Part shown: piece after piece, positions 1 to 64,000 of the stretch
How positions within the stretch are numbered: the first letter of the stretch is position 1
Layout: every line of letters begins with the position of its first letter
Source of the DNA: Pseudomonas nunensis
GTDB lineage: Bacteria > Pseudomonadota > Gammaproteobacteria > Pseudomonadales > Pseudomonadaceae
DNA: 64,000 nt
Assembly: GCF_024296925.1 (NCBI RefSeq)
Contig: NZ_CP101125.1
Location: 6,636,501 to 6,700,500, forward strand
Reading direction: 5' to 3'
Position numbers and translations under genes: made by a program
Notes under the pieces: model-generated
What the model saw: the letters and a program-made list of their open reading frames with translations, nothing else
Told to the model about the DNA's origin: nothing
Database searches by the model: none

Positions 1-2
1 CG

Positions 3-110
3 TGGTTTCCGGAGTTTGATTTGAACGAGTGGAAGCTGGTTTCCAATACCCCGAATCCAGCCGTCGATGACAAGCCTGCGTACAACTTTGAGGTATGGGA
101 AAAAGCTTAA
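3..110 (+). CDS. folA: Dihydrofolate reductase, C-terminal fragment
   Basis: The window opens inside a gene; the last 35 codons are visible, starting WFPEFD and ending in YNFEVWEKA before a TAA stop. A WFPEID-like stretch followed by an acidic loop and a terminal Y-x-F-x-x-W is how the C-terminal beta strands of proteobacterial dihydrofolate reductase look. The enzyme reduces dihydrofolate to tetrahydrofolate with NADPH. Closeness to ilvD matches the folA neighbourhood in other pseudomonads. The active site lies outside the window, so the call rests on the tail and on synteny. Confidence 0.7.
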   Translation, partial: WFPEFDLNEWKLVSNTPNPAVDDKPAYNFEVWEKA

Positions 111-114
111 AAGC

Positions 115-190
115 TTCGCGGGCAAGCCTCGCTCCTACAGGGTTGGCGCAATTTGGCGCATAACCCGTAGGAGCGAGGCTTGCCCGCGAA
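115..190. repeat. REPIN, GTAGGAGCGAGGC family
   Basis: Two inverted REP arms: TTCGCGGGCAAGCCTCGCTC on the left and its reverse complement on the right, with about 28 bases between. It lies between folA and the convergent symporter gene and could act as a bidirectional hairpin. Confidence 0.9.
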
Positions 191-215
191 GGGGCCCGCT
201 CAGTCGCTAAAAATC

Positions 216-1607
216 TTAAGCCTGAGCCAACTCCGCATGCTCATCCGCATCCAGCAGCTCTTTATCCGTCTGCTGCATGATCTGGCTGGTAATCGCCCCC
301 GCCGTAATCGACCCGCTGACGTTCAACGCCGTGCGGCCCATATCAATCAGCGGCTCGACCGAAATCAGCAACGCCACCAGTGACACCGGCAAGCCCATGG
401 CCGGCAGCACGATCAACGCGGCAAACGTCGCGCCGCCACCCACCCCCGCCACACCGGCCGAACTCAGGGTCACAATCGCCACCAGCGTCGCGATCCACAG
501 CGGATCCAGCGGGTTGATGCCCACGGTCGGCGCAACCATCACCGCCAACATCGCCGGGTACAGGCCGGCACAACCGTTCTGGCCAATGGTCGCGCCGAAC
601 GAAGCGGCGAAACTGGCGATGGACTGTGGAATGCCCAAACGGCTGGTCTGGGCTTCGATGCTCAGCGGAATGGTCGCGGCGCTGGAGCGGCTGGTGAAGG
701 CAAACGTCAGCACTGGCCAGATTTTGCGGAAGAACCGCAGCGGGTTGATCCCGGCCGCCGACACCAACACACCGTGGATCACAAACATCAGGCCCAGGCC
801 GATGTACGACACCACGACGAAACTGCCGAGTTTGATGATGTCTTGCAGATTGGAGCCGGCGACCACTTTGGTCATCAGCGCCAATACGCCGTAAGGGGTC
901 AGCTTCATTACCAGACGCACCAGACGCATCACCCAGGCTTGCAGGGTGTCGATGGCGTTGATCACTTTCTGACCTTTCTCGACGTCATCTTTCAGCAATT
1001 GCAACGCGGCGACCCCGAGGAACGCGGCGAAGATCACCACACTGATAATCGAGGTCGGCTTGGCGCGCGCCAGGTCGGCGAACGGGTTTTGCGGGATGAA
1101 CGACAGCAGCAACTGCGGCACATTCAGGTCCGCGACTTTGCCCGCATAGTCGGTCTGGATGGTTTGCAGGCGCGCCATTTCCTGGGTGCCGGCGACCAGG
1201 CCTTCGGCAGTCAGGCCGAACAGGTTGGTCAGGCCGATACCGATCAGCGCCGCGATGGCGGTGGTGAACAGCAGCGTGCCGATGGTCAGGAAGCTGATTT
1301 TGCCCAGGGACGACGCGTTGTGCAGACGGGCCACGGCGCTGAGGATCGAAGCGAACACCAGCGGGATCACGATCATTTGCAGCAGCTGCACGTAGCCATT
1401 GCCGACCAGATCGAACCAGCCGATCGAAGCTTTCAGCACCGGGTTGCCGGCACCGTAAATCGTGTGCAACGCCACGCCGAAGACCACGCCCAATACCAGC
1501 GCGAGCAGGACTTTCTTGGCTAAGCTCCAAGAGGTGTGACGGGTTTGCGCCAGGCCAAAGAGCAGGGCGAGGAACACCAGCAGATTGAGAATCAGCGGCA
1601 GATTCAT
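216..1607 (-). CDS. tcyP: Sodium:dicarboxylate symporter family protein, TcyP/YdjN type (L-cystine uptake)
   Basis: A 463-residue inner-membrane carrier of the DAACS (SLC1-like) family. Several hydrophobic helices, the segment [13 protein letters not shown] (the serine-rich re-entrant loop) and [14 protein letters not shown] near the C-terminus are family signatures. Among relatives it resembles the TcyP/YdjN cystine symporters, which start MNLPLILN and lack the GltP-type ends. I chose the ATG at 1607 because GGAG lies seven bases upstream; the reading frame stays open to 1772, but that extension has no membrane or conserved character. It is divergent from pchP. The substrate is inferred from family resemblance; a C4-dicarboxylate or glutamate role is the alternative. 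Confidence 0.8.
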
Positions 1608-1857
1608 AAAGACTCCATAGACTTGTGCCAGCCACCTTCTTGTGTGACTGCGAACCGGCAAGCCTAACAGCTTGATATCTAATGAATTAATACCAAAAAC
1701 AGAGGTGAACTGTCGTTTTTGGAATAAGCCGGTGTCGCTGGCAGGGATGCAGCTGGCGCGATGTGGATGCAAGCGGTCGCGGGCAGACGGGAACTGTCAC
1801 AGTTTTTTGTTAGCGTCGATGTCTTTGAATCAGGTCTATTTATAAGGAAGCATGCAG

Positions 1858-2913
1858 ATGAAGTTCGCACCGAAAATGCTGGCTGCTGCACTCTGCCTCG
1901 GCCTCGCCGGCCAGGTATTCGCCACGGATTTGAAGCATTGGCCAGCCGATCAGGCCAAGGCGCTGGACGCGATGATCGCGGCCAATGCCAACAAGGGTAA
2001 CTTTGCGGTGTTCGACATGGACAACACCAGTTACCGCTACGACCTCGAAGAGTCGTTGCTGCCGTTCATGGAAAACAAGGGCCTGATCACCCGCGAGAAG
2101 CTCGACCCTTCTCTGAAACTGATTCCGTTCAAAGACACCGCCGACCACAAGGAAAGCCTGTTCAGCTACTACTACCGTCTCTGCGAAATCGACGACATGG
2201 TGTGCTATCCATGGGTCGCCCAAGTGTTCTCCGGCTTCACGCTTAAAGAACTCAAGGGCTACGTCGACGAGCTGATGGCTTCCGGCAAACCAGTGCCGAG
2301 CACCTATTACGACGGCGATGTGGTCAAGACCATCGACGTGCAGCCGCCGAAAGTTTTCACCGGCCAGGCCGAGCTGTACAACAAACTGATGGAGAACGGC
2401 ATCGAGGTCTACGTGATGACCGCCGCCTCCGAAGAACTGGTGCGCATGGTCGCGGCCGATCCGAAGTATGGCTACAACGTCAAACCGCAGAACGTGATCG
2501 GCGTGACCACGCTGCTCAAGGACCGCAAGACTGGCGAACTGACCACCGCGCGCAAGCAAATCACCGCCGGCAAGTATGACGAGAAAGCCAACCTCGACCT
2601 CGAATTGACCCCGTACCTGTGGACGCCAGCGACCTGGATGGCCGGCAAGCAAGCGGCGATCCTGACCTACATCGATGAATGGAAAAAACCGGTGCTGGTG
2701 GGCGGCGACACCCCGAGCAGCGACGGCTACATGCTGTTCCACAGCGTCGACGTGGCCAAGGGCGGCATCCACTTGTGGGTCAACCGCAAAGACAAATACA
2801 TGACCCAGATTAACGGCATGATGGCCAAGCACGCAGCGGCCCAGGCCAAAGAAGGGTTACCGGTGACGGCGGACAAAAACTGGGTGATCGTGAAGCCTGA
2901 AGAGATTCAATAA
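1858..2913 (+). CDS. pchP: Periplasmic phosphorylcholine phosphatase (HAD superfamily)
   Basis: Hydrolyses phosphorylcholine to choline and phosphate in the periplasm. A signal peptide runs to about residue 22 (cleavage after VFA). HAD motif I is FDMDNT; in mature numbering its residues fall at D31, D33 and T35, the positions described for P. aeruginosa PchP. Motif II is VMTAAS (T166), the motif III lysine is in MAGKQ (K242), and motif IV GGDTPSSDG supplies D262 and D267. Thus the catalytic set of that enzyme is present at the same spacing, with Thr where I recall Ser166. The ATG at 1858 is preferred over that at 1852 because AAGGAA lies eight bases upstream. Choline release would feed glycine-betaine metabolism encoded elsewhere. 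Confidence 0.85.
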   Translation: MKFAPKMLAAALCLGLAGQVFATDLKHWPADQAKALDAMIAANANKGNFAVFDMDNTSYRYDLEESLLPFMENKGLITREKLDPSLKLIPFKDTADHKESLFSYYYRLCEIDDMVCYPWVAQVFSGFTLKELKGYVDELMASGKPVPSTYYDGDVVKTIDVQPPKVFTGQAELYNKLMENGIEVYVMTAASEELVRMVAADPKYGYNVKPQNVIGVTTLLKDRKTGELTTARKQITAGKYDEKANLDLELTPYLWTPATWMAGKQAAILTYIDEWKKPVLVGGDTPSSDGYMLFHSVDVAKGGIHLWVNRKDKYMTQINGMMAKHAAAQAKEGLPVTADKNWVIVKPEEIQ

Positions 2914-2966
2914 GGGCAACACAGGAACTGTGTAAGGCCACACTCTTGTGATCAACACAAATCCCC

Positions 2967-3056
2967 TGTGGGAGCGGGCTTGCTCGCGAAGGCGGTGTGT
3001 CAGGCAGCATTGATCTCGACTGACAATCCCTCTTCGCGAGCAAGCCCGCTCCCACA
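2967..3056. repeat. REPIN, GTGGGAGCGGGC family, 90 bp
   Basis: TGTGGGAGCGGGCTTGCTCG on the left and its inverted copy on the right, with GTGTGTCA and TGACA-like spacer ends. It lies between the convergent pchP and ilvD genes. Confidence 0.9.
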
Positions 3057-3081
3057 TTTGACTGAGTTGGACGCAAAAAAA

Positions 3082-3104
3082 ATGCCCCGCACTTGGCGGG
3101 GCAT
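3082..3104. terminator. Bidirectional intrinsic terminator between pchP and ilvD
   Basis: A perfect 9-bp stem, ATGCCCCGC / GCGGGGCAT, with a 5-base loop, flanked by an A run on the left and T6 on the right. It can terminate ilvD leftward and pchP rightward. Confidence 0.9.
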
Positions 3105-3126
3105 TTTTTATGACGACGACTAAGGC

Positions 3127-4968
3127 TTACAGCCCATCAAGCATCGCTTTGTTACGCACGGCACCCTTGTCGGCACTGGTGGCCAGCAGGGCGTAGGCTT
3201 TCAGCGCGGTGGTCACTTTGCGAGGGCGCTTCTCGACTGGCTTCCAGCCTTTCTGATCCTGCTCGACCCGGCGTGCCGCCAGTTCTTCATCGCTGATCAA
3301 CAGATTGATCGAACGGTTCGGAATGTCGATCAGTACCTTGTCGCCATCCTGCACCAGACCAATCGCGCCGCCAGCAGCGGCTTCTGGCGAAGCGTGACCG
3401 ATGGACAGACCCGAGGTGCCACCGGAGAAACGACCGTCGGTGAGCAGGGCGCAGGCTTTGCCCAGGCCTTTGGATTTCAGGTAGGACGTCGGGTACAGCA
3501 TTTCTTGCATGCCCGGGCCGCCTTTCGGGCCTTCGTAACGGATGATCACGATGTCGCCGGCCTTCACTTCGTCAGCGAGGATGCCGCGTACGGCGCTGTC
3601 CTGGCTTTCGAAGATCTTCGCGTTGCCTTCGAACACGTGGATCGACTCGTCCACGCCAGCAGTTTTCACTACGCAACCGTCGAGGGCGATGTTGCCGTAG
3701 AGAACGGCCAGGCCGCCTTCTTGCGAGTAAGCGTGTTCGACACTGCGGATGCAGCCGTTTTCACGGTCGTCGTCCAGGGTTTCCCAACGGGTCGACTGGC
3801 TGAACGCAGTTTGCGTCGGGATGCCCGCAGGACCGGCCTTGAAGAAGTGATGCACGGCTTCGTCGGTGGTCTGGGTGATGTCCCACTTGGCGATGCCTTC
3901 GGCCATGCTCTTGCTGTGCACGGTCGGCAGCTCGGTGTGCAGCAGGCCGCCACGGGCCAGCGATCCGAGGATGCTGAAGATGCCGCCGGCACGGTGCACG
4001 TCTTCCATGTGGTACTTCTGGATGTTCGGCGCGACTTTGCACAGTTGCGGTACGTGGCGCGAGAGGCGGTCGATGTCCTTCAGGTCGAAGTCGATCTCGG
4101 CTTCCTGGGCGGCGGCCAGCAAGTGCAGGATGGTGTTGGTGGAACCGCCCATGGCGATGTCCAGGGTCATGGCGTTTTCGAACGCCTTGAAGTTGGCGAT
4201 GTTGCGCGGCAATACCGACTCATCGTTGTCGCCGTAGTAACGCTTGCACAGATCGACGATAGTGCGGCCGGCCTGCAGGAACAGCTGTTCGCGGTCGCTG
4301 TGGGTTGCCAGGGTCGAACCGTTGCCCGGCAAGGCCAGGCCCAGGGCTTCAACCAGGCAGTTCATCGAGTTGGCGGTGAACATGCCGGAGCACGAGCCGC
4401 ACGTCGGGCAAGCGCTGCGCTCGTACTCAGCGACTTTCTCGTCAGAAGCGCTGGAGTCGGCGGCGATCACCATGGCATCGACCAGGTCGAGGCCGTGGCT
4501 GGCGAGTTTGGTCTTGCCGGCTTCCATCGGGCCGCCGGAAACGAAGATCACCGGGATGTTCAGGCGCAGAGCGGCCATCAGCATGCCAGGGGTGATCTTG
4601 TCGCAGTTGGAGATGCAGACGATGGCGTCGGCGCAGTGGGCGTTGACCATGTATTCGACGGAGTCGGCGATGATCTCGCGGCTCGGCAGCGAATACAGCA
4701 TGCCGTCGTGGCCCATGGCGATGCCGTCATCCACGGCGATGGTGTTGAATTCTTTCGCTACACCGCCGGCGCGTTCGATCTCGCGGGCGACCAGTTGGCC
4801 CAGGTCCTTGAGGTGGACGTGGCCCGGTACGAACTGGGTGAACGAGTTGGCAATGGCGATGATCGGCTTCTTGAAGTCGTCATCTTTCATCCCCGTGGCG
4901 CGCCACAGTGCGCGGGCACCGGCCATGTTGCGGCCGTGGGTGGATGTTTTCGAGCGGTAATCAGGCAT
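3127..4968 (-). CDS. ilvD: Dihydroxy-acid dehydratase
   Basis: Catalyses dehydration of 2,3-dihydroxyisovalerate and 2,3-dihydroxy-3-methylvalerate, the third common step of valine and isoleucine synthesis. The 613 residues match the gammaproteobacterial IlvD length. Fe-S ligand regions [12 protein letters not shown] and [17 protein letters not shown] are present, as is the C-terminal [20 protein letters not shown], which separates IlvD from the related Edd dehydratase. It starts [20 protein letters not shown], the usual family N-terminus. Transcribed alone on the minus strand and closed by the terminator at 3082-3104. Confidence 0.97.
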
Positions 4969-5225
4969 GGAGCACTCCGGGCGGCTAATCAGGTATCAAA
5001 GGGGAGTGAGCTTCTATTGACGTCTGGAACACTCAGAAATGGCCGTGTGTCCGGAAGTTGCCGATGACTTTGCGGGATCGCCGCTTGCCTCAGCCTGAGC
5101 TCATAAACCCGCCGGGGGATGAATGGCGATGAATCCCGCGATTCTACACCGCTGGCGTCAGGAGGGAATGCCGGAAAGTGTTGATCCAGCGCTGACGCAG
5201 CATGTGGGATGACGACCGGCAGCGT

Positions 5226-6431
5226 TCACCCGACCGACAGCACCCGGTGACGCCGGGTAATCAGCGCATTCAGGCCGATACCGAAGGCGCTTAACAGGAG
5301 AAAACTGAGGGCCAGGGTCGTCTGCAAGTCGGTGCTGCTCAGGTTGATCAAAGCGCTGATCAGCCCGCCGAAGATGAACACCAGCGTGTTGCCCGCTGCC
5401 GCCGACGTGCCTGCCTTGTCCGGAAACACCTCCATGGCTTTGGAGGTCGCGACAGGGCGGGCAATGGTGGTGCCAGCCGTGCAGATGATCATCGGGACCA
5501 ACACGGTCAGGGTCGAAAGCCCCAGCCATGTTGAAAGCATGAGCATCATCAGGCCCGCAAAGAAGATCAGGCCCAGGCCCACGATGATTTGTGTGTTGGG
5601 GGCGATCCTGCCGCCGATAAGCCGGGCGATGATGCCGCCGATGATGTACGCCAAGCCGTAGAGTAGCAGCGTCAGCGAGAACGCATAGGGCGAGAGCTGC
5701 AACTGGTCCATGAAGATCAACGGCGAAATGACAATGAAAGAGAAATGGCAGGCGAAGGCAATCGAGGCAATCAGCCAATAGCCCAGAAAACCGGCATCGC
5801 GGTAGACCACGCGGTATGACTGGACGATGCCCTGGCGTATGACGTTGGTCGGGCGCTGGTTTTCCAGAAAGAAGCACGCTTTCAGGAACACGGCGCCAGC
5901 CAGCGCGATAAAGGCCACAAAGCTGCCGGGCCAGTCCAAGGCTTGTTGCAGCAAGGTCCCGGCCAGGGGCGAAATGGAAATGAAGATCCCACTGGCCGTG
6001 ACCATGAGAATCCTCAGGCGGTCCCGCTCCTTGCCTTCGAACAGGTCTTGAACCAAGGCTTGAGTGAGCACAAAACAACCGCAGCCAATGGCCTGGACCA
6101 GCCGGAACACCAGGAACCAGGGATACTCGGTGGATAACAGGCAACCCGTCGCGCCGATGATCGACACCGCCATGCCCGCCAGCAGCAGCCCTTTACGTCC
6201 GATGCGGTCCGACAGCGGCCCGATCAACAGTTGGGACACGGAGATACCGACGGCGAACAGGCTGATGGAAAACGCGATGTCCGCGGGGGTGGTCCGAAAA
6301 TGTTCCGCCAGTGCCGGAAAAGAAGGCAGCAGGACATCCAGCGGAAAGACCCCAAGCAACACCATGGTCATCAGCAGGATGACGGCGGCACGGCGTTTTT
6401 TGAGGCTGACAGCCGGTTTTCCTTCATCCAT
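5226..6431 (-). CDS. MFS drug-resistance transporter, Bcr/CflA family (exporter of the accessory operon)
   Basis: A 401-residue inner-membrane protein with about twelve hydrophobic segments. The loop GPLSDRIGRKGLLLAG is MFS motif A, and the N-terminus FPLDVLLPSFPALAEHF is typical of Bcr/CflA proton antiporters. The ATG at 6431 overlaps the stop of the diiron oxygenase gene by eight bases (ATGGATGA), with AGGA seven bases upstream, so the two are translationally coupled. In this setting it most likely exports the product of the peptide, dehydrogenase and oxygenase genes, or confers self-immunity; that is inference. It could also be a general efflux pump that was captured by the operon. Confidence 0.85.
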   Translation of the reverse strand: MDEGKPAVSLKKRRAAVILLMTMVLLGVFPLDVLLPSFPALAEHFRTTPADIAFSISLFAVGISVSQLLIGPLSDRIGRKGLLLAGMAVSIIGATGCLLSTEYPWFLVFRLVQAIGCGCFVLTQALVQDLFEGKERDRLRILMVTASGIFISISPLAGTLLQQALDWPGSFVAFIALAGAVFLKACFFLENQRPTNVIRQGIVQSYRVVYRDAGFLGYWLIASIAFACHFSFIVISPLIFMDQLQLSPYAFSLTLLLYGLAYIIGGIIARLIGGRIAPNTQIIVGLGLIFFAGLMMLMLSTWLGLSTLTVLVPMIICTAGTTIARPVATSKAMEVFPDKAGTSAAAGNTLVFIFGGLISALINLSSTDLQTTLALSFLLLSAFGIGLNALITRRHRVLSVG

Positions 6432-7389
6432 CGACAAGTCCTGCCTGCATGAAAAGTTGCTGATTGCTGCGCAGGTCGAAGAACCCGGCATTGCGTAAGG
6501 CCTGGAGCGTAGCACCCGCCCCTGAGCGAGTCCGCTGGACTACGGCTGGCGAACCTGCCAGCCCGCCAAGAATCTCAGCAACACAGGTGCTATTCAGCCC
6601 CGCGCTGTTCAGGCTTTCCTTGAGCCAGCGCTCATCGACTTCAAAGAACACCAGAATGATCTCCACCAGCCATTTGGCGGCGAACGTGCGTTGACTGCTG
6701 GTCAGGGTCAGCCATAGATAATGGAATACCTCTGAGAAATAGCGACTGTGACGCGCCTCGTCAGTGAGGTGGTCCCTGAGCATTTCCTGGACGCTGGACA
6801 CCAGAGTGTCGCGACAAACCTCGAGCAGTTCCCGGGCGATGATCGTCTCCGAGACGAAGCCGACCAGAAACCAGGCCAGCGTCTTGTACCGGTCCGGGGT
6901 TTGCTCGAGCAGGGCGTTCAACCGGGTTATCCGGTGTGGCATCACCGGACGCTGGGTGATGCCGTAATGACTGGCAATCTGCTCGGCGAGGCTGTTGGAA
7001 AACAGCGCGTGAAAACCCTCGTCGGTGTAGAGCTGCAAAGCGGCGGTTTTCATTCGCTGCGGAATGCTGATCCCCAGTTCACCGTGGGCGATGGTTTCCA
7101 CCGAGCGGTTGACGATGCGGTGCTCCAGCAGCGTGGTGTAGTCGAGGAAATACACCAGGTGATTGGCCGATAAACGATGGATGACCGGTTGACCTGCTGC
7201 CTTGATACTCGGGTGGCTCAGATAGGGCAGAAAGGCTGGGGGGAACCAGTGTCGCGTTTCCAATTGCTGTTCCAGGTCTGAAGGCAACAGGTAGGAGTGT
7301 TCGCTGGCCCGGACCGAGGCTCGGGTATTCCAGTCGCTCAGGGTGAAACGCTGGGCCCAGAAATCCGGGAGAGAGGAGGCGCTGGTCAT
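6424..7389 (-). CDS. AurF-type diiron oxygenase (p-aminobenzoate N-oxygenase-like)
   Basis: A 321-residue soluble, all-helical protein. Seven candidate diiron ligands lie at E89, E124, H127, E181, H207, E211 and H214; the spacing 35-3-54-26-4-3 nearly reproduces that of AurF (35-3-57-27-4-3 from E101 to H230, from memory). The two E-x-x-H motifs read DEGFH and DEARH. AurF relatives oxidise amines to hydroxylamine, nitroso or nitro groups with O2. The ATG at 7389 overlaps the SagB-type gene stop (ATGA), so both are co-translated. The substrate is unknown; the adjacent peptide gene suggests a peptide or peptide-derived amine. A different C-H or N oxidation is possible for this superfamily. Confidence 0.8.
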   Translation of the reverse strand: MTSASSLPDFWAQRFTLSDWNTRASVRASEHSYLLPSDLEQQLETRHWFPPAFLPYLSHPSIKAAGQPVIHRLSANHLVYFLDYTTLLEHRIVNRSVETIAHGELGISIPQRMKTAALQLYTDEGFHALFSNSLAEQIASHYGITQRPVMPHRITRLNALLEQTPDRYKTLAWFLVGFVSETIIARELLEVCRDTLVSSVQEMLRDHLTDEARHSRYFSEVFHYLWLTLTSSQRTFAAKWLVEIILVFFEVDERWLKESLNSAGLNSTCVAEILGGLAGSPAVVQRTRSGAGATLQALRNAGFFDLRSNQQLFMQAGLVDG

Positions 7390-8492
7390 TGTGGCGGGCC
7401 CTCGTTCAGCAGCGCTTTCAATTCCTTGCACATCGCTTGCCCGTCGCTCAGGCCGCAGCCGACAAAAAACAGCGGTTGTTCCGCGCTGTCCTCAAGCCCT
7501 AGTAGGGTTTCAACCTGATCGTCCGTGAGCGCTCCCGTCAGCCAGGTGCCCAGGCCCAGTGCGGTGGCTACCAGTTGGAAGGTCTGGGAAATATGACCCG
7601 CCTCGACGTAGGCCATCCGGTAAGCCCGGGAGTGTTGGTATTTCCACCACAACTTGTCGAACCGTGCGGTGATGAACAGGCCGACGGGCAGGTTGTTGAT
7701 GAAATGTTGCCCACACAGCAACTGGCCCAAGGGCGAGGTTGGCAGCGTGCTGACGAAGCTCAACGCATGATCAGCCGGATGGTAGGCATAGAGCCCAGGC
7801 TCCAGGCCGCTGACGTTTTGTACATGCAGGAAACCTTCACAGGCATTCAAACCTCCGCCCGAAGGGCTGCTGCGGCGTGCGGTCAAACCTTCGGCGACCG
7901 TCTCGTCGATATCGTCCTCGCGCTCCTTCAGGTAGCCGAGAGACAGATAGAGCAACGTACTGATATCGCCGAGGGACACTGCTGCGCCGGTGAAAGAGCG
8001 GCAGGTCTTACGCTTCACCAGCGCATCGGCCAAGCTGTCGGCCGGTAACCCTGCGGGCGCGGGCAGGCTGATCAGCTCGCTGGTCGGCCGGTGCACGAAA
8101 TTGGTGTCAGGTGCACTGGAGGTCAATACGTCGTTGCAATGGTCCAGATAATGTCTCGACCATTCATAAATATTCTGTGGGGTATATTCGCAAGGTATGT
8201 TCTTGGTGCCGATGTGAAATATCTTTGATAGTTCATCCCAGCCCCATACGTTAGTGTTTTGTATTGAAGTTGTCAGTATTCCAGTGTTCAGGAATTGAGT
8301 GTCTATTATATTGAGAGTATCGAACGATTCAGGATTGTCGATCAGTTGTGCAAGTCGGGTTGAATACTCAAGATTCAGTTCGAATTGTTTGTGGCTTCGG
8401 TAATCCCAGACGATTTGGCCGGGCGTGCGAGGCAGTATGAATAGATGCGGGTTTATATGCATGGCGGGGCGGTTCACTCTGGACTGGGCCAT
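7386..8492 (-). CDS. SagB-type FMN-dependent dehydrogenase (nitroreductase fold)
   Basis: About 368 residues. The N-terminal part carries the SagB signature W-x-W-D...FHIGT (residues 83-96). The nitroreductase domain follows: RKTCRSFTG (161-169), RRSSPSGGGLNACEGF (206-221), a WKYQHSRAYR segment with a Lys-Tyr pair at 284-285 matching the catalytic Lys-Tyr of McbC, and EAGHISQTFQLVATALGLG. SagB/McbC enzymes oxidise peptide azolines to azoles with FMN. Here no YcaO cyclodehydratase accompanies it, so the substrate may differ. The start is uncertain: ATG 8492 has no clear ribosome site, and ATG 8462 or TTG 8531 are alternatives. Bases 8100-8420, coding its N-terminal domain, are visibly AT-rich against the rest of the gene. 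Confidence 0.85.
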   Translation of the reverse strand: MAQSRVNRPAMHINPHLFILPRTPGQIVWDYRSHKQFELNLEYSTRLAQLIDNPESFDTLNIIDTQFLNTGILTTSIQNTNVWGWDELSKIFHIGTKNIPCEYTPQNIYEWSRHYLDHCNDVLTSSAPDTNFVHRPTSELISLPAPAGLPADSLADALVKRKTCRSFTGAAVSLGDISTLLYLSLGYLKEREDDIDETVAEGLTARRSSPSGGGLNACEGFLHVQNVSGLEPGLYAYHPADHALSFVSTLPTSPLGQLLCGQHFINNLPVGLFITARFDKLWWKYQHSRAYRMAYVEAGHISQTFQLVATALGLGTWLTGALTDDQVETLLGLEDSAEQPLFFVGCGLSDGQAMCKELKALLNEGPPQ

Positions 8493-8497
8493 AGAAA

Positions 8498-8526
8498 ACG
8501 CTGGGTAAGCCGGCACTCCCCAGCGT
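8498..8526 (-). terminator. Attenuator-like hairpin between peptide gene and SagB-type gene
   Basis: On the transcript, ACGCUGGG pairs with CCCAGCGU (8-bp perfect stem, 13-base loop) and is followed by UUUUCU. It starts ten bases after the peptide stop and ends just before the ATG at 8492. Such partial terminators lower enzyme expression relative to precursor peptide in many peptide-product operons; that role is inferred here. Confidence 0.6.
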
Positions 8527-8535
8527 CTCAATTAC

Positions 8536-8607
8536 TTAGCGGGCTTTGGGTGCGACCAGAAAAGCCAGGTTAGCGATTTTGTTGGTTTCCAGAGTAATTG
8601 CTTTCAT
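8536..8607 (-). CDS. 23-residue peptide, candidate precursor of a modified peptide product
   Basis: An ATG at 8607, with a strong AAGGAG seven bases upstream, opens a 23-codon frame starting MKAITLETNK and ending FLVAPKAR before TAA. It has no Cys, Ser, Trp, Tyr or Gly; possible modification sites are Thr5, Thr8, Asn9, Asn13, Pro20, the lysines and the terminal Arg. It is first in an operon with flavin dehydrogenase, diiron oxygenase and exporter genes and is separated from them by an attenuator-like hairpin, the usual plan for a ribosomally made precursor. I recognise no known precursor family. Alternatives are a regulatory leader peptide or a chance ORF; the good ribosome site and promoter argue against chance. 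Confidence 0.65.
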   Translation of the reverse strand: MKAITLETNKIANLAFLVAPKAR

Positions 8608-8659
8608 GTGTTGAACTCCTTGTAAGTGATAGTGAGTGCCACTCCTTGGTGACAACTCA

Positions 8660-8687
8660 ATCATAGTTTGTAATGAGTTCTTATCAA
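8660..8687 (-). promoter_or_regulatory. Sigma-70 promoter of the peptide operon
   Basis: On the minus strand TTGATA (8687-8682) and TATGAT (8665-8660) are 16 bases apart, close to consensus and in an AT-rich patch. The expected start near 8653 gives a leader of about 46 bases, which carries AAGGAGT twice, the second serving the 23-codon gene. Confidence 0.7.
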
Positions 8688-8863
8688 GGGGGAATTCAGT
8701 AGGAATGTTCCAGTAATTTTGTGGGAGCGATCTTCGAGTCTAAGTTAACTTGTAGGGCTTATTCTTTAGAATCTAAGATGCAGAGAAACTTCCTGCGCGT
8801 CAGTAGGACGGCAAGTGTAAGAAATAGAAGAATTCAGGGGAGGTAATCGTCGTTGGAAAGCAA

Positions 8864-8887
8864 ACGGGGAGCCTGCTGGCTCCCCGT
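8864..8887 (-). terminator. Intrinsic terminator of rlmI
   Basis: A perfect 10-bp stem, ACGGGGAGCC / GGCTCCCCGT, with loop TGCT, 14 bases after the rlmI stop; a weak T-rich tail follows on the minus strand. Confidence 0.8.
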
Positions 8888-8900
8888 CAAACCCGCGTCA

Positions 8901-10097
8901 TCAGCTGTTTGGCAGCAGGCGGCAGGTTATGCTCTTGATATAGCGGGTTTCGGCGATGGCCGGGTGCACCGGGTGATCCGGGCCTTGACCGCCACGTTCC
9001 AGCATCTGGATGTTGCGATCCAGGTGACGGGCGCTGGTCAGCAGGATGTTCTGCAGGTCATCTTCCGGCAGGTGCATCGAGCACGAAGCGCTGACCAGGA
9101 TGCCGTCCTTGCTGAGCAGGCGCATGGCTTGCTCGTTCAGGCGACGGTAGGCGCCTTCACCGTTTTTCATGTCTTTCTTGCGTTTGATGAACGCCGGCGG
9201 GTCGGCCACGATCACGTCGAAACGCTCTTCGCTGGCTTTCAGCTCTTTCAGGGCTTCGAACACGTCGCCTTCGATGCAGGTCATTTTCTCGGCGACGCCG
9301 TTCAGCGCGGCGTTGCGCTCGACACCGTCGAGGGCGAAGGCCGACGCGTCGACGCAGAACACTTCACTGGCGCCGAACGCGGCGGCTTGCACGCCCCAGC
9401 CGCCGATGTAGCTGTATAGGTCGAGGACGCGTTTGCCTTTGGCGTAAGGAGCCAGGCGCGCGCGGTTCATGCGGTGGTCGTAGAACCAGCCGGTTTTCTG
9501 GCCCTGGATGACCGGTGCTTCGAATTTCACGCCGTTCTCTTCCAGTGCTACCCACTCCGGCACCAGGCCGAATACGGTTTCGACGTAGCGATTGAGGCCT
9601 TCGGCATCACGGGCGGCGGAGTCGTTCTTGAACAGAATGCCGCTTGGCTTGAGCACTTGGGTCAGCGCAGCGATCACGTCTTCTTTATGCGCTTCCATGG
9701 TCGCCGAAGCGATCTGTACCACCAGGATGTCGCCGAAACGGTCGACAACCAGGCCAGGCAGCAAGTCGGAATCACCGTAGACCAGACGATAGAACGGCTT
9801 GTCGAACAGGCGATCACGCAGGGACAGGGCGACGTTCAGGCGATGCACCAGCAGCGATTTGTCCAGCGGCAACTTGATGTCGCGCGACAGCAGGCGGGCG
9901 CAGATCAGGTTGTTCGGGCTCATGGCAACGATGCCCAGCGGTTTGCCGCTGGCGGCTTCGAGGATCGCCTGGTCACCGGCCTGAAAGCCGTGCAACGGGG
10001 TGGCGGCCACGTCGATTTCGTTGCTGTAGACCCACAAGTGGCCGTTTCGCAGGCGTCGGTCGGCGTTGGCTTTAAGGCGCAGGCTAGGCAGGGACAT
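8901..10097 (-). CDS. rlmI: 23S rRNA (cytosine-1962-C5) methyltransferase RlmI
   Basis: A 398-residue SAM-dependent methyltransferase that modifies 23S rRNA in the cytoplasm. The N-terminal PUA-like domain starts LRLKANADRRLRNGHLWVYSNE; a central region GWFYDHRMNR follows; the Rossmann domain holds VLDLYSYIGGWG (SAM loop) and VIVADPPAFIKRKKD, the DPPAF motif of the RlmI/RlmK group. A Cys in SASCSMH is the expected catalytic residue. The ATG at 10097 has GGAG seven bases upstream. Length equals E. coli RlmI (396 residues). It stands alone with its own terminator. Confidence 0.9.
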   Translation of the reverse strand: MSLPSLRLKANADRRLRNGHLWVYSNEIDVAATPLHGFQAGDQAILEAASGKPLGIVAMSPNNLICARLLSRDIKLPLDKSLLVHRLNVALSLRDRLFDKPFYRLVYGDSDLLPGLVVDRFGDILVVQIASATMEAHKEDVIAALTQVLKPSGILFKNDSAARDAEGLNRYVETVFGLVPEWVALEENGVKFEAPVIQGQKTGWFYDHRMNRARLAPYAKGKRVLDLYSYIGGWGVQAAAFGASEVFCVDASAFALDGVERNAALNGVAEKMTCIEGDVFEALKELKASEERFDVIVADPPAFIKRKKDMKNGEGAYRRLNEQAMRLLSKDGILVSASCSMHLPEDDLQNILLTSARHLDRNIQMLERGGQGPDHPVHPAIAETRYIKSITCRLLPNS

Positions 10098-10165
10098 GAC
10101 GTCGCTCCGGAAAAAAGAGCGGGAGTATAGCGTGTTGCGCAAGGCCCCGGCTCGGCAGATAGACC

Positions 10166-10257
10166 TGTGGCGAGGGAGCTTGCTCACGCTCGGCTGCGCA
10201 GCAGTCGTGATTTTGGGCCGGCTTCGCCGTCCAGCGGGAGCAAGCTCCCTCGCCACA
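10166..10257. repeat. REPIN, TGTGGCGAGGGAGC family
   Basis: Arms TGTGGCGAGGGAGCTTGCTC and GAGCAAGCTCCCTCGCCACA; the interior holds inverted CTGCGCAGCAG and GGCTTCGCCG blocks. Third REP family of the window, between divergent rlmI and the HDOD gene. Confidence 0.85.
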
Positions 10258-10382
10258 GAAGGTCGCGCATCAGCCCCAGGAATGACTGGGCAATAGATGA
10301 AATTTTCGCCGATCTGCCGGCCACGGTGTCGGATCCAACTTCATAAGGGTTAGAATCGGCGCCTGTCCCAGAGTGTGTACTT

Positions 10383-11252
10383 ATGTCCCAAGAGCTGACT
10401 TCCGAACAGATTCAACAGTCCCTGCAAGGCATCAGCGTGCCGGCCCAGCCGCAGATCATGGTGGATCTGCAGATGGAGCAGTACATGCCAGATCCGGACC
10501 TGGAAGTGATCGCGAAGCTGATTGCCCAGGACCCGGGCCTCTCCGGGGCATTGCTGAAGATCGTCAACTCGCCGTATTACGGCTTGAGTAACAAGATCGC
10601 CTCGATCCAGCGTGCGGTGAACCTGCTGGGCAGCCGTTCGATCATCAACCTGATCAACGCGCAGTCGATCAAAGGCGAGATGAACGACGACACCATCGTC
10701 ACCCTGAACCGGTTCTGGGACACGGCCCAGGATGTGGCGATGACTTGCCTGACCCTGGCCAAGCGCATCGGCTCCCAGGCCGGCGACGAGGCGTATGCAT
10801 TAGGTTTGTTCCACGATTGTGGCGTGCCGCTGATGCTCAAGCGCTTTCCCGATTACATGAAAACCCTGGAACAGGCCTACGCCAGCGCGAGTGCCGAATG
10901 CCGGGTCGTGGACACCGAGAACAAGGTCTACAACACCAATCACGCCGTGGTCGGTTACTACACCGCCAAGTCCTGGCGCCTGCCGGAACACATCAGCGCG
11001 GCCATCGCCAATCACCACAATGCGTTGGCGATCTTCACTGACGAGTCTTCGCGCAACAGTCAGCTGAAAAACCTGCTGTCGATCCTGAAAATGGCCGAGC
11101 ACATTTGTGCGTCCTATCGGGTGCTGGGCAACCAGACCGAGGACCACGAGTGGAACAGCATCGGGCCTTTGGTGCTCGATTATGTCGGCCTCTCGGATTA
11201 CGATTTCGAGACCCTCAAACAAACGATTCGTGACCTCGGCGCTCATCACTGA
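10383..11252 (+). CDS. HDOD domain signalling protein
   Basis: A 289-residue cytoplasmic protein almost wholly made of an HDOD domain: [52 protein letters not shown] and [13 protein letters not shown]. The HD pair survives in FHDCG but the other metal-binding residues of true HD phosphohydrolases are not obvious, so it is probably a protein-interaction module in signalling, as with other HDOD proteins. The mutM start lies 25 bases downstream on the same strand, so co-transcription with mutM is likely. No exact partner can be named from sequence. Confidence 0.85.
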
Positions 11253-11277
11253 GTGCCCGGTATTTCCTGAGAACAGC

Positions 11278-12090
11278 ATGCCTGAACTGCCAGAAGTCGA
11301 AACCACCCGCCGGGGCATCGCCCCGCACCTGGAAGGCCAACGGGTCAGCCGGGTCATCGTGCGTGAGCGGCGTCTGCGCTGGCCGATTCCCGAAGACCTG
11401 GACGTGCGTCTGTCCGGCCAGCGCATTGTGCTGGTGGAGCGTCGCGCCAAGTACCTGTTGATCAATGCCGAGGTCGGCACGTTGATCAGCCATTTGGGCA
11501 TGTCGGGCAATTTGCGTCTGGTGGAAGTCGGCACGCCGGCGGCCAAGCATGAGCATGTGGACATCGAACTCGAGTCCGGTCTGGCGTTGCGTTACACCGA
11601 TCCGAGACGGTTTGGTGCGATGCTCTGGAGCCTCGACCCGCTCAATCACGAATTGCTGCTTCGCCTGGGGCCGGAGCCGTTGACCGACCTGTTCGACGGC
11701 GAGCGCTTGTTCCAGCAATCCCGTGGGCGTTCCATGGCGGTCAAGCCGTTCATCATGGACAACGCGGTGGTGGTGGGTGTCGGCAATATCTATGCGACCG
11801 AAGCGCTGTTCGCCGCAGGCATCGACCCGCGCCGCGAGGCCAAGAGCATTTCCCGGGCGCGCTACCTGAAACTGGCGATCGAGATCAAACGCATCCTCGC
11901 CCATGCCATCGAGCGCGGCGGCACGACGTTGCGCGACTTTATCGGTGGCGACGGCCAGCCGGGCTATTTCCAGCAGGAATTGTTCGTCTACGGCCGGGGC
12001 AGCGAGCCGTGCAAAGTCTGCGGCACGGAGTTGCGCAGTGTGACCCTGGGCCAGCGCGCCAGCGTCTTTTGCCCGCGCTGCCAGAGCTGA
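11278..12090 (+). CDS. mutM: Formamidopyrimidine-DNA glycosylase
   Basis: Removes 8-oxoguanine and formamidopyrimidines from DNA and nicks the abasic site. The 270 residues start M-PELPEVET, with the catalytic N-terminal proline and Glu (P2, E3 of the mature enzyme), and end in a zinc finger CKVCGTEL...FCPRCQ (four cysteines). [17 protein letters not shown] and the Lys in YLLINAEVG are family features. All catalytic parts are intact. Confidence 0.97.
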
Positions 12091-12144
12091 GACGTCCGAC
12101 GGTCTATAGTCAGTGTTCTCACTGCCTAGCCGAAGGACCGTGCC

Positions 12145-12468
12145 ATGAATTCGTTTCGAACCTTTGCCGTTGTCATGCTGCTGAGCGTTGCTGTGCCGAC
12201 GCTGGCGGCTGAAAACGGCAGCGGCAACCCGCGTTACACCATTCAGAACCCACCGGCCTACGCCATGATCGGCGATTTGCTGATTGCCCGACCTTTGCTG
12301 GTGGCGGCAACGGTGATCGGTGCGGGGGTGTTTGTGGTGTCGTTGCCGTTTACCGCACTGGGTGGCGGCGTGGGCGATGCGGGGCAGGCGTTGGTGGTCG
12401 ATCCGGCGAAAGCCGCGTTTGTGCGGTGCCTGGGGTGTATCGGGGAAGGGTTTGAGCAGCGGGAGTGA
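12145..12468 (+). CDS. Small exported or membrane protein of unknown function
   Basis: 107 residues. Residues 1-21 form a signal peptide (hydrophobic core [13 protein letters not shown], cleavage near LAA-EN). A second hydrophobic stretch [22 protein letters not shown] (about residues 53-74) should span the inner membrane, followed by a short tail with a Cys pair, CLGC. Similar proteins are conserved next to mutM in pseudomonads and are sometimes labelled multidrug transporter, which the size does not support. It lies 54 bases after mutM. Confidence 0.75.
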
Positions 12469-12503
12469 AGGCAGTTAGATTTCAGGTGTGGCGGATGGCC
12501 TCA

Positions 12504-12596
12504 TCGCGAGCAAGCTCGCTCCCACATGGGATCTGCTGTGTTCACACACTCTGATTAACAACCCAGATCAAATGTGGGAGCGGGTTTGCTCGCGAA
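12504..12596. repeat. REPIN, GTGGGAGCGGGC family, inverted arrangement
   Basis: Arms TCGCGAGCAAGCTCGCTCCC and TGTGGGAGCGGGTTTGCTCG, each with one mismatch to the family; the GCGAA ends point outward. Between the convergent unknown gene and ferredoxin. Confidence 0.85.
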
Positions 12597-12629
12597 GAGG
12601 CCCGCAAACACGCCGCAAAACCATCAGGC

Positions 12630-13535
<906 letters not shown>

Positions 13536-13578
13536 TTAGGTAAGAAAGCACTATAGACGATGGGAATATTGCGATTTT

Positions 13579-15174
13579 TCATGGGTTTTTCAGGCGATCG
13601 ACCAACGCTGTCGCCAGTTGCGCGGTCAGCCCGTACACCGATAATTGCGGGTTTGCGCCAATGCTGGTGGGGAACAGCGAGCCATCGTGGATCGACAGAT
13701 TGCTGATCTGATGATGTCGGCCGAGGCTGTCGGTCACCGCGTTTTTCGGGTCTTCACCCATCGCGCAACCGCCCATCACATGGGCGCTGCCCAGGCGTGT
13801 GCGATACAGCTCAAGGCTCAATCCGTCGATCAACGTGCGGGCTTCGGCGAGGGTTTTCACGTAACGCGCGTCGGCGTGCATCGGCATCACCGCTTTGGCG
13901 CCGCCGGCAAACTGGATCTCGGCCATGCTGTGGAACGCCCGACGCAAACCGTCCCAGGCGTAAGGTGAAACCTGATAATCGAGCACTGGCGTGGTATCGC
14001 CGCGCAACTCGACGTTACCGCCAGGGCTGTCCGGGTGGAAACCGTCGCGCAGCAACGCCAGCATGGCATGGGTGTGCGGCAGGTTTTCCATGTGCTGCGA
14101 GTTTTCCTGGCCGAAGCCGCCGAGTAGGGTCGCCGCCAGCGCCGGTTGCAGCGGCGGGACTTCGAGCTTGTAGGACATTTTGCCGGTGGTGCCGTCCTGC
14201 CACTGGAAATGGTCGGAATAGATCGACTGCGGCGCCCCGTAGAACGGGTTGATCACCTCGTCGAACAGCCCGGCGGACATGTTCACCAAGTGCAGGAAAG
14301 TTCGGGTGCCCAGGCGTTTGTGCGGGTCGGGCGCGTCGGAACGCAACAGCAGCGCCGGGCTATTGATCCCGCCACCGGCCAGCACGTAATGCCGTGCCTT
14401 GACCGTGATGCGGCGACCGGTAGGCGCGACGCAACGCTCGTCCATCGCCACGCAATCCAGGCCGGTGACCTTGCCATCCTTGATCGACAGTTTCTCGGCG
14501 CGCGCCAGATAAAGCAGCTCGCCACCCTTTTCCAGGGTCGCCGGAATGGTCGTCACCATCATCGATTGCTTGGCGTTGGTCGGGCAGCCCATGCCGCAGT
14601 AGCCGAGGTTCCAGCAGCCGCGCACATTGCGCGGGATCACGTGCCAGCTGTAGCCGAGTTGCTCGCAGCCCTTGCGGATCACGTCGTTGTTGGCGTTGGG
14701 CGGAACCATCCACGGTGCGACGCCGAGGCGTTGTTCCATTTTCTCGAACCACGGCGCCATGTCGGCGGGACTATGACCTTTGACGTTGTGTTCCTTGGCC
14801 CAGTGTTCCAGGGTCGGGTCCGGGGTGCGAAAGCTTGAAGTCCAGTTGATTAGCGTAGTACCGCCGACTGCCCGGCCCTGCAGGATGGTGATCGCGCCGT
14901 CCTTGCTCATGCGGCCGATTCCTTCCTGATAGAGGCTGGCGTAGGCCTGGTCTTCGAGCATCTTGAAGTCGCTGCTGGTCTTTAGCGGGCCTTCTTCGAT
15001 CAGCAACACCTTGTAGCCGGCGGCGCTGAGGATTTCCGCCGTGGTCCCGCCGCCGGCGCCGCTGCCGATGATGGCTACGTCGGCTTCCAGGGTCAGGTCC
15101 TGAGTCAATTGCGAACCGTTGTAGGTTTTCCAGCCACGGGCCAGGCCTTCGCGGAACGGATCGGGTACGGGCAT
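13579..15174 (-). CDS. GMC family FAD-dependent oxidoreductase
   Basis: 531 residues of the glucose-methanol-choline oxidoreductase family. The FAD-binding loop is VAIIGSGAGGGTTAE (residues 33-47); GGTTLINW is the second GMC motif, and the C-terminal half has GSAHVMGGCAMG and DGSLFPTSIGANPQL, which hold the catalytic His region. Cysteine-rich CWNLGYCGMGCPTNAK resembles the Fe-S-like stretch of long-chain alcohol oxidases and gluconate dehydrogenases. No signal peptide is seen. It lies in a set with the Tat lipoprotein and the aldehyde dehydrogenase, suggesting oxidation of an alcohol to aldehyde then acid. The substrate is unknown. Confidence 0.88.
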   Translation of the reverse strand: MPVPDPFREGLARGWKTYNGSQLTQDLTLEADVAIIGSGAGGGTTAEILSAAGYKVLLIEEGPLKTSSDFKMLEDQAYASLYQEGIGRMSKDGAITILQGRAVGGTTLINWTSSFRTPDPTLEHWAKEHNVKGHSPADMAPWFEKMEQRLGVAPWMVPPNANNDVIRKGCEQLGYSWHVIPRNVRGCWNLGYCGMGCPTNAKQSMMVTTIPATLEKGGELLYLARAEKLSIKDGKVTGLDCVAMDERCVAPTGRRITVKARHYVLAGGGINSPALLLRSDAPDPHKRLGTRTFLHLVNMSAGLFDEVINPFYGAPQSIYSDHFQWQDGTTGKMSYKLEVPPLQPALAATLLGGFGQENSQHMENLPHTHAMLALLRDGFHPDSPGGNVELRGDTTPVLDYQVSPYAWDGLRRAFHSMAEIQFAGGAKAVMPMHADARYVKTLAEARTLIDGLSLELYRTRLGSAHVMGGCAMGEDPKNAVTDSLGRHHQISNLSIHDGSLFPTSIGANPQLSVYGLTAQLATALVDRLKNP

Positions 15175-15227
15175 CTCTGGGTTCTCTTATAGTTATTTTT
15201 GAGGGCTGTGGTGAGTCGGCTGGCGCC

Positions 15228-15292
15228 TTCGCGGGCAAGCCTCACTCCTACAGGAACGCGCAGCCTTTGTAGGAGCGAGGCTTGCCCGCGAA
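15228..15292. repeat. REPIN, GTAGGAGCGAGGC family
   Basis: Arms TTCGCGGGCAAGCCTCACTC and GTAGGAGCGAGGCTTGCCCG with one mismatch; GCGAA ends point outward. It separates the Tat protein gene from the GMC gene inside what should be one transcription unit. Confidence 0.88.
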
Positions 15293-15307
15293 GGGGTCGC
15301 CACGGAT

Positions 15308-15853
15308 TCAAACCGTGGGAGGCCCCGGATACCCGCAATGCGCCCAAGACTCCGCCCGGCTGTACCACGCCATCATCACCAGTTGCAGCAATGAGCTATG
15401 CCCCATGCGCAGCAAACTCAACGAACTGTTTTCCCAGCGATCGAGGAAATGCCGGATCTCATCGGCGGAAGCGTTTTCCCAACTGCCCCAAATCCCGGTC
15501 AGCGGCCCGCGAGTCACGGCCATTCCGAGCACATCGAACAACTGCCGGGTCAGCTTGAGCATTTCCGGCGAGAGATGATTGAGGCCGTTATCCAGGGTTT
15601 TCAGGGTGCCATCGACCGCCGCCGGCATTTTCTCGGTGGCCACGGCGCCGTCGAGCATCACCGGGATCAGCGCCCGCAAAAACAGCAGGTCGCCGCTGCG
15701 CAGAATTGCAAAACCGTCAGCGGAAATACTCGACGAGCAACCACTGAGGCTCGCCCCCAACCCGGCCGTGGCCAGGAAGGCGCTGGCACCGAGGCTGAAT
15801 TTCAGCAGGCCGCGCCGTGACAGCGCGGGTGTATCGGACAGGCTTGGGCTCAT
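15308..15853 (-). CDS. Tat-exported lipoprotein, gluconate 2-dehydrogenase subunit 3-like
   Basis: 181 residues. The N-terminus has a twin-arginine signal, SRRGLLKFSL (residues 12-21), followed by a hydrophobic core and a lipobox LSGC at about residues 36-39, so it should be exported folded and lipid-anchored. The mature part resembles the small accessory subunit of membrane-bound sugar and alcohol dehydrogenases. Lying directly upstream of a GMC flavoprotein without a signal, it may carry that partner through the Tat pore; this is inference. Clustered with the aldehyde dehydrogenase 28 bases upstream. Confidence 0.8.
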   Translation of the reverse strand: MSPSLSDTPALSRRGLLKFSLGASAFLATAGLGASLSGCSSSISADGFAILRSGDLLFLRALIPVMLDGAVATEKMPAAVDGTLKTLDNGLNHLSPEMLKLTRQLFDVLGMAVTRGPLTGIWGSWENASADEIRHFLDRWENSSLSLLRMGHSSLLQLVMMAWYSRAESWAHCGYPGPPTV

Positions 15854-15881
15854 TATTGTTATTACCCGGCGGTGAGGAGCG

Positions 15882-17312
15882 TTAGCGGATAAACAGCTTC
15901 TGAATCAGTTTCTGGATCGCTTTGCCGTACGGCGGGTAGATCAACTTCGCCGCGTTGAAGCGCTGTTTGATCAGCACACCCTTGGCCTTGCTGAAGGTCA
16001 GGAAACCTTCGTGTCCATGGTAATGGCCCATGCCTGAAGCGCCGATGCCGCCGAACGGCATGTCGTCCTGGGCCACATGCAGCAGCGTGTCGTTCAGGCA
16101 CACGCCGCCGGAATGGGTTTCGTGGAGTACGCGATTCTGTTCGCGCTTGTCGTAGCCGAAGTAGTACAGCGCCAGTGGGCGAGGGCGTTGATTGATGTAG
16201 GCAAATGCCTGATCCAGATCGCTGTACGGCACGATCGGCAACAGCGGGCCGAAGATTTCGTCCTGCATCACCGTCATGTCGTCACTGACATTCAACAGCA
16301 GGCTATGGCCCATGCGCCGGCCCTGGCCCTGGTCGAACAACGGAATCAGCAACGCGCCCTTGCTGGTGGCATCGCTGAGATAACCGTTGAGCCGCGCCAG
16401 TTGTCGGTCATTGATGATCGCGGTGTAGTCCGGGTTGTCGGCGAGTGTCGGATAAAACCCGCGAACTGCCTGGCGATAGGCTTCGACAAAGGAACCGACA
16501 CGCTCTTCCGGCACCAGCACGTAGTCCGGGGCGACACAGGTTTGCCCGGCGTTGAGGGTCTTGCCGAAAGCGATGCGCTCGGCGGCGTCCTTGAGCGGCA
16601 CGTCCCGGGAAACGATGGCAGGGGACTTGCCGCCCAGTTCGAGGGTCACCGGAGTCAGGTTTTCCGCCGCCGCGCGCATCACGTGTTTGCCGATGCTGGT
16701 GGCGCCGGTGAACAACAAGTGATCAAACTTCAGCCGCGAGAACGCGACGCCGATATCCGCTTCGCCGAGCACTACGCAGACCAGGTCTTGCGGGAAGACC
16801 CGGGTGAGCAACTCCTTGAGCAGCAACCCGGTGGCCGGTGTGGATTCGCTGAGTTTGAGCATCACCCGATTACCCGCCGACAACGCGCCCACCAGCGGCC
16901 CGATGGCCAGGTACAACGGGTAATTCCAGGGCACGATCACGCCGACCACGCCCAGCGGTTGATAAACCACTTTGGCTGACGCCGGTTGGAAAGCGATGCC
17001 GACCTTGCGCCGCGACGGTCTCATCCAGCCCTTGAGGTGCTGACTGGCGTAGTGGATGCCATGCAGGCTCGGCATCAGCTCGGCGAGCAGGGTTTCGTCG
17101 GCGCTGCGATGGCTGAAATCCTGGCTGATTGCATCGATCAATGCCTGCCGTTCATTGCTCAACAGTTCGCGCAATGTCTTGAGCCATTGTTGGCGCTGGG
17201 CGGCCGGTGGCATCGGGTTGGCGGCGTAGGCGACGCGTTGCGCCTCGAACAAAGTCTGGAGCTCGTCCAACGGCTGCTGTAGGTTCTGCAGATAAGCAAT
17301 GTCGGCGGACAT
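15882..17312 (-). CDS. NAD(P)-dependent aldehyde dehydrogenase, coniferyl aldehyde dehydrogenase type
   Basis: 476 residues of the ALDH superfamily; oxidises an aldehyde to the acid. Catalytic Cys lies in NAGQTCVAPDY, the general base Glu in TLELGGKSP, and the nucleotide-binding region is FTGATSIGKHVM. IVPWNYPLYLAIGPLVGALSAGN and the short C-terminal hydrophobic tail resemble the CalB and fatty-aldehyde subgroup. First gene of the minus-strand set ALDH, Tat lipoprotein, GMC; divergent from a TetR regulator that probably controls it. Confidence 0.9.
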   Translation of the reverse strand: MSADIAYLQNLQQPLDELQTLFEAQRVAYAANPMPPAAQRQQWLKTLRELLSNERQALIDAISQDFSHRSADETLLAELMPSLHGIHYASQHLKGWMRPSRRKVGIAFQPASAKVVYQPLGVVGVIVPWNYPLYLAIGPLVGALSAGNRVMLKLSESTPATGLLLKELLTRVFPQDLVCVVLGEADIGVAFSRLKFDHLLFTGATSIGKHVMRAAAENLTPVTLELGGKSPAIVSRDVPLKDAAERIAFGKTLNAGQTCVAPDYVLVPEERVGSFVEAYRQAVRGFYPTLADNPDYTAIINDRQLARLNGYLSDATSKGALLIPLFDQGQGRRMGHSLLLNVSDDMTVMQDEIFGPLLPIVPYSDLDQAFAYINQRPRPLALYYFGYDKREQNRVLHETHSGGVCLNDTLLHVAQDDMPFGGIGASGMGHYHGHEGFLTFSKAKGVLIKQRFNAAKLIYPPYGKAIQKLIQKLFIR

Positions 17313-17347
17313 GGTCGGCTCCGGATTTATTATAATTAGGCACTTTT

Positions 17348-17363
17348 TAGAGTCTATGCTCTA
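17348..17363. promoter_or_regulatory. Candidate TetR operator in the ALDH/tetR divergent promoter
   Basis: TAGAGTCTATGCTCTA is an inverted repeat (TAGAG / CTCTA around six bases) in the 146-base gap between the two divergent genes, about 36 bases upstream of the ALDH start. Position and symmetry suit binding by the neighbouring regulator; not proven. Confidence 0.45.
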
Positions 17364-17458
17364 TAAAGTCAAATGACTTCCTGACGCACCTTTGTTTTAT
17401 CCACTCCCGGATAGGTCGTAAGATGCCCGTCATCGCACTCTGAATTAAAGCTCAAGCC

Positions 17459-18130
17459 ATGGCCCCACGGATCAAAACCAGCGAGCGCATCGTGCAGAAC
17501 AGCCTGGAGCTGTTCAATCAACAGGGCGAGCGCAGCATTAGCACCAACCATATCGCTGCCCACATGGAAATTTCCCCGGGCAACCTGTACTACCACTTCC
17601 CCAACAAGCAGGCGATCATCGCCGTGTTGTTCAGTGAGTACGAAACCCTGGTGGACAGCTTCCTGCGCCCACCCCAGGGGCGCGCCGCCACGGTGGAAGA
17701 CAAGCGCTACTACCTCAAGGAGCTGCTGTCGGCGATGTGGCGCTACCGGTTCCTGCATCGCGACCTCGAACATTTGCTCGAGAGCGACCCGGACCTGGCC
17801 GCTCGTTACCGGCGCTTTTCCCAGCGCTGCGTGATCCAGGGCACGGCCATCTATGTCGGGTTCGTCGAGGCTGGCATCCTCAACATGGACCGCGTGCAGA
17901 TTGAATCCCTGACGATCAATGCCTGGATCATCCTCACGTCATGGGTGCGTTTCCTGTGCACCACGCGGGAAAACTCCAATCACTTGAGCGAGCAGGCGAT
18001 CAAGCGCGGGGTCTATCAGGTGTTGGTGCTGGAAGCCGGGTTTGTCACCGATCAGGCGCGCGCCGAGGTCAATGCACTGTTCGAAGAGTTTTACGTGCCG
18101 CTGGCCCAAGCCCTGGAAGATGTGAAGTAG
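17459..18130 (+). CDS. TetR family transcriptional regulator
   Basis: 223 residues. The N-terminal DNA-binding domain has the helix-turn-helix NHIAAHMEISPGNLYYHFPNKQAI (about residues 29-52), the classic TetR pattern ending LYYHFxNK. The C-terminal ligand domain is helical without a recognised ligand motif. It is divergent from the aldehyde dehydrogenase set, so it probably senses an alcohol, aldehyde or fatty compound and represses that set. The sulfurtransferase gene starts 33 bases downstream and may be co-transcribed. Confidence 0.9.
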   Translation: MAPRIKTSERIVQNSLELFNQQGERSISTNHIAAHMEISPGNLYYHFPNKQAIIAVLFSEYETLVDSFLRPPQGRAATVEDKRYYLKELLSAMWRYRFLHRDLEHLLESDPDLAARYRRFSQRCVIQGTAIYVGFVEAGILNMDRVQIESLTINAWIILTSWVRFLCTTRENSNHLSEQAIKRGVYQVLVLEAGFVTDQARAEVNALFEEFYVPLAQALEDVK

Positions 18131-18163
18131 GATCAAGCACCGACTTAAGCACAGGAGCCCGTT

Positions 18164-19018
18164 ATGCCCATTGCGCAACTGATCAGCCCTCAAGCGTTGG
18201 ACCTGAAAAAGGAGCAGCCGGGGCTGGTGATTCTGGATTGTCGTTTTGCCCTCGAAGACCCGGACTACGGTCAGCGCAGTTATGCCGAAGGTCATATCGC
18301 CGGGTCGAGCTTTGCCGATCTGGAGCGGGATCTGAGCGGGACTATCGTCAAAGGCGTTACCGGGCGTCATCCGTTGCCGGAACCCGATGACCTGATCGAA
18401 CGCTTGCAAGCCTGGGGCATCAACGCCGACAGCGAAGTGGTTTTGTACGACGATGGCCCCGGTGCTTTCGCGGCGCGGGCGTGGTGGTTGCTGGCCTGGC
18501 TGGGCAAACGCGATGGCGTGTTCATCCTCGATGGCGGGCTCAAGGCCTGGCACGCGGCCGGGTTGCCGTTGAGCCTCGATGCGCCTTCGGTTGTACGTGG
18601 CACCTTCAACGGCACGCCGGATGTTTCAGTGGTGCTCAGCGCCGAACAACTCCAGCAGCGTCTCGGCCAACCGGCACTGACCCTGCTTGATGCCCGCGCC
18701 TTGCCGCGCTTCAAGGGCGAAGTGGAACCGATCGATCCGATTGCCGGGCACATCCCCGGCGCGCAGTGTGCGGCGTTCACGGAAAACCTGGGCGGCGATG
18801 GGCGCTTCCTGCCGGCTGATCAGCTCAAGCAGCGCTATGCGGCGAAACTCGGTGATCGTTCGCCTACAGAACTGGTGGCGTATTGCGGATCTGGCGTGAC
18901 GGCGTGCCACAACCTGTTTGCGTTGTGCCTCGCGGGATATCCGTTGGGGTCGTTGTATGCCGGGTCGTGGAGTGAGTGGATCAACGAGCCGGCGCGGGGC
19001 ATCGCTACCGGCGAATAA
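18164..19018 (+). CDS. Rhodanese-type sulfurtransferase (thiosulfate / 3-mercaptopyruvate)
   Basis: 284 residues with two rhodanese domains, of which the second is catalytic. The active-site loop is YCGSGVTACHN; CG-S-G-V-T is the form seen in 3-mercaptopyruvate sulfurtransferases, while thiosulfate enzymes usually carry CRKGVT. The first domain has YAEGHIAGSSFADLE and DDGPGAFAARAWWLL. It moves sulfane sulfur to cyanide, thiols or other acceptors in the cytoplasm. AGGAG lies eight bases upstream of the ATG. Confidence 0.88.
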   Translation: MPIAQLISPQALDLKKEQPGLVILDCRFALEDPDYGQRSYAEGHIAGSSFADLERDLSGTIVKGVTGRHPLPEPDDLIERLQAWGINADSEVVLYDDGPGAFAARAWWLLAWLGKRDGVFILDGGLKAWHAAGLPLSLDAPSVVRGTFNGTPDVSVVLSAEQLQQRLGQPALTLLDARALPRFKGEVEPIDPIAGHIPGAQCAAFTENLGGDGRFLPADQLKQRYAAKLGDRSPTELVAYCGSGVTACHNLFALCLAGYPLGSLYAGSWSEWINEPARGIATGE

Positions 19019-19040
19019 CCCCCACACACAGAAGATCCCC

Positions 19041-19130
19041 TGTGGGAGCGGGCTTGCTCGCGAATGCGGTGTGTCATTCAGCAAAGATGTTGACTGACAC
19101 ACCGCATTCGCGAGCAAGCCCGCTCCCACA
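19041..19130. repeat. REPIN, GTGGGAGCGGGC family, 90 bp
   Basis: Perfect arms TGTGGGAGCGGGCTTGCTCG and inverse, with a spacer whose ends GGTGTGTCA and TGACACACC also pair. Between convergent genes. Confidence 0.92.
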
Positions 19131-19148
19131 TTAGGTTCTGTGTCGGGC

Positions 19149-19988
19149 TCAATCTTCGGGTAACTGCCGAGCACTGCGATACGCCCCCGGCCCCACCCCG
19201 TAAACCTGCTTGAACTGCCGGCTCAGATGACTCTGATCGGCAAACCCCAACTGCGTAGCCACTTCCAAAGGCAAACACCCACCCTGTAACAACGCCCGCG
19301 CCCGGGCGATGCGTTGCTGCATCAGCCAGGTGTGCGGCGGCATGCCGGTGGCGCGGCGGAATACGCGGGCGAAATGGAAGGGCGACAAGTTCACCGCACT
19401 CGCCAGCTCTTCCAGCGAAGGCGGCGCCGCCAGTTGCGATTGCAGCAGGTCCTTGGCCAGGGTCACCGCCCGGTGTTCCTTGCCGGGTTTGCCGGCAATC
19501 GGCACCGCAGCATGCCGTTGCAGCAGCGACAGCATCATTTCTCGCCAGACCGTTTGCTGTTGCAGTGCCGTGGACGGGCTCTCCAACAAGCGGTGCAACT
19601 GGCAGAAACCCTTCACCAGATCCGGATCGCGATACAGCGTGGCACCGAACGCCGGCAAATCGGTGGTCGGCAATTCAAGCTCGGCCAACAACGACAGAAT
19701 CTGTCCGCTGTCCGGATAAAACGCCCGGTACAACCAGCCGTCCTCCGTGCCTTTATGCCCGGTGTGCAGCTCATCGGGGTTGATCAGCACCAGCGTGCCG
19801 CTGCCCGCCAGATGCTCGGCGCCGCGATAGCGATAACGCTGGGCGCCGGCCATGATCATGCCGATGACGTAGCCGTCATGCACATGGGGCGCGAAGCGGT
19901 GTTCGATGTAGCGCGCGGATAACAGTTCGACCCCGGCCAGTGGTGCCGTTTGCCAGAAACGAATCGACTCGCCCTGATCGGTGTCCAT
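19149..19988 (-). CDS. AraC family transcriptional regulator
   Basis: 279 residues. The N-terminal part is an AraC-type cupin sensor (FAPHVHDGYVIGMIMAG, LVLINPDELHTG); the C-terminal 100 residues carry two helix-turn-helix motifs, LEELASAVNLSPFHFARVFRRATG and LEVATQLGFADQSHLSRQFKQVYG, with the family's GVGPGAYR ending. It lies four bases downstream of the hydrolase gene on the same strand, so both are co-transcribed. Effector and targets cannot be read from sequence. Confidence 0.92.
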   Translation of the reverse strand: MDTDQGESIRFWQTAPLAGVELLSARYIEHRFAPHVHDGYVIGMIMAGAQRYRYRGAEHLAGSGTLVLINPDELHTGHKGTEDGWLYRAFYPDSGQILSLLAELELPTTDLPAFGATLYRDPDLVKGFCQLHRLLESPSTALQQQTVWREMMLSLLQRHAAVPIAGKPGKEHRAVTLAKDLLQSQLAAPPSLEELASAVNLSPFHFARVFRRATGMPPHTWLMQQRIARARALLQGGCLPLEVATQLGFADQSHLSRQFKQVYGVGPGAYRSARQLPED

Positions 19989-19992
19989 GGTC

Positions 19993-20991
19993 CTACTGGC
20001 GCCCCGCAGCGGTCAGCCATTGAGGAATGCGGCGTTCCAGGTAGTAACTTGGTTGTCGGAACGATCCGTCGACAAATCCCACATGTCCGCCTTTGGCCTG
20101 CAATTCGAATTGAGTGCAAGCGGACAATTCATCGGCCTGCGGCAAGCTCTGAGGGAATACGAACGGATCGTCAGCCGCCTGAATGATCAGGGTCGGCGTG
20201 CGAATTTCCCCCAGGAAATAACGACTCGAGGCGCGGCGATAATAATCCTCGGCGTCGGTAAAGCCGTTTAATGGCGCAGTGACCCGTCCATCGAAATCCC
20301 AGAAGGTGCGCATGTTTTCCAGGGAGCCCAGTGCAGCCAGCGCGGCCAGGCCATCCTCACGCCCGTCATGCTGGAACTGACGCTGTTTGTTCTTGATGTA
20401 GGCCACCATCTCGCGCATGAAATGCGCCTGATAGACCTTGGAAAACCCCTGCCCAATACGATCGGCGCACTGGTCCAGGCGAAACGGCACCGACACTGCC
20501 ACTGCACCGAGCACGCCGCTGTCGCTGCCGGTTTCGCCCAAATGCTTGAGCAGCACGTTGCCGCCCAATGAGTAACCCACCGCATACAACGGCGCGAGCG
20601 GTCGCTTGGCTTTCAGGTGCTGGATGGCTTCGGCCAGGTCTTCACTGGCACCGGAGTGGTAGCTGCGCGGCAACAGATTCGGTTCGCCCGAACAGCCGCG
20701 CCAGTTCAGCGCAACGCTGGCCCAACCTTGATCCCCGAGGACTTTTTGCAAGCCCGCCACGTAAGGCGAGTTCGACGAACCGGTCAGCCCGTGTAACACC
20801 AGCACCAACGGTGCCGTGGCGGTGTGCGGACCGTGCCAGTCGAGGTCGAGGAAGTCGCCATCCTCGAGCCACAGGCGTTCACGTTCACGTTCGATATGCG
20901 TGGTTTTGCGCCATAGCGGTCCCCACAAGGTTTGCAAGTGCGGGTTACTGAGCCCGAAGGCCGGGGTGAAGCGTTCTGGCGGATGGGGCAC
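19993..20991 (-). CDS. Alpha/beta hydrolase, YheT family
   Basis: About 332 residues of the YheT-type hydrolases. The start region FGLSNPHLQTLWGPLWR is the family hallmark; LVLHGLTGSSNSPY is the oxyanion region, the nucleophile is in AVGYSLGGNVLLKHLGE, and an aspartate in IQAADDPFV and His in KGGHVGFVD complete the triad. The substrate is unknown; an ester or lipid is likely. The start is uncertain: GTG 20991 and TTG 21018 are both possible and there is no ATG. Downstream of rsmD on the minus strand. Confidence 0.82.
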   Translation of the reverse strand: MPHPPERFTPAFGLSNPHLQTLWGPLWRKTTHIERERERLWLEDGDFLDLDWHGPHTATAPLVLVLHGLTGSSNSPYVAGLQKVLGDQGWASVALNWRGCSGEPNLLPRSYHSGASEDLAEAIQHLKAKRPLAPLYAVGYSLGGNVLLKHLGETGSDSGVLGAVAVSVPFRLDQCADRIGQGFSKVYQAHFMREMVAYIKNKQRQFQHDGREDGLAALAALGSLENMRTFWDFDGRVTAPLNGFTDAEDYYRRASSRYFLGEIRTPTLIIQAADDPFVFPQSLPQADELSACTQFELQAKGGHVGFVDGSFRQPSYYLERRIPQWLTAAGRQ

Positions 20992-21047
20992 GATTGCTCT
21001 CGATGCAGCGGTGCGCAACCGGTGCGCACCTTTATCAGGCTAGTCGA

Positions 21048-21665
21048 TTATTCAGCGATCTTCGCCGTACGCTGCCACAACGCGTAGTAAACCCGACCGG
21101 ATTTCTGTTCCCGGTGCAGGCGCCAGTTACCTGGCAAGCCCAGTGCTGATGGGGCGTTTTCGCTTTCGGTGTAGACCCAGGCGTCATCGGCCAGCCACTG
21201 ACGCTCTTCGAGCAAGGCGCAAACGCCCGGCAACAGGTCTTGGTTGAACGGCGGGTCGAGGAACACCACGTCATACGCCGTCGCAGTCTGGGTTTCCAGG
21301 TAGCGCAAAGCGTCGGCAGTCTGTACCTGGCCGGTGGTGCAGCGCAGGGTGCCGAGGTGTTCCTTGATGCTGGACACCGCGATGTTGCTCGCATCCAGCG
21401 CCTGGCCCATGGCGGCACCACGGGACAAGGCTTCGAGGAACAGCGCGCCGCTGCCGGCAAACGGATCCAGCACCTTGGCTCCGGCGATGTACGGCGCGAG
21501 CCAGTTGAACAGGGTTTCACGCACCCGGTCCGGGGTCGGGCGCAGGCCCGGCGCATCGGGGAAGCTCAGCTTTCGGCTGCCCCATTCACCGCCGATGATG
21601 CGCAGTTGGTTCACGCCGTTATGCACGTTGTGAACAGGTTTTTTAGGACGCGATGGACTGGCCAT
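21048..21665 (-). CDS. rsmD: 16S rRNA (guanine-966-N2) methyltransferase
   Basis: 205 residues that methylate G966 of 16S rRNA on the assembled small subunit. RIIGGEWGSRKLSFPDAPGLRPTPDRVRETLFNWL is the family N-terminus; VLDPFAGSGALFLEALSRGA binds SAM, and VVFLDPPFNQDLL has the DPPF motif of N2/N6 amino methyltransferases. Its ATG overlaps the stop of the upstream M16 peptidase gene by one base (TAATG), so expression is coupled. Confidence 0.95.
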   Translation of the reverse strand: MASPSRPKKPVHNVHNGVNQLRIIGGEWGSRKLSFPDAPGLRPTPDRVRETLFNWLAPYIAGAKVLDPFAGSGALFLEALSRGAAMGQALDASNIAVSSIKEHLGTLRCTTGQVQTADALRYLETQTATAYDVVFLDPPFNQDLLPGVCALLEERQWLADDAWVYTESENAPSALGLPGNWRLHREQKSGRVYYALWQRTAKIAE

Positions 21666-23155
21666 TAATGCTCCGGAACCCCGAGCGGCTGCTCGGTGGG
21701 TTTATCAGATGGGGCCGGTAACGGCTTTTGCGGCACGGTCGGGCCAGCGGTGACGATGACCATTTTGTCCGTGCTCAGGTGTTTGTTCAGTGCGGCTTTC
21801 ACCTGCTCGACGGTCAGGCTCTGGGACTGCTGCATGAAATCTTCAAGATAATTCAGCGGCAAGTTGTAGAAACCCATGGCGCCGAGCTGGCCGACGATAT
21901 CGGCGTTGCTGGCGGTGGACAGCGGGAAGCTGCCGGCGAGTTCACGCTTGGCGTCGTCGAGTTCTTTCTGGGTCGGGCCGGTTTTAAGGTAGTCGGCGAG
22001 CACGTCCTGCACCAGTTTCAGCGTGCCCTCGCTCATTTCGGCGCGGGTCTGCAGGTTGATCATGAACGGACCGCGGGCCTGCATCGGGGTGAAGCCCGAG
22101 TAGACGCCGTAGGCCAGGCCGCGCTTCTCGCGCACTTCGCTCATCAAGCGAGTGCCGAAACCGCCGCCACCAAGGATCTGGTTGCCCAGGGACAGCGCCG
22201 CGTAGTCCGGGTCATCACGGTCGATGCCCAGTTGCGCGAGCATCAGGTTGGTCTGCTTGGACGGGAACTCGATGTGGCCGATGCTCGCCTGGGGCTCGAC
22301 CGGTTGCGGGATTTTCGCCAGGGCCGGGCCTTTCGGCAGGGCGCTGGAGACTTGCGCGGCAATCGCCTCGGCCTCGGCGCGGGACAGGTCACCGACCAGT
22401 GCAATCACCACGTTGCCGGCTGCGTAAGCTTTCTCGTGGAAAGCGCGCAACTGCGCCAGAGTGATCGCCGGAACGGTTTTCGCCGTGCCGTCGCTGGAGT
22501 TGGCGTAAGGATGATCGCCGTACAAGCGCTTCATAAGCTCAAGGCCCGCCAGTTTGCCGGGGTTCTGCTTCTGGTATTCGAAACCGGCGAGCATCTGGTT
22601 CTTGATGCGTGCGAACGAGTCGGCGGGAAAGGTCGGCTTGCCGATGACTTCAGAGAACAACTGCAAGGCCGGCTCGCGTTTGTCCACGGCGCTTAAACTG
22701 CGCAGCGACGCGACCGCCATGTCCTTGTAAGCACCGTTGCCGAAGTCCGCGCCCAGGCCTTCGAAGCCTTGGGCGATGGCACCGACGTCTTTGCCAGCCA
22801 CGCCTTCGTTGAGCATGGCGTTGGTCAGCAGCGCGAGACCGGGTGCGTTGCCGTCCTGGCTGCTGCCGGCGGCGAAGATCAGGCGCATGTCGAACATCGG
22901 CAGCTCACGCGCCTCGACGAACAACACCTTGGCGCCTTCGGCCGTGGTCCAGCTCTGCACATTCATGTTGCGATGGCTCGGGGCTTTGCCGTCGAGCTCA
23001 GCCAGCGATTGCAGCTTCTGGCTGGACTTGGCTTTGTCGAGGGCTTCGCTGGCCTTGGAATCATCAGGGCGCAACAGGTAGACCGTCGCCGAACCGATCA
23101 ATGCCACCAGGATCAGCCCGATCAGCGCCAGGCGTGGTTTTTTACGCTCACTCAT
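21665..23155 (-). CDS. M16 family peptidase-like protein, probably non-catalytic partner
   Basis: 496 residues. An N-terminal signal-anchor (LALIGLILVALIGSATVYLL) puts it in the periplasm. The M16 fold is recognisable, but the zinc motif HxxEH is missing: the corresponding stretch reads APGLALLTNAMLNEGVAG. The R/Y substrate-clamp segment is kept (VREKRGLAYGVYSGF). This matches the inactive half of two-subunit M16 peptidases such as mitochondrial processing peptidase. Its ATG at 23155 overlaps the stop of the active partner, consistent with a 1:1 complex. The substrate is unknown. Confidence 0.85.
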   Translation of the reverse strand: MSERKKPRLALIGLILVALIGSATVYLLRPDDSKASEALDKAKSSQKLQSLAELDGKAPSHRNMNVQSWTTAEGAKVLFVEARELPMFDMRLIFAAGSSQDGNAPGLALLTNAMLNEGVAGKDVGAIAQGFEGLGADFGNGAYKDMAVASLRSLSAVDKREPALQLFSEVIGKPTFPADSFARIKNQMLAGFEYQKQNPGKLAGLELMKRLYGDHPYANSSDGTAKTVPAITLAQLRAFHEKAYAAGNVVIALVGDLSRAEAEAIAAQVSSALPKGPALAKIPQPVEPQASIGHIEFPSKQTNLMLAQLGIDRDDPDYAALSLGNQILGGGGFGTRLMSEVREKRGLAYGVYSGFTPMQARGPFMINLQTRAEMSEGTLKLVQDVLADYLKTGPTQKELDDAKRELAGSFPLSTASNADIVGQLGAMGFYNLPLNYLEDFMQQSQSLTVEQVKAALNKHLSTDKMVIVTAGPTVPQKPLPAPSDKPTEQPLGVPEH

Positions 23156-24503
23156 GAGTCGTCTCCAGTGGAAGTACATGGGCGACGCTGAGACGTTCGC
23201 GGGTGAAATACAGCTTGGCGGCTTTCTGGATGTCTTCTGGGGTGACGCTTTCCAGGTCGGCCAGTTCGGTGTCCATCAATTTCCACGACAGGCCGACGGT
23301 TTCCAGTTGGCCGATAGCGGTGGCCTGGCTGGTGATCGAGTCACGCTCGTAGACCAGGCCGGCAATCACCTGAGCCCGCACGCGCTCCAGCTCTTCAGCC
23401 GAAGGCGCGGTGGTTTTCAGCTGCTCAAGCAACTTCCACAGACCGGCTTCGGCCTGGGCCATGGTTTTGTTCTTTTGCGTGTTCGGGCTGGCGGACAGGG
23501 TGAACAGGCTGTCGCCACGGGTGTAGGCGTCGTAGCTCGACGAACCGCCGGACACCAGCTCTTCGCCGCGCTCCAGTTGCGTCGGGATACGTCCGCTGTA
23601 ACCGCCATCGAGCAGGGCGGAGATCAGGCGCAAGGCGTTCACCGAGCGCTTGTCTTCGGCGGTGGCGATGCTCGGCACGTTGAAGGCCAGCATCAGGCTC
23701 GGCAGTTGGGTTTGCACGTGCAGGGTGATCTGCCGTTCGCCGGGTTCGGCCAGTTCCAGCGGGATTTTCGCCGGTGGCACATCGCGCTTGGCAATCGGGC
23801 CGAAGTAACGCTGGGCCAGGGCTTTGACTTCATCCGGGGTCACATCGCCTACCACCACAAGTGTGGCGTTGTTCGGCACGTACCAGGATTTGTACCAGTG
23901 GCGCAATTCTTCGACCTTCATGCGGTCCAGGTCAGCCATCCAGCCGATGGTCGGCGTGTGATAGCCGCTGGCCGGGTAGGCCATGGCCTTGAAACGTTCG
24001 TAGGCCTTGGACATCGGCTTGTCGTCGGTGCGCAGGCGACGTTCTTCCTTAATAACCTCGATCTCGCGGCTGAACTCGTCGGCCGGCAGTTTCAGGTTGG
24101 CCATGCGGTCGGCTTCAAGCTCGAAAGCCACGCCTAGGCGGTCGCGGGCCAGAACCTGGTAATAGGCCGTGAAATCGTCGCTGGTGAATGCGTTCTCTTC
24201 GGCGCCAAGGTCGCGCAGGATCAGCGACGCTTCGCCAGGGCCGACTTTATCGCTGCCCTTGAACATCATGTGTTCCAAGGCATGCGACAGACCGGTCTGG
24301 CCCGGGGTCTCGTAACTGGAACCAACCTTGTACCAGACCTGGGAAACCACCACCGGCGCACGATGGTCTTCGCGCACGACGACCTTCAAGCCGTTGTCGA
24401 GGGTGAATTCGTGGGTGGGTTGCGGATCGGCAGCCAGGGCCGAGAGGGGCAGACAAACTGTGCTGAGCAGCAGGCCTGCAGCGCGGCGGGCTAGAGCATT
24501 CAT
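23148..24503 (-). CDS. M16 family zinc metallopeptidase, catalytic partner
   Basis: 451 residues, starting with a signal peptide (LLLSTVCLPLSALAA). The inverted zinc motif GLSHALEHMMFKG (HxxEH) is intact, followed about 75 residues later by the third ligand region EIEVIKEERR. It should be a periplasmic zinc peptidase working with the inactive homologue encoded immediately downstream, whose gene overlaps it. The ftsY gene is divergent. A role in clearing peptides or processing a small exported protein is inferred only from the family. Confidence 0.9.
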   Translation of the reverse strand: MNALARRAAGLLLSTVCLPLSALAADPQPTHEFTLDNGLKVVVREDHRAPVVVSQVWYKVGSSYETPGQTGLSHALEHMMFKGSDKVGPGEASLILRDLGAEENAFTSDDFTAYYQVLARDRLGVAFELEADRMANLKLPADEFSREIEVIKEERRLRTDDKPMSKAYERFKAMAYPASGYHTPTIGWMADLDRMKVEELRHWYKSWYVPNNATLVVVGDVTPDEVKALAQRYFGPIAKRDVPPAKIPLELAEPGERQITLHVQTQLPSLMLAFNVPSIATAEDKRSVNALRLISALLDGGYSGRIPTQLERGEELVSGGSSSYDAYTRGDSLFTLSASPNTQKNKTMAQAEAGLWKLLEQLKTTAPSAEELERVRAQVIAGLVYERDSITSQATAIGQLETVGLSWKLMDTELADLESVTPEDIQKAAKLYFTRERLSVAHVLPLETTHE

Positions 24504-24846
24504 ACGTTTTTAAACCTGTTGAGCTGCCCGCTTGTTCTTAGCGTCAGCGGGCGAGAGGGTGCTAGGATACTGATCCGTTTTACTGGCGGCCACGCCTGTG
24601 AGCCTTTTATCGGCGCGCAGGTTGTATGGGTTCTCGGCAGAAGCTTTGAGTTTGTCAGCTAGACTCTGCGTTTTCGCCGACGATGCCGGTCCAGTCCTTC
24701 GTATTAGTCGACCTTTGAGGTGCCGTTGGCACTTCGATAAATTGTTGCGCGTGAACAAGCTGGGTCAATCGCAGTCTGTTCTGCATCGAATATTTATTTG
24801 CCGGGGCGCCCTTTGGCGCGTCGCTACCGTGAGATAGCCGTCCTCC
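24504..24846. other. Divergent intergenic region between M16 peptidase and ftsY
   Basis: 343 bases without a convincing gene. An 82-codon frame on the minus strand (24510-24758) has no ribosome site or recognisable family. The span must hold both divergent promoters, but I see no clear -35/-10 pair. The ftsY leader before 24847 carries a GGGGCGCC...GGCGC inverted motif at about 24803-24820. Confidence 0.4.
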
Positions 24847-26382
24847 ATGTTTGGTTCCAACGACGACAAGAAGACCCCAGCTGCGGCTGGCGAGAAGAAA
24901 AGCCTGTTCGGATGGCTGCGCAAAAAGCCGCAGGAACCCGTCGTCGAACAGCCACAGCCCACTCCTGAGCCCATTCCAGCGCCGGTAATAGAAGAAGAGC
25001 CGACGCCGATCGTTCTGCCGAGCGTAGAGCCGGTATTGCAACCGGCTGAGCCTGAGCCCGAGCCTCAAGTCGACGTCGCGGCCGAGTTGCCGCTGACGCC
25101 AGTCGCTGAGCCATGGCTGACATTGCCGGTGGCGGAAGAACCGGTGGCGTTGGTCGAAGACGAACAGGCGCCGCACGTTACTCCACCGATTCCAGCACCG
25201 ATTGCGTTTACGCCTGAGCCGGTTCATGTGCCAGTGGTTGAGCCGGTCATCGTGGCCGAGCCTGCACCGGTGATTTCAGAGCCTGTGGTGCCGGCATTCG
25301 TTGCGCCTGTTGCGCCGATTGTTCAGGCGCCAGAGCCTGCACCTGCACCTGCACCTGCACCTGCACCTGCACCTGCACCTGCACCTGTCGTCGCTGCACC
25401 TGTCGCCATCATCGAAACCCCAGCCGAGCCGCCGCGCACCGAAGAAACCAAAGCCGGTTTCTTCGCCCGCCTCAAGCAAGGCCTGTCCAAGACCAGCGCC
25501 AGTATCGGCGAAGGCATGGCCAGCCTGTTTCTTGGCAAGAAGATCATCGATGACGAACTGCTTGAAGACATCGAAACCCGTCTGCTGACCGCCGACGTTG
25601 GTGTCGAGGCGACGTCGGTGATCATTCAGCGGCTGACCCAGAAAGTCGCGCGCAAAGAATTGGCTGATGCCGACGCGCTGTACAAATCCTTGCAGGCGGA
25701 GCTGGCAGCAATGCTCAAGCCCGTCGAGCAACCCCTGAAAATCCACTCGCAGAACAAGCCGTTCGTGATTCTGGTGGTCGGCGTCAACGGCGCCGGCAAA
25801 ACCACCACCATCGGCAAACTGGCGAAGAAGCTGCAACTGGAAGGCAAGAAAGTCATGCTCGCCGCCGGTGACACCTTCCGCGCCGCTGCGGTGGAGCAAT
25901 TGCAGGTCTGGGGTGAGCGCAACAAGATCCCGGTGATCGCCCAGCACACCGGCGCCGACTCGGCTTCGGTTATCTTCGATGCCGTGCAAGCCGCCAAGGC
26001 CCGTGGCATTGACGTGCTGATCGCCGACACCGCCGGTCGTCTGCACACCAAAGACAACCTGATGGAAGAACTGAAAAAGGTTCGCCGGGTCATCAGCAAA
26101 CTCGACGTCGACGCGCCGCACGAGGTGCTGTTGGTACTCGACGCCGGTACTGGCCAGAACGCCATCAGCCAGGCCAAACAGTTCAACCAGACCGTGCAGT
26201 TGACGGGCCTGGCGTTGACCAAACTCGACGGCACCGCCAAGGGCGGGGTGATTTTCGCCCTGGCCAAGCAGTTTGGCTTGCCCATCCGCTACATCGGCGT
26301 CGGTGAAGGCATCGATGACTTGCGTACCTTTGAAGCAGAACCCTTTGTCCAGGCATTGTTTGCCGAGCGGGAGCGTTCATGA
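24847..26382 (+). CDS. ftsY: Signal recognition particle receptor FtsY
   Basis: 511-residue GTPase that docks ribosome-SRP complexes at the inner membrane. The N-terminal 200 residues are an acidic, Pro/Ala/Glu-rich A domain with a (PA)n run encoded by a hexamer repeat at 25339-25386. The NG domain follows: GVNGAGKTT (P-loop, about residue 311), DTFRAAA, DTAGRLHT and TKLDGTAKGG. The end GEGIDDLRTFEAEPFV is typical. The A domain is longer than in many relatives. The stop overlaps the ftsE start (ATGA), the first link of the ftsYEX operon. Confidence 0.97.
   Translation: MFGSNDDKKTPAAAGEKKSLFGWLRKKPQEPVVEQPQPTPEPIPAPVIEEEPTPIVLPSVEPVLQPAEPEPEPQVDVAAELPLTPVAEPWLTLPVAEEPVALVEDEQAPHVTPPIPAPIAFTPEPVHVPVVEPVIVAEPAPVISEPVVPAFVAPVAPIVQAPEPAPAPAPAPAPAPAPAPVVAAPVAIIETPAEPPRTEETKAGFFARLKQGLSKTSASIGEGMASLFLGKKIIDDELLEDIETRLLTADVGVEATSVIIQRLTQKVARKELADADALYKSLQAELAAMLKPVEQPLKIHSQNKPFVILVVGVNGAGKTTTIGKLAKKLQLEGKKVMLAAGDTFRAAAVEQLQVWGERNKIPVIAQHTGADSASVIFDAVQAAKARGIDVLIADTAGRLHTKDNLMEELKKVRRVISKLDVDAPHEVLLVLDAGTGQNAISQAKQFNQTVQLTGLALTKLDGTAKGGVIFALAKQFGLPIRYIGVGEGIDDLRTFEAEPFVQALFAERERS
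25339..25386 (+). repeat. Hexanucleotide tandem repeat (GCACCT)x8 inside ftsY
   Basis: Eight perfect copies of GCACCT coding alternating Ala and Pro in the acidic linker domain of FtsY. Copy changes stay in frame, so slippage would alter linker length without frameshift. Confidence 0.9.
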
Positions 26383-27050
26383 TTCGTTTCGAACAGGTCG
26401 GTAAACGCTACCCGAACGGTCACGTCGGCTTGCATGAGCTGAGCTTTCGAGTCCGTCGGGGTGAATTCTTGTTTGTCACCGGCCATTCCGGCGCCGGTAA
26501 AAGCACCTTGTTGCGGCTGTTGCTGGCCATGGAACGTCCGACCACCGGCAAATTGCTGTTGGCCGGGCAAGACCTCGGCACCATCAGCAACGCACAGATT
26601 CCTTATCTGCGACGGCAGATCGGCGTGGTGTTCCAGAACCACCAGTTGCTGTTCGATCGCACGGTGTTCAACAACGTCGCGCTGCCGTTGCAGATCCTCG
26701 GCCTGTCCAAGCCCGAGATCGCCAAGCGAGTGGATTCGGCCCTGGAGCGCGTGGCGCTCTCGGACAAGACCGATCTGTACCCCGGCGACCTGTCCACCGG
26801 TCAGCAACAGCGCGTCGGCATTGCCCGCGCCATCGTGCATCGCCCGGCCTTGCTGCTGGCGGACGAACCGACCGGTAACCTCGACCCGCGCCTTGCGGCA
26901 GAGATCATGGGCGTGTTTGAAGACATCAACCGTCTGGGCACCAGCGTGCTTATCGCCAGTCACGACCTGGCCCTGATTGCCCGCATGCGCCACCGCATGC
27001 TGACCTTGCAACGCGGTCGCTTGATCGGCGACGGGGAGGCCGGCGTATGA
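26379..27050 (+). CDS. ftsE: Cell division ATP-binding protein FtsE
   Basis: 223-residue ABC ATPase that, with FtsX, controls septal peptidoglycan hydrolases. Walker A GHSGAGKST, Q-loop GVVFQNHQLL, signature LSTGQQQRVGIARA, Walker B LLADEPTGNLD and the switch His in IASHDLAL are complete. It overlaps ftsY upstream and ftsX downstream by ATGA, so all three are translationally coupled. Confidence 0.97.
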   Translation: MIRFEQVGKRYPNGHVGLHELSFRVRRGEFLFVTGHSGAGKSTLLRLLLAMERPTTGKLLLAGQDLGTISNAQIPYLRRQIGVVFQNHQLLFDRTVFNNVALPLQILGLSKPEIAKRVDSALERVALSDKTDLYPGDLSTGQQQRVGIARAIVHRPALLLADEPTGNLDPRLAAEIMGVFEDINRLGTSVLIASHDLALIARMRHRMLTLQRGRLIGDGEAGV

Positions 27051-28069
27051 GTGCGACACGCAGCCCCAAGGTTTCCGAGCGTGTGGCCCCGAAGGCCGCC
27101 GACCCGCAACCGCAAAAGAAAAAACGTGACGATGACGACGGCCCTGACTTCGCCACGCTGGTGCGCGCCTGGATCGAAAGCCATCGCGCCAGCCTGCTCG
27201 ACAGCCTGCGTCGGTTGGGCAAACAGCCGATCGGCAGCTTCTTCACCTGCATGGTGATGGCGGTGGCTCTGAGTTTGCCCATGGGGCTGTCACTTTTGCT
27301 GAATAACGTCGAGCGACTGGGCGGTTCCTGGCAGCGTGCGGCGCAGATCTCCCTTTATCTGGAATTGAACGCCAGTCCGGAACAGGGCGAGTCGTTGCGC
27401 GAGCAGATCAAAGGCATGCCCGGCGTCGCGGATGCTGAATACGTCGGCCGTGATCAGGCGCTGGAAGAGTTCCAGCAGCAGTCCGGTCTGGGCGAGGCGC
27501 TCAAGGAACTGCCGGAAAACCCGCTGCCAGGCGTGGTGCTGGTGACGCCGAACGAGGTCGACAAGCCCACGCTTGAAGCATTACGACAAAAACTTTCCGA
27601 GCTGCCGAAGGTACAGCAGGCACAACTTGATCTAGTCTGGGTCGAGCGTCTGGCCGCCATCCTCAAGCTGGGCGACCGGTTTGTCTTCGGTCTGACCGTG
27701 CTTTTGGTGTCTGCATTACTTTTGGTGATAGGCAATACCATTCGTCTTCATATTGAAAACCGCCGCACAGAGATAGAAGTGATTAAACTCGTCGGCGGCA
27801 CGGACAGCTATGTACGCAGGCCCTTTCTGTATATGGGCGCGCTATATGGCTTCGGTGCGGGGATTCTGTCCTGGGGCGTCTTGGCGTTCGGCCTGAACTG
27901 GCTGAACGACGCAGTGGTTGGTTTGGCCGGCTTGTACGGCAGTAATTTTGCGCTGGCCGGAGTGCCAGTTGCCGATGGTCTGTCGCTCTTGCTTGGCGCG
28001 GTGCTGTTGGGTTATATCGGTGCATGGATTGCAGTCGCACGTCATCTCAGGGAGTTGGCGCCGAAGTAG
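27047..28069 (+). CDS. ftsX: Cell division protein FtsX
   Basis: 340-residue inner-membrane partner of FtsE. A charged cytoplasmic N-terminus (KKKRDDDDG) precedes TM1 (FTCMVMAVALSLPMGLSLLL), a periplasmic domain of about 110 residues, and three C-terminal TM segments, the standard FtsX topology. KLVGGTDSYVRRPFLYMG is the conserved loop after TM2. Last gene of the ftsYEX unit; rpoH starts 113 bases later. Confidence 0.95.
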   Translation: MSATRSPKVSERVAPKAADPQPQKKKRDDDDGPDFATLVRAWIESHRASLLDSLRRLGKQPIGSFFTCMVMAVALSLPMGLSLLLNNVERLGGSWQRAAQISLYLELNASPEQGESLREQIKGMPGVADAEYVGRDQALEEFQQQSGLGEALKELPENPLPGVVLVTPNEVDKPTLEALRQKLSELPKVQQAQLDLVWVERLAAILKLGDRFVFGLTVLLVSALLLVIGNTIRLHIENRRTEIEVIKLVGGTDSYVRRPFLYMGALYGFGAGILSWGVLAFGLNWLNDAVVGLAGLYGSNFALAGVPVADGLSLLLGAVLLGYIGAWIAVARHLRELAPK

Positions 28070-28106
28070 TATCTTTTTGCGCGTATTGACCTTTCGGATT
28101 TTATGG

Positions 28107-28133
28107 GAACTTGTCCTTTGGTTTCCGGTCAAT
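28107..28133 (+). promoter_or_regulatory. Candidate AlgU (sigma-E-type) promoter of rpoH
   Basis: GAACTT, 16 bases, then TCAAT, close to the extracytoplasmic sigma consensus GAACTT-N16-TCnnA. The predicted start near 28140 leaves a 43-base leader before the rpoH ATG. AlgU control of rpoH is known in P. aeruginosa; its use here is inferred. Confidence 0.6.
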
Positions 28134-28182
28134 TTTCGCAGTGCTGAACTGCACGAGTTATGTAAGTCGGAGGTTTTTTCGT

Positions 28183-29037
28183 ATGACCACTTCTTTGCAA
28201 CCTGCTTATGCTCTGGTTCCAGGCGCAAACCTGGAGGCCTATGTGCACACGGTGAACAGCATTCCATTGCTGACGCCGGAGCAGGAGCGTGAACTGGCCG
28301 AGAGTCTCTATTATGAGCAGGATTTGGGGGCGGCTCGGCAGATGGTGCTCGCCCACCTGCGTTTTGTCGTACACATTGCCCGTAGCTATTCCGGCTACGG
28401 CCTGGCTCAGGCTGACCTGATCCAGGAAGGTAACGTCGGCCTGATGAAGGCTGTTAAGCGTTTCAACCCGGAAATGGGTGTGCGCCTGGTTTCGTTCGCT
28501 GTGCACTGGATCAAGGCGGAAATTCACGAGTTCATCCTGCGCAACTGGCGCATTGTGAAAGTCGCGACCACCAAGGCCCAGCGCAAGCTGTTCTTCAACC
28601 TGCGCAGCCAGAAGAAACGTCTGGCGTGGCTGAACAACGAGGAAGTCCACCGTGTGGCAGAAAGCCTCGGTGTAGAGCCGCGCGAAGTGCGCGAGATGGA
28701 AAGTCGTCTGACCGGCCATGACATGGCCTTCGACCCGGCCGCAGAAGCGGACGACGACAGCGCTTTCCAATCGCCGGCCAACTATCTGGAAGACCACCGG
28801 TACGACCCGGCCCGTCAACTGGAAGATGCCGACTGGAGCGACAACTCCAACCACAACCTGCACGAAGCGCTGGAAGTGCTGGACGACCGCAGCCGTGACA
28901 TCCTCTACCAGCGCTGGCTGGCAGAAGAAAAAGCCACGCTGCACGACCTGGCGCAGAAGTACAACGTGTCGGCCGAGCGTATTCGTCAGCTTGAGAAGAG
29001 CGCGATGAACAAGCTCAAGTTGTCGATCGCCGCCTAA
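28183..29037 (+). CDS. rpoH: RNA polymerase sigma-32 (heat shock) factor
   Basis: 284-residue sigma factor directing heat-shock transcription. Region 2 has [36 protein letters not shown]; the RpoH box [10 protein letters not shown] marks it as sigma-32 rather than another group; region 4 ends [26 protein letters not shown] 28183 follows CGGAGG. Own promoter region after ftsX and a strong terminator downstream. Confidence 0.98.
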
Positions 29038-29059
29038 CCGGCGAACCGCCAATAAAAAA

Positions 29060-29085
29060 CGCCCCGATCAGTGATGATCGGGGCG
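29060..29085 (+). terminator. Intrinsic terminator of rpoH
   Basis: A perfect 11-bp stem CGCCCCGATCA / TGATCGGGGCG with loop GTGA, followed by T5 and preceded by A6, 23 bases after the rpoH stop; usable in both directions. Confidence 0.95.
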
Positions 29086-29115
29086 TTTTTGTTTCTGTGC
29101 TCAACACATAACCCC

Positions 29116-29205
29116 TGTGGGAGCGGGCTTGCTCGCGAATGCGTCGTGTCATCCAGCAATGATGTTGGCTGATGCACCGCATTCGCGAGCAAGCCCGCTC
29201 CCACA
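29116..29205. repeat. REPIN, GTGGGAGCGGGC family, 90 bp
   Basis: Perfect inverted arms with spacer ends GTCGTGTCA and TGATGCACC. Between convergent rpoH and mtgA. Confidence 0.92.
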
Positions 29206-29219
29206 GGGGATTTGCGGCG

Positions 29220-29942
29220 TTATTGGGCCCAGGGCGCTCGCCGTGAATCATTGAGTCCTACAAGGTAGCTATCACCACCGAGTTGACTCATCTGCTGACG
29301 AATCCATCCGGCCCGCCGTGCAACATAATTGGTTGGGTGGCTAGCACTCCATACCCTCGGGTTTGGCAGTACAGCGGCCAGCAAGCTCGATTGCTGACGG
29401 CTAAGACCTTTGGCGCTCACGCCAAAGTGATGCCGGGCCGCCGCTTCGGCGCCAAACACCCCGTCATCCCATTCGACGCTGTTCAGGTACACCTCAAGAA
29501 TCCGCTGCTTGGGCCACAACACTTCGATCAACCCGGTGAACCAGGCTTCCAGGCCTTTGCGCAGCCAGCTGCGGCCGGACCACAAAAACAGATTCTTCGA
29601 CACCTGCTGGCTCAACGTACTCGCACCGCGAATCGTGCCGCCGCGTTCGTTATGGGCAAACGCCGCCTGGATTGCGCCGAAATCAAAGCCCCAGTGCTCA
29701 GAGAACTTTTGGTCTTCGCCGGCAATCACCGCGACTTTCAGGTCGTCGGAGATTTCATCCCAGGGTTTCCAGGTGCGTTGCAGATCGATGGGCTCGCCAT
29801 CGAACCAGGATTCGACCTTGCGCTCGACCATCAGCGCCGTGCCCGGTGGCGGCACTACGCGAAAAATCAGAACCAACAACACGCTGCCGCCCGCGAACCA
29901 GAGCAGGGCCTTTGTGAATCGTCGCAAAATTAAACGCAGCAT
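29220..29942 (-). CDS. mtgA: Monofunctional peptidoglycan glycosyltransferase
   Basis: 240 residues; polymerises lipid II into glycan strands without a transpeptidase domain. One N-terminal TM anchor (LLWFAGGSVLLVLIFRVV) places it in the inner membrane facing the periplasm. GT51 motifs are GEDQKFSEHWGFD (catalytic Glu), RGASTLSQQVSKNLFLW and KQRILEVYLNSVEWDDGVFGAEAAARHHFG. Complete and of normal length. Confidence 0.96.
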   Translation of the reverse strand: MLRLILRRFTKALLWFAGGSVLLVLIFRVVPPPGTALMVERKVESWFDGEPIDLQRTWKPWDEISDDLKVAVIAGEDQKFSEHWGFDFGAIQAAFAHNERGGTIRGASTLSQQVSKNLFLWSGRSWLRKGLEAWFTGLIEVLWPKQRILEVYLNSVEWDDGVFGAEAAARHHFGVSAKGLSRQQSSLLAAVLPNPRVWSASHPTNYVARRAGWIRQQMSQLGGDSYLVGLNDSRRAPWAQ

Positions 29943-30016
29943 AGAGATGGCTTGGCCGAACCCGTTGAGCGGGCCATTATACAGACCCTGTTGATCGAGT
30001 CTGACTGGAGTTCTTC

Positions 30017-30388
30017 ATGCTGCGTGGCTTTCTGATGCTGGCCGCTTTCTTCGGCTTCACCGGCGTTGCCCTTGGCGCGTTCGCCGCACACGGCTTGAAA
30101 AACCGTCTGACGCCGGAATACCTCGCAATTTTCCACACTGGCGTTACCTACCAACTGGTACACACCCTGGCGCTGCTGGGCGTGGCGTTGCTGGCAACGC
30201 AGATTCCGGGGCGCTTGATCACCTGGGCCGGCGCGTCGTTTGCCATCGGCATTCTGCTGTTTTCCGGCAGTTTGTATCTGCTGACGATCACTTGCGTGAG
30301 CAAGCTCGGCATCATCACCCCCTTCGGCGGCCTGGCATTTCTGATCGGCTGGTTCTGCCTGGGCCTCGCCGCCTGGCGGTTAAGCTGA
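30017..30388 (+). CDS. DUF423 family small membrane protein
   Basis: 123 residues with four hydrophobic segments. The pattern GFTGVALGAFAAHGLKNRLTPE near the start and FAIGILLFSGSLYLL are hallmarks of the DUF423 (YgdD) family. The function is unknown. It is divergent from mtgA and ends beside a REPIN; the next gene is thiS. Confidence 0.9.
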   Translation: MLRGFLMLAAFFGFTGVALGAFAAHGLKNRLTPEYLAIFHTGVTYQLVHTLALLGVALLATQIPGRLITWAGASFAIGILLFSGSLYLLTITCVSKLGIITPFGGLAFLIGWFCLGLAAWRLS

Positions 30389-30390
30389 CT

Positions 30391-30482
30391 TGTAGGAGCG
30401 AGGCTTGCCCGCGAAAGCGTCGTAACAGCCGCCACCATCATCGACTGATACGACGCCTTCGCGGGCAAGCCTCGCTCCTACA
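30391..30482. repeat. REPIN, GTAGGAGCGAGGC family, GTAGG ends outward
   Basis: Arms TGTAGGAGCGAGGCTTGCCC and the inverse. The only member of this family here with GTAGG ends outward; the spacer CGTCGT...ACGACG also pairs. Confidence 0.9.
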
Positions 30483-30569
30483 GAGATCGTGTTTCAAGAC
30501 GAATGGCTTGGGTCAGTCTGACCGATCGGGCTAGAATGCCTGCCCCTAAAAATGATGGCGGCTTCTTGC

Positions 30570-30770
30570 ATGCGCATTCAGTTGAACGGCGAATCCCTTG
30601 AACTGCCCGACGGTGAAACCGTTGCGGCCCTGCTGACCCGTCTGGATCTGACCGGACGCCGGGTGGCGGTCGAACTCAATCTGGATATCGTCCCGCGCAG
30701 CCAGCATGCCGACACCACGCTGAACGACGGCGACAGTGTCGAAGTGGTGCACGCCATCGGCGGCGGCTAG
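30570..30770 (+). CDS. thiS: Sulfur carrier protein ThiS
   Basis: 66-residue ubiquitin-like protein whose C-terminal Gly-Gly (AIGGG end) becomes a thiocarboxylate that delivers sulfur to ThiG in thiamine thiazole synthesis. [22 protein letters not shown] is typical. The ATG at 30570 gives the standard length. Followed by thiG after 60 bases. Confidence 0.95.
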
Positions 30771-30830
30771 TCGCCCGGCCCGCAAGGGCACAAAATTCTG
30801 CAAGAACCTCACCCCTACAGAGGATTTCCC

Positions 30831-31625
30831 ATGAGCATCGTTCGTAGCGACAAGCCCTTCGTCCTGGCCGGTCGTACTTACCAGTCGCGTTTGCTGGTAG
30901 GTACCGGCAAGTACCGCGACATGGAAGAAACCCGCCTGGCCATCGAAGCCTCGGGTGCCGAGATCGTCACCTTCGCCGTGCGTCGCACCAACCTGGGCCA
31001 GAACCCGGGCGAACCGAACCTGCTCGAAGTCCTGTCGCCGGATCGCTACACCTTCCTGCCGAACACCGCCGGTTGCTTCGACGCGACCGAGGCCGTGCGC
31101 ACCTGCCGCCTGGCCCGTGAGCTGCTCGGTGGCCACAACCTGGTGAAGCTGGAAGTGCTGGCGGACCAGAAAACCCTGTTCCCTAACGTGATCGAAACCC
31201 TCAAGGCCGCCGAAGTGCTGGTCAAGGAAGGCTTCGACGTGATGGTCTACACCAGCGATGACCCGATCATCGCCCGTCAACTGGCGGAAATAGGCGTTAT
31301 CGCAGTCATGCCGCTGGCCGGCCTAATCGGCACCGGTCTTGGGATCTGCAACCCGTACAACCTGCAGATCATCCTCGAAGAAGCCAAAATTCCAGTGTTG
31401 GTGGATGCCGGTGTCGGCACCGCCTCCGACGCCACCATCGCCATGGAACTGGGTTGCGAAGCGGTGCTGATGAACTCGGCCATCGCCCACGCCCAGCAGC
31501 CAATCATGATGGCCGAAGCCATGAAACATGCGATCGTTGCAGGTCGCCTGGCCTACCTCGCCGGCCGCATGCCGAAAAAACTCTATGCCAGCGCTTCCTC
31601 GCCGCTGGATGGTCTGATCAAGTAA
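30831..31625 (+). CDS. thiG: Thiazole synthase ThiG
   Basis: 264 residues; TIM-barrel enzyme that joins deoxyxylulose phosphate, dehydroglycine and ThiS-bound sulfur into the thiazole phosphate of thiamine. [18 protein letters not shown], the Schiff-base lysine in VKLEVL, and [21 protein letters not shown] are diagnostic. AGAGGA lies upstream of the ATG. Co-transcribed with thiS and probably trmB, ten bases downstream. Confidence 0.97.
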
Positions 31626-31634
31626 GAGCCATTG

Positions 31635-32360
31635 ATGACTGAATCGAACGAAACGCCTATCCAGCCGGAAGAAGGCGAAGAGCGCCAACACCGCCGCATC
31701 AAGAGTTTCGTGATGCGCGCCGGGCGCATGACCGAAGGCCAGCAAAAAGGCCTGGAGCAGGGCACGCCGCTGTTCGTCCTGCCGTTGGCCGATGCGCCGG
31801 TGGACTTCGACCAGGTGTTCGGCCGCTCGGCGCCGCGTTCGCTGGAAATCGGCTTCGGCATGGGCCATTCGCTGCTGGAAATGGCCGCGGCTTCGCCTGA
31901 GCAGGATTTCATCGGTGTGGAAGTTCACCGTCCGGGTGTCGGCGCGCTGCTCAATGGCGTGCTGACCCAAGGCCTGACCAACTTGCGGGTCTACGATTGC
32001 GACGCGATCGAAGTGCTCAACCATTGCATCGCCGACAACAGCCTCGATCGCCTGATGCTGTTTTTCCCGGACCCGTGGCACAAGAGCCGTCACCACAAGC
32101 GCCGTATCGTTCAGGCGTCGTTTGCTGAACTGGTGCGCAGCAAGTTGAAGGTCGGCGGCATTCTGCACATGGCCACCGACTGGGAACCGTACGCCGAGTA
32201 CATGCTGGAAGTGATGAACGTCGCGCCGGGCTACCGCAACCTCGCCGAAGACGGCAAATGCGTGCCGCGCCCGACCGAACGCCCGATCACCAAGTTCGAA
32301 CGCCGCGGCGAACGACTTGGACATGGCGTGTGGGACCTGAAGTTCGAAAAACAGTCCTAA
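31635..32360 (+). CDS. trmB: tRNA (guanine-46-N7) methyltransferase
   Basis: 241 residues. SAM-binding motif [16 protein letters not shown], then [15 protein letters not shown] and the catalytic stretch [21 protein letters not shown], the signature of TrmB. It forms m7G46 in the variable loop of tRNA. The ATG at 31635 is used because the TTG at 31632 adds only one residue and lacks better spacing. Confidence 0.97.
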
Positions 32361-32379
32361 GCCGTAACGCAACACCCCA

Positions 32380-32469
32380 TGTGGGAGCGGGCTTGCTCGC
32401 GAAGGCGTCGTGTCATTCAACTTTAATGTCGAATGACACACCGCCTTCGCGAGCAAGCCCGCTCCCACA
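32380..32469. repeat. REPIN, GTGGGAGCGGGC family, 90 bp
   Basis: Perfect inverted arms with spacer ends GTCGTGTCA and TGACACACC, between convergent trmB and the DUF3392 gene. Confidence 0.92.
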
Positions 32470-32493
32470 TTTGTTTTGTGGTGTGTTCGGAAT

Positions 32494-32817
32494 TCAGCGG
32501 CGGTCAGCCACTACGCCGATCAGCACCAGCACCACCAACAACACCGGCGCGAGGCTGTAGTTGTTGAACTGGCTGAGGCCTTTGATGATCCACGGCGTGG
32601 CGTAGATCAGTGCGACGCCGCTGCCGACCATGCACAGCAGGGACATCAGCGGGACGCGCAAGGCGCCGGCGATGCCGCCCAGGCGTTGTTCGACCCAGCC
32701 TTTGATGTCTGCGCCGAACAGCACCAGCAAGCAGCCCACCAAGGCCAGAGAGATTTCCGACAGGTTGCTGCGGCTCCAGCGGGACACGGTGGCGAGCAGG
32801 TCGAGGATCAAATCCAT
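32494..32817 (-). CDS. DUF3392 family inner-membrane protein
   Basis: 107 residues with three hydrophobic segments (LALVGCLLVLFGADI, LLCMVGSGVALIYATPWI, LAPVLLVVLVLIGVV). The start MDLILDLLATVSRWSR and central LGGIAGALRVP are features of DUF3392. No function is known. It lies 22 bases downstream of hemW on the same strand, closing the metX-to-hemW gene string. Confidence 0.85.
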   Translation of the reverse strand: MDLILDLLATVSRWSRSNLSEISLALVGCLLVLFGADIKGWVEQRLGGIAGALRVPLMSLLCMVGSGVALIYATPWIIKGLSQFNNYSLAPVLLVVLVLIGVVADRR

Positions 32818-32839
32818 TGGTTTTCCCTTAAGGCTGAAA

Positions 32840-34045
32840 TCAGCTCAGAAATGTCTGCAGCAAGTCGTTGAGGAACAGTTGTCCGCGCTCGGTGGCCGCC
32901 AGACGTGACGGTTCGACCTGCAACAGGCCGCTTTGTTCGGCTTCCCGGCGCCCTTCGGCGAGGCTTTCCAAGGGCAGCCCGGTGCGTTCCGGATACAGGC
33001 GCGATTCGACGCCGTCGGTCAGGCGCAGGGCGTTCATCAGGAAGTCGAACGGCAACTCGTCATTGGTCAGGGCCTTCTCGCCAGCCTTGAAGCTTTTGGC
33101 CGGGTTGAGGTAATCCTTCGGCAAGCGGGTCTTCCAGGTGCGCACGATACGCCCGTCCGGGTGGCTGAGCTTGCCGTGGGCGCCGGCACCGATGCCGATG
33201 AAGTCGCCGAAACTCCAATAGTTGAGGTTATGCCGAGCGGGACGACCGGGCTGGGCATAAGCCGAAACTTCGTATTGCGCGTAACCGTGCTCGGCCAGCA
33301 GCGCTTGCCCGGCTTCCTGAATGTCCCACAACGTGTCGTCTTCCGGCAGCGTCGGCGGCTGGTTCCAGAACACCGTGTTCGGCTCCAGGGTCAGCTGATA
33401 CCAGGACAAGTGAGTCGGCTTCAGGGCGATGGCCTGGCGCAGGTCGCTCAGCGCATCGTCCAAGGACTGATCGGGCAAACCGTGCATGAGGTCCAGGTTG
33501 AAGTTGTCGAACCCGGCCTGACGGGCCATGCCGGCGGCTCGGACCGCTTCGTCACCGTTGTGAATCCGTCCCAGGGCCTTGAGTTTCTCTTCCTGGAAGC
33601 TCTGGATGCCGATCGACAGGCGATTGATGCCCAGCGCGCGGTAGGCGACAAACTTCTCTTGTTCGAAGGTTCCGGGATTGGCTTCCAGGGTGATTTCGAT
33701 GTCGCTGGCAAACGGGATGCGCTGTTCCACACCTTTGAGCAAACGGCCCAGCGCCTCGGCGCTGAACAGGCTCGGCGTGCCGCCGCCGAAGAAGATCGAG
33801 CTCAGCTCGCGGCCGTAGACCGCGTGCAAATCCTGATCGAGGTCGGCCAGCAATGCGTCGACATACTCTTCTTCCGGCAGCACGGGGCTGGCAGTGTGGG
33901 AGTTGAAGTCGCAATAAGGGCATTTGCGCACACACCACGGGATGTGGATGTACAGCGCCAGGGGCGGCAGCGTAGGCAGCGCGGCCCGAGGCGATTGTGC
34001 GGCGCCACCGAAGATCAGTGGCGACGCGGATGAGTCGTGGGTCAT
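32840..34045 (-). CDS. hemW: Heme chaperone HemW (radical SAM, formerly HemN-like)
   Basis: 401 residues. The radical SAM cluster motif is [10 protein letters not shown] (CxxxCxxC, then aromatic) preceded by [26 protein letters not shown] and [12 protein letters not shown] are further family motifs. It has the HemW form (no extra Cys after CxxC as in HemN), so it is likely a heme-trafficking protein and not the coproporphyrinogen dehydrogenase. The ATG at 34045 overlaps the rdgB stop (ATGA). Confidence 0.93.
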
Positions 34046-34638
34046 ATCAAGCCTAGACGCTGGCGCAGCAGATCCATTGCACGGGCGCGGTGGCTGATGA
34101 GGTTCTTTTCGCTTGGGCTCAACTCGGCGCTGGAGCAATCGCGAGAGGGCACCCAGAACAGCGGGTCGTAGCCAAAACCGTGTTCACCGCTGGCCGCAGT
34201 CAGTATGCGCCCGTGCCACAGGCCTTCGCACAGGATCGGCAGCGGATCGTCGGCATGCCGCACCAGCGCCAGGACGCAAACGAACTGCGCGCCGCGCTCG
34301 GCTTCAGGCACGTCTTTCATAGCTTCTAGCAGCTTGGCGTTGTTCGCCGCATCGCCCTTGCCGTCGGCATAACGAGCGGAGTAAATCCCCGGCGCGCCAC
34401 CAAGGAAATCCACCGCCAGCCCCGAATCATCGGCCAGTGCCGGCAGGCCGGAGATGCGCGCGGCGTTGCGGGCCTTGAGGATGGCGTTTTCGACGAACGA
34501 CAGGCCGGTTTCTTCAGGCTCGATGCTGCTGAACTCGCCGATCGAGCGCAGTTGCACCGATGCGCCGAGCATGGCCTGAAGTTCCTTGAGTTTGCCGGCG
34601 TTATGGCTGGCCAGTACGAGTTGCGTGAAGTTCATCAT
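34042..34638 (-). CDS. rdgB: XTP/dITP diphosphatase (non-canonical purine NTPase)
   Basis: 198 residues; hydrolyses dITP, XTP and dUTP-like mispaired nucleotides to monophosphates, keeping them out of [17 protein letters not shown] is the substrate-binding start, [27 protein letters not shown] holds the metal site, and [14 protein letters not shown] is the family C-terminal motif. Two adjacent ATGs (34638, 34635) are possible. It overlaps both the upstream DUF4426 stop and the downstream hemW start. Confidence 0.96.
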
Positions 34639-35069
34639 TCGCCGGGGAAAAGCTCTTGGTTGAAGTTGATGGTGTTGATTTTGTCGCCGTTCTGCACCTT
34701 GATTTCAAAGGTGCGGACTTCCTGCTGTTCAACCGGATATTGCGCGATGTAATAAACCGCGCCTTGTTCGGTGATCTGTTTGAATTTCAGTGGCACGCTT
34801 TGGCTGGTGAGGTCTTTGATCGTGCCGTTGACCTGGGCGATCAGCGGCTTGCCGTCCTTGATCACCGAAATGTTGATCACGCCCTGGTTCTTGCTGCGCA
34901 CCAGTTCCGCCGCTTTGGCGATGTCCGGTGTCAGGAACGTGGAGTTGAAGGTGTTGTAATGCACCGTCACGTCGCCAAAGGTTTCCTGGCGCTCGCCCTT
35001 GATGATGTCGGCGGCCATGGCAGTGACGCTCAGGCAGGCAGTAAGTAGAAACAGCGCTAGACGACCCAT
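34635..35069 (-). CDS. DUF4426 periplasmic protein
   Basis: 144 residues with a signal peptide ([17 protein letters not shown]). The mature part is beta-rich ([46 protein letters not shown]), the DUF4426 pattern. The function is unknown. It is linked to rdgB by overlapping stop and start codons and follows metW by 26 bases. Confidence 0.88.
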
Positions 35070-35095
35070 GATCGTTCTCCTTGAAATGGCGTGGT

Positions 35096-35716
35096 TCAGA
35101 CCGCGACCTTGTGGTCTTGCAGCCCTGGGCTGCTGACGCGGTAGATACCGATCTCACCTAATAGATTAGGCCATAGCTTACTGGCCCACCCGTGTCGGTG
35201 CTGTTGATCCACGGCAAGCCGATCAATGACCTTCGCTTCACGTTCGCGGCACAACTCTTCAAAGTCGCCGAAAGTGCAGAAGTGGATGTTCGGCGTGTTG
35301 TACCAGGTGTACGGCAGGAACTCGGACACCGGCATCCGGCCCTTGCTCGCCAGGTACCAGCGGCAGCGCCAGTGACCGAAATTGGGGAACGTGATGATGC
35401 ACTGGCGACCGACCCGCAGCATTTCGTCGAGGATCCTGTCCGGGTAATGCACGGCTTGCAGGGCCTGGGTCATGACCACGATGTCGAAACTGTTGCTGGC
35501 AAAGTTGCCGAGGCCCTTGTCCAGGTCCTGCTCGATCACGTTGATGCCCTTGGCCACGCACTCGGCGATGTTGTCCGCGTCGTTTTCCAGGCCATAGCCG
35601 GTGACTTGCTTGTTGTCCCGCAGCCAGGTCAGCAGTTCGCCGTCGCCGCAACCGAGGTCGAGCACGCGGCTACCGGCGGGAATCCATTCCTGGATGATTT
35701 CCAGATCAGCTCTCAT
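35096..35716 (-). CDS. metW: Methionine biosynthesis protein MetW
   Basis: 206 residues, class I methyltransferase fold: VLDLGCGDGELLTWLRD is the SAM loop, and SFDIVVMTQALQAVHYPDRILDEMLRVGR follows. MetW is required with MetX for homoserine acylation in several proteobacteria, though its exact activity is unclear. It starts seven bases after metX, so the pair is one unit. Confidence 0.95.
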   Translation of the reverse strand: MRADLEIIQEWIPAGSRVLDLGCGDGELLTWLRDNKQVTGYGLENDADNIAECVAKGINVIEQDLDKGLGNFASNSFDIVVMTQALQAVHYPDRILDEMLRVGRQCIITFPNFGHWRCRWYLASKGRMPVSEFLPYTWYNTPNIHFCTFGDFEELCREREAKVIDRLAVDQQHRHGWASKLWPNLLGEIGIYRVSSPGLQDHKVAV

Positions 35717-35723
35717 GGCTTAC

Positions 35724-36863
35724 TCACAAACTAATTCGGTTCATGTAATTGCTGAACGCCTGCAGATAGCGCGGGATCGGAATCAGGAAGGCGTCGTGGC
35801 CTTGCGGAGCGTCGATCTCGAGGTAGCACACGTCTTTTTTGGCCGCCATCAGCGCGTCCACCAGTTCCCGGGAGCGGGCAGGGGAGAAGCGCCAGTCGGT
35901 GGTGAAGGACATCACGCAGAACTTGGACGTGGCGCCAGCGAAGGTTTTCGCCAAGTCATCGTCGAAATTCGCCGCCGGGTCGAAGTAATCCAGCGCCTTG
36001 GTCATCAGCAGGTACGTGTTGGCGTCGAAACGCCCGGAGAACTCTTCGCCCTGATAACGCAGGTAGCTCTCGACCTGGAACTCGACGCTGTGGAAGTCGT
36101 AGTTGAGCTTTTCGCTCTTCAGGCCACGGCCGAATTTCTCGCCCATGGAATCGTCGGACAGGTAGGTGATGTGCCCGACCATCCGCGCCAGCATCAAGCC
36201 GCGCTTGGGGATCACGCCGGCTTCCTGGAACGAACCGCCGTGGAACTCGGGGTCGGTGAGGATCGCCTGGCGCGCCACTTCGTTGAATGCGATGTTCTGC
36301 GCCGACAGTTTCGGCGCCGAGGCGATGGCCAGGCAATGCCGCACGCGGTCGGGGTAAGTGATGGTCCACTGCAAGGCCTGCATGCCGCCGAGACTGCCGC
36401 CGATCACCGCCGCCCACTGGCTGATGCCGAGCAGGTCGGACAGGCGTGCCTGGCTGTGGACCCAGTCTTCCACGGTCAGCACCGGGAAGTCGGCGCCGAA
36501 TGGCTTGCCGGTCTCCGGATTGATGCTGCTCGGGCCGGTCGAACCGTTGCAGCCGCCGAGATTGTTCAGGCTGACCACGAAGAACTTGCTGGTGTCGATC
36601 GGTTTACCGGGGCCGATGCAGCTGTCCCACCAACCGGGTTTGCGGTCGTCGGGGCTGTGGAAACCGGCAGCGTGATGGTGTCCGGACAAGGCGTGGCAGA
36701 TCAGCACGGCGTTGCTCGCCGTGGCGTTCAGCGTGCCGTAGGTTTCGTAGATCAGGTCATAAGCTGGGAGCGAACGGCCACAGGCCAGGGCCAGGGGTTC
36801 ACTGAAGTGCGCCACTTGCGGCGTCACCAGACCAACAGAATCGGCGGGAAAGGCAGTTGGCAT
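35724..36863 (-). CDS. metX: Homoserine O-succinyltransferase (MetX family)
   Basis: 379-residue alpha/beta hydrolase-fold acyltransferase, first committed step of methionine synthesis. [14 protein letters not shown] is the oxyanion region, the nucleophile is in [12 protein letters not shown], and the C-terminal His is in [10 protein letters not shown]. Pseudomonads use succinyl-CoA with this MetX-type protein (known from P. aeruginosa and P. putida work), so the acyl group is probably succinyl, although acetyl cannot be excluded from sequence alone. First gene of the metX-metW-DUF4426-rdgB-hemW string. Confidence 0.93.
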
Positions 36864-36966
36864 CGACCCTGCTCTCGTTGAAATGAGGCGTAAGTCTAAA
36901 GACCGCTGCCCTTAGCAGCAAGCGAACGGCAGGCCTGATTTCATTCAGTTGGACCGAGGTGCGGCA

Positions 36967-37033
36967 TTCGCGGGCAAGCCTCGCTCCTACAGGGAATCGC
37001 ATAGGTCCTGTAGGAGCGAGGCTTGCCCGCGAA
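36967..37033. repeat. REPIN, GTAGGAGCGAGGC family
   Basis: Arms TTCGCGGGCAAGCCTCGCTC and the inverse, GCGAA ends outward, between yggT and metX, which are on the same strand. Confidence 0.9.
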
Positions 37034-37060
37034 GAACGATAACGCGGTCAGCGCTCTGGA

Positions 37061-37651
37061 TCAGATCAGCCCAAGCAAACCCTGCGGCATGAACGCAAAG
37101 TACGCCAGGCGCGGGATCAGCCAGCTCTGCAGCAACTGGATCACGATAAACGCGAAGATCGGCGAGATATCCAAACCGCCCAGGTTCGGAATGATCCGGC
37201 GGAACGGGGCGAGTACCGGTTCAGTAATCTGAGCCACCAGTTCGGCGCCAGGATTGTGGCTGCCCGGGGCGACCCAGGACAGGATCACGCTGATGATCAT
37301 CGCGTAGAAAATGATGTTCAAGAACAGCGAGAACAGCGCGATCAGTGCCCAAGGCACCAACAGCACCCAGTCGACCATGAAGCCTTTGAGCAGCAGGATC
37401 ACCGCGATCAGCAGCATTTGAATGATCAGCGCCAACACCAGCGACGACATGTCCAGCCCGAACATGCTCGGGATGACCCGGCGCAGCGGCTTGAGCAGCG
37501 GTTGAGTGGCTTTGACGATGAACTGGCAGAGCGGGTTATAGAAGTTCGCCCGAACCAATTGCAGGATGAAGCGCAACAGCACGATCAGCAGGTACAGGCT
37601 GCCCAGCGTCTTGATGATAAAAACGGCAGCGTCATTGAGTCCGAGCATCAT
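37061..37651 (-). CDS. yggT: YggT family integral membrane protein
   Basis: 196 residues made of two similar halves, each with two TM segments and an FRRIIPNLGGLDISPIFAFIVIQLL-like or RRVIPSMFGLDMSSLVLALIIQML-like block, the internal duplication of the YggT family. The role is uncertain; links to osmotic or potassium stress and cell division have been proposed in other bacteria. It lies 21 bases after proC. Confidence 0.92.
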   Translation of the reverse strand: MMLGLNDAAVFIIKTLGSLYLLIVLLRFILQLVRANFYNPLCQFIVKATQPLLKPLRRVIPSMFGLDMSSLVLALIIQMLLIAVILLLKGFMVDWVLLVPWALIALFSLFLNIIFYAMIISVILSWVAPGSHNPGAELVAQITEPVLAPFRRIIPNLGGLDISPIFAFIVIQLLQSWLIPRLAYFAFMPQGLLGLI

Positions 37652-37672
37652 TGATTCCTTTGTAAGAGCTGA

Positions 37673-38491
37673 TTAGCGACCCAGTTGTTCGGCCATCTCG
37701 GCCGAGCGATGTGCAGCGGCGCCGAGTGCCGTTTCGACCAGGGCTTCGAAGCCCCCGGCCTGGAACGACTTGATCGCTGCTTCCGTGGTGCCCGCAGGCG
37801 AGGTCACGCGGCGACGCAGTTCCGCAGCGTCCACGTCACTGGCAACCGCCATGTGTGCGGCGCCCAGGGCGGTTTGCACGGTCAGTTGCGCGGCGACGTC
37901 CGCCGGCAGGCCGAGTTTCACACCGGCCGCAGTCATGGCTTCGATCAACAGGAAGAAGTACGCCGGGCCACTGCCGGAAACGGCGGTCACCGCATCCAGT
38001 TGCTGTTCTTCGTCCAGCCACAGCGCGATGCCGACGGCGGACAGCAGCTCTTGGGCCTGCTGGCGTTGCTCGGCCGTTACTTCGGCCGTGGCGAACAAAC
38101 CGCTCACGCCCTGACGCAGCAGCGCCGGGGTGTTGGGCATGCAGCGCACGATTGGCTGGGCGCCGAGCCAGTTGTTCATGCTGGCGCAGGTGATGCCGGC
38201 GGCGATGGACACCACCAATTGATGCGGTTTGAGGCTTGGGCGAATGGCTTCGCACACGGCTTTCATTGCCTGGGGTTTGACCGCCAGCACGACCACGTCG
38301 GCGTCCTGAATGGCGTCGGCGTTGTCGGCGAATACTTCGATGCCGTGCTCGGCGCTCACGCGAGCGCGGGTGTCAGCGCCGGGATCGCTGGCGCGGATGT
38401 GGGCCGCGTCCAGACCTTTGGCGCGCAGGCCACCGATCAGGCTGGCGGCCATGTTGCCGGCACCGATAAAGGCAATACGAGTCTTGCTCAT
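37673..38491 (-). CDS. proC: Pyrroline-5-carboxylate reductase
   Basis: 272 residues; reduces pyrroline-5-carboxylate to proline with NAD(P)H. FIGAGNMAASLIGGL is the dinucleotide loop, AVKPQAM follows the Rossmann domain, and DAVTAVSGSGPAYFFLLIEAM plus VTSPAGTTEAAIKSF are active-site motifs. Middle gene of yggS-proC-yggT. Confidence 0.97.
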   Translation of the reverse strand: MSKTRIAFIGAGNMAASLIGGLRAKGLDAAHIRASDPGADTRARVSAEHGIEVFADNADAIQDADVVVLAVKPQAMKAVCEAIRPSLKPHQLVVSIAAGITCASMNNWLGAQPIVRCMPNTPALLRQGVSGLFATAEVTAEQRQQAQELLSAVGIALWLDEEQQLDAVTAVSGSGPAYFFLLIEAMTAAGVKLGLPADVAAQLTVQTALGAAHMAVASDVDAAELRRRVTSPAGTTEAAIKSFQAGGFEALVETALGAAAHRSAEMAEQLGR

Positions 38492-38526
38492 GTCAGGTCC
38501 TTATAAAGAGAGGAGTCAGCCATTGT

Positions 38527-39225
38527 TCAAGGCTGGCCATGCATTTGTTGAGAGCCGCGAGCGCCAAACAGGGCTGTACCGATGCGGACCCACGTGGCGC
38601 CCATGGCGATGGCCGACTCGAGGTCGTGGCTCATGCCCATGGAAAGCGTGTCGAGCGGCAGTTCGAGGCTGGCTTGCAGGTGCTGCACGGCAGCAAAAGC
38701 GGCGTCCTGGGCGGCGCGATCTTCAGTCGGCTCGGGGATCGCCATCAGCCCGCGCAACTTCAGGCGCGGCAATTCGCTGATGGCCTTGGCCAGGGCTGGC
38801 AGGTCGGCCGGGGTGCAGCCGGACTTGCTGTCCTCGCCGCTGACGTTGACCTGGATGCAGATGTTCAGCGGCGGCAGATCGGCAGGACGTTGTTCGGACA
38901 GGCGTTGTGCGATTTTCAAACGATCCACGGAATGCACCCAAGCGAAGTGCTCGGCGATAGCGCGAGTCTTGTTCGATTGAATGGGGCCGATGAAGTGCCA
39001 GATCAAGGGCAGGTCGGCCAATTCGAGCTGTTTGCCCAAGGCTTCCTGCAGATAGTTCTCGCCAAAGTCCCGCAGCCCGGCGGCGTAGGCTTCACGCAGA
39101 GCTTGGGCGGGCTTGGTCTTGCTCACAGCCAGCAGCTGGACGCTGTGCTCGTCGCGGTGGGCAGCAACTGTTGCCGCATGTATGCGCGAACTAACCTGGA
39201 GAATGTTGTCTGCTATCGTGGACAT
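38527..39225 (-). CDS. yggS: PLP homeostasis protein YggS (PROSC family)
   Basis: 232 residues; single-domain alanine-racemase-like barrel that binds pyridoxal phosphate and buffers its level. The PLP lysine lies in LLAVSKTKPAQ, and FGENYLQEA, WHFIGPIQSNK and SMGMSHDLESAIAMGATWVRIGTALFG are family motifs. The ATG at 39225 was chosen over the open frame to 39291, which has no family match. Divergent from pilT, as in other pseudomonads. Confidence 0.95.
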   Translation of the reverse strand: MSTIADNILQVSSRIHAATVAAHRDEHSVQLLAVSKTKPAQALREAYAAGLRDFGENYLQEALGKQLELADLPLIWHFIGPIQSNKTRAIAEHFAWVHSVDRLKIAQRLSEQRPADLPPLNICIQVNVSGEDSKSGCTPADLPALAKAISELPRLKLRGLMAIPEPTEDRAAQDAAFAAVQHLQASLELPLDTLSMGMSHDLESAIAMGATWVRIGTALFGARGSQQMHGQP

Positions 39226-39420
39226 CAAATCCTGCCTGAAAAGTGCCTGCACTCGATCATGCGGCGTTAAAAGTCGGCTCAGAATGCTCATTGACTGACG
39301 TCAACTCCGCTTCTTCGCCAACTTTTGTCTTGCCTGATCATCGCTCGGCGACTTTTCAGGCGAGGATTCGGCGCCGGCGGTCTGAAGGTTCGCGGCATTC
39401 TACTGGAATTGAGGAGCGCT

Positions 39421-40455
39421 ATGGATATCACTGAGCTGCTGGCATTCAGCGCCAAACAGGGTGCGTCCGACTTGCACCTGTCTGCCGGCCTGCCACCGAT
39501 GATTCGCGTCGATGGCGATGTGCGGCGCATCAACCTGCCGGCCCTGGACCATAAACAGGTGCACGAGCTGATCTACGACATCATGAACGACACCCAGCGG
39601 GTGGACTTCGAGAAACACCTCGAAACTGACTTCTCCTTCGAAGTGCCGGGCGTGGCGCGCTTCCGGGTCAACGCGTTCAACCAGAATCGCGGCGCCGGCG
39701 CGGTGTTCCGGACCATTCCGTCGAAGGTCCTGAGCATGGACGACCTCGGCATGGGCGAAGTGTTTCGCAAGATTACCGAAGCCCCCCGTGGCCTGGTGCT
39801 GGTGACGGGTCCGACCGGTTCCGGCAAGTCCACCACCCTGGCAGCGATGATCGATTACCTGAACAACCATCGCCATCACCACATCCTCACCATCGAAGAT
39901 CCAATCGAGTTCGTCCACGAATCACGCAAATGCCTGATCAATCAGCGCGAAGTCCATCGCGATACCCGCAGTTTCGCTACCGCGCTGCGCTCGGCGTTGC
40001 GCGAAGACCCGGATGTGATTCTGGTGGGCGAGATGCGCGATCTGGAAACCATTCGCCTGGCATTGACCGCAGCCGAGACCGGCCACTTGGTGTTCGGCAC
40101 GCTGCACACCACGTCGGCGGCGAAGACGATCGACCGGGTGGTGGACGTGTTTCCGGGGGACGAGAAGTCGATGGTGCGCTCGATGCTGTCCGAGTCGTTG
40201 CTGGCGGTGGTGTCGCAGACGCTGGTGAAGAAGATCGGCGGCGGACGGATTGCGGCGCACGAAATCATGCTCGGTACGTCAGCGATCCGTAACCTGATCC
40301 GCGAGGACAAGGTGGCGCAGATGTACTCGTCGATTCAGACCGGGGGCAACCTGGGGATGCAGACACTGGATATGTGTCTGAAGGAACTGGTGGCCAAGGG
40401 TTTGATCAGCCGCGAGCATGCGCGGGAGAAGGCGCGGTCACCGGATAATTTTTGA
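39421..40455 (+). CDS. pilT: Type IV pilus retraction ATPase PilT
   Basis: 344 residues forming the hexameric motor that depolymerises pili. Walker A GPTGSGKSTTLAAM, the Asp box ILTIEDPIEFVH, Walker B ALREDPDVILVGEMRD, the His box GHLVFGTLHTTSA and the AIRNLIRE retraction motif are all present. In P. aeruginosa pilU follows pilT; here a REPIN and an unrelated opposite-strand gene follow instead. Confidence 0.97.
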   Translation: MDITELLAFSAKQGASDLHLSAGLPPMIRVDGDVRRINLPALDHKQVHELIYDIMNDTQRVDFEKHLETDFSFEVPGVARFRVNAFNQNRGAGAVFRTIPSKVLSMDDLGMGEVFRKITEAPRGLVLVTGPTGSGKSTTLAAMIDYLNNHRHHHILTIEDPIEFVHESRKCLINQREVHRDTRSFATALRSALREDPDVILVGEMRDLETIRLALTAAETGHLVFGTLHTTSAAKTIDRVVDVFPGDEKSMVRSMLSESLLAVVSQTLVKKIGGGRIAAHEIMLGTSAIRNLIREDKVAQMYSSIQTGGNLGMQTLDMCLKELVAKGLISREHAREKARSPDNF

Positions 40456-40471
40456 TCGGTCCAGAAACGTC

Positions 40472-40554
40472 TTCGCGGGCAAGCCTCGCTCCTACAGGAT
40501 GGTATGTGCCGCGAAAATGGCGCATGACCTGTAGGAGCGAGGCTTGCCCGCGAA
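40472..40554. repeat. REPIN, GTAGGAGCGAGGC family
   Basis: Arms TTCGCGGGCAAGCCTCGCTC and the inverse, GCGAA ends outward, between convergent pilT and the NlpC/P60 gene, where pilU would be expected. Confidence 0.9.
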
Positions 40555-40584
40555 GGGGGCCTCAAGAACGATGAAAGCCGCTAA

Positions 40585-41205
40585 TCAGCGCTGAACAACG
40601 CGCATCTGGTTCGGTTCTTTCGGCAGAACCCGCTTGGCCACCACATAGTGGCTTTCCCAATACGGCTTCTTCAGCGTATCGATGGACACCGCTTTGCCAC
40701 GGCGTGGCGCGTGGATGAAGCGATCGTTGCCCAGGTAAATGGCAACGTGATTGACCCGGCGGCTCTTGATGTTGAAGAAAATCAGATCGCCCGGCTTCAG
40801 ATCCGCGCGATCGACTTTCTGGCCATGACCGCTGGCCATAGCGTTCGAGGTGCGTGGCAGGTCGAAAGTCGCGTCGTTAAACGCGTATTTCACCAGACCA
40901 CTGCAATCGAACCCTTTACTTGGGCTGCTGCCGCCCCAACGGTATGGAGTACCGAGGACGTTGACTGCACGACTCAACACGTTGCTGCTTTGCTTGGTCG
41001 CCATCGGTGGCACCAGCTTGGTGTTGGCGGTGGCCAGCGTGGTGGAGCGTTTTGCAGTTTGCTTGTTTTTGCTCGAAGGAGCAGAAACATGGGATTTCGG
41101 GGTGTAACCATTAACGTTAGGAAGACGTTGCTCACGATTGGTGGCGTGGGCGGCCAGTGGCATCAAAAGGCAAATGGTTAGCCATGTCTTGAAAAATGGA
41201 CGCAT
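40585..41205 (-). CDS. NlpC/P60 (C40) family cell-wall endopeptidase
   Basis: 206 residues from the ATG at 41205. A signal peptide (LTICLLMPLAAHA) is followed by a Ser/Thr/Lys-rich linker and a C-terminal NlpC/P60 domain of about 120 residues: GTPYRWGGSSPSKGFDCSGLVKYAF (catalytic Cys), NHVAIYLG (catalytic His) and FIHAPRRG (third polar His). It should cut peptide cross-links of peptidoglycan in the periplasm. An open frame upstream to 41235 exists but spoils the signal peptide. Confidence 0.9.
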   Translation of the reverse strand: MRPFFKTWLTICLLMPLAAHATNREQRLPNVNGYTPKSHVSAPSSKNKQTAKRSTTLATANTKLVPPMATKQSSNVLSRAVNVLGTPYRWGGSSPSKGFDCSGLVKYAFNDATFDLPRTSNAMASGHGQKVDRADLKPGDLIFFNIKSRRVNHVAIYLGNDRFIHAPRRGKAVSIDTLKKPYWESHYVVAKRVLPKEPNQMRVVQR

Positions 41206-41455
41206 TAGGCAAGGCTCATATGGGTTAGCGCGCAACTTTATAACAGCTTTTTTGACCCTTCCGAGGCCGTTGGTCGATTGGACCTTGGGGTCAACGGAAC
41301 CAAATAAGCAGCGAGTTGACGCAATTGTCGGACAGAGTGCTTGTACTACAAGGCTTTGGCGGGAGTGAAGGTAGCATTTGCCATACGTCGGACGCCTGTA
41401 AAAAAGTCACAAAGAATTCAACAATATTTATCTATCGTGTGAATCGAGGACCCTC

Positions 41456-41890
41456 ATGAACACCTATCAACACCCCGTGGCCTATCAAGACACGCACAGC
41501 AAACTGATCGGTTACCTGCTGTGGATTTTCGGTTTTACCGGGGCTCACCGCTTCTATTACGGCAAGCCGGTGACCGGGACGATCTGGTTCTTCACTTTTG
41601 GTTTGCTGGGCATCGGCTGGCTGATCGACCTGTTCCTGATCCCGTCCATGGACCGTGAGGCCGACCTGCGCTTTGAGGCCGGGCCGATCGAATACAGCGT
41701 GGCGTGGATTCTGCTGACGTTCCTTGGGGTATTCGGCGTACACCGGATGTATCAGGGCAAGTGGATCAGCGGTTTGCTGTACCTGGTGACGGGCGGGGTG
41801 TTCTTTCTGGGAGTGTTGTTTGACTTCTGGACGCTCAATACCCAGGTGTCCGTGGTGAACACCATCAGTAACCGGGCTGCCTCTCGCTAA
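41456..41890 (+). CDS. TM2 domain membrane protein with duplicated TM2 unit
   Basis: 144 residues with four hydrophobic segments in two TM2 units: GFTGAHRFYYGKPVTG... then a TM with a DLF end, and GVFGVHRMYQGKWISG... with a DFWTL end. Each repeats G-x-x-G-x-H-R-x-Y-x-G-K, the TM2 signature. TM2 proteins usually hold one such unit. The function is unknown. CGAGGA lies before the ATG; the 250 bases upstream, shared with the NlpC/P60 gene, are AT-rich but show no clear promoter. Confidence 0.85.
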   Translation: MNTYQHPVAYQDTHSKLIGYLLWIFGFTGAHRFYYGKPVTGTIWFFTFGLLGIGWLIDLFLIPSMDREADLRFEAGPIEYSVAWILLTFLGVFGVHRMYQGKWISGLLYLVTGGVFFLGVLFDFWTLNTQVSVVNTISNRAASR

Positions 41891-41914
41891 AAAAGAGGTG
41901 TCTATCAGTAAGCC

Positions 41915-41978
41915 TTCGCGAGCAAGCCCGCTCCCACAGGATCGATGCGGTCCTTGTGGGAGCGGGCTTGCTCGCGAA
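41915..41978. repeat. REPIN, GTGGGAGCGGGC family, short inverted form
   Basis: Arms TTCGCGAGCAAGCCCGCTCC and the inverse with GCGAA ends outward and an 18-base loop, between the convergent TM2 and pyrX genes. Confidence 0.9.
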
Positions 41979-41994
41979 TGCAGGCGACGCGGTC

Positions 41995-43266
41995 TTAAGC
42001 CTGGTGGCTAATCCGCCCATCCACCAACGTATACCGCACCACACTCGGCAAGCTGTGGCCAATAAACGGGCAGTTTTCGCCTTTGGATAGCCAGGTTTCC
42101 CCGGCAACGGTCGAGGCCGTCGGGTCGAACAGCACGATATCCGCCGCGCCACCCACCGCCAGCTTGCCCGCCGGCAGGCGTAAAGCCTCGGCAGGGCCGG
42201 CACTCAGGCGCGAAAGCAGCGTCGGCAGATCGAGCAGACCATCCTCAACCAACGTCATCGCCAATGGCAGCAGCAGTTCAACACTGCTGATGCCCGGTTC
42301 AGTCGCGCCGAACGGTGCCAGTTTGGCGTCTCGTTCGTGGGGCTGGTGATGGCTGGAGATGGCCGAAACTACGCCGGACTTCACCGCCTCACGCAGGCCA
42401 TCGCGGTCGGCGCGGGTGCGCAGCGGCGGCTGGACGTGATAGAGGCTGCTGAAGTCGATCAGCGCTTCGTCGGTCAGGATCAGCTGATACAACGCCACAT
42501 CGGCGGTCACCGGCAGTCCACGGGCCTGGGCCTGAGCGATCAGGGCCACACCGCGAGCGCTGGTGAGTTGGCTGAAGTGCGCACGCACGCCGCTTTGCTC
42601 GACCAGCAGCAGGTCCCGGGCCAGGGCTACGGTTTCGGCGGTTTCCGGGATGCCTGGCAAGCCAAGGAAACTCGCGGTCGGGCCTTCGTGGGCCAGGCCA
42701 CCTTCGGCCAGGTCGTGGTCCTGGGAGTTGAAAATCACTGTCAGGTCGAAGGTCGCCGCGTATTCCAGCGCCCGGCACAGGGTGCGGGTGTTGCGGAAGC
42801 TCTCCAGACCGTTGCCGAACGCTACGCAACCGGCATCGCGCAGGGCGACGAGCTCTGCCAGCTGCTCGCCGTCCAGGCCTTTGCTCAGGGCGCCAATCGG
42901 GAAGACTTTGGTGTTGCCGGCCTCGCGGGCGCGGTCGAGGATCAGTTCGGCCACAGCCGAGGTGTCCAGCACCGGTTTGGTTTTCGGCGGGCAGCACAGG
43001 CTGGTCACGCCACCGGCAGCGGCTGCGCGGGTTTCGCTGGCAATCGAACCTTTACGGCTGTAACCCGGTTCGCGCAGGGCGACGTTCAGGTCAACCAGGC
43101 CGGGTGCTGCGACCAAGCCTTTGGCATCGATGGTCTCGACCGGAACAAAACCGGCCGGAGCGGCACCGAAGGCGACAATCTTGCAGGCTTCAACATGAAT
43201 ATCGGTAACTTGATCCAGACCCGAGGTTGGATCGATGACGCGGGCGCCGAGAATGCTGAGCTTCAC
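41995..43266 (-). CDS. pyrX: Inactive dihydroorotase homologue, aspartate transcarbamoylase scaffold
   Basis: 423 residues of the dihydroorotase fold, but the metal motif HxH is replaced: the conserved D-x-H-x-H-LREPG reads [10 protein letters not shown], so zinc binding and catalysis should be lost. In Pseudomonas this pseudo-enzyme (PyrX, pyrC') assembles with PyrB into the dodecameric aspartate transcarbamoylase. The start is GTG 43266, overlapping the pyrB stop (GTGA), in keeping with equimolar synthesis. A functional PyrC must be encoded elsewhere. Confidence 0.93.
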
Positions 43267-44267
43267 TGGGCGTTCTCCTGCTCGAATTGGCGCTGGGCAG
43301 TCTGCCCGCTCATGGCCATGGACAGCACGGCCATACGAATCGCAATACCGTAGGTGACCTGGTTGAGGATCACCGAGTGCGGGCCGTCGGCCACCGCCGA
43401 CTCAATCTCCACTCCACGGTTGATCGGCCCCGGGTGCATGACGATGCAATCCGGCTTGGCCCCGGCCAGGCGCGCGGTGGTCAGGCCGAACAGGCGGTAG
43501 AACTCGCCTTCGCTCGGCAGCAGGCCGCCGGTCATGCGCTCACGCTGCAGGCGCAGCATGATCACTACGTCGACGTCTTTCAAGCCTTCGGTCATGTCGG
43601 TGTAAACCTTCACGCCGTATTGCTCGATGCCGATCGGCAGCAGGGTTTTCGGCGCGATCACGCGGATGTCCGGGCAACCGAGGGTTTTCAGCGCGAGCAT
43701 GTTCGAGCGCGCGACGCGCGAGTGCAGGATGTCGCCGACGATGGCCACCGAGAGGTTTTCGAAGCCGCCCTTGTGCCGACGAATCGTCAGCATGTCGAGC
43801 ATGCCCTGGGTCGGGTGCGCGTGACGGCCGTCGCCGCCGTTGATGATCGCCACTTGCGGGCACACGTGCTCGGCGATGAAGTGCGCGGCGCCGGAATCAC
43901 CGTGGCGCACGACGAACATGTCGGCGGCCATGGCTTCCAGGTTGCGCAAGGTGTCGAGCAGGGTTTCGCCCTTGCTCGCCGAGGACGTGGACACGTTCAG
44001 GGTGATCACGTCCGCCGACAGGCGCTGGGCCGCCAATTCGAAAGTGGTACGGGTGCGGGTCGAGTTCTCGAAGAACACGTTGCACACGGTCTTGCCGCGC
44101 AGCAACGGGACCTTCTTCACCGCCCGGGCGCCGACTTCTAGGAACGAGTCAGCGGTGTCGAGGATTTCCGTCAGCAACTCGCGGCGCAAACCGTCGAGCG
44201 AGAGGAAGTGGCGCAGCTGGCCCTGATCATTGAGCTGCAGCGGGCGCTTGGTTTCTAGAGGCGTCAT
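43263..44267 (-). CDS. pyrB: Aspartate carbamoyltransferase catalytic chain
   Basis: 334 residues; condenses carbamoyl phosphate with aspartate, the first committed pyrimidine step. [13 protein letters not shown] is the carbamoyl-phosphate site and [12 protein letters not shown] lies near the aspartate site. The extended N-terminus is the Pseudomonas class A type that binds nucleotide effectors. The ATG at 44267 fits; the frame upstream to 44285 adds six residues. Between pyrR and pyrX in one operon. Confidence 0.97.
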
Positions 44268-44294
44268 CGCGAGGGGGACTCTCAATAGGGCGAA

Positions 44295-44801
44295 TTAAAG
44301 GGCGAGGTCTTGCAGTTCAAGTACGAGCGGCGAAGGGCCGGACAGCTTCACCCGTTCGTGGGCGGCCAGCTCCAGCGTCGCGCCGACCACGTTCGGGCGG
44401 ATCGGTAGCTCGCCGGCGTCCAGGTCCAGCAGGCAGACCAGCGTTACGCTGGCCGGGCGGCCGTAGTCGAACAATTCGTTCATGGCGGCGCGGATGGTGC
44501 GGCCACTCATCAGCACGTCGTCGATCAGCACCAGGTCCTGGCCTTCGATCTCGAACGGCAGGGCCGACGGGCGCACTTGCGGGTGCAGGCCGTTCTGGCT
44601 GAAGTCGTCGCGGTAGAAGGAAACGTCCAATGTGCCGAGCGGCGAGTCGCTGCCCAGTTCATCGAGCAACGCCTGGGCGACCCAGACGCCGCCGGTACGG
44701 ATACCGATGTAGCGCGGTTCGCTGATGCCACGGTGTTCCAGGTGTGCCTTGAGACGGATCGCCATCTGGCTGATCAGTTCGGCGGGATTGGGCAGGCTCA
44801 T
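44295..44801 (-). CDS. pyrR: Bifunctional pyrimidine regulator / uracil phosphoribosyltransferase PyrR
   Basis: 168 residues. The PRPP-binding motif is [34 protein letters not shown] and DVSFYRDDF are type I phosphoribosyltransferase segments. It precedes pyrB by 27 bases. In Gram-positives PyrR controls attenuation by binding leader RNA; whether it regulates here is unclear, though a stable hairpin lies just upstream of its own start. Confidence 0.93.
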
Positions 44802-44818
44802 GGTTGCTCCTTCTTGGG

Positions 44819-44850
44819 CCCGAGCCGGTGCGTGCGGGGTTTGGCTCGGG
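44819..44850 (-). promoter_or_regulatory. Hairpin in the pyrR leader
   Basis: On the transcript CCCGAGCC and GGCUCGGG form a perfect 8-bp stem around a 16-base loop, ending seven bases before the pyrR ribosome site (AAGGAG). No U run follows, so it is more likely a translational or RNA-stability element than a ruvX terminator. Confidence 0.5.
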
Positions 44851-44882
44851 TTGTCGCTATAGAGAGACGTGGTGACGACTCT

Positions 44883-45320
44883 TCAGGATTCGAACAGTGC
44901 GGTGTTTTCGTCGAGCCAGCCTTGCAGCAGCAGGGCGGCGGCGATGGCATCGACCGGGTTGTCGCGGTAACTGCCTTTTTGCCCGCCACGATCACGCCGC
45001 TCGCCTTTGGCTTCAAAGGTGGTCAGGCGCTCGTCGTGGGTATAGAAGGGCAGGTTGTAGCGGCCGTTGAGGCGGCGGGCGAACTTCTCGGCCCGCAGGC
45101 ACATGTCGCTGGGCGTTCCGTCCATGTTCAGCGGCAGGCCAACCACCACGGCGTCGGGTTTCCATTCCTTGATCAGGGCTTCGACCTGATTCCAGTCGGG
45201 AATACCGTTTTGTGCCTTCAAGGTGCACAGCTCGCGGGCCTGGCCGGTAATCACCTGGCCGACCGCTACGCCGATCTGTTTGGTGCCGTAGTCAAAACCC
45301 AGAATCAGTCGCAGGGCCAT
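44883..45320 (-). CDS. ruvX: RuvX/YqgF family nuclease (Holliday junction resolvase-like; pre-16S rRNA processing)
   Basis: 145 residues of the RNase H-like YqgF family: LGFDYGTKQIGVAVGQ (first catalytic Asp), VVVGLPLNMDGTPS, and a C-terminal D in NPVDAIAAALLLQGWL. Evidence from E. coli favours 16S rRNA 5'-end maturation. Its ATG overlaps the yqgE stop by one base. Confidence 0.94.
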   Translation of the reverse strand: MALRLILGFDYGTKQIGVAVGQVITGQARELCTLKAQNGIPDWNQVEALIKEWKPDAVVVGLPLNMDGTPSDMCLRAEKFARRLNGRYNLPFYTHDERLTTFEAKGERRDRGGQKGSYRDNPVDAIAAALLLQGWLDENTALFES

Positions 45321-45892
45321 CAGGCGTGGCCCGCCTGGCTGGTCAGCAGGCTGAGGTTGATCCCCAGGTGCCGGGCCGCCGCTTCGAGGCGCGATTCGCT
45401 GCTGGTGTTGAACAGGATGTCGGCGTCGTAAGGGCAGGTCAGCCAGGCGTTATCGGCCAGTTCGGCTTCCAACTGTCCAGCTTCCCAGCCTGCATAACCG
45501 AGGGTGATCACGCTTTTGGCCGGGCCGACGCCGTCAGCGATGGCGAACAGCACGTCCTGGGAGGTGGACAAGGACAGCTCGCCTTCCAGATCAACGGTCG
45601 CCTGGAAGGTTTTTCCCGACGGGTGCAGGACAAAGCCACGATCTGTTTGCACCGGGCCGCCGATAAAGATCGGCACGTGCTGGCAGAGCAGGGGTGGCTC
45701 GATGTCAGGACGCAATTGCTCGAGGATATCGGCCAGGTTCAGGTCTTGCGGACGGTTGACCACCAGCCCCATGGCGCCATTGGCCGTGTGCTCGACGATG
45801 TAGGTCAAGGTGTGCGCAAAGTTCGGGTCGGCCATGTGAGGCATGGCGATCAGGAAGTGATGCTTGAGGTAGCTGGGGCTGACGTTCTTCAT
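45320..45892 (-). CDS. yqgE: YqgE/AlgH family protein
   Basis: 190 residues; LKHHFLIAMPHMADPNFAHTLTYIVEH and GAMGLVVNRP followed by VPIFIGGPVQTDRGFVLH are the family's conserved blocks. AlgH was linked to alginate control in P. aeruginosa but its biochemical role is unknown. The ATG at 45892 is chosen because homology starts at MKNVSPSYLK. Coupled to ruvX. Confidence 0.93.
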   Translation of the reverse strand: MKNVSPSYLKHHFLIAMPHMADPNFAHTLTYIVEHTANGAMGLVVNRPQDLNLADILEQLRPDIEPPLLCQHVPIFIGGPVQTDRGFVLHPSGKTFQATVDLEGELSLSTSQDVLFAIADGVGPAKSVITLGYAGWEAGQLEAELADNAWLTCPYDADILFNTSSESRLEAAARHLGINLSLLTSQAGHA

Positions 45893-45967
45893 GAGCGCTA
45901 GTGTGGCGTTGGAGGGGCGAACTGACAAGCTGGGGATGCCGCAATTTGGCAGTCGACGCGGAACAAA

Positions 45968-46057
45968 TGTGGGAGCGGGCTTGCTCGCGAATACGGTGTG
46001 TCAGTCGATATGAATGTTGAATGACACTCCGCATTCGCGAGCAAGCCCGCTCCCACA
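45968..46057. repeat. REPIN, GTGGGAGCGGGC family, 90 bp
   Basis: Perfect inverted arms with spacer ends GGTGTGTCA and TGACACTCC. It lies between the tonB-like gene and yqgE on the same strand. Confidence 0.92.
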
Positions 46058-46073
46058 GGGGATTTTTGGGGTG

Positions 46074-46973
46074 TCAGTTACTAGAGAGCTTGTCGCCGCG
46101 AGCGAATTTCCAGGTGCGGATGATTTCCAGTCGGTCGATATCCGACAAATCCCCGGTAAACGGCGAGAACGGTGCCGCCAGCCGCACAATCCGCTGTGCC
46201 GCCTGATCCAGCAACGGTTGCCCGGAGGACTCCAGCACCAGCACTTCATACAGCGAGCCGTCGCGGTTGATCGAGACCATCAAACGCAAATTGCCGTAGA
46301 TCTGCTTGCGCCGTGCTTCGTCGGGGTAATTGAGGTTGCCGATGCGCTCGACCTTCTTGCGCCATTCGTCCTTATACCAGGCGCCCTTGTCGCGCATGGT
46401 CGAGGCCGCGCTCAAGCGGTGAATCCGCGGGCGCTTGGCGTACAGCTGTTGTTCGTTGGCCAGTTCCGCCTCCAGGCTGGCGATGTCGCTGGACAGCTGC
46501 GAGCTGTCGAATGTCGGCGCGGCTATGGCCGGTTTGGGTTCAGTTTTGGGTTCTTCGTTTTTGGCGGCGGCTTTTTTCGGCTTTGGCGCGACGGTGGTCA
46601 CGGCTGCCTTGGGTGCGGCTTCCTGCACTTCAGGCTTGGCGGCCGGCGGCGGGGTGACTTTCTGCACCTTGTTGTCCTGGAACGGCGCGACCTCGGTGGT
46701 CTTGGGAATCGCCTTTTTATCCAGGGTGCCGCTGCCTTCCTGATTCTCTTGAGCAAGAAAATCGGCTTTTTTAGGCTTGGTTTCGCTTTTGAAAGTGGCG
46801 AGGGTGATTTCCAGGGTTTTGCTGATCTGCTTGGGTTCGACCATCGAAAAGCCGACGCCCAACAGCAAGGCCAGGTGAATCAACACCGCAAGAAACAGGG
46901 TAAAACCGAGGCGATCGGCCGGGCGCACGCCACGATGGGCGAGTTCAGCGGGCAGATCGGACGGGAGCGTCAT
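46074..46973 (-). CDS. tonB3: TonB-like energy transducer protein
   Basis: 299 residues: a short cytoplasmic start, one TM helix (FTLFLAVLIHLALLLGVGFSMV), a long Lys/Pro/Ala/Glu-rich periplasmic spacer, and a C-terminal TonB domain (YPDEARRKQIYGNLRLMVSINRDGSLYEVLVLESSGQPLLDQAA). It resembles the third TonB of P. aeruginosa, needed for twitching rather than iron uptake; this fits the nearby pilGHIJ-chpA genes, but the name is by synteny. No ribosome site precedes the ATG; a hairpin ends four bases before it. Confidence 0.85.
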   Translation of the reverse strand: MTLPSDLPAELAHRGVRPADRLGFTLFLAVLIHLALLLGVGFSMVEPKQISKTLEITLATFKSETKPKKADFLAQENQEGSGTLDKKAIPKTTEVAPFQDNKVQKVTPPPAAKPEVQEAAPKAAVTTVAPKPKKAAAKNEEPKTEPKPAIAAPTFDSSQLSSDIASLEAELANEQQLYAKRPRIHRLSAASTMRDKGAWYKDEWRKKVERIGNLNYPDEARRKQIYGNLRLMVSINRDGSLYEVLVLESSGQPLLDQAAQRIVRLAAPFSPFTGDLSDIDRLEIIRTWKFARGDKLSSN

Positions 46974-46977
46974 AACA

Positions 46978-47032
46978 AAAAACCAACATCACGTTTTTCC
47001 GGGCTCGGCATGATAACGCAATGTTGGTTTTT
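46978..47032 (-). terminator. Long-loop hairpin with T run between gshB and the tonB-like gene
   Basis: AAAAACCAACAT and ATGTTGGTTTTT are exact complements (12 bp) around a 31-base interior. On the minus strand the right arm runs into TTTTTTGTT directly before the tonB start, so it could terminate gshB transcripts or restrain tonB translation. Confidence 0.55.
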
Positions 47033-47116
47033 AGCTTCAGGCTTCAAGCGGCAAGCGACAAGCTGTCTGTCGCGCGCTTCAAGCTTGCGGCTTGAGGCTT
47101 GCAGCTTGCAGCTTCT
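47033..47116. repeat. Degenerate GCTTGCAG/GCTTCAAG short-repeat tract overlapping the gshB end
   Basis: Repeated words GCTTCAGGCTTCAAGCGGCAAGC and CTTGCGGCTTGAGGCTTGCAG-type heptamers in both orientations. The tract also encodes the last 11 residues of GshB (KLQAASLKPQA). Confidence 0.7.
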
Positions 47117-48050
47117 TCTCTATGGCATCCATCAAAAGGCCACCAATGTCGGTGCCGAAGGCGTTATCAATCTCGCGAATGCAAGTCGGGCTGGTGACGT
47201 TGATTTCGGTCAGGTGCTCGCCGATCACATCCAGGCCAACGAACAGCAGGCCTTTCTCACGCAGGGTCGGGCCGACTTGTGCGGCGATCCAGCGATCCTT
47301 GTCGCTCAGCGGACGGGCTTCGCCACGACCACCGGCCGCGAGGTTGCCACGGGTTTCGCCAGCCGCCGGAATCCGCGCCAGGCAGTAATCCACCGGCTCG
47401 CCGTCGATCATCAGGATGCGTTTGTCGCCATCCTTGATCGCCGGCAGATAGGCCTGGCCCATGATCTGCTGGGTGCCCAGCGCGGTCAGGGTTTCCAGAA
47501 TCACCGACAGGTTCGGATCGCCCGCGCGGTGACGGAAGATCGAGGTACCGCCCATGCCATCCAGCGGCTTGAGGATCACATCGCCGTGCTTGGCGGCGAA
47601 TTCACGCAACACGTCGGCGCGGCGGCTGACCACGGTCGGCGGCGTGCACTGCGGGAACAGCGTGGCGAACAGCTTTTCGTTGCAGTCGCGCAGGCTCTGC
47701 GGCTTGTTGACCACCAGCACGCCGGCGCGCTCGGCTTGCTCCAGCAGGTACGTGGAGTAAACGAATTCCATGTCGAACGGCGGATCCTTGCGCATCAGGA
47801 TCACGTCTAGATCGCTGAGCAGCGCGTCGGTCTCGGCTTCCAGTTCGAACCACTTCTCAGGGTTGGCGAAGACTTTCAGCGGTCGCATCCGCGCCCGTGC
47901 TTCACCTTCGCCCTGGTACAAATCCTTCTGTTCCATATAGAACAGTTCCCAGCCGCGCTTCTGCGCAGCCAGCAGCATGGCCAGCGAGCTATCCTTTTTA
48001 TAGGAAATGCTGGCGATAGGGTCCATGACAATCCCGACGCGAACGCTCAT
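47079..48050 (-). CDS. gshB: Glutathione synthetase
   Basis: 323-residue ATP-grasp ligase joining gamma-glutamylcysteine and glycine. GIVMDPIASISYKKDSSLAMLLAAQ is the family start; VLMRKDPPFDMEFVYSTYLLE, ILKPLDGMGGTSIFR and ITEINVTSPTCIREID-like C-terminal motifs are present. The last residues are encoded by a short-repeat tract and so may vary between strains. Divergent from pilG. Confidence 0.97.
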   Translation of the reverse strand: MSVRVGIVMDPIASISYKKDSSLAMLLAAQKRGWELFYMEQKDLYQGEGEARARMRPLKVFANPEKWFELEAETDALLSDLDVILMRKDPPFDMEFVYSTYLLEQAERAGVLVVNKPQSLRDCNEKLFATLFPQCTPPTVVSRRADVLREFAAKHGDVILKPLDGMGGTSIFRHRAGDPNLSVILETLTALGTQQIMGQAYLPAIKDGDKRILMIDGEPVDYCLARIPAAGETRGNLAAGGRGEARPLSDKDRWIAAQVGPTLREKGLLFVGLDVIGEHLTEINVTSPTCIREIDNAFGTDIGGLLMDAIEKKLQAASLKPQA

Positions 48051-48275
48051 GGGTTTTTCCTCGAAATGGGGTGGTCCGAATGGACACGAAAAAGTGGCGT
48101 CAGAGTGGCGCTGAGTGTGTTCCCGGTCAAGGAAAAACCTCTGCGCGGGTCGGCCGATAGATTGGTTATTGAGACTGTGCTAAAAAGGTCGCCATGTCGC
48201 GCTGGCCCTTCAGTATCAAGGGTTTCGAGCCGTCAAACGGACAAATTGTTTCTCAAAGGCGACGGTAGAGCATTT

Positions 48276-48680
48276 ATGGAACAGCATTCCAGCGCCTTGA
48301 AGGTCATGGTGATCGATGATTCGAAGACGATCCGCCGCACCGCCGAAACGCTGCTGAAAAACGTAGGCTGTGAAGTCATCACGGCCATCGACGGTTTCGA
48401 TGCGCTGGCCAAGATTGCCGACAATCATCCGGGCATTATCTTTGTCGACATCATGATGCCGCGTCTGGATGGTTATCAGACCTGCGCTTTAATCAAGAAC
48501 AACAGTGCGTTCAAGTCCACGCCAGTGATTATGCTGTCGTCCAAGGACGGGCTGTTCGACAAGGCCAAGGGGCGCATCGTCGGCTCCGACCAGTTTTTGA
48601 CCAAGCCTTTCAGCAAGGAAGAACTGCTGAACGCGATTCAGGCCCATGTTCCGGGCTTCGCCGCCGTTTTGCCGCAGTAG
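48276..48680 (+). CDS. pilG: Twitching motility response regulator PilG
   Basis: 134-residue single-domain CheY-like receiver. VMVIDDSKTIRRT holds the acidic pair, FVDIMMPRLDGYQ the phosphorylated Asp, MLSSKD the switch Ser and FLTKPFSKEEL the Lys. In the Chp system it acts with PilB and the adenylate cyclase to promote pilus extension. The ATG at 48276 was preferred to the long open frame from 48066, whose N-terminal part has no homology. The 225 bases upstream carry the operon promoter, but I cannot place it firmly. Confidence 0.96.
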   Translation: MEQHSSALKVMVIDDSKTIRRTAETLLKNVGCEVITAIDGFDALAKIADNHPGIIFVDIMMPRLDGYQTCALIKNNSAFKSTPVIMLSSKDGLFDKAKGRIVGSDQFLTKPFSKEELLNAIQAHVPGFAAVLPQ

Positions 48681-48737
48681 GACACGCACAGTGACGCTCG
48701 GCCAGCGGGCCCGGCGTTGACAAGAATGGGGAAGACC

Positions 48738-49103
48738 ATGGCACGTATTCTGATCGTCGATGATTCGCCGACTGAAATGTACAAACTGACCGGCATGCTG
48801 GAAAAGCACGGTCATGAAGTGTTGAAAGCCGAAAACGGCGCCGACGGCGTGGCCCTGGCCCGCCAGGAAAAACCCGACGCCGTGCTGATGGACATCGTCA
48901 TGCCCGGTCTCAACGGTTTCCAGGCCACCCGCCAGTTGACCAAAGACCCGGAAACCGGGCACATCCCGGTGATCATCATCACCACCAAGGATCAGGAAAC
49001 CGACAAGGTCTGGGGCACGCGCCAGGGCGCCAAGGACTACCTGACCAAACCGGTCGATGAAGACACCCTGATCAAAACCCTGAACAACGTGCTGGCCGGT
49101 TGA
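48738..49103 (+). CDS. pilH: Twitching motility response regulator PilH
   Basis: 121-residue CheY-like receiver: ILIVDDSPTEMYKL, LMDIVMPGLNGFQATRQL (phosphorylated Asp), IIITTKDQETD and YLTKPVDEDTL. PilH is thought to act as phosphate sink and retraction regulator opposite PilG. The ATG at 48738 follows GGGGAAG. 57 bases after pilG and ten before pilI. Confidence 0.96.
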   Translation: MARILIVDDSPTEMYKLTGMLEKHGHEVLKAENGADGVALARQEKPDAVLMDIVMPGLNGFQATRQLTKDPETGHIPVIIITTKDQETDKVWGTRQGAKDYLTKPVDEDTLIKTLNNVLAG

Positions 49104-49113
49104 TCCCCCGGCC

Positions 49114-49668
49114 ATGACCGAGTCGCTGACGGCTTTCGAACTGCTGTTGCAGATCGACCAGCGTTGTCGCGTGCTGGCGGCGGATTTGCCGTCCCAGCCA
49201 ACCCGCCAGGACAGCTGGAGCGGCATCGGTTTTCGCCTGGGCGAGCACTGGTACGTCGCGCCGATGGGCGAAGTCAGCGAAGTCCTGCATGAACCGCGCT
49301 GCACCCAACTGCCCGGCGTCAAACCCTGGGTCAAGGGCGTGGCCAACCTGCGCGGGCGGTTGCTGCCGATCATGGATATCTGCGCCTTCTTTTCGGATAA
49401 AGAGCTCGGGCATGAGTTGTCGGGGGGGCGCAAGCAACGGCGGGTGCTGGTGGTGGAATACAAAGACGTGTTTGCCGGGTTGATGGTCGATGAAGTCTAC
49501 GGCTTGCAGCACTTTGCCCAGGACAGCCTGGAGGCGGTGCCGTCGAACGAGTTGAACGGCGCGATTGGTGCGTTCGTCCAGGGCCGGTTCCAGCGCGAGC
49601 AGAGCTGGCAAGTGTTCAGCCCGTTTGCGTTGGCGCAGTCCCAGGATTTCATGCATGTCGCGGTGTAA
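49114..49668 (+). CDS. pilI: CheW-like coupling protein PilI
   Basis: 184-residue CheW-domain protein linking PilJ to ChpA. GIGFRLGEHWYVAPMGEVSEVL, CTQLPGVKPWVKGVANLRGRLLPIMDI and VVEYKDVFAGLMVDEVYGL are the expected CheW blocks. It is followed by a REPIN before pilJ rather than directly by it. Confidence 0.94.
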   Translation: MTESLTAFELLLQIDQRCRVLAADLPSQPTRQDSWSGIGFRLGEHWYVAPMGEVSEVLHEPRCTQLPGVKPWVKGVANLRGRLLPIMDICAFFSDKELGHELSGGRKQRRVLVVEYKDVFAGLMVDEVYGLQHFAQDSLEAVPSNELNGAIGAFVQGRFQREQSWQVFSPFALAQSQDFMHVAV

Positions 49669-49688
49669 CCGGCCCAACACCCATCCAA

Positions 49689-49778
49689 TGTGGGAGCGGG
49701 CTTGCTCGCGAAGGCGGTGTACCAGTCGACATCAATGCTGAATGACACACCGCCTTCGCGAGCAAGCCCGCTCCCACA
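49689..49778. repeat. REPIN, GTGGGAGCGGGC family, 90 bp, inside the pil-chp operon
   Basis: Perfect inverted arms; spacer ends GGTGTACCA and TGACACACC. It sits between pilI and pilJ on the coding strand, the only REPIN here within a clear same-function operon. Confidence 0.92.
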
Positions 49779-49825
49779 AGGGGATCTACGGCGGGTTCTA
49801 AAGGTTGGTTAACAGGCGAGGACCG

Positions 49826-51883
49826 ATGACAAAAGCAAAAACAGGCAAGCCAGAAGGGTCGCGCAGCCGTTCGCAGATCATCGTGCTGTTTATCGCGCTG
49901 ATCATCTTCATCATGCTGCTGTTCGCCAACTTCGCTTACCTCAATACCCAGGCCACCTACGACAAACAGTACATCGGCCACGCCGGTGAGCTGCGCGTGT
50001 TGTCCCAGCGTATCGCCAAGAACGCCACCGAAGCCGCCGCCGGCAAGGCTGCCGCGTTCAAGTTGCTCAGCGACGCGCGCAACGATTTCGCCCAGCGCTG
50101 GGGTTACCTGAAGAAGGGCGACCCGAGCACCGGTCTGCCGCCCGCACCGTCCACCGTGCGCCCGGAAATGCGCGCCGTGCAACTGGACTGGGAACGCCTG
50201 CTGAAAAACACCGACGCCATTCTCTCCAGCGAACAGACCGTGCTGTCCCTGCATCAGGTCGCCGCGACCCTGGCCGAAACCGTGCCGCAGTTGCAGGTCG
50301 AGTACGAAAAAGTCGTCGAAATCCTCCTTCAACGTGGCGCTCCGGCGGCCCAAGTGGCGATGGCCCAGCGTCAGTCGTTGCTGGCGGAACGGATTCTCGG
50401 CGCAGTAAATACCGTGCTGTCCGGCGACGAAAACTCCCAGCAAGCCGCCGACGCCTTCGGCCGCGATGCCGCACGTTTCGGCCAAGTGTTAACCGGCATG
50501 CTCCAGGGCAACCCGGCACTGAAAGTCAGCCAGGTCGAAGACAAGGACGCACGCGCACGTTTGACCGAAATCTCCGAACTGTTCGAATTCGTCTCCGGTT
50601 CGGTGGATGAAATCCTCGAAACCTCGCCCGAGCTGTTCAAGGTCCGCGAGTCGGCGACCAGCATCTTCACCCTGTCGCAAACCCTGCTCGACGAAGCCTC
50701 GCACCTGGCCACCGGCTTCGAAAACCTGGCCGGCGGGCGCAACACCGACACCATCGGCGGCTACGTGCTGGGCTTGCTGGCGTTGATGTCGATCATCCTC
50801 ATCGGTCTGGTGATGGTCCGTGAAACCAATCGCCAACTTCAGGAAACCGCCGAGAAGAACGAGCGCAACCAGAACGCGATCATGCGTCTGCTCGACGAAA
50901 TCGAAGACCTCGCCGACGGCGACCTGACTGTGACCGCCTCGGTGACCGAAGACTTCACCGGCACCATCGCCGACTCGATCAACTATTCCGTCGATCAACT
51001 GCGCGATCTGGTGGCGACCATCAACCTCACCGCCGGGCAAGTCGCCGCCGCCGTGCAGGAAACCCAGGCCACCGCGATGCATCTGGCCCAGGCCTCGGAA
51101 CATCAGGCTCAACAGATCAGCGAAGCCTCGACGGCGATCAACGACATGGCCCAGTCCATCGATCAGGTCTCGGCCAACGCCGCCGAATCCTCTGCGGTGG
51201 CTGAGCGTTCGGTGGAAATCGCCAACAAGGGCAACGAGGTGGTGCACAACACCATCCACGGCATGGACAACATTCGCGAACAGATCCAGGACACCGCCAA
51301 ACGCATCAAGCGTCTTGGCGAGTCTTCCCAGGAAATCGGCGACATCGTCAGCCTGATCGACGACATTGCCGACCAGACCAACATCCTCGCGCTCAACGCG
51401 GCAATCCAGGCCTCCATGGCCGGTGACGCCGGGCGCGGGTTTGCCGTGGTGGCCGACGAAGTGCAGCGGCTGGCCGAGCGCTCGTCCGCCGCGACCCGAC
51501 AAATTGAAACCCTGGTCCGGGCGATCCAGACTGATACCAATGAGGCGGTGATCTCCATGGAGCAGACCACCACCGAAGTGGTGCGCGGCGCGCGGCTGGC
51601 GCAGGATGCCGGTGTGGCCCTGGAAGAAATCGAAGGCGTGTCGAAGACTCTCGCGGCGCTGATCCAGAGCATTTCCAACGCGGCGCAGCAACAGACGTCG
51701 TCGGCCGGGCAGATTTCCCTGACCATGAACGTGATCCAGCAGATCACCACGCAGACGTCGTCCGGCTCCACGGCGACCGCCGAAAGCATCGGCAACCTGG
51801 CGAAAATGGCCAGTCAGTTGCGGCGCTCGGTCTCGGGCTTCACCTTGCCGACCGAGCCCAAGCAGGCCACGGACAACGCGTGA
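49826..51883 (+). CDS. pilJ: Methyl-accepting chemotaxis protein PilJ
   Basis: 685-residue inner-membrane receptor of the twitching chemosensory system. TM1 near residues 21-43, a periplasmic domain of about 260 residues with the helical PilJ repeats ([27 protein letters not shown]), TM2 near 308-332, HAMP, then an MCP signalling domain whose tip reads [21 protein letters not shown]. No adaptation methyltransferase gene (pilK) follows. The ATG at 49826 has GCGAGGA upstream. Confidence 0.96.
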
Positions 51884-51934
51884 ACGCCTGCGGGCGTATG
51901 AATTGCTGCGGTAGAAATAGAGAGCGGAGTGGTT

Positions 51935-54900
51935 ATGGGTGATCGGCACGACTATGTGGCCCTCGAGTGGGTCAAAGGCGAGATTGCCGAAACGCTGAAG
52001 CAGGCTCATCAAGCGTTGGAACAACTGCTGGATGACCCGCAGGCGACGCACGCGCTGAGTGAGTGCCTGGCGTGCATCCATCAGGTTCACGGCAGTTTGC
52101 AGATGGTCGAGTTCTACGGCGCGGCGCTGCTCGCCGAAGAGATGGAGCAACTGACCGCTGCCCTGCAACAAAACCGCGTCAGTCATCGCGATGAAGCCAT
52201 TCATCTGTTAAGACAGGCACTGGGGCAACTGCCGATCTACCTCGACCGGGTGCAAGGCGCACGCCGGGATTTGCCGCTGGTGGTGCTGCCGCTGATCAAC
52301 GATTTGCGCAGCGCACGCGGCGAAAGCCTGTTGTCGGAAACCAGCCTGTTCAGCCCGCAATTGCCGGAGTTGTCGCCCCTGGACGACGCAGAACTGGCGC
52401 GGCTTGAGCCGGCAGACTTGCCCAATGTGCTGCGCAAGTTGCGGCAAATGTTGCAGATGGCCTTGGTCGGTTTGCTTCGCGAGCAGGATGGCGAAACCAA
52501 TCTGGATTACCTGACCAAAGTCTTCGCCCGGCTCGAAGCGTTGTGCGGTAACGCGCCGCTGAGCCCGTTGTGGCAGGTCGCTTCGGCGCTGGTCGAAGGC
52601 CTGCAAAAAGGCGCGATAGCCAACAGCCCGGCGCTGCGCAGCCTGTTCAAGGACGCCGACAAGGAACTCAAACGCTTGCTGGAACAGGGCATGGCCGGCG
52701 TCAATCAGGCGCCGCCGCCCGAGCTGCTGAAAAGCTTGTTGTTCTACATTGCCAAAGCCGAACATCCCACCGGGCAGATGCTGACCATGAAAGATCGCTA
52801 CGGACTGGACGATGCGCTGCCCGACAGCGCGATGGTCGACGAAGAACGCGCACGCCTCGCCGGCCCCGACCGCGATGCCATGCGCTCGGTGCTCGCCGCG
52901 CTGTGCGAAGAACTGGTGCGGGTCAAGGAACGCCTGGACCTGTTCGTGCGCAGCGACCGCCAGCACACCTCGGACCTCGAAAGCCTGCTCGCGCCCCTGC
53001 GGCAAATCGCCGACACGTTGGCGGTGCTCGGTTTCGGCCAGCCGCGCAAGGTCATCATCGATCAACTGGCGGTGGTGCTGAGCCTCGCCCAGGGCCAGCG
53101 CGAACCCAACGACGCGATCCTGATGGACGTGGCCGGCGCCTTGCTCTACGTCGAAGCAACGCTGGCCGGAATGGTCGGCACCGTGGAGCCGGAAAGCCAG
53201 GAAGAAAGCCGCCTGCCCACCACCGACCTGACCCAGATTCACCAGATCGTGATTCGCGAAGCGCGGATCTGCCTGCAACAAGCCAAGGACATGATCGTCG
53301 ACTACATCGACGCCGATTGGGATCGCCAGCAACTGCAACCGTTGCCGGCGTTGCTGACCCAAGTGCGCGGAGCATTGGCGATGATTCCGCTGACCCGTGC
53401 CGCGAGCCTGATCGAAGCCTGCAACGGCTTTATCCGCGAACACCTGCTGGTGGATACCGATCATCCCGGCTGGCAGCAACTCGACAACCTGGCCGACGTC
53501 ATCACCAGCATCGAGTACTACCTGGAACGTCTGAATGACGATCCGCAAGAGGCGGACGAACAACTGCTCGACGTCGCTGAAAACAGCCTCGCCTCACTCG
53601 GGTTTTTCCCCAGCGAAAAACTCGTGCCGGTGCTCGAAGACGTACTCAGCCCCAACGAAGCCCAGGTCATGCAGGACCTGCAAGAACTGGACGATCCCGA
53701 AACCGTGCAATCCCTGGCCGCGGTGTTGGCCAGCCCGGTTTCCGCCGTCAACCCGCCCGCCCTGAACACCCCGGGCAGCCTGTTGCCGCCGCCGTTCGGC
53801 GAAGAACCGGTGGACGATGAACTGCGGGAAGTCTTCCTCGAAGAAACCGACGAAGTCTTGGAAGTGCTGCACGAATACCTGCCGCGCTGGTCGGCCAACG
53901 TTGACGACGCCGCTGCGTTGAGCGAACTGCGCCGCGCCTTTCACACCTTGAAAGGCAGTGGCCGGATGGTCCGCGCATTAGTGCTGGGCGAAATGGCCTG
54001 GGCCATGGAAAACCTGCTCAATCGGGTGCTGGAACACAGCGTTAAGCCTGGGCTCGCGGTGCAACAACTGCTGACCGATGCACTGAATCTGTTGCCGGAA
54101 CTCATCAGCGAATTCGCCGCCAATGCCCAGCGCCAGCGCGACGACGTGGACCGCTTGGCTGCCCGCGCGCATGCCTTGGCCAAGGGCGATGAATCGCTGT
54201 CCGACGAGGACACTCAAGACGTCGCCGCACTCGATCCGTTGTTGCTGGAGATCTTCCGCAACGAGGCCGAAACCCACCTCACCAGCCTCAATCGCTTCCT
54301 TGATCAAGCCGCCGAACACGTGCCGCTGCAAGCCAGCGACGAGTTGCAACGCGCCTTGCACACCCTCAAGGGCAGCGCCTCGATGGCTGGCGTATTGCCA
54401 ATTGCCGAGCTGGCCGCGCCGCTGGATCAATTGGCCCGCGAGTACAAGGCGCACTTGATTGCTCTGGACCTGGATGAAGTCGAATTGCTGCTGGAAGCCG
54501 AAGGGCTGTTTCGCCTCGGTTTGCGTCAGCTCAAGACCGATCCGCTCGCGGAGATTCCCGACGCCCGCTCGCTGATCGAACGCACCCATGCGCTGCTGGA
54601 CGAACGCCTGCAAGCCGTCCTCAGCGCGCCAAACCGGGCGTTGCGGGTCAAGCGCGATCCGCAACTGATCAACAACTTTCTGGCCCAGGGCATGGACATC
54701 CTGCTCGACGCCGAAAGCCTGTTGCAGCGTTGGCAGCAGCACCCCGGCGAGCGCCAGGAACTCAGCGCGTTGCTCGACGAACTGACCACCCTTGGCGAAG
54801 GCGCGCACCTCGCCGATCTGCACCCGGTGGATGAGCTCTGCGAAGCCTTGCTCGACCTGTATGGCGCGGTGGAAGAGAGCAGCCTGGCGGTCAGCGACGC

Positions 54901-57829
54901 GTTTTTCCATGAGGCGCAAAGTGCCCACGAAGCGCTGATCAACATGCTCGACGAACTGGCCGCCGGCCAGGAAGTCAGCCCGCAACCGGAACGTGTGCGG
55001 GCCTTGCGCGGGTTGCTCGATACCAGCCTCGACCCGTCGGCCATGGGCCTGATTCGCAGCGATGGCAGTCGCACCCTGAGCATTCGCGAACTCGGTAGCG
55101 CCACCGCTGAGCTTTCGCACACCGCGACGCAGATTGAACGCGACGACGAGATCGTTTCGATCTTCCTCGAAGAAGCCGTGGATATCCTCGAAAGCGCCGG
55201 CCAGGCCTTGCAGCGCTGGTTGAGCGACCCGGACAACGCCGCGCCGCTGTCGTCCTTGCAGCGAGATTTGCACACCCTCAAGGGCGGCGCGCGGATGGCC
55301 GAGGTCGAGGCGGTCGGTGACCTCGCTCATGAGTTGGAAAACCTTTACGAAGGTTTGGTGGACCGTCGTTACAGCCACAGCGAAACCCTGGCGCGGCTGC
55401 TGCAAACCAGTCACGACCGCTTGGCGGTGCTGCTTGAGCAACTGCAAAACCAGAAAGCGCTGGGTGATCCGGACGAGCTGATCGCGGCGATTCGCGAGTT
55501 TCGCCAGGGCAATACCGTCACCGCTGAAACCGTCGAACCGGCCCACGGACATGATTCACCGGGGCATGACCCGGAACTGTTGGAAATCTTCCTCGAAGAA
55601 GGTTTCGACATCATCGAAAACTCTGGCGCGGCGCTGGTGCGCTGGCAGGCCGAGCCGTCGAACCGTCAGGAAGTCGAAACCCTGCTGCGGGATCTGCACA
55701 CGCTGAAGGGCGGCGCGCGGATGGTGGAAATCGCCCCGATCGGCGATTTGGCCCATGAGCTGGAATTCCTCTACGAAGGCCTGTCGGCGGGCGTGCTGCA
55801 ACCGACGGCGGCGCTGTTCACGCTATTGCAAAGCAGCCACGACCGCTTGGCGCAGATGCTCGACGCCACCCGCGCCGGCCAGCCTTGCCCGCCAGCGGAT
55901 CGACTGATCGATGCGATCAAAAACTTCAGCCATCCAGTCGTTCCCGAAGCCCCGGTCGTCGCGCCGGTGGCTGCCAAGATTGAAGTGCCGGCGCCTGACG
56001 CTGGCGCCGACATGGTCAAGGTCTCGGCCGAACTGCTCGACGATCTGGTCAACCTTGCCGGGGAAACCTCGATCTTCCGTGGACGCATCGAACAGCAGGT
56101 CAACGATGCCCGCGTCGCGCTGAGCGAAATGGAAACCACCATTGAGCGGATGCGCGACCAGTTGCGCCGCCTCGACACCGAAACACAGGGCCGGATTCTC
56201 AGCCGTCAGCAAGTCGAAGCCGAACGCCTGGGCTACGAAGAATTCGATCCGCTGGAAATGGACCGCCACTCGCAATTGCAGCAACTGTCCCGGGCGCTGT
56301 TCGAATCCGCCTCCGATTTGCTCGACCTCAAGGAAACCCTCGACCGGACCAATCAGGACGCGGAAAACCTGCTGCAACAGCAGGGCCGCATCAACACCGA
56401 ATTGCAGGAAGGCCTGATGCGCACGCGCATGGTGCCGTTCGAACGGATGCTGCCGCGCTTGAAACGCATCGTCCGTCAGGTGTCCAGCGAGTTGGGCAAG
56501 GACGTGGAGTTCGTAGTCGGCAACGCCGAAGGCGAGATGGATCGCAACGTGCTGGAGCGCATGGCCGCGCCGCTGGAGCACATGCTGCGCAACGCTGTGG
56601 ATCACGGTTTGGAATCCGCTGAAGTGCGGGTCGCGGCGGGGAAACCGGCGCAGGGTCGTATTACGCTGGACCTCGCGCGCGAGGGCGGCGACATCATTTT
56701 CGACATCCGCGATGACGGCGCCGGCGTGCCGCTGGACGCGGTGCGGCGCAAGGCAATCAAGCGCGGCATGCTCGCGCCGGACAGCGACATCAGCGACCGC
56801 GACGTGCTGCAGTTCATCCTGCAACCGGGGTTCTCCACCGCCGAGAAAATCACCCAGATTTCCGGGCGCGGCGTCGGCATGGACGTGGTGCATGAAGAAG
56901 TGCGGCAGCTCGGTGGCAGCATGTTTATCGATTCTGTGCCGGGGCAGGGTGTGCATTTCCGCATTCGTTTGCCGTTTACCGTGTCGGTCAACCGGGCGCT
57001 GATGGTGCAATGCGGTGAGGATCAATACGCGATCCCGTTGAACACCATCGACGGCATCGTCCGCGTGCTGCCCAACGAACTCGAAGGCCATTACCGCCTC
57101 GATCCGCCGACCTACAAATACGCCGGGCAGCACTATGAACTGTGCTACCTCGGCGAACTGCTGAAAACCAGCACCCGCCCGAAACTGCTGGGCCAGAGCC
57201 TGCCGTTGCCGGTGTTGCTGGTGCAATGCAACGAACGGCACATCGCGGTGCAGGTTGATTCGATGGCCGGCACGCGCGAGATCGTGGTCAAAAGCCTCGG
57301 CCCGCAATTTGCGGCGGTGCAGGGCTTGTCCGGGGCGACGATTCTCGGCGATGGCCGGGTGGTGCTGATTCTGGATTTGCTGGCGCCGATCCGTGCCATG
57401 CAAACCCGCGTGCCGCAACGGCCGGTGACCCAGGATGTCGAGGCTGAGCCGCACAAGCCATTGCTGGTGTTGGTGGTGGACGACTCGGTGACCGTGCGCA
57501 AAGTCACCAGCCGTTTGCTCGAACGCCACGGCATGAACGTGCTGACCGCCAAGGACGGGGTCGACGCCATGCTGCTGCTCGAAGATCACCTGCCCGACGT
57601 GATGCTGCTGGACATCGAAATGCCGCGCATGGACGGCTTCGAAGTCGCCACCCAAGTGCGCGCCGACGAACGTTTGCAGCACCTGCCGATCATCATGATC
57701 ACCTCGCGCACCGGCCAGAAACACCGCGACCGCGCCATGGCCATCGGCGTCAACGACTACCTCGGCAAGCCGTACCAGGAATCGGTGCTGCTCGAAAGCA
57801 TCGCCCTGTGGAGCAAAACCCATGCTTGA
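51935..57829 (+). CDS. chpA: ChpA-type hybrid chemotaxis histidine kinase with multiple phosphotransfer domains
   Basis: 1964 residues. The N-terminal 600 residues hold FimL/ChpA-like helical domains with degenerate sites (HQVHGSLQ near 52). Four canonical Hpt domains with HTLKG follow near residues 670, 809, 1112 and 1255; a further Hpt-like domain near 940-1050 has Thr in place of His (LTTLGEG). Then come dimerisation, HATPase (NAVDHGLES, DDGAGV, GRGVGMDVVHEEV), CheW-like and C-terminal receiver domains (LVVDDSVTVRK, MLLDIEMPRMDG). P. aeruginosa ChpA is about 2470 residues, so this form is about 500 shorter. ATG 51935 with GGAG upstream is chosen over GTG 51929. Its stop overlaps chpC. Confidence 0.95.
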   Translation: MGDRHDYVALEWVKGEIAETLKQAHQALEQLLDDPQATHALSECLACIHQVHGSLQMVEFYGAALLAEEMEQLTAALQQNRVSHRDEAIHLLRQALGQLPIYLDRVQGARRDLPLVVLPLINDLRSARGESLLSETSLFSPQLPELSPLDDAELARLEPADLPNVLRKLRQMLQMALVGLLREQDGETNLDYLTKVFARLEALCGNAPLSPLWQVASALVEGLQKGAIANSPALRSLFKDADKELKRLLEQGMAGVNQAPPPELLKSLLFYIAKAEHPTGQMLTMKDRYGLDDALPDSAMVDEERARLAGPDRDAMRSVLAALCEELVRVKERLDLFVRSDRQHTSDLESLLAPLRQIADTLAVLGFGQPRKVIIDQLAVVLSLAQGQREPNDAILMDVAGALLYVEATLAGMVGTVEPESQEESRLPTTDLTQIHQIVIREARICLQQAKDMIVDYIDADWDRQQLQPLPALLTQVRGALAMIPLTRAASLIEACNGFIREHLLVDTDHPGWQQLDNLADVITSIEYYLERLNDDPQEADEQLLDVAENSLASLGFFPSEKLVPVLEDVLSPNEAQVMQDLQELDDPETVQSLAAVLASPVSAVNPPALNTPGSLLPPPFGEEPVDDELREVFLEETDEVLEVLHEYLPRWSANVDDAAALSELRRAFHTLKGSGRMVRALVLGEMAWAMENLLNRVLEHSVKPGLAVQQLLTDALNLLPELISEFAANAQRQRDDVDRLAARAHALAKGDESLSDEDTQDVAALDPLLLEIFRNEAETHLTSLNRFLDQAAEHVPLQASDELQRALHTLKGSASMAGVLPIAELAAPLDQLAREYKAHLIALDLDEVELLLEAEGLFRLGLRQLKTDPLAEIPDARSLIERTHALLDERLQAVLSAPNRALRVKRDPQLINNFLAQGMDILLDAESLLQRWQQHPGERQELSALLDELTTLGEGAHLADLHPVDELCEALLDLYGAVEESSLAVSDAFFHEAQSAHEALINMLDELAAGQEVSPQPERVRALRGLLDTSLDPSAMGLIRSDGSRTLSIRELGSATAELSHTATQIERDDEIVSIFLEEAVDILESAGQALQRWLSDPDNAAPLSSLQRDLHTLKGGARMAEVEAVGDLAHELENLYEGLVDRRYSHSETLARLLQTSHDRLAVLLEQLQNQKALGDPDELIAAIREFRQGNTVTAETVEPAHGHDSPGHDPELLEIFLEEGFDIIENSGAALVRWQAEPSNRQEVETLLRDLHTLKGGARMVEIAPIGDLAHELEFLYEGLSAGVLQPTAALFTLLQSSHDRLAQMLDATRAGQPCPPADRLIDAIKNFSHPVVPEAPVVAPVAAKIEVPAPDAGADMVKVSAELLDDLVNLAGETSIFRGRIEQQVNDARVALSEMETTIERMRDQLRRLDTETQGRILSRQQVEAERLGYEEFDPLEMDRHSQLQQLSRALFESASDLLDLKETLDRTNQDAENLLQQQGRINTELQEGLMRTRMVPFERMLPRLKRIVRQVSSELGKDVEFVVGNAEGEMDRNVLERMAAPLEHMLRNAVDHGLESAEVRVAAGKPAQGRITLDLAREGGDIIFDIRDDGAGVPLDAVRRKAIKRGMLAPDSDISDRDVLQFILQPGFSTAEKITQISGRGVGMDVVHEEVRQLGGSMFIDSVPGQGVHFRIRLPFTVSVNRALMVQCGEDQYAIPLNTIDGIVRVLPNELEGHYRLDPPTYKYAGQHYELCYLGELLKTSTRPKLLGQSLPLPVLLVQCNERHIAVQVDSMAGTREIVVKSLGPQFAAVQGLSGATILGDGRVVLILDLLAPIRAMQTRVPQRPVTQDVEAEPHKPLLVLVVDDSVTVRKVTSRLLERHGMNVLTAKDGVDAMLLLEDHLPDVMLLDIEMPRMDGFEVATQVRADERLQHLPIIMITSRTGQKHRDRAMAIGVNDYLGKPYQESVLLESIALWSKTHA

Positions 57830-58277
57830 GCATCGCACCAGCAACCTCACAGGGCTGTTGCTGCCCCTGGCGGACCGCAACTTGATCCTGCCCAACGTCG
57901 CCGTCGCGGAGTTGATCGACTATCAGGCGGCCGCTTTCGATCTTGATACGCCGCCGTGGTATCTGGGTTTGGTGACGTGGCGGGATCGGCAGATTCCGTT
58001 GCTCAGCTTTGAGTCGGCGTGTGGCAACAAAGTGGTGATTGGCGAGCGCGTGCGCATCGTCATCCTCAATGCCCTCGGTGGGCGGCCGGAGTTGAAATTC
58101 ATTGCGCTGCTGGTGCAGGGGATTCCTCGGTCTTACAAACTGGATAGCCAGTTGAGCTATGTGGATGTGCCGTTGTGTCCGTTGGAACAAGCGGCGGTGC
58201 AGGTGGGGGAGCAAGTGGCCAAAGTGCCGGATTTGCTGGCGCTGGAAGAGTTGCTTGTGAGTGCGGGATTGGTCTGA
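57822..58277 (+). CDS. chpC: CheW-like protein ChpC
   Basis: 151 residues with a CheW fold: LLPLADRNLILPNVAVAELIDY and WYLGLVTWRDRQIPLLSFE. It overlaps the chpA end by eight bases. In P. aeruginosa chpB (CheB-type methylesterase) separates chpA and chpC; here it is absent. Probably couples additional receptors to ChpA. Confidence 0.9.
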   Translation: MLEHRTSNLTGLLLPLADRNLILPNVAVAELIDYQAAAFDLDTPPWYLGLVTWRDRQIPLLSFESACGNKVVIGERVRIVILNALGGRPELKFIALLVQGIPRSYKLDSQLSYVDVPLCPLEQAAVQVGEQVAKVPDLLALEELLVSAGLV

Positions 58278-58286
58278 CCCAATCCC

Positions 58287-58398
58287 TGTGGCGAGGGGGC
58301 TTGCCCCCGTTCGACTGCGCAGCAGACGCAAAATAATCGGCGCGCTGGAGATCTTGGGGCCGCTTCGCGACCCAACGGGGGCAAGCCCCCTCGCCACA
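58287..58398. repeat. REPIN, TGTGGCGAGGG family variant
   Basis: Arms TGTGGCGAGGGGGCTTGCCC and the inverse; interior CTGCGCAGCAG and GGCCGCTTCGCGACC blocks. Between convergent chpC and the DUF6124 gene. Confidence 0.85.
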
Positions 58399-58410
58399 AA
58401 GGGTACTGCG

Positions 58411-58782
58411 TTAGACCTTACCCTCAGCCATCGCCTCATGGTAATTCAGCACCCGCTCCACCAATAACTGCACACCATCACTCAAACGGCTGATCGCCAG
58501 GACGACCGAACGGCGTGAACCTTCCACATCGTCCGCCAGGCCAGCCGCAATTGCGCTGATGGACATCAAATCTTCGGAAGCATTGGCCAGCATGGCCTCG
58601 GGGTCGTTGACACCTTGGGCGACGGCGAAGAGGTGGTATTTACGGTGGCTGGATCGTTTTTCTTCAGCCGGGGGGAAGTAATGGGCGAAGGCGCGGTCGG
58701 CGGCTTCTTTCATTTTTTCTGCATCGAGGGATGCTTGGGAATCGGTGCCGGATTCCGGGGGGTTAGGGGTAGCTTTGAACAT
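58411..58782 (-). CDS. DUF6124 family protein
   Basis: 123 residues, soluble. MFKATPNPPESG and the C-terminal helical half (DLMSISAIAAGLADDVEGSRRSVVLAISRLSDGVQLLVERVL) match a Pseudomonas-specific family listed as DUF6124. No catalytic residues are apparent. The ATG at 58782 has CGGAG eight bases upstream; the longer frame to 59127 runs through the structured leader and is not coding. Such genes are often multicopy in fluorescent pseudomonads (recalled). The function is unknown. Confidence 0.82.
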   Translation of the reverse strand: MFKATPNPPESGTDSQASLDAEKMKEAADRAFAHYFPPAEEKRSSHRKYHLFAVAQGVNDPEAMLANASEDLMSISAIAAGLADDVEGSRRSVVLAISRLSDGVQLLVERVLNYHEAMAEGKV

Positions 58783-58848
58783 AGTGAGTCTCCGTGCATG
58801 GTTGAAGCTGGCCCATTCGGTTTCCAGGCGAAGGGGTGGCAGCTGTAC

Positions 58849-59020
58849 GCGGCTGGAAACCCGGGGTAACGGAGAAACCCGGCAGACATTTAAGTCTCCC
58901 GCGCACAGCCGCCATAACGGAGTGCACACAATAAAGGTGCGCAAGCATACGTTATGAAGGACGCTTTTGCGCCCCGTTACTCTCGGGGTTTCCAGCCCCG
59001 ATCGCTGAATTGTCAGCGAC
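58849..59020 (-). promoter_or_regulatory. Highly structured leader upstream of the DUF6124 gene
   Basis: On the minus-strand transcript GGCUGGAAACCC (58996-58985) pairs exactly with GGGUUUCCAGCC (58862-58851), extended by GUAACGG with CCGUUAC. Inside are CAUAACG/CGUUAUG (7 bp) and AGAC/GUCU helices, and before it CGCUGA-CAAU-UCAGCG. Together they form a compact branched fold of about 170 bases ending about 65 bases before the ATG. Promoter, riboswitch-like or RNA-stability role unknown. Confidence 0.6.
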
Positions 59021-59163
59021 CCCCAAACGATAACGATCAACGCAAAACCCCACCAGTCAGCGGCTTCCCGCATTGCTGTAGGCAACAACGCCAGACCACG
59101 TAGCCGTTCACCCCTCCTGCGGCGCAACTTTTAAACACAAATCCCCATGCGATCGAAACATCC
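59021..59163. other. Gap between the DUF6124 leader and a REPIN, no gene seen
   Basis: Short of any convincing ORF or hairpin. It should hold the promoter of the DUF6124 leader on the minus strand, but I see no strong -35/-10 pair. Confidence 0.4.
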
Positions 59164-59295
59164 TGTGGCGAGGGAGCTTGCTCCCGCTGGGTCGCGAAGC
59201 GACCCCAAAACCTGCAATCGAGGTGTATCAGGTACACCGAGTGCAACGGTTTACGACTGCTGCGCAGTCGAGCGGGAGCAAGCTCCCTCGCCACA
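59164..59295. repeat. REPIN, TGTGGCGAGGGAGC family
   Basis: Arms TGTGGCGAGGGAGCTTGCTC and the inverse, with interior GGTCGCGAAGCGACC and CTGCTGCGCAG hairpins; 132 bases, the longest REPIN here. Confidence 0.88.
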
Positions 59296-59317
59296 GGATT
59301 TGTGTTGTACCTTGATA

Positions 59318-59355
59318 AGTCCCAAAAAGGGACCTATCGTTCCCTTTTTGGGACT
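59318..59355 (+). promoter_or_regulatory. Double palindromic operator of the HTH-nucleotidyltransferase gene
   Basis: AGTCCCAAAAAGGGA and TCCCTTTTTGGGACT are exact 15-base reverse complements separated by eight bases. Each arm is itself a palindrome of type TCCC-N5-GGGA, the centres about 22 bases (two helical turns) apart. It ends five bases before the GTG start, so bound protein would cover promoter and ribosome site; autoregulation by the HTH protein is likely. Confidence 0.7.
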
Positions 59356-59360
59356 CTTCG

Positions 59361-59999
59361 GTGGACACTGTGAAAAACCTTTCCCTCAGCGAAGCCTTGT
59401 TCACCACCACCCAGCAAAAAGTCCTGGGCTTGTTGTTCGGCAAACCCGACCAAAGTTTTTACGCCAACGAAATCGCCCGCTGGGCTCAAGTGGGTAAAGG
59501 CAGCCTGATGCGTGAGCTGGATCGGTTGCAGCAGGCCGGCGTGCTGACCCTGACCCGCCAGGGCAACCAGACCCACTACCAGGCCAATCCCGACTGCCCG
59601 ATCTATGCCGAATTGCTGGGCATCGCCCGCAAAACCTTCGGCATCGCCGAGCCCCTGCGCCAGGCGCTGCAACCCTTTGCCGAACAGATCACCTGGGCCT
59701 TTGTGTACGGCTCCATCGCCAAGGATTCGGCAAACGCATCCAGTGACATTGATCTCATGCTGATCGGCGAAGGCCTGCACTACAGTGAAGTGATGGAGCG
59801 GCTCATGCCCCTGGAGGAGCAACTGGGCCGCGTCCTCAACCCGACGCTCTACACCCCCGGCGACTGGGCCACCAAACTGGCGGCCGAAAACAGTTTTGTC
59901 GTGCGTGTGGCGCAGCAGGACAAGATCAATCTGATGGGGCAAAACCCTTTGGAGTCCAAGGATGGGCAGCAACGAGAATCTGGAAAACCTGTTACGTAG
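59361..59999 (+). CDS. HTH-fused MNT-type nucleotidyltransferase (antitoxin-like)
   Basis: 212 residues. The first 75 form a winged helix (YANEIARWAQVGKGSLMRELDRLQQAGVL). A minimal nucleotidyltransferase domain follows: VYGSIAKD (GS at 117-118) and SDIDLML (D129, D131), the metal-binding core of MNT proteins. Such proteins adenylylate or bind partner HEPN toxins in MntA-HepT-type systems. The GTG at 59361 follows a weak GGGA; GTG 59370 is an alternative. Its 3' end overlaps the next gene by 38 bases, showing tight coupling. Confidence 0.85.
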   Translation: MDTVKNLSLSEALFTTTQQKVLGLLFGKPDQSFYANEIARWAQVGKGSLMRELDRLQQAGVLTLTRQGNQTHYQANPDCPIYAELLGIARKTFGIAEPLRQALQPFAEQITWAFVYGSIAKDSANASSDIDLMLIGEGLHYSEVMERLMPLEEQLGRVLNPTLYTPGDWATKLAAENSFVVRVAQQDKINLMGQNPLESKDGQQRESGKPVT

Positions 60000-60387
60000 C
60001 GGAGGACTGAAAGCCGAACCGCCGGATCGCAAGGAATGCGAAGGGTTGATGCGTTCGGCGGTGGATCGATTGAAAGATGCGCAAACGGCTTCGCTGTCCT
60101 TCGCGAGCCGATTCGACCTGGCTTACAACGCTGCCCATGCCTTGGCTCTGACGGCACTTCGCTTGTGTGGCTACCGTTCGGATAAGCGATATCTGGTGTT
60201 TCAGTGCCTGGTTCACACGGCGGATATTGGCAAGGTGCAGGTGCGGTTGTTTGCCTTGTGTCACGAGCGACGGAACCTGGCGGAGTACGAAGGTTATATG
60301 GATGAAGACCCGGCGTTGTTGGCGCAGTTGTTGGAAAGTGCTGAGCAGCTTTTGATTCGGGTGCAGGAGCAGATAACCGGGCTGTGA
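59962..60387 (+). CDS. HEPN-like protein paired with the nucleotidyltransferase
   Basis: 141 residues, all helical. FDLAYNAAHALALTALRLCGYR and HERRNLAEYEGY resemble the two core helices of HEPN domains. The RNase motif R-N-x3-H reads RNLAEY (R104 to Y109), so the catalytic His is replaced by Tyr and ribonuclease activity is doubtful. The partner gene overlaps its start, a toxin-antitoxin-like arrangement. It could be a non-toxic scaffold or an atypical effector. Confidence 0.75.
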   Translation: MGSNENLENLLRSGGLKAEPPDRKECEGLMRSAVDRLKDAQTASLSFASRFDLAYNAAHALALTALRLCGYRSDKRYLVFQCLVHTADIGKVQVRLFALCHERRNLAEYEGYMDEDPALLAQLLESAEQLLIRVQEQITGL

Positions 60388-60417
60388 TTCTGAAATTACG
60401 GTGATTGCTCCGGCCCT

Positions 60418-60482
60418 TTCGCGAGCAAGCCCGCTCCCACAGGGGAATGCATTCCAACTGTGGGAGCGGGCTTGCTCGCGAA
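60418..60482. repeat. REPIN, GTGGGAGCGGGC family, short inverted form
   Basis: Arms TTCGCGAGCAAGCCCGCTCC and the inverse, GCGAA ends outward, between the HEPN gene and mdcA on the same strand. Confidence 0.9.
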
Positions 60483-60515
60483 GGCGTCAGCACTGGCAGC
60501 CGACCTCTTGAGCGA

Positions 60516-60538
60516 ATCGTTACTCCAGCCGTAACGAT
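60516..60538. promoter_or_regulatory. Inverted repeat upstream of mdcA, candidate MdcR (LysR-type) site
   Basis: ATCGTTAC and GTAACGAT form a perfect 8-bp dyad around seven bases, 78 bases before the mdcA ATG. The position suits an activator site; malonate operons are controlled by LysR-type MdcR, not visible in this window. Confidence 0.5.
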
Positions 60539-60615
60539 CCGTCGCTCTGCTTGATTGATGCCCCACACCCAACCCTCCTAAGGTGACCCCACGACAGCGA
60601 ACCCGTGGAGTGGTC

Positions 60616-62286
60616 ATGACAACAACAATATCCCCCGACGCGCGATGGACGCGGCGGCGCAGCGAGAAGCAGCGGCGTCTTGAGTTGGTCAAAGGCCTGG
60701 CCGACGGTGTGGTGTTGCCCACCGAGAACATCGTTGCGGCGCTGGAGGCGTTGATTCTGCCCGGCGACCGTGTGGTGCTGGAGGGCAATAACCAGAAGCA
60801 GGCGGATTTCCTTTCGCGCTCCCTGGCCAAGGCCGATCCGGCCAAGTTGCACGACCTGCACATGATCATGCCCAGCGTCGGTCGCTCCGAGCACCTCGAT
60901 TTGTTTGAGCGCGGCATCGCCCGCAAGCTCGATTTCTCCTTCGCCGGCACCCAGAGCCTGCGCATCAGCCAGTTGCTGGAAGATGGCCTGCTGGAAATCG
61001 GCGCGATCCACACCTACATCGAACTCTATGCGCGGCTGGTGGTGGACCTGATCCCCAACGTCGTGCTCTCCGCCGGTTTCATGGCCGACCGCGCCGGCAA
61101 TATCTACACCGGCCCGAGCACTGAAGACACTCCAGCGCTGATCGAACCGGCCGCGTTCAGCGACGGTATCGTCATCGTCCAGGTCAACCAATTGGTGGAC
61201 GACGTCACCGACCTGCCTCGCGTCGATATCCCCGCGTCCTGGGTCGATTTCGTCGTGGTGGCGGACAAGCCGTTCTACATCGAACCGCTGTTCACCCGCG
61301 ACCCACGCCACATCAAGCCTGTGCACGTGTTGATGGCGATGATGGCGATTCGCGGGATCTACGAAAAACACAACGTTCAGTCGCTGAACCACGGCATCGG
61401 TTTCAACACCGCCGCGATCGAATTGATCCTGCCGACCTACGGCGAATCCCTCGGCCTCAAAGGCAAAATCTGCCGCAACTGGACGCTCAATCCGCACCCA
61501 ACCTTGATCCCGGCGATTGAAAGCGGTTGGGTCGAAAGTGTGCATTGTTTCGGCACTGAACTGGGGATGGAAAACTACATCGCCGCCCGGCCCGACGTGT
61601 TCTTCACCGGCCGGGACGGCTCGCTGCGCTCCAACCGGATGTTCTGCCAATTGGCCGGGCAATACGCGGTGGACCTGTTTATCGGCGCGACCCTGCAAGT
61701 CGATGGCGACGGTCATTCCTCCACCGTGACCCGTGGACGCCTCGCCGGTTTCGGTGGTGCGCCGAACATGGGCCACGACCCGCGCGGTCGCCGCCACGGC
61801 ACGCCGGCCTGGCTCGACATGCGCCATGACGATGCGCCGGAAGCCTTGCTCGAACGCGGCAAAAAACTCGTGGTGCAAATGGTCGAGACGTTCCAGGAGG
61901 GCGGTAAACCGACCTTTGTCGAAACCCTCGACGCGGTGGAAGTGGCGCGCAAAAGCGGCATGCCGCTGGCGCCGATCATGATCTACGGCGACGACGTCAC
62001 GCACCTGCTGACCGAAGAAGGCATCGCCTATCTGTACAAGGCGCGCTCGCTGGAAGAACGCCAGGCGATGATCGCGGCGGTCGCGGGTGTCACGGTGATC
62101 GGCATGCGCCACAACCCGAAAGACACCGCGCGCATGCGCCGCGAAGGCTTGATCGCCTTGCCCGAAGACCTCGGCATCCGCCGCACCGACGCCACCCGTG
62201 AACTGCTCGCGGCGAAAAGCGTGGCCGATCTGGTGGAGTGGTCCGGTGGCCTCTACAACCCGCCCGCCAAGTTCAGGAGCTGGTAA
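60616..62286 (+). CDS. mdcA: Malonate decarboxylase alpha subunit (acetyl-ACP:malonate transferase)
   Basis: 556 residues of the CoA-transferase-like MdcA family. Exchanges acetyl for malonyl on the special acyl carrier protein. VVLEGNNQKQADFLSRSL, NVVLSAGFMADRAGNIYTGPSTEDTP and TPAWLDMRHDDAPEALLERG-type segments are family-specific. The ATG at 60616 follows GGAG; a frame upstream from 60583 lacks homology. First gene of the mdc operon, immediately followed by mdcB. Confidence 0.95.
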   Translation: MTTTISPDARWTRRRSEKQRRLELVKGLADGVVLPTENIVAALEALILPGDRVVLEGNNQKQADFLSRSLAKADPAKLHDLHMIMPSVGRSEHLDLFERGIARKLDFSFAGTQSLRISQLLEDGLLEIGAIHTYIELYARLVVDLIPNVVLSAGFMADRAGNIYTGPSTEDTPALIEPAAFSDGIVIVQVNQLVDDVTDLPRVDIPASWVDFVVVADKPFYIEPLFTRDPRHIKPVHVLMAMMAIRGIYEKHNVQSLNHGIGFNTAAIELILPTYGESLGLKGKICRNWTLNPHPTLIPAIESGWVESVHCFGTELGMENYIAARPDVFFTGRDGSLRSNRMFCQLAGQYAVDLFIGATLQVDGDGHSSTVTRGRLAGFGGAPNMGHDPRGRRHGTPAWLDMRHDDAPEALLERGKKLVVQMVETFQEGGKPTFVETLDAVEVARKSGMPLAPIMIYGDDVTHLLTEEGIAYLYKARSLEERQAMIAAVAGVTVIGMRHNPKDTARMRREGLIALPEDLGIRRTDATRELLAAKSVADLVEWSGGLYNPPAKFRSW

Positions 62287-63138
62287 ATGCACGCACTTAA
62301 CCTGCAACCCAAAACACTGACCCTGGCTGATCGGCTGGCGGATCTGGCGGTGGACGCACTGATCGATGAAGCGGACCTGTCGCCGAAACCGGCGCTGGTG
62401 GACCGTCGCGGCAATGGCGCCCATACCGATTTGCACCTCGGGCTTATGCACGCTTCGGCGCTGTCTCTGTGGCCGGCGTTCAAGGAAATGGCGGAAGCTG
62501 CTATCGAATTTGGCGAGGTTGGATTGCCGTTGCGCGAAGCCCTCGGGCGGATCGGCCGGGAAGGGGAGCAAGCGATGCTCGCCACTACCAGCGGTGTGAA
62601 TACTCATCGCGGGGCGATTTGGGCTTTGGGGCTGTTGGTCGCAGCGGCCGCACTTGAAAACACCAACGCCAGCGCCGTCACTCTGTACGCCGCACGTCTG
62701 GCTTTGCTCGACGACCGTTTCGCTCCACGTCCTCTAAGCCACGGCGCCCAAGTCGCCCAACGCTACGGCGCACGCGGCGCCCGTGAAGAAGCGCAGCTTG
62801 GTTTCCCTTCCGTGCTGCATCGCGCACTGCCCCAACTCCATCGCAGCCGCGCCCTGGGCCACGGCGAACAGAACGCGCGCCTCGATGCCTTGCTCGCGAT
62901 CATGACCCAACTGGCGGACACCTGTGTGCTCTACCGCGCCGGCGAACAAGGCCTGCAAACCATGCAACGCGGCGCACAAGCCGTGCTCGACGCGGGCGGC
63001 AGTGCCAGCCTCGGCGGTCGTCGGCGTTTGCATGAACTGGACGAACAATTAATCGCGTTGAACGCCTCGCCGGGCGGCGCTGCTGATTTGCTCGCCGCTT
63101 GCCTGTTCATCGACCGCATCGAATCCGGAGCTTTCTGA
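62287..63138 (+). CDS. mdcB: Triphosphoribosyl-dephospho-CoA synthase MdcB
   Basis: 283 residues of the CitG/MdcB family, which makes the prosthetic group precursor of the malonate decarboxylase carrier protein from ATP and dephospho-Co[26 protein letters not shown] and the C-terminal [18 protein letters not shown] are family features. It starts right after the mdcA stop and overlaps mdcC by one base (TGATG). Confidence 0.93.
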
Positions 63139-63437
63139 TGGAAACCTTATCCTTTGAATTCCCCGCCGGGCAGCCGCCCCGGGGCCGGACGCTGGTGGGC
63201 TGTGTCGGCTCGGGCGATCTGGAAGTGCTGATCGAACCGGGTCAGGCCGGCAAGCTGACCATCCAGGTGCAGACCTCGGTGAATGGCGCCGAACAACGCT
63301 GGCAGCATCTGTTTGCGCGGATGTTCGACGGGCAGACCCCGCCGGCGATGGCGATTGATATCCACGACTTCGGCGCGACGCCGGGCGTGGTGCGCTTGCG
63401 TCTGGAACAAGGCTTTGAGGAGATTGGCCATGACTGA
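63138..63437 (+). CDS. mdcC: Malonate decarboxylase acyl carrier protein (delta subunit)
   Basis: 99 residues. The prosthetic group serine is in VGCVGSGDLEVLIEP (GSGDLEV), the attachment motif of MdcC. It carries acetyl and malonyl thioesters during decarboxylation. ATG 63138 gives the standard length. It overlaps mdcD by eight bases. Confidence 0.93.
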   Translation: METLSFEFPAGQPPRGRTLVGCVGSGDLEVLIEPGQAGKLTIQVQTSVNGAEQRWQHLFARMFDGQTPPAMAIDIHDFGATPGVVRLRLEQGFEEIGHD

Positions 63438-64000
63438 TCTCCTAAACAAACACAGCTTCGTCGAACTCGGCGCCCGGCAACGGGCGAAAGCCTTGCTCGA
63501 CGCCGGCACCTTCCGCGAATTGCTCGATCCGTTTCAGCGAATCATGTCGCCATGGCTCTCGCGCCAAGGCGTGGTGCCGCAAGCCGATGACGGCGTAGTG
63601 ATCGCCAAGGGCAGCATCGGCGGATTGCCGGTGGTGATCGCCGCGATTGAAGGTTCGTTTCAGGGCGGCAGCCTCGGCGAAGTCGGCGGGGCGAAGATGG
63701 CCGGTGCGCTGGAACTGGCAGCGGAAGACAACCGCAAAGGCATTCCGACCCGCGCCGTGCTGTTGCTGGAAACCGGTGGCGTGCGCTTGCAGGAAGCCAA
63801 TCTCGGGTTGGCGGCGATTGCGGATATTCACGCGGCGATTGTCGATCTGCGTCAGTACCAACCGGTGGTTGGCGTGGTGGCGGGCAGCGTCGGTTGCTTT
63901 GGCGGGATGTCGATTGCCGCCGGGTTGTGCAGTTATTTGCTGGTGACCCAGGAAGCGCGGCTTGGTTTGAACGGCCCGCAGGTGATCGAGCAGGAAGCCG
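63430..64000 (+). CDS. mdcD: Malonate decarboxylase beta subunit, N-terminal part
   Basis: The window ends inside this gene; 190 residues are visible. It is a carboxyltransferase-fold subunit that with MdcE decarboxylates malonyl-S-ACP. IAAIEGSFQGGSLGEVGGAKMAGALELA and VVGVVAGSVGCFGGMSIAAGLCSYLLVT are typical of the family (acyl-CoA oxyanion regions). The ATG overlaps the mdcC end. Confidence 0.93.
   Translation, partial: MTDLLNKHSFVELGARQRAKALLDAGTFRELLDPFQRIMSPWLSRQGVVPQADDGVVIAKGSIGGLPVVIAAIEGSFQGGSLGEVGGAKMAGALELAAEDNRKGIPTRAVLLLETGGVRLQEANLGLAAIADIHAAIVDLRQYQPVVGVVAGSVGCFGGMSIAAGLCSYLLVTQEARLGLNGPQVIEQEA

Follow-up and report, generated by a model that had tools for sequence, protein, structure and literature searches.

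PQQ biosynthesis starts from a very short precursor, PqqA (22-24 aa), and yields a small molecule through the radical-SAM enzyme PqqE together with PqqD. The cyanobactin azoline oxidases such as ThcOx, and McbC, belong to a different setting, in which the substrates are azolines made by YcaO enzymes. The arylamine N-oxygenases AurF and CmlI carry a 3H/4C diiron ligand set (PMC13108848). The nearest known system to the locus described here is that of the Pseudomonas pfl/pos clusters (PflD, an MNIO-nitroreductase fusion; Os1348-1351 of strain Os17; PMC12636437, PMC7726476), in which a YcaO-free nitroreductase-family dehydrogenase is combined with a non-haem iron hydroxylase (PMC12636437).

In this study, we analysed a four-gene operon of Pseudomonas that encodes a 23-residue peptide, a SagB-like dehydrogenase, an AurF-like diiron oxygenase and an exporter. 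None of the papers searched names SagB and AurF together. An earlier note on this DNA had stated that no such pathway free of YcaO, lanthionine, radical-SAM and ThiF-like enzymes was known; this is nearly right, although the pfl/pos clusters come close (PMC12636437). We propose, with a probability of about 0.65, that the operon is a RiPP-like pathway without YcaO chemistry and that the 23-residue peptide is its precursor.

Results

The window, that is, the whole 64,000-nucleotide stretch of the Pseudomonas nunensis chromosome that was analysed, holds all four genes on its minus strand at the places where the earlier note had put them. The overlaps described for the last three genes are also present. 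The features are as follows.

8660..8687, minus strand: promoter-like site TTGATA-N16-TATGAT, sigma-70-like, 10 of 12 matches
8636..8654, minus strand: inverted repeat TGTCACC-AAGGA-GTGGCAC, downstream of the -10 box and upstream of the ribosome site
8536..8607, minus strand: 23-codon candidate precursor-peptide gene MKAITLETNKIANLAFLVAPKAR, stop TAA, first gene of the operon
8495..8529, minus strand: RNA hairpin between the peptide and SagB-like genes, directly 3' of the peptide stop, -21.1 kcal/mol, z -3.17
7386..8462, minus strand: SagB-like FMN dehydrogenase, 358 aa, start corrected from 8492
6424..7389, minus strand: AurF-like diiron oxygenase, 321 aa, PF11583 E 9e-18, overlapping the SagB-like gene (end at 7386) by ATGA
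5226..6431, minus strand: MFS exporter, Bcr/CflA-like, 401 aa, MFS_1 E 4e-42, overlapping the AurF-like gene by ATGGATGA

The tiny gene is genuine. A ribosome site (AAGGAG) lies 8 bases upstream of its ATG, and the peptide was found together with the SagB-like protein, the AurF-like protein and the MFS exporter without exception in the first set of 89 loci. These loci represent only 70 distinct peptide regions because the same strains were taken twice from two collections; L002, a distant AurF at another place in the operon's own genome, was left out of the 89, and L150 was left aside from the counts. The peptide was also present in 18 of 20 more distant loci. Peptide, SagB and AurF co-occur, and the condition that the earlier note had named as refuting its own reading, SagB-AurF pairs that widely lack the small gene, did not hold. 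The peptide is under amino-acid selection (pN/pS 0.37) and adjoins modifying enzymes, as expected of a RiPP precursor. The candidate precursors of the operon and its relatives have 21-26 residues, 38 where there are two cores, and 55-58 in one branch. Because it is so well conserved beside the two enzymes, the peptide is, on comparative grounds, probably their substrate. The whole peptide, including the C-terminal LVAPKAR, is highly identical across the Pseudomonas set, which would also suit a peptide exported in unmodified or lightly modified form as a signal or bacteriocin, with the enzymes performing a separate small-molecule step. However, the operon encodes neither a peptide exporter nor a protease, the transporters are of the MFS or LysE type, and enzyme-linked changes occur within the peptide; we regard this explanation as improbable.

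The operon is common to many soil pseudomonads. Among 298 genomes of the genus, SagB and AurF were both present in 81, SagB only in 10 and AurF only in 2. In relatives from other genera, the tiny peptide, SagB and the exporter are retained, while AurF is dropped or replaced. The AurF profile matched, in 369 genomes of the class, only the operon's own genome and one other (G514), and the latter match adjoins an NRPS-like protein and was judged unrelated. The SagB profile matched 7 of 378 in the phylum sample, mostly Pseudomonas. No convincing tiny peptide was seen beside two SagB matches outside Pseudomonas (L161, L162) or two more distant SagB-like genes (L133, L134). Among the relatives, SagB-like ORFs of 655-665 aa match the SagB profile weakly and may be the MNIO-nitroreductase fusion of the pfl/pos type. 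A distant blastn search gave no match to the operon on plasmids. A match in a phage collection (MT837218.1) is an unverified scaffold with a Pseudomonas operon of the carbamoyltransferase type and is not evidence for a phage system.

A sigma-70 promoter had been claimed: the site has 10 of 12 matches and an alignment of sequences upstream of 59 loci preserves its -10 box region, but the promoter scan alone was not above chance (2 sites versus 1.6 in shuffles). The arms of the inverted repeat recur upstream of other loci, and the repeat is possibly an operator or a 5'-UTR hairpin. The stem of the hairpin 3' of the peptide covaries between species (28 of the 43 listed hairpin references were used for the count), and more distant operons have hairpins at the same place; no Rfam family matched it at the gathering score. 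Its probable role is in mRNA stability or in securing an excess of precursor. A short ORF that comes first in the operon and is directly followed by a conserved hairpin could instead be a leader or attenuator, whose translation opens or closes the hairpin while the substrate of the enzymes lies elsewhere. This is unlikely given that selection acts on the amino acids, that there is no run of a single residue, and that the peptide varies with the enzyme set, is as long as 55-58 residues in certain relatives and has a segment doubled in another.

The SagB-type identity of the dehydrogenase was confirmed (PF00881 E 5e-19; TIGR03605 SagB E 1.4e-36, domain score 125.7 bits against a curated cut-off of 78.4), and its conserved start is the ATG at 8462 (MHINP...), not that at 8492. 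In NCBIfam the SagB clade matches TIGR04511 ('putative peptide maturation dehydrogenase') best: 7 of 7 proteins score 138-166 bits (166.3 for the protein of the window), all under its cut-off of 240 bits. The protein consists of an N-terminal domain (about residues 1-110), which is beta-beta-beta-alpha-alpha in the structure model, and a C-terminal nitroreductase fold. The N-terminal domain aligns with ThcOx from ThcOx residue 117, in the peptide-clamp part, and somewhat more likely than not binds the N-terminal part of the peptide. The aligned part of ThcOx is its second clamp domain, which its authors thought inactive because it is buried in ThcOx (PMC5108345). No PqqD/RRE match was obtained with Pfam in the N-terminal fragments of 10 proteins (one chance DUF match, E 0.08), and comparison of the N-terminal profile with about 24 PqqD domains by hhalign, run without secondary structure, gave probabilities near 0.

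The suggestion that SagB acts on azolines was rejected because there is no YcaO in the operon or its neighbours and because the peptide, compared position by position across 59 distinct ORFs, has Cys, Ser or Thr at no invariant or conserved site; the operon thus lacks both marks of a TOMM or linear azol(in)e cluster. A YcaO encoded at a distance could in principle make azolines for SagB to oxidise, and the genome does have a single YcaO family gene. However, this gene is a 736-aa frame about 336 kb from the operon, Cys and Ser do not occur in the window's peptide, and relatives vary at its Thr5 and Thr8, which makes such a route very improbable.

The AurF-type oxygenase also proved to be as described, in its PF11583 family score, its fold and its seven intact diiron ligand residues (E89, E124, H127, E181, H207, E211 and H214). 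The 4-aminobenzoate N-oxygenase model NF045603 scored 51.5 bits against a cut-off of 620. We considered a CylC-like, AurF-dependent chlorination and discarded it, as no ligand of the 3H/4C set is missing. None of the 63 distinct peptides tabulated next to AurF lacks the motif [IL]-Ala-Asn; this number leaves out L106 and L148, whose SagB is broken, and L106 has IAN. In a SagB clade without AurF, this Asn is lost in 4 of 4 peptides. L148 is a counter-case, as it keeps IAN without AurF, its SagB being cut to 132 codons. On a tree of 25 chosen rows, the joint loss of AurF and Asn is one evolutionary event, not several. A peptide substrate suits these data because its Asn follows AurF, and the earlier claim to that effect holds at the level of comparative genomics, the peptide co-occurring with SagB and AurF. 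N-oxygenation of an amine by AurF is unsupported because the residue that tracks AurF is Asn, not Lys. AurF may act on Asn13, at odds somewhat short of even. AurF-bearing and AurF-less operons occur at one chromosomal site; they offer a natural experiment on one peptide residue as the AurF target.

The exporter belongs to the MFS, but its score with the Bcr/CflA model TIGR00710 (192.7 bits) is under the cut-off of 200.9, so 'Bcr/CflA-like' is a safer name than the Bcr/CflA given before. MFS and LysE kinds of exporter suit small molecules, and relatives of the operon include one with a carbamoyltransferase (L143) and one with a LysE-type exporter (L132). The gvg cluster for FVG, of the same genus, combines two small ORFs of less than 50 aa with a carbamoyltransferase and with LysE transporters (PMC8064604). 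The peptide could accordingly be a scaffold on which building blocks are attached and then released, as is suspected for tiny ORFs behind small amino-acid products. We consider this unlikely: the operon encodes neither a ligase nor an aminotransferase nor a tRNA-dependent adding enzyme, and conservation also covers the central part of the peptide and follows AurF, instead of being confined to the C-terminus.

Discussion

The following pathway is proposed for the operon, and its chemistry is what we infer from the features above. The 23-residue peptide would be the precursor; its N-terminal MKxIxLE would serve for recognition, with the N-terminal domain of the SagB-like enzyme grasping it, and the remaining residues would form the core. 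The hairpin would hold the precursor in excess over the enzymes. Using FMN, the SagB-like enzyme would remove two electrons from the core; the likeliest step, put forward tentatively, is a Calpha-Cbeta desaturation near position 14 (Leu, replaced in some relatives by Trp, Phe or Met). Next, the AurF-like enzyme would use its 3-His/4-Glu diiron site to oxygenate Asn13 or a neighbouring residue, although both enzymes could act at residues other than those proposed. Trimming of the peptide would fall to housekeeping proteases, and the small product would leave via the MFS protein.

It is conceivable, though we lean against it, that the operon and its relatives form a new RiPP class, in which a free-standing SagB reads such short precursors without YcaO, the second enzyme is swapped by lineage (AurF, carbamoyltransferase or none), and AurF, oxidising the Asn of I-A-N, would be the first AurF-family ferritin-like diiron oxygenase known to act on a ribosomal peptide. 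If the peptide is the substrate, the pathway is of an undescribed kind among peptide natural products. Should the proposal hold, SagB enzymes would gain a role apart from azoles, the AurF family would gain a peptide substrate, and a group of tiny precursor genes, unannotated and missed by genome-mining tools, would come within reach.

The candidate precursor matches PqqA in size, and its predicted output is likewise a small molecule, but PqqE and PqqD are absent from the operon. The gvg cluster resembles the relatives of the operon, but differs in that no SagB or AurF is reported in the accessible part of its description (PMC8064604). The AurF-like protein shares the fold and all seven diiron ligands with AurF and CmlI, at about 20% identity, and is linked to a peptide rather than to a polyketide or NRPS pathway. 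With the pfl/pos clusters the operon shares the genus, a YcaO-free SagB-type dehydrogenase with a non-haem iron oxygenase (action on a peptide being predicted here) and a cluster without a protease gene. Those clusters differ in their MNIO fusion, HEXXH enzyme, GNAT and long folded leader (85-aa precursor in Os17), partners that do not accompany the 358-aa SagB-like protein. In their place, this operon has a 23-aa peptide, a separate SagB, an AurF-type ferritin-like diiron enzyme and an MFS exporter.

Results

The operon has an rlmI-like gene and ilvD as its neighbours in the window and comprises the following features.

8687-8660, minus strand: promoter-like site
8636-8654: TGTCAC...GTGgCA, an inverted repeat that separates the promoter-like site from the ribosome site and recurs in many relatives
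8607-8536, minus strand: 23-codon peptide gene
8529-8495, minus strand: RNA hairpin
8462-7386, minus strand: SagB-like gene, its start conserved among relatives (8462, MHINP)
7389-6424, minus strand: AurF-like gene
6431-5226, minus strand: MFS exporter gene

Elsewhere in the window, positions 58832-58919 (minus strand) match the Rfam C4 antisense RNA, a family known from phages, with 56.9 bits (cut-off 45); no tRNA was found within the 64 kb.

The earlier note had proposed testing co-occurrence of the small gene with SagB and AurF homologues, which comparative genomics supports. The order peptide, SagB, AurF, MFS was present in 89 of 89 loci of the first set of relatives (L001 and L003-L090; certain strains are present twice, hence 70 distinct peptide regions), and the peptide gene was found in 18 of 20 more distant loci (L091-L110). 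Of the two peptide-less loci, L097 has a peptide and SagB at the opposite contig end (L149), and L098 lacks SagB and has a broken AurF. On the contig carrying L097 and L149 (genome G188, contig 6, 50,911 bases), the operon spans the contig ends, as in a circular element; another G188 contig (L142) holds a second operon copy with AurF in two pieces.

Among 59 distinct peptide ORFs, pN was 0.116 against a pS of 0.315, and Glu7, Ala12, Asn13 and Leu14 were invariant. Mean pairwise identity across 59 loci was 80% for the peptide versus 71% for SagB, 68% for AurF and 65% for MFS, the least similar peptide pair sharing 30%.

The predicted fold of the RNA 3' of the peptide gene has an energy of -21.1 kcal/mol (z -3.2). 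In 28 aligned relatives, the ten-pair stem gave 26 cells changed on both sides versus 6.7 in shuffles, and none of 500 shuffles attained 26; the innermost pair is present in just 10 of the 28. A hairpin lies at the same place in six more distant operons (z -4.8 to -0.7), that of L139 being no better than shuffled sequence. We read the hairpin as a putative device for precursor excess or mRNA stability.

Of the 298 genus genomes scanned, 83 carried AurF-like genes (E <= 1e-30) and 91 SagB-like genes (E <= 1e-40); 81 had both, 10 SagB alone and 2 AurF alone, the last two in damaged loci. In other samples, SagB was found in 9/198 family, 7/293 order and 7/378 phylum genomes, and AurF in 2/369 genomes of the class, counting the window's own. 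The rlmI/ilvD site was occupied in 72 of 87 loci examined. All 59 loci from the genome contig collection are titled Pseudomonas, as is a record 98% identical to the AurF-like protein. In another gammaproteobacterium (L135 7049-8041, reverse strand), an AurF-like gene adjoins an NRPS-like adenylation and carrier protein.

The strongest evidence is provided by variant operons. L137, from another genus of the family, has the peptide MIKTIYESKQLANWTAISTPTKG, SagB, AurF and MFS followed by a GNAT gene. Four loci at the rlmI/ilvD site keep peptide, SagB and MFS and lack AurF there, and no AurF was detected in their genomes at E 1e-30; their peptides are MKTVILESKELAAFSLIGMPK (L138), MNAIVLESKALAAFALIGMPK (L139), MEKINLEHKTSVGFHVMLGTSK (L140, start uncertain) and MKKVQLEKNLAVHHHAMLSTPK (L141). 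The motif [IL]AN (Asn13 in the window's peptide) was present in 63 of 63 distinct tabulated peptides adjoining an AurF gene and in 0 of 11 from AurF-less, SagB-keeping operons, which include L147 with its shortened SagB. The exception is L148, where IAN is kept without AurF and SagB is truncated to 132 codons. A tree of 25 SagB proteins places L138-L141 in one clade (100/100) inside the AurF-bearing operons (94/98); therefore AurF was probably lost once, after which Asn changed to Ala, Ala, Gly or His and Glu remained. The loss of Asn with AurF is one evolutionary event.

A second tiny-peptide SagB operon type with an MFS exporter and SN[DN]AY peptides occurs in Pseudomonas (L143-L147, L189; L144-L147 taken as reverse complement). 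Peptides of 55-58 residues with SNDAY and a second gene are found in L143, L144 and L147; in L143 this gene encodes a carbamoyltransferase (Pfam, E 5e-53). L145 and L146 are similar, with peptides of 33-34 residues (SN[DN]AY) and one extra gene. L189 (MT837218.1), filed as a bacteriophage from human faeces, carries the carbamoyltransferase-type operon of Pseudomonas and is probably a misfiled bacterial scaffold.

In L132 (6908-8742), assigned to Sinobacterium caligoides by its SagB (P0121, 100%), the peptide MKKVEVEMKKFCALMPVMKKSNVETKKFCALMPVMQKK is one segment twice, followed by a terminator-like hairpin, SagB and a LysE-type exporter. Maritalea plasmid pHL2708X3 (L190 4618-7035) encodes an unannotated 25-residue peptide, MKKVTRTFPNKEKLASFVLDVNGVC, then a hairpin, SagB and MFS. 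Common to the variants are the peptide start MKx[IV]x[LMIV][EQ] (weak in Maritalea), hairpin, SagB and exporter.

Discussion

The presence of SagB in every operon type, together with the shared peptide N-terminus, suggests that SagB performs the first step and binds this N-terminus. Our search of the literature on SagB with AurF, diiron oxygenase, RRE or carbamoyltransferase, outside non-PMC preprints and most subscription journals, returned no description of the operon.

SagB-like domains also lie in 655-665 aa frames of the same genus (G083, G107, G182, G219, G079, G061), possibly the MNIO-nitroreductase fusion of the pfl/pos clusters. In PflD, the fusion enzyme of those clusters, the nitroreductase domain converts Phe to Z-dehydroPhe and the iron domain hydroxylates the next Asp; the authors describe YcaO-free nitroreductases in such clusters as rare and uncharacterised, and propose dehydroamino acids for others (PMC12636437). 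PflD is the best precedent for the SagB chemistry here. By analogy, SagB would act as a desaturase on one core residue, perhaps residue 14, and the role of AurF would be hydroxylation or N-oxygenation at Asn13.
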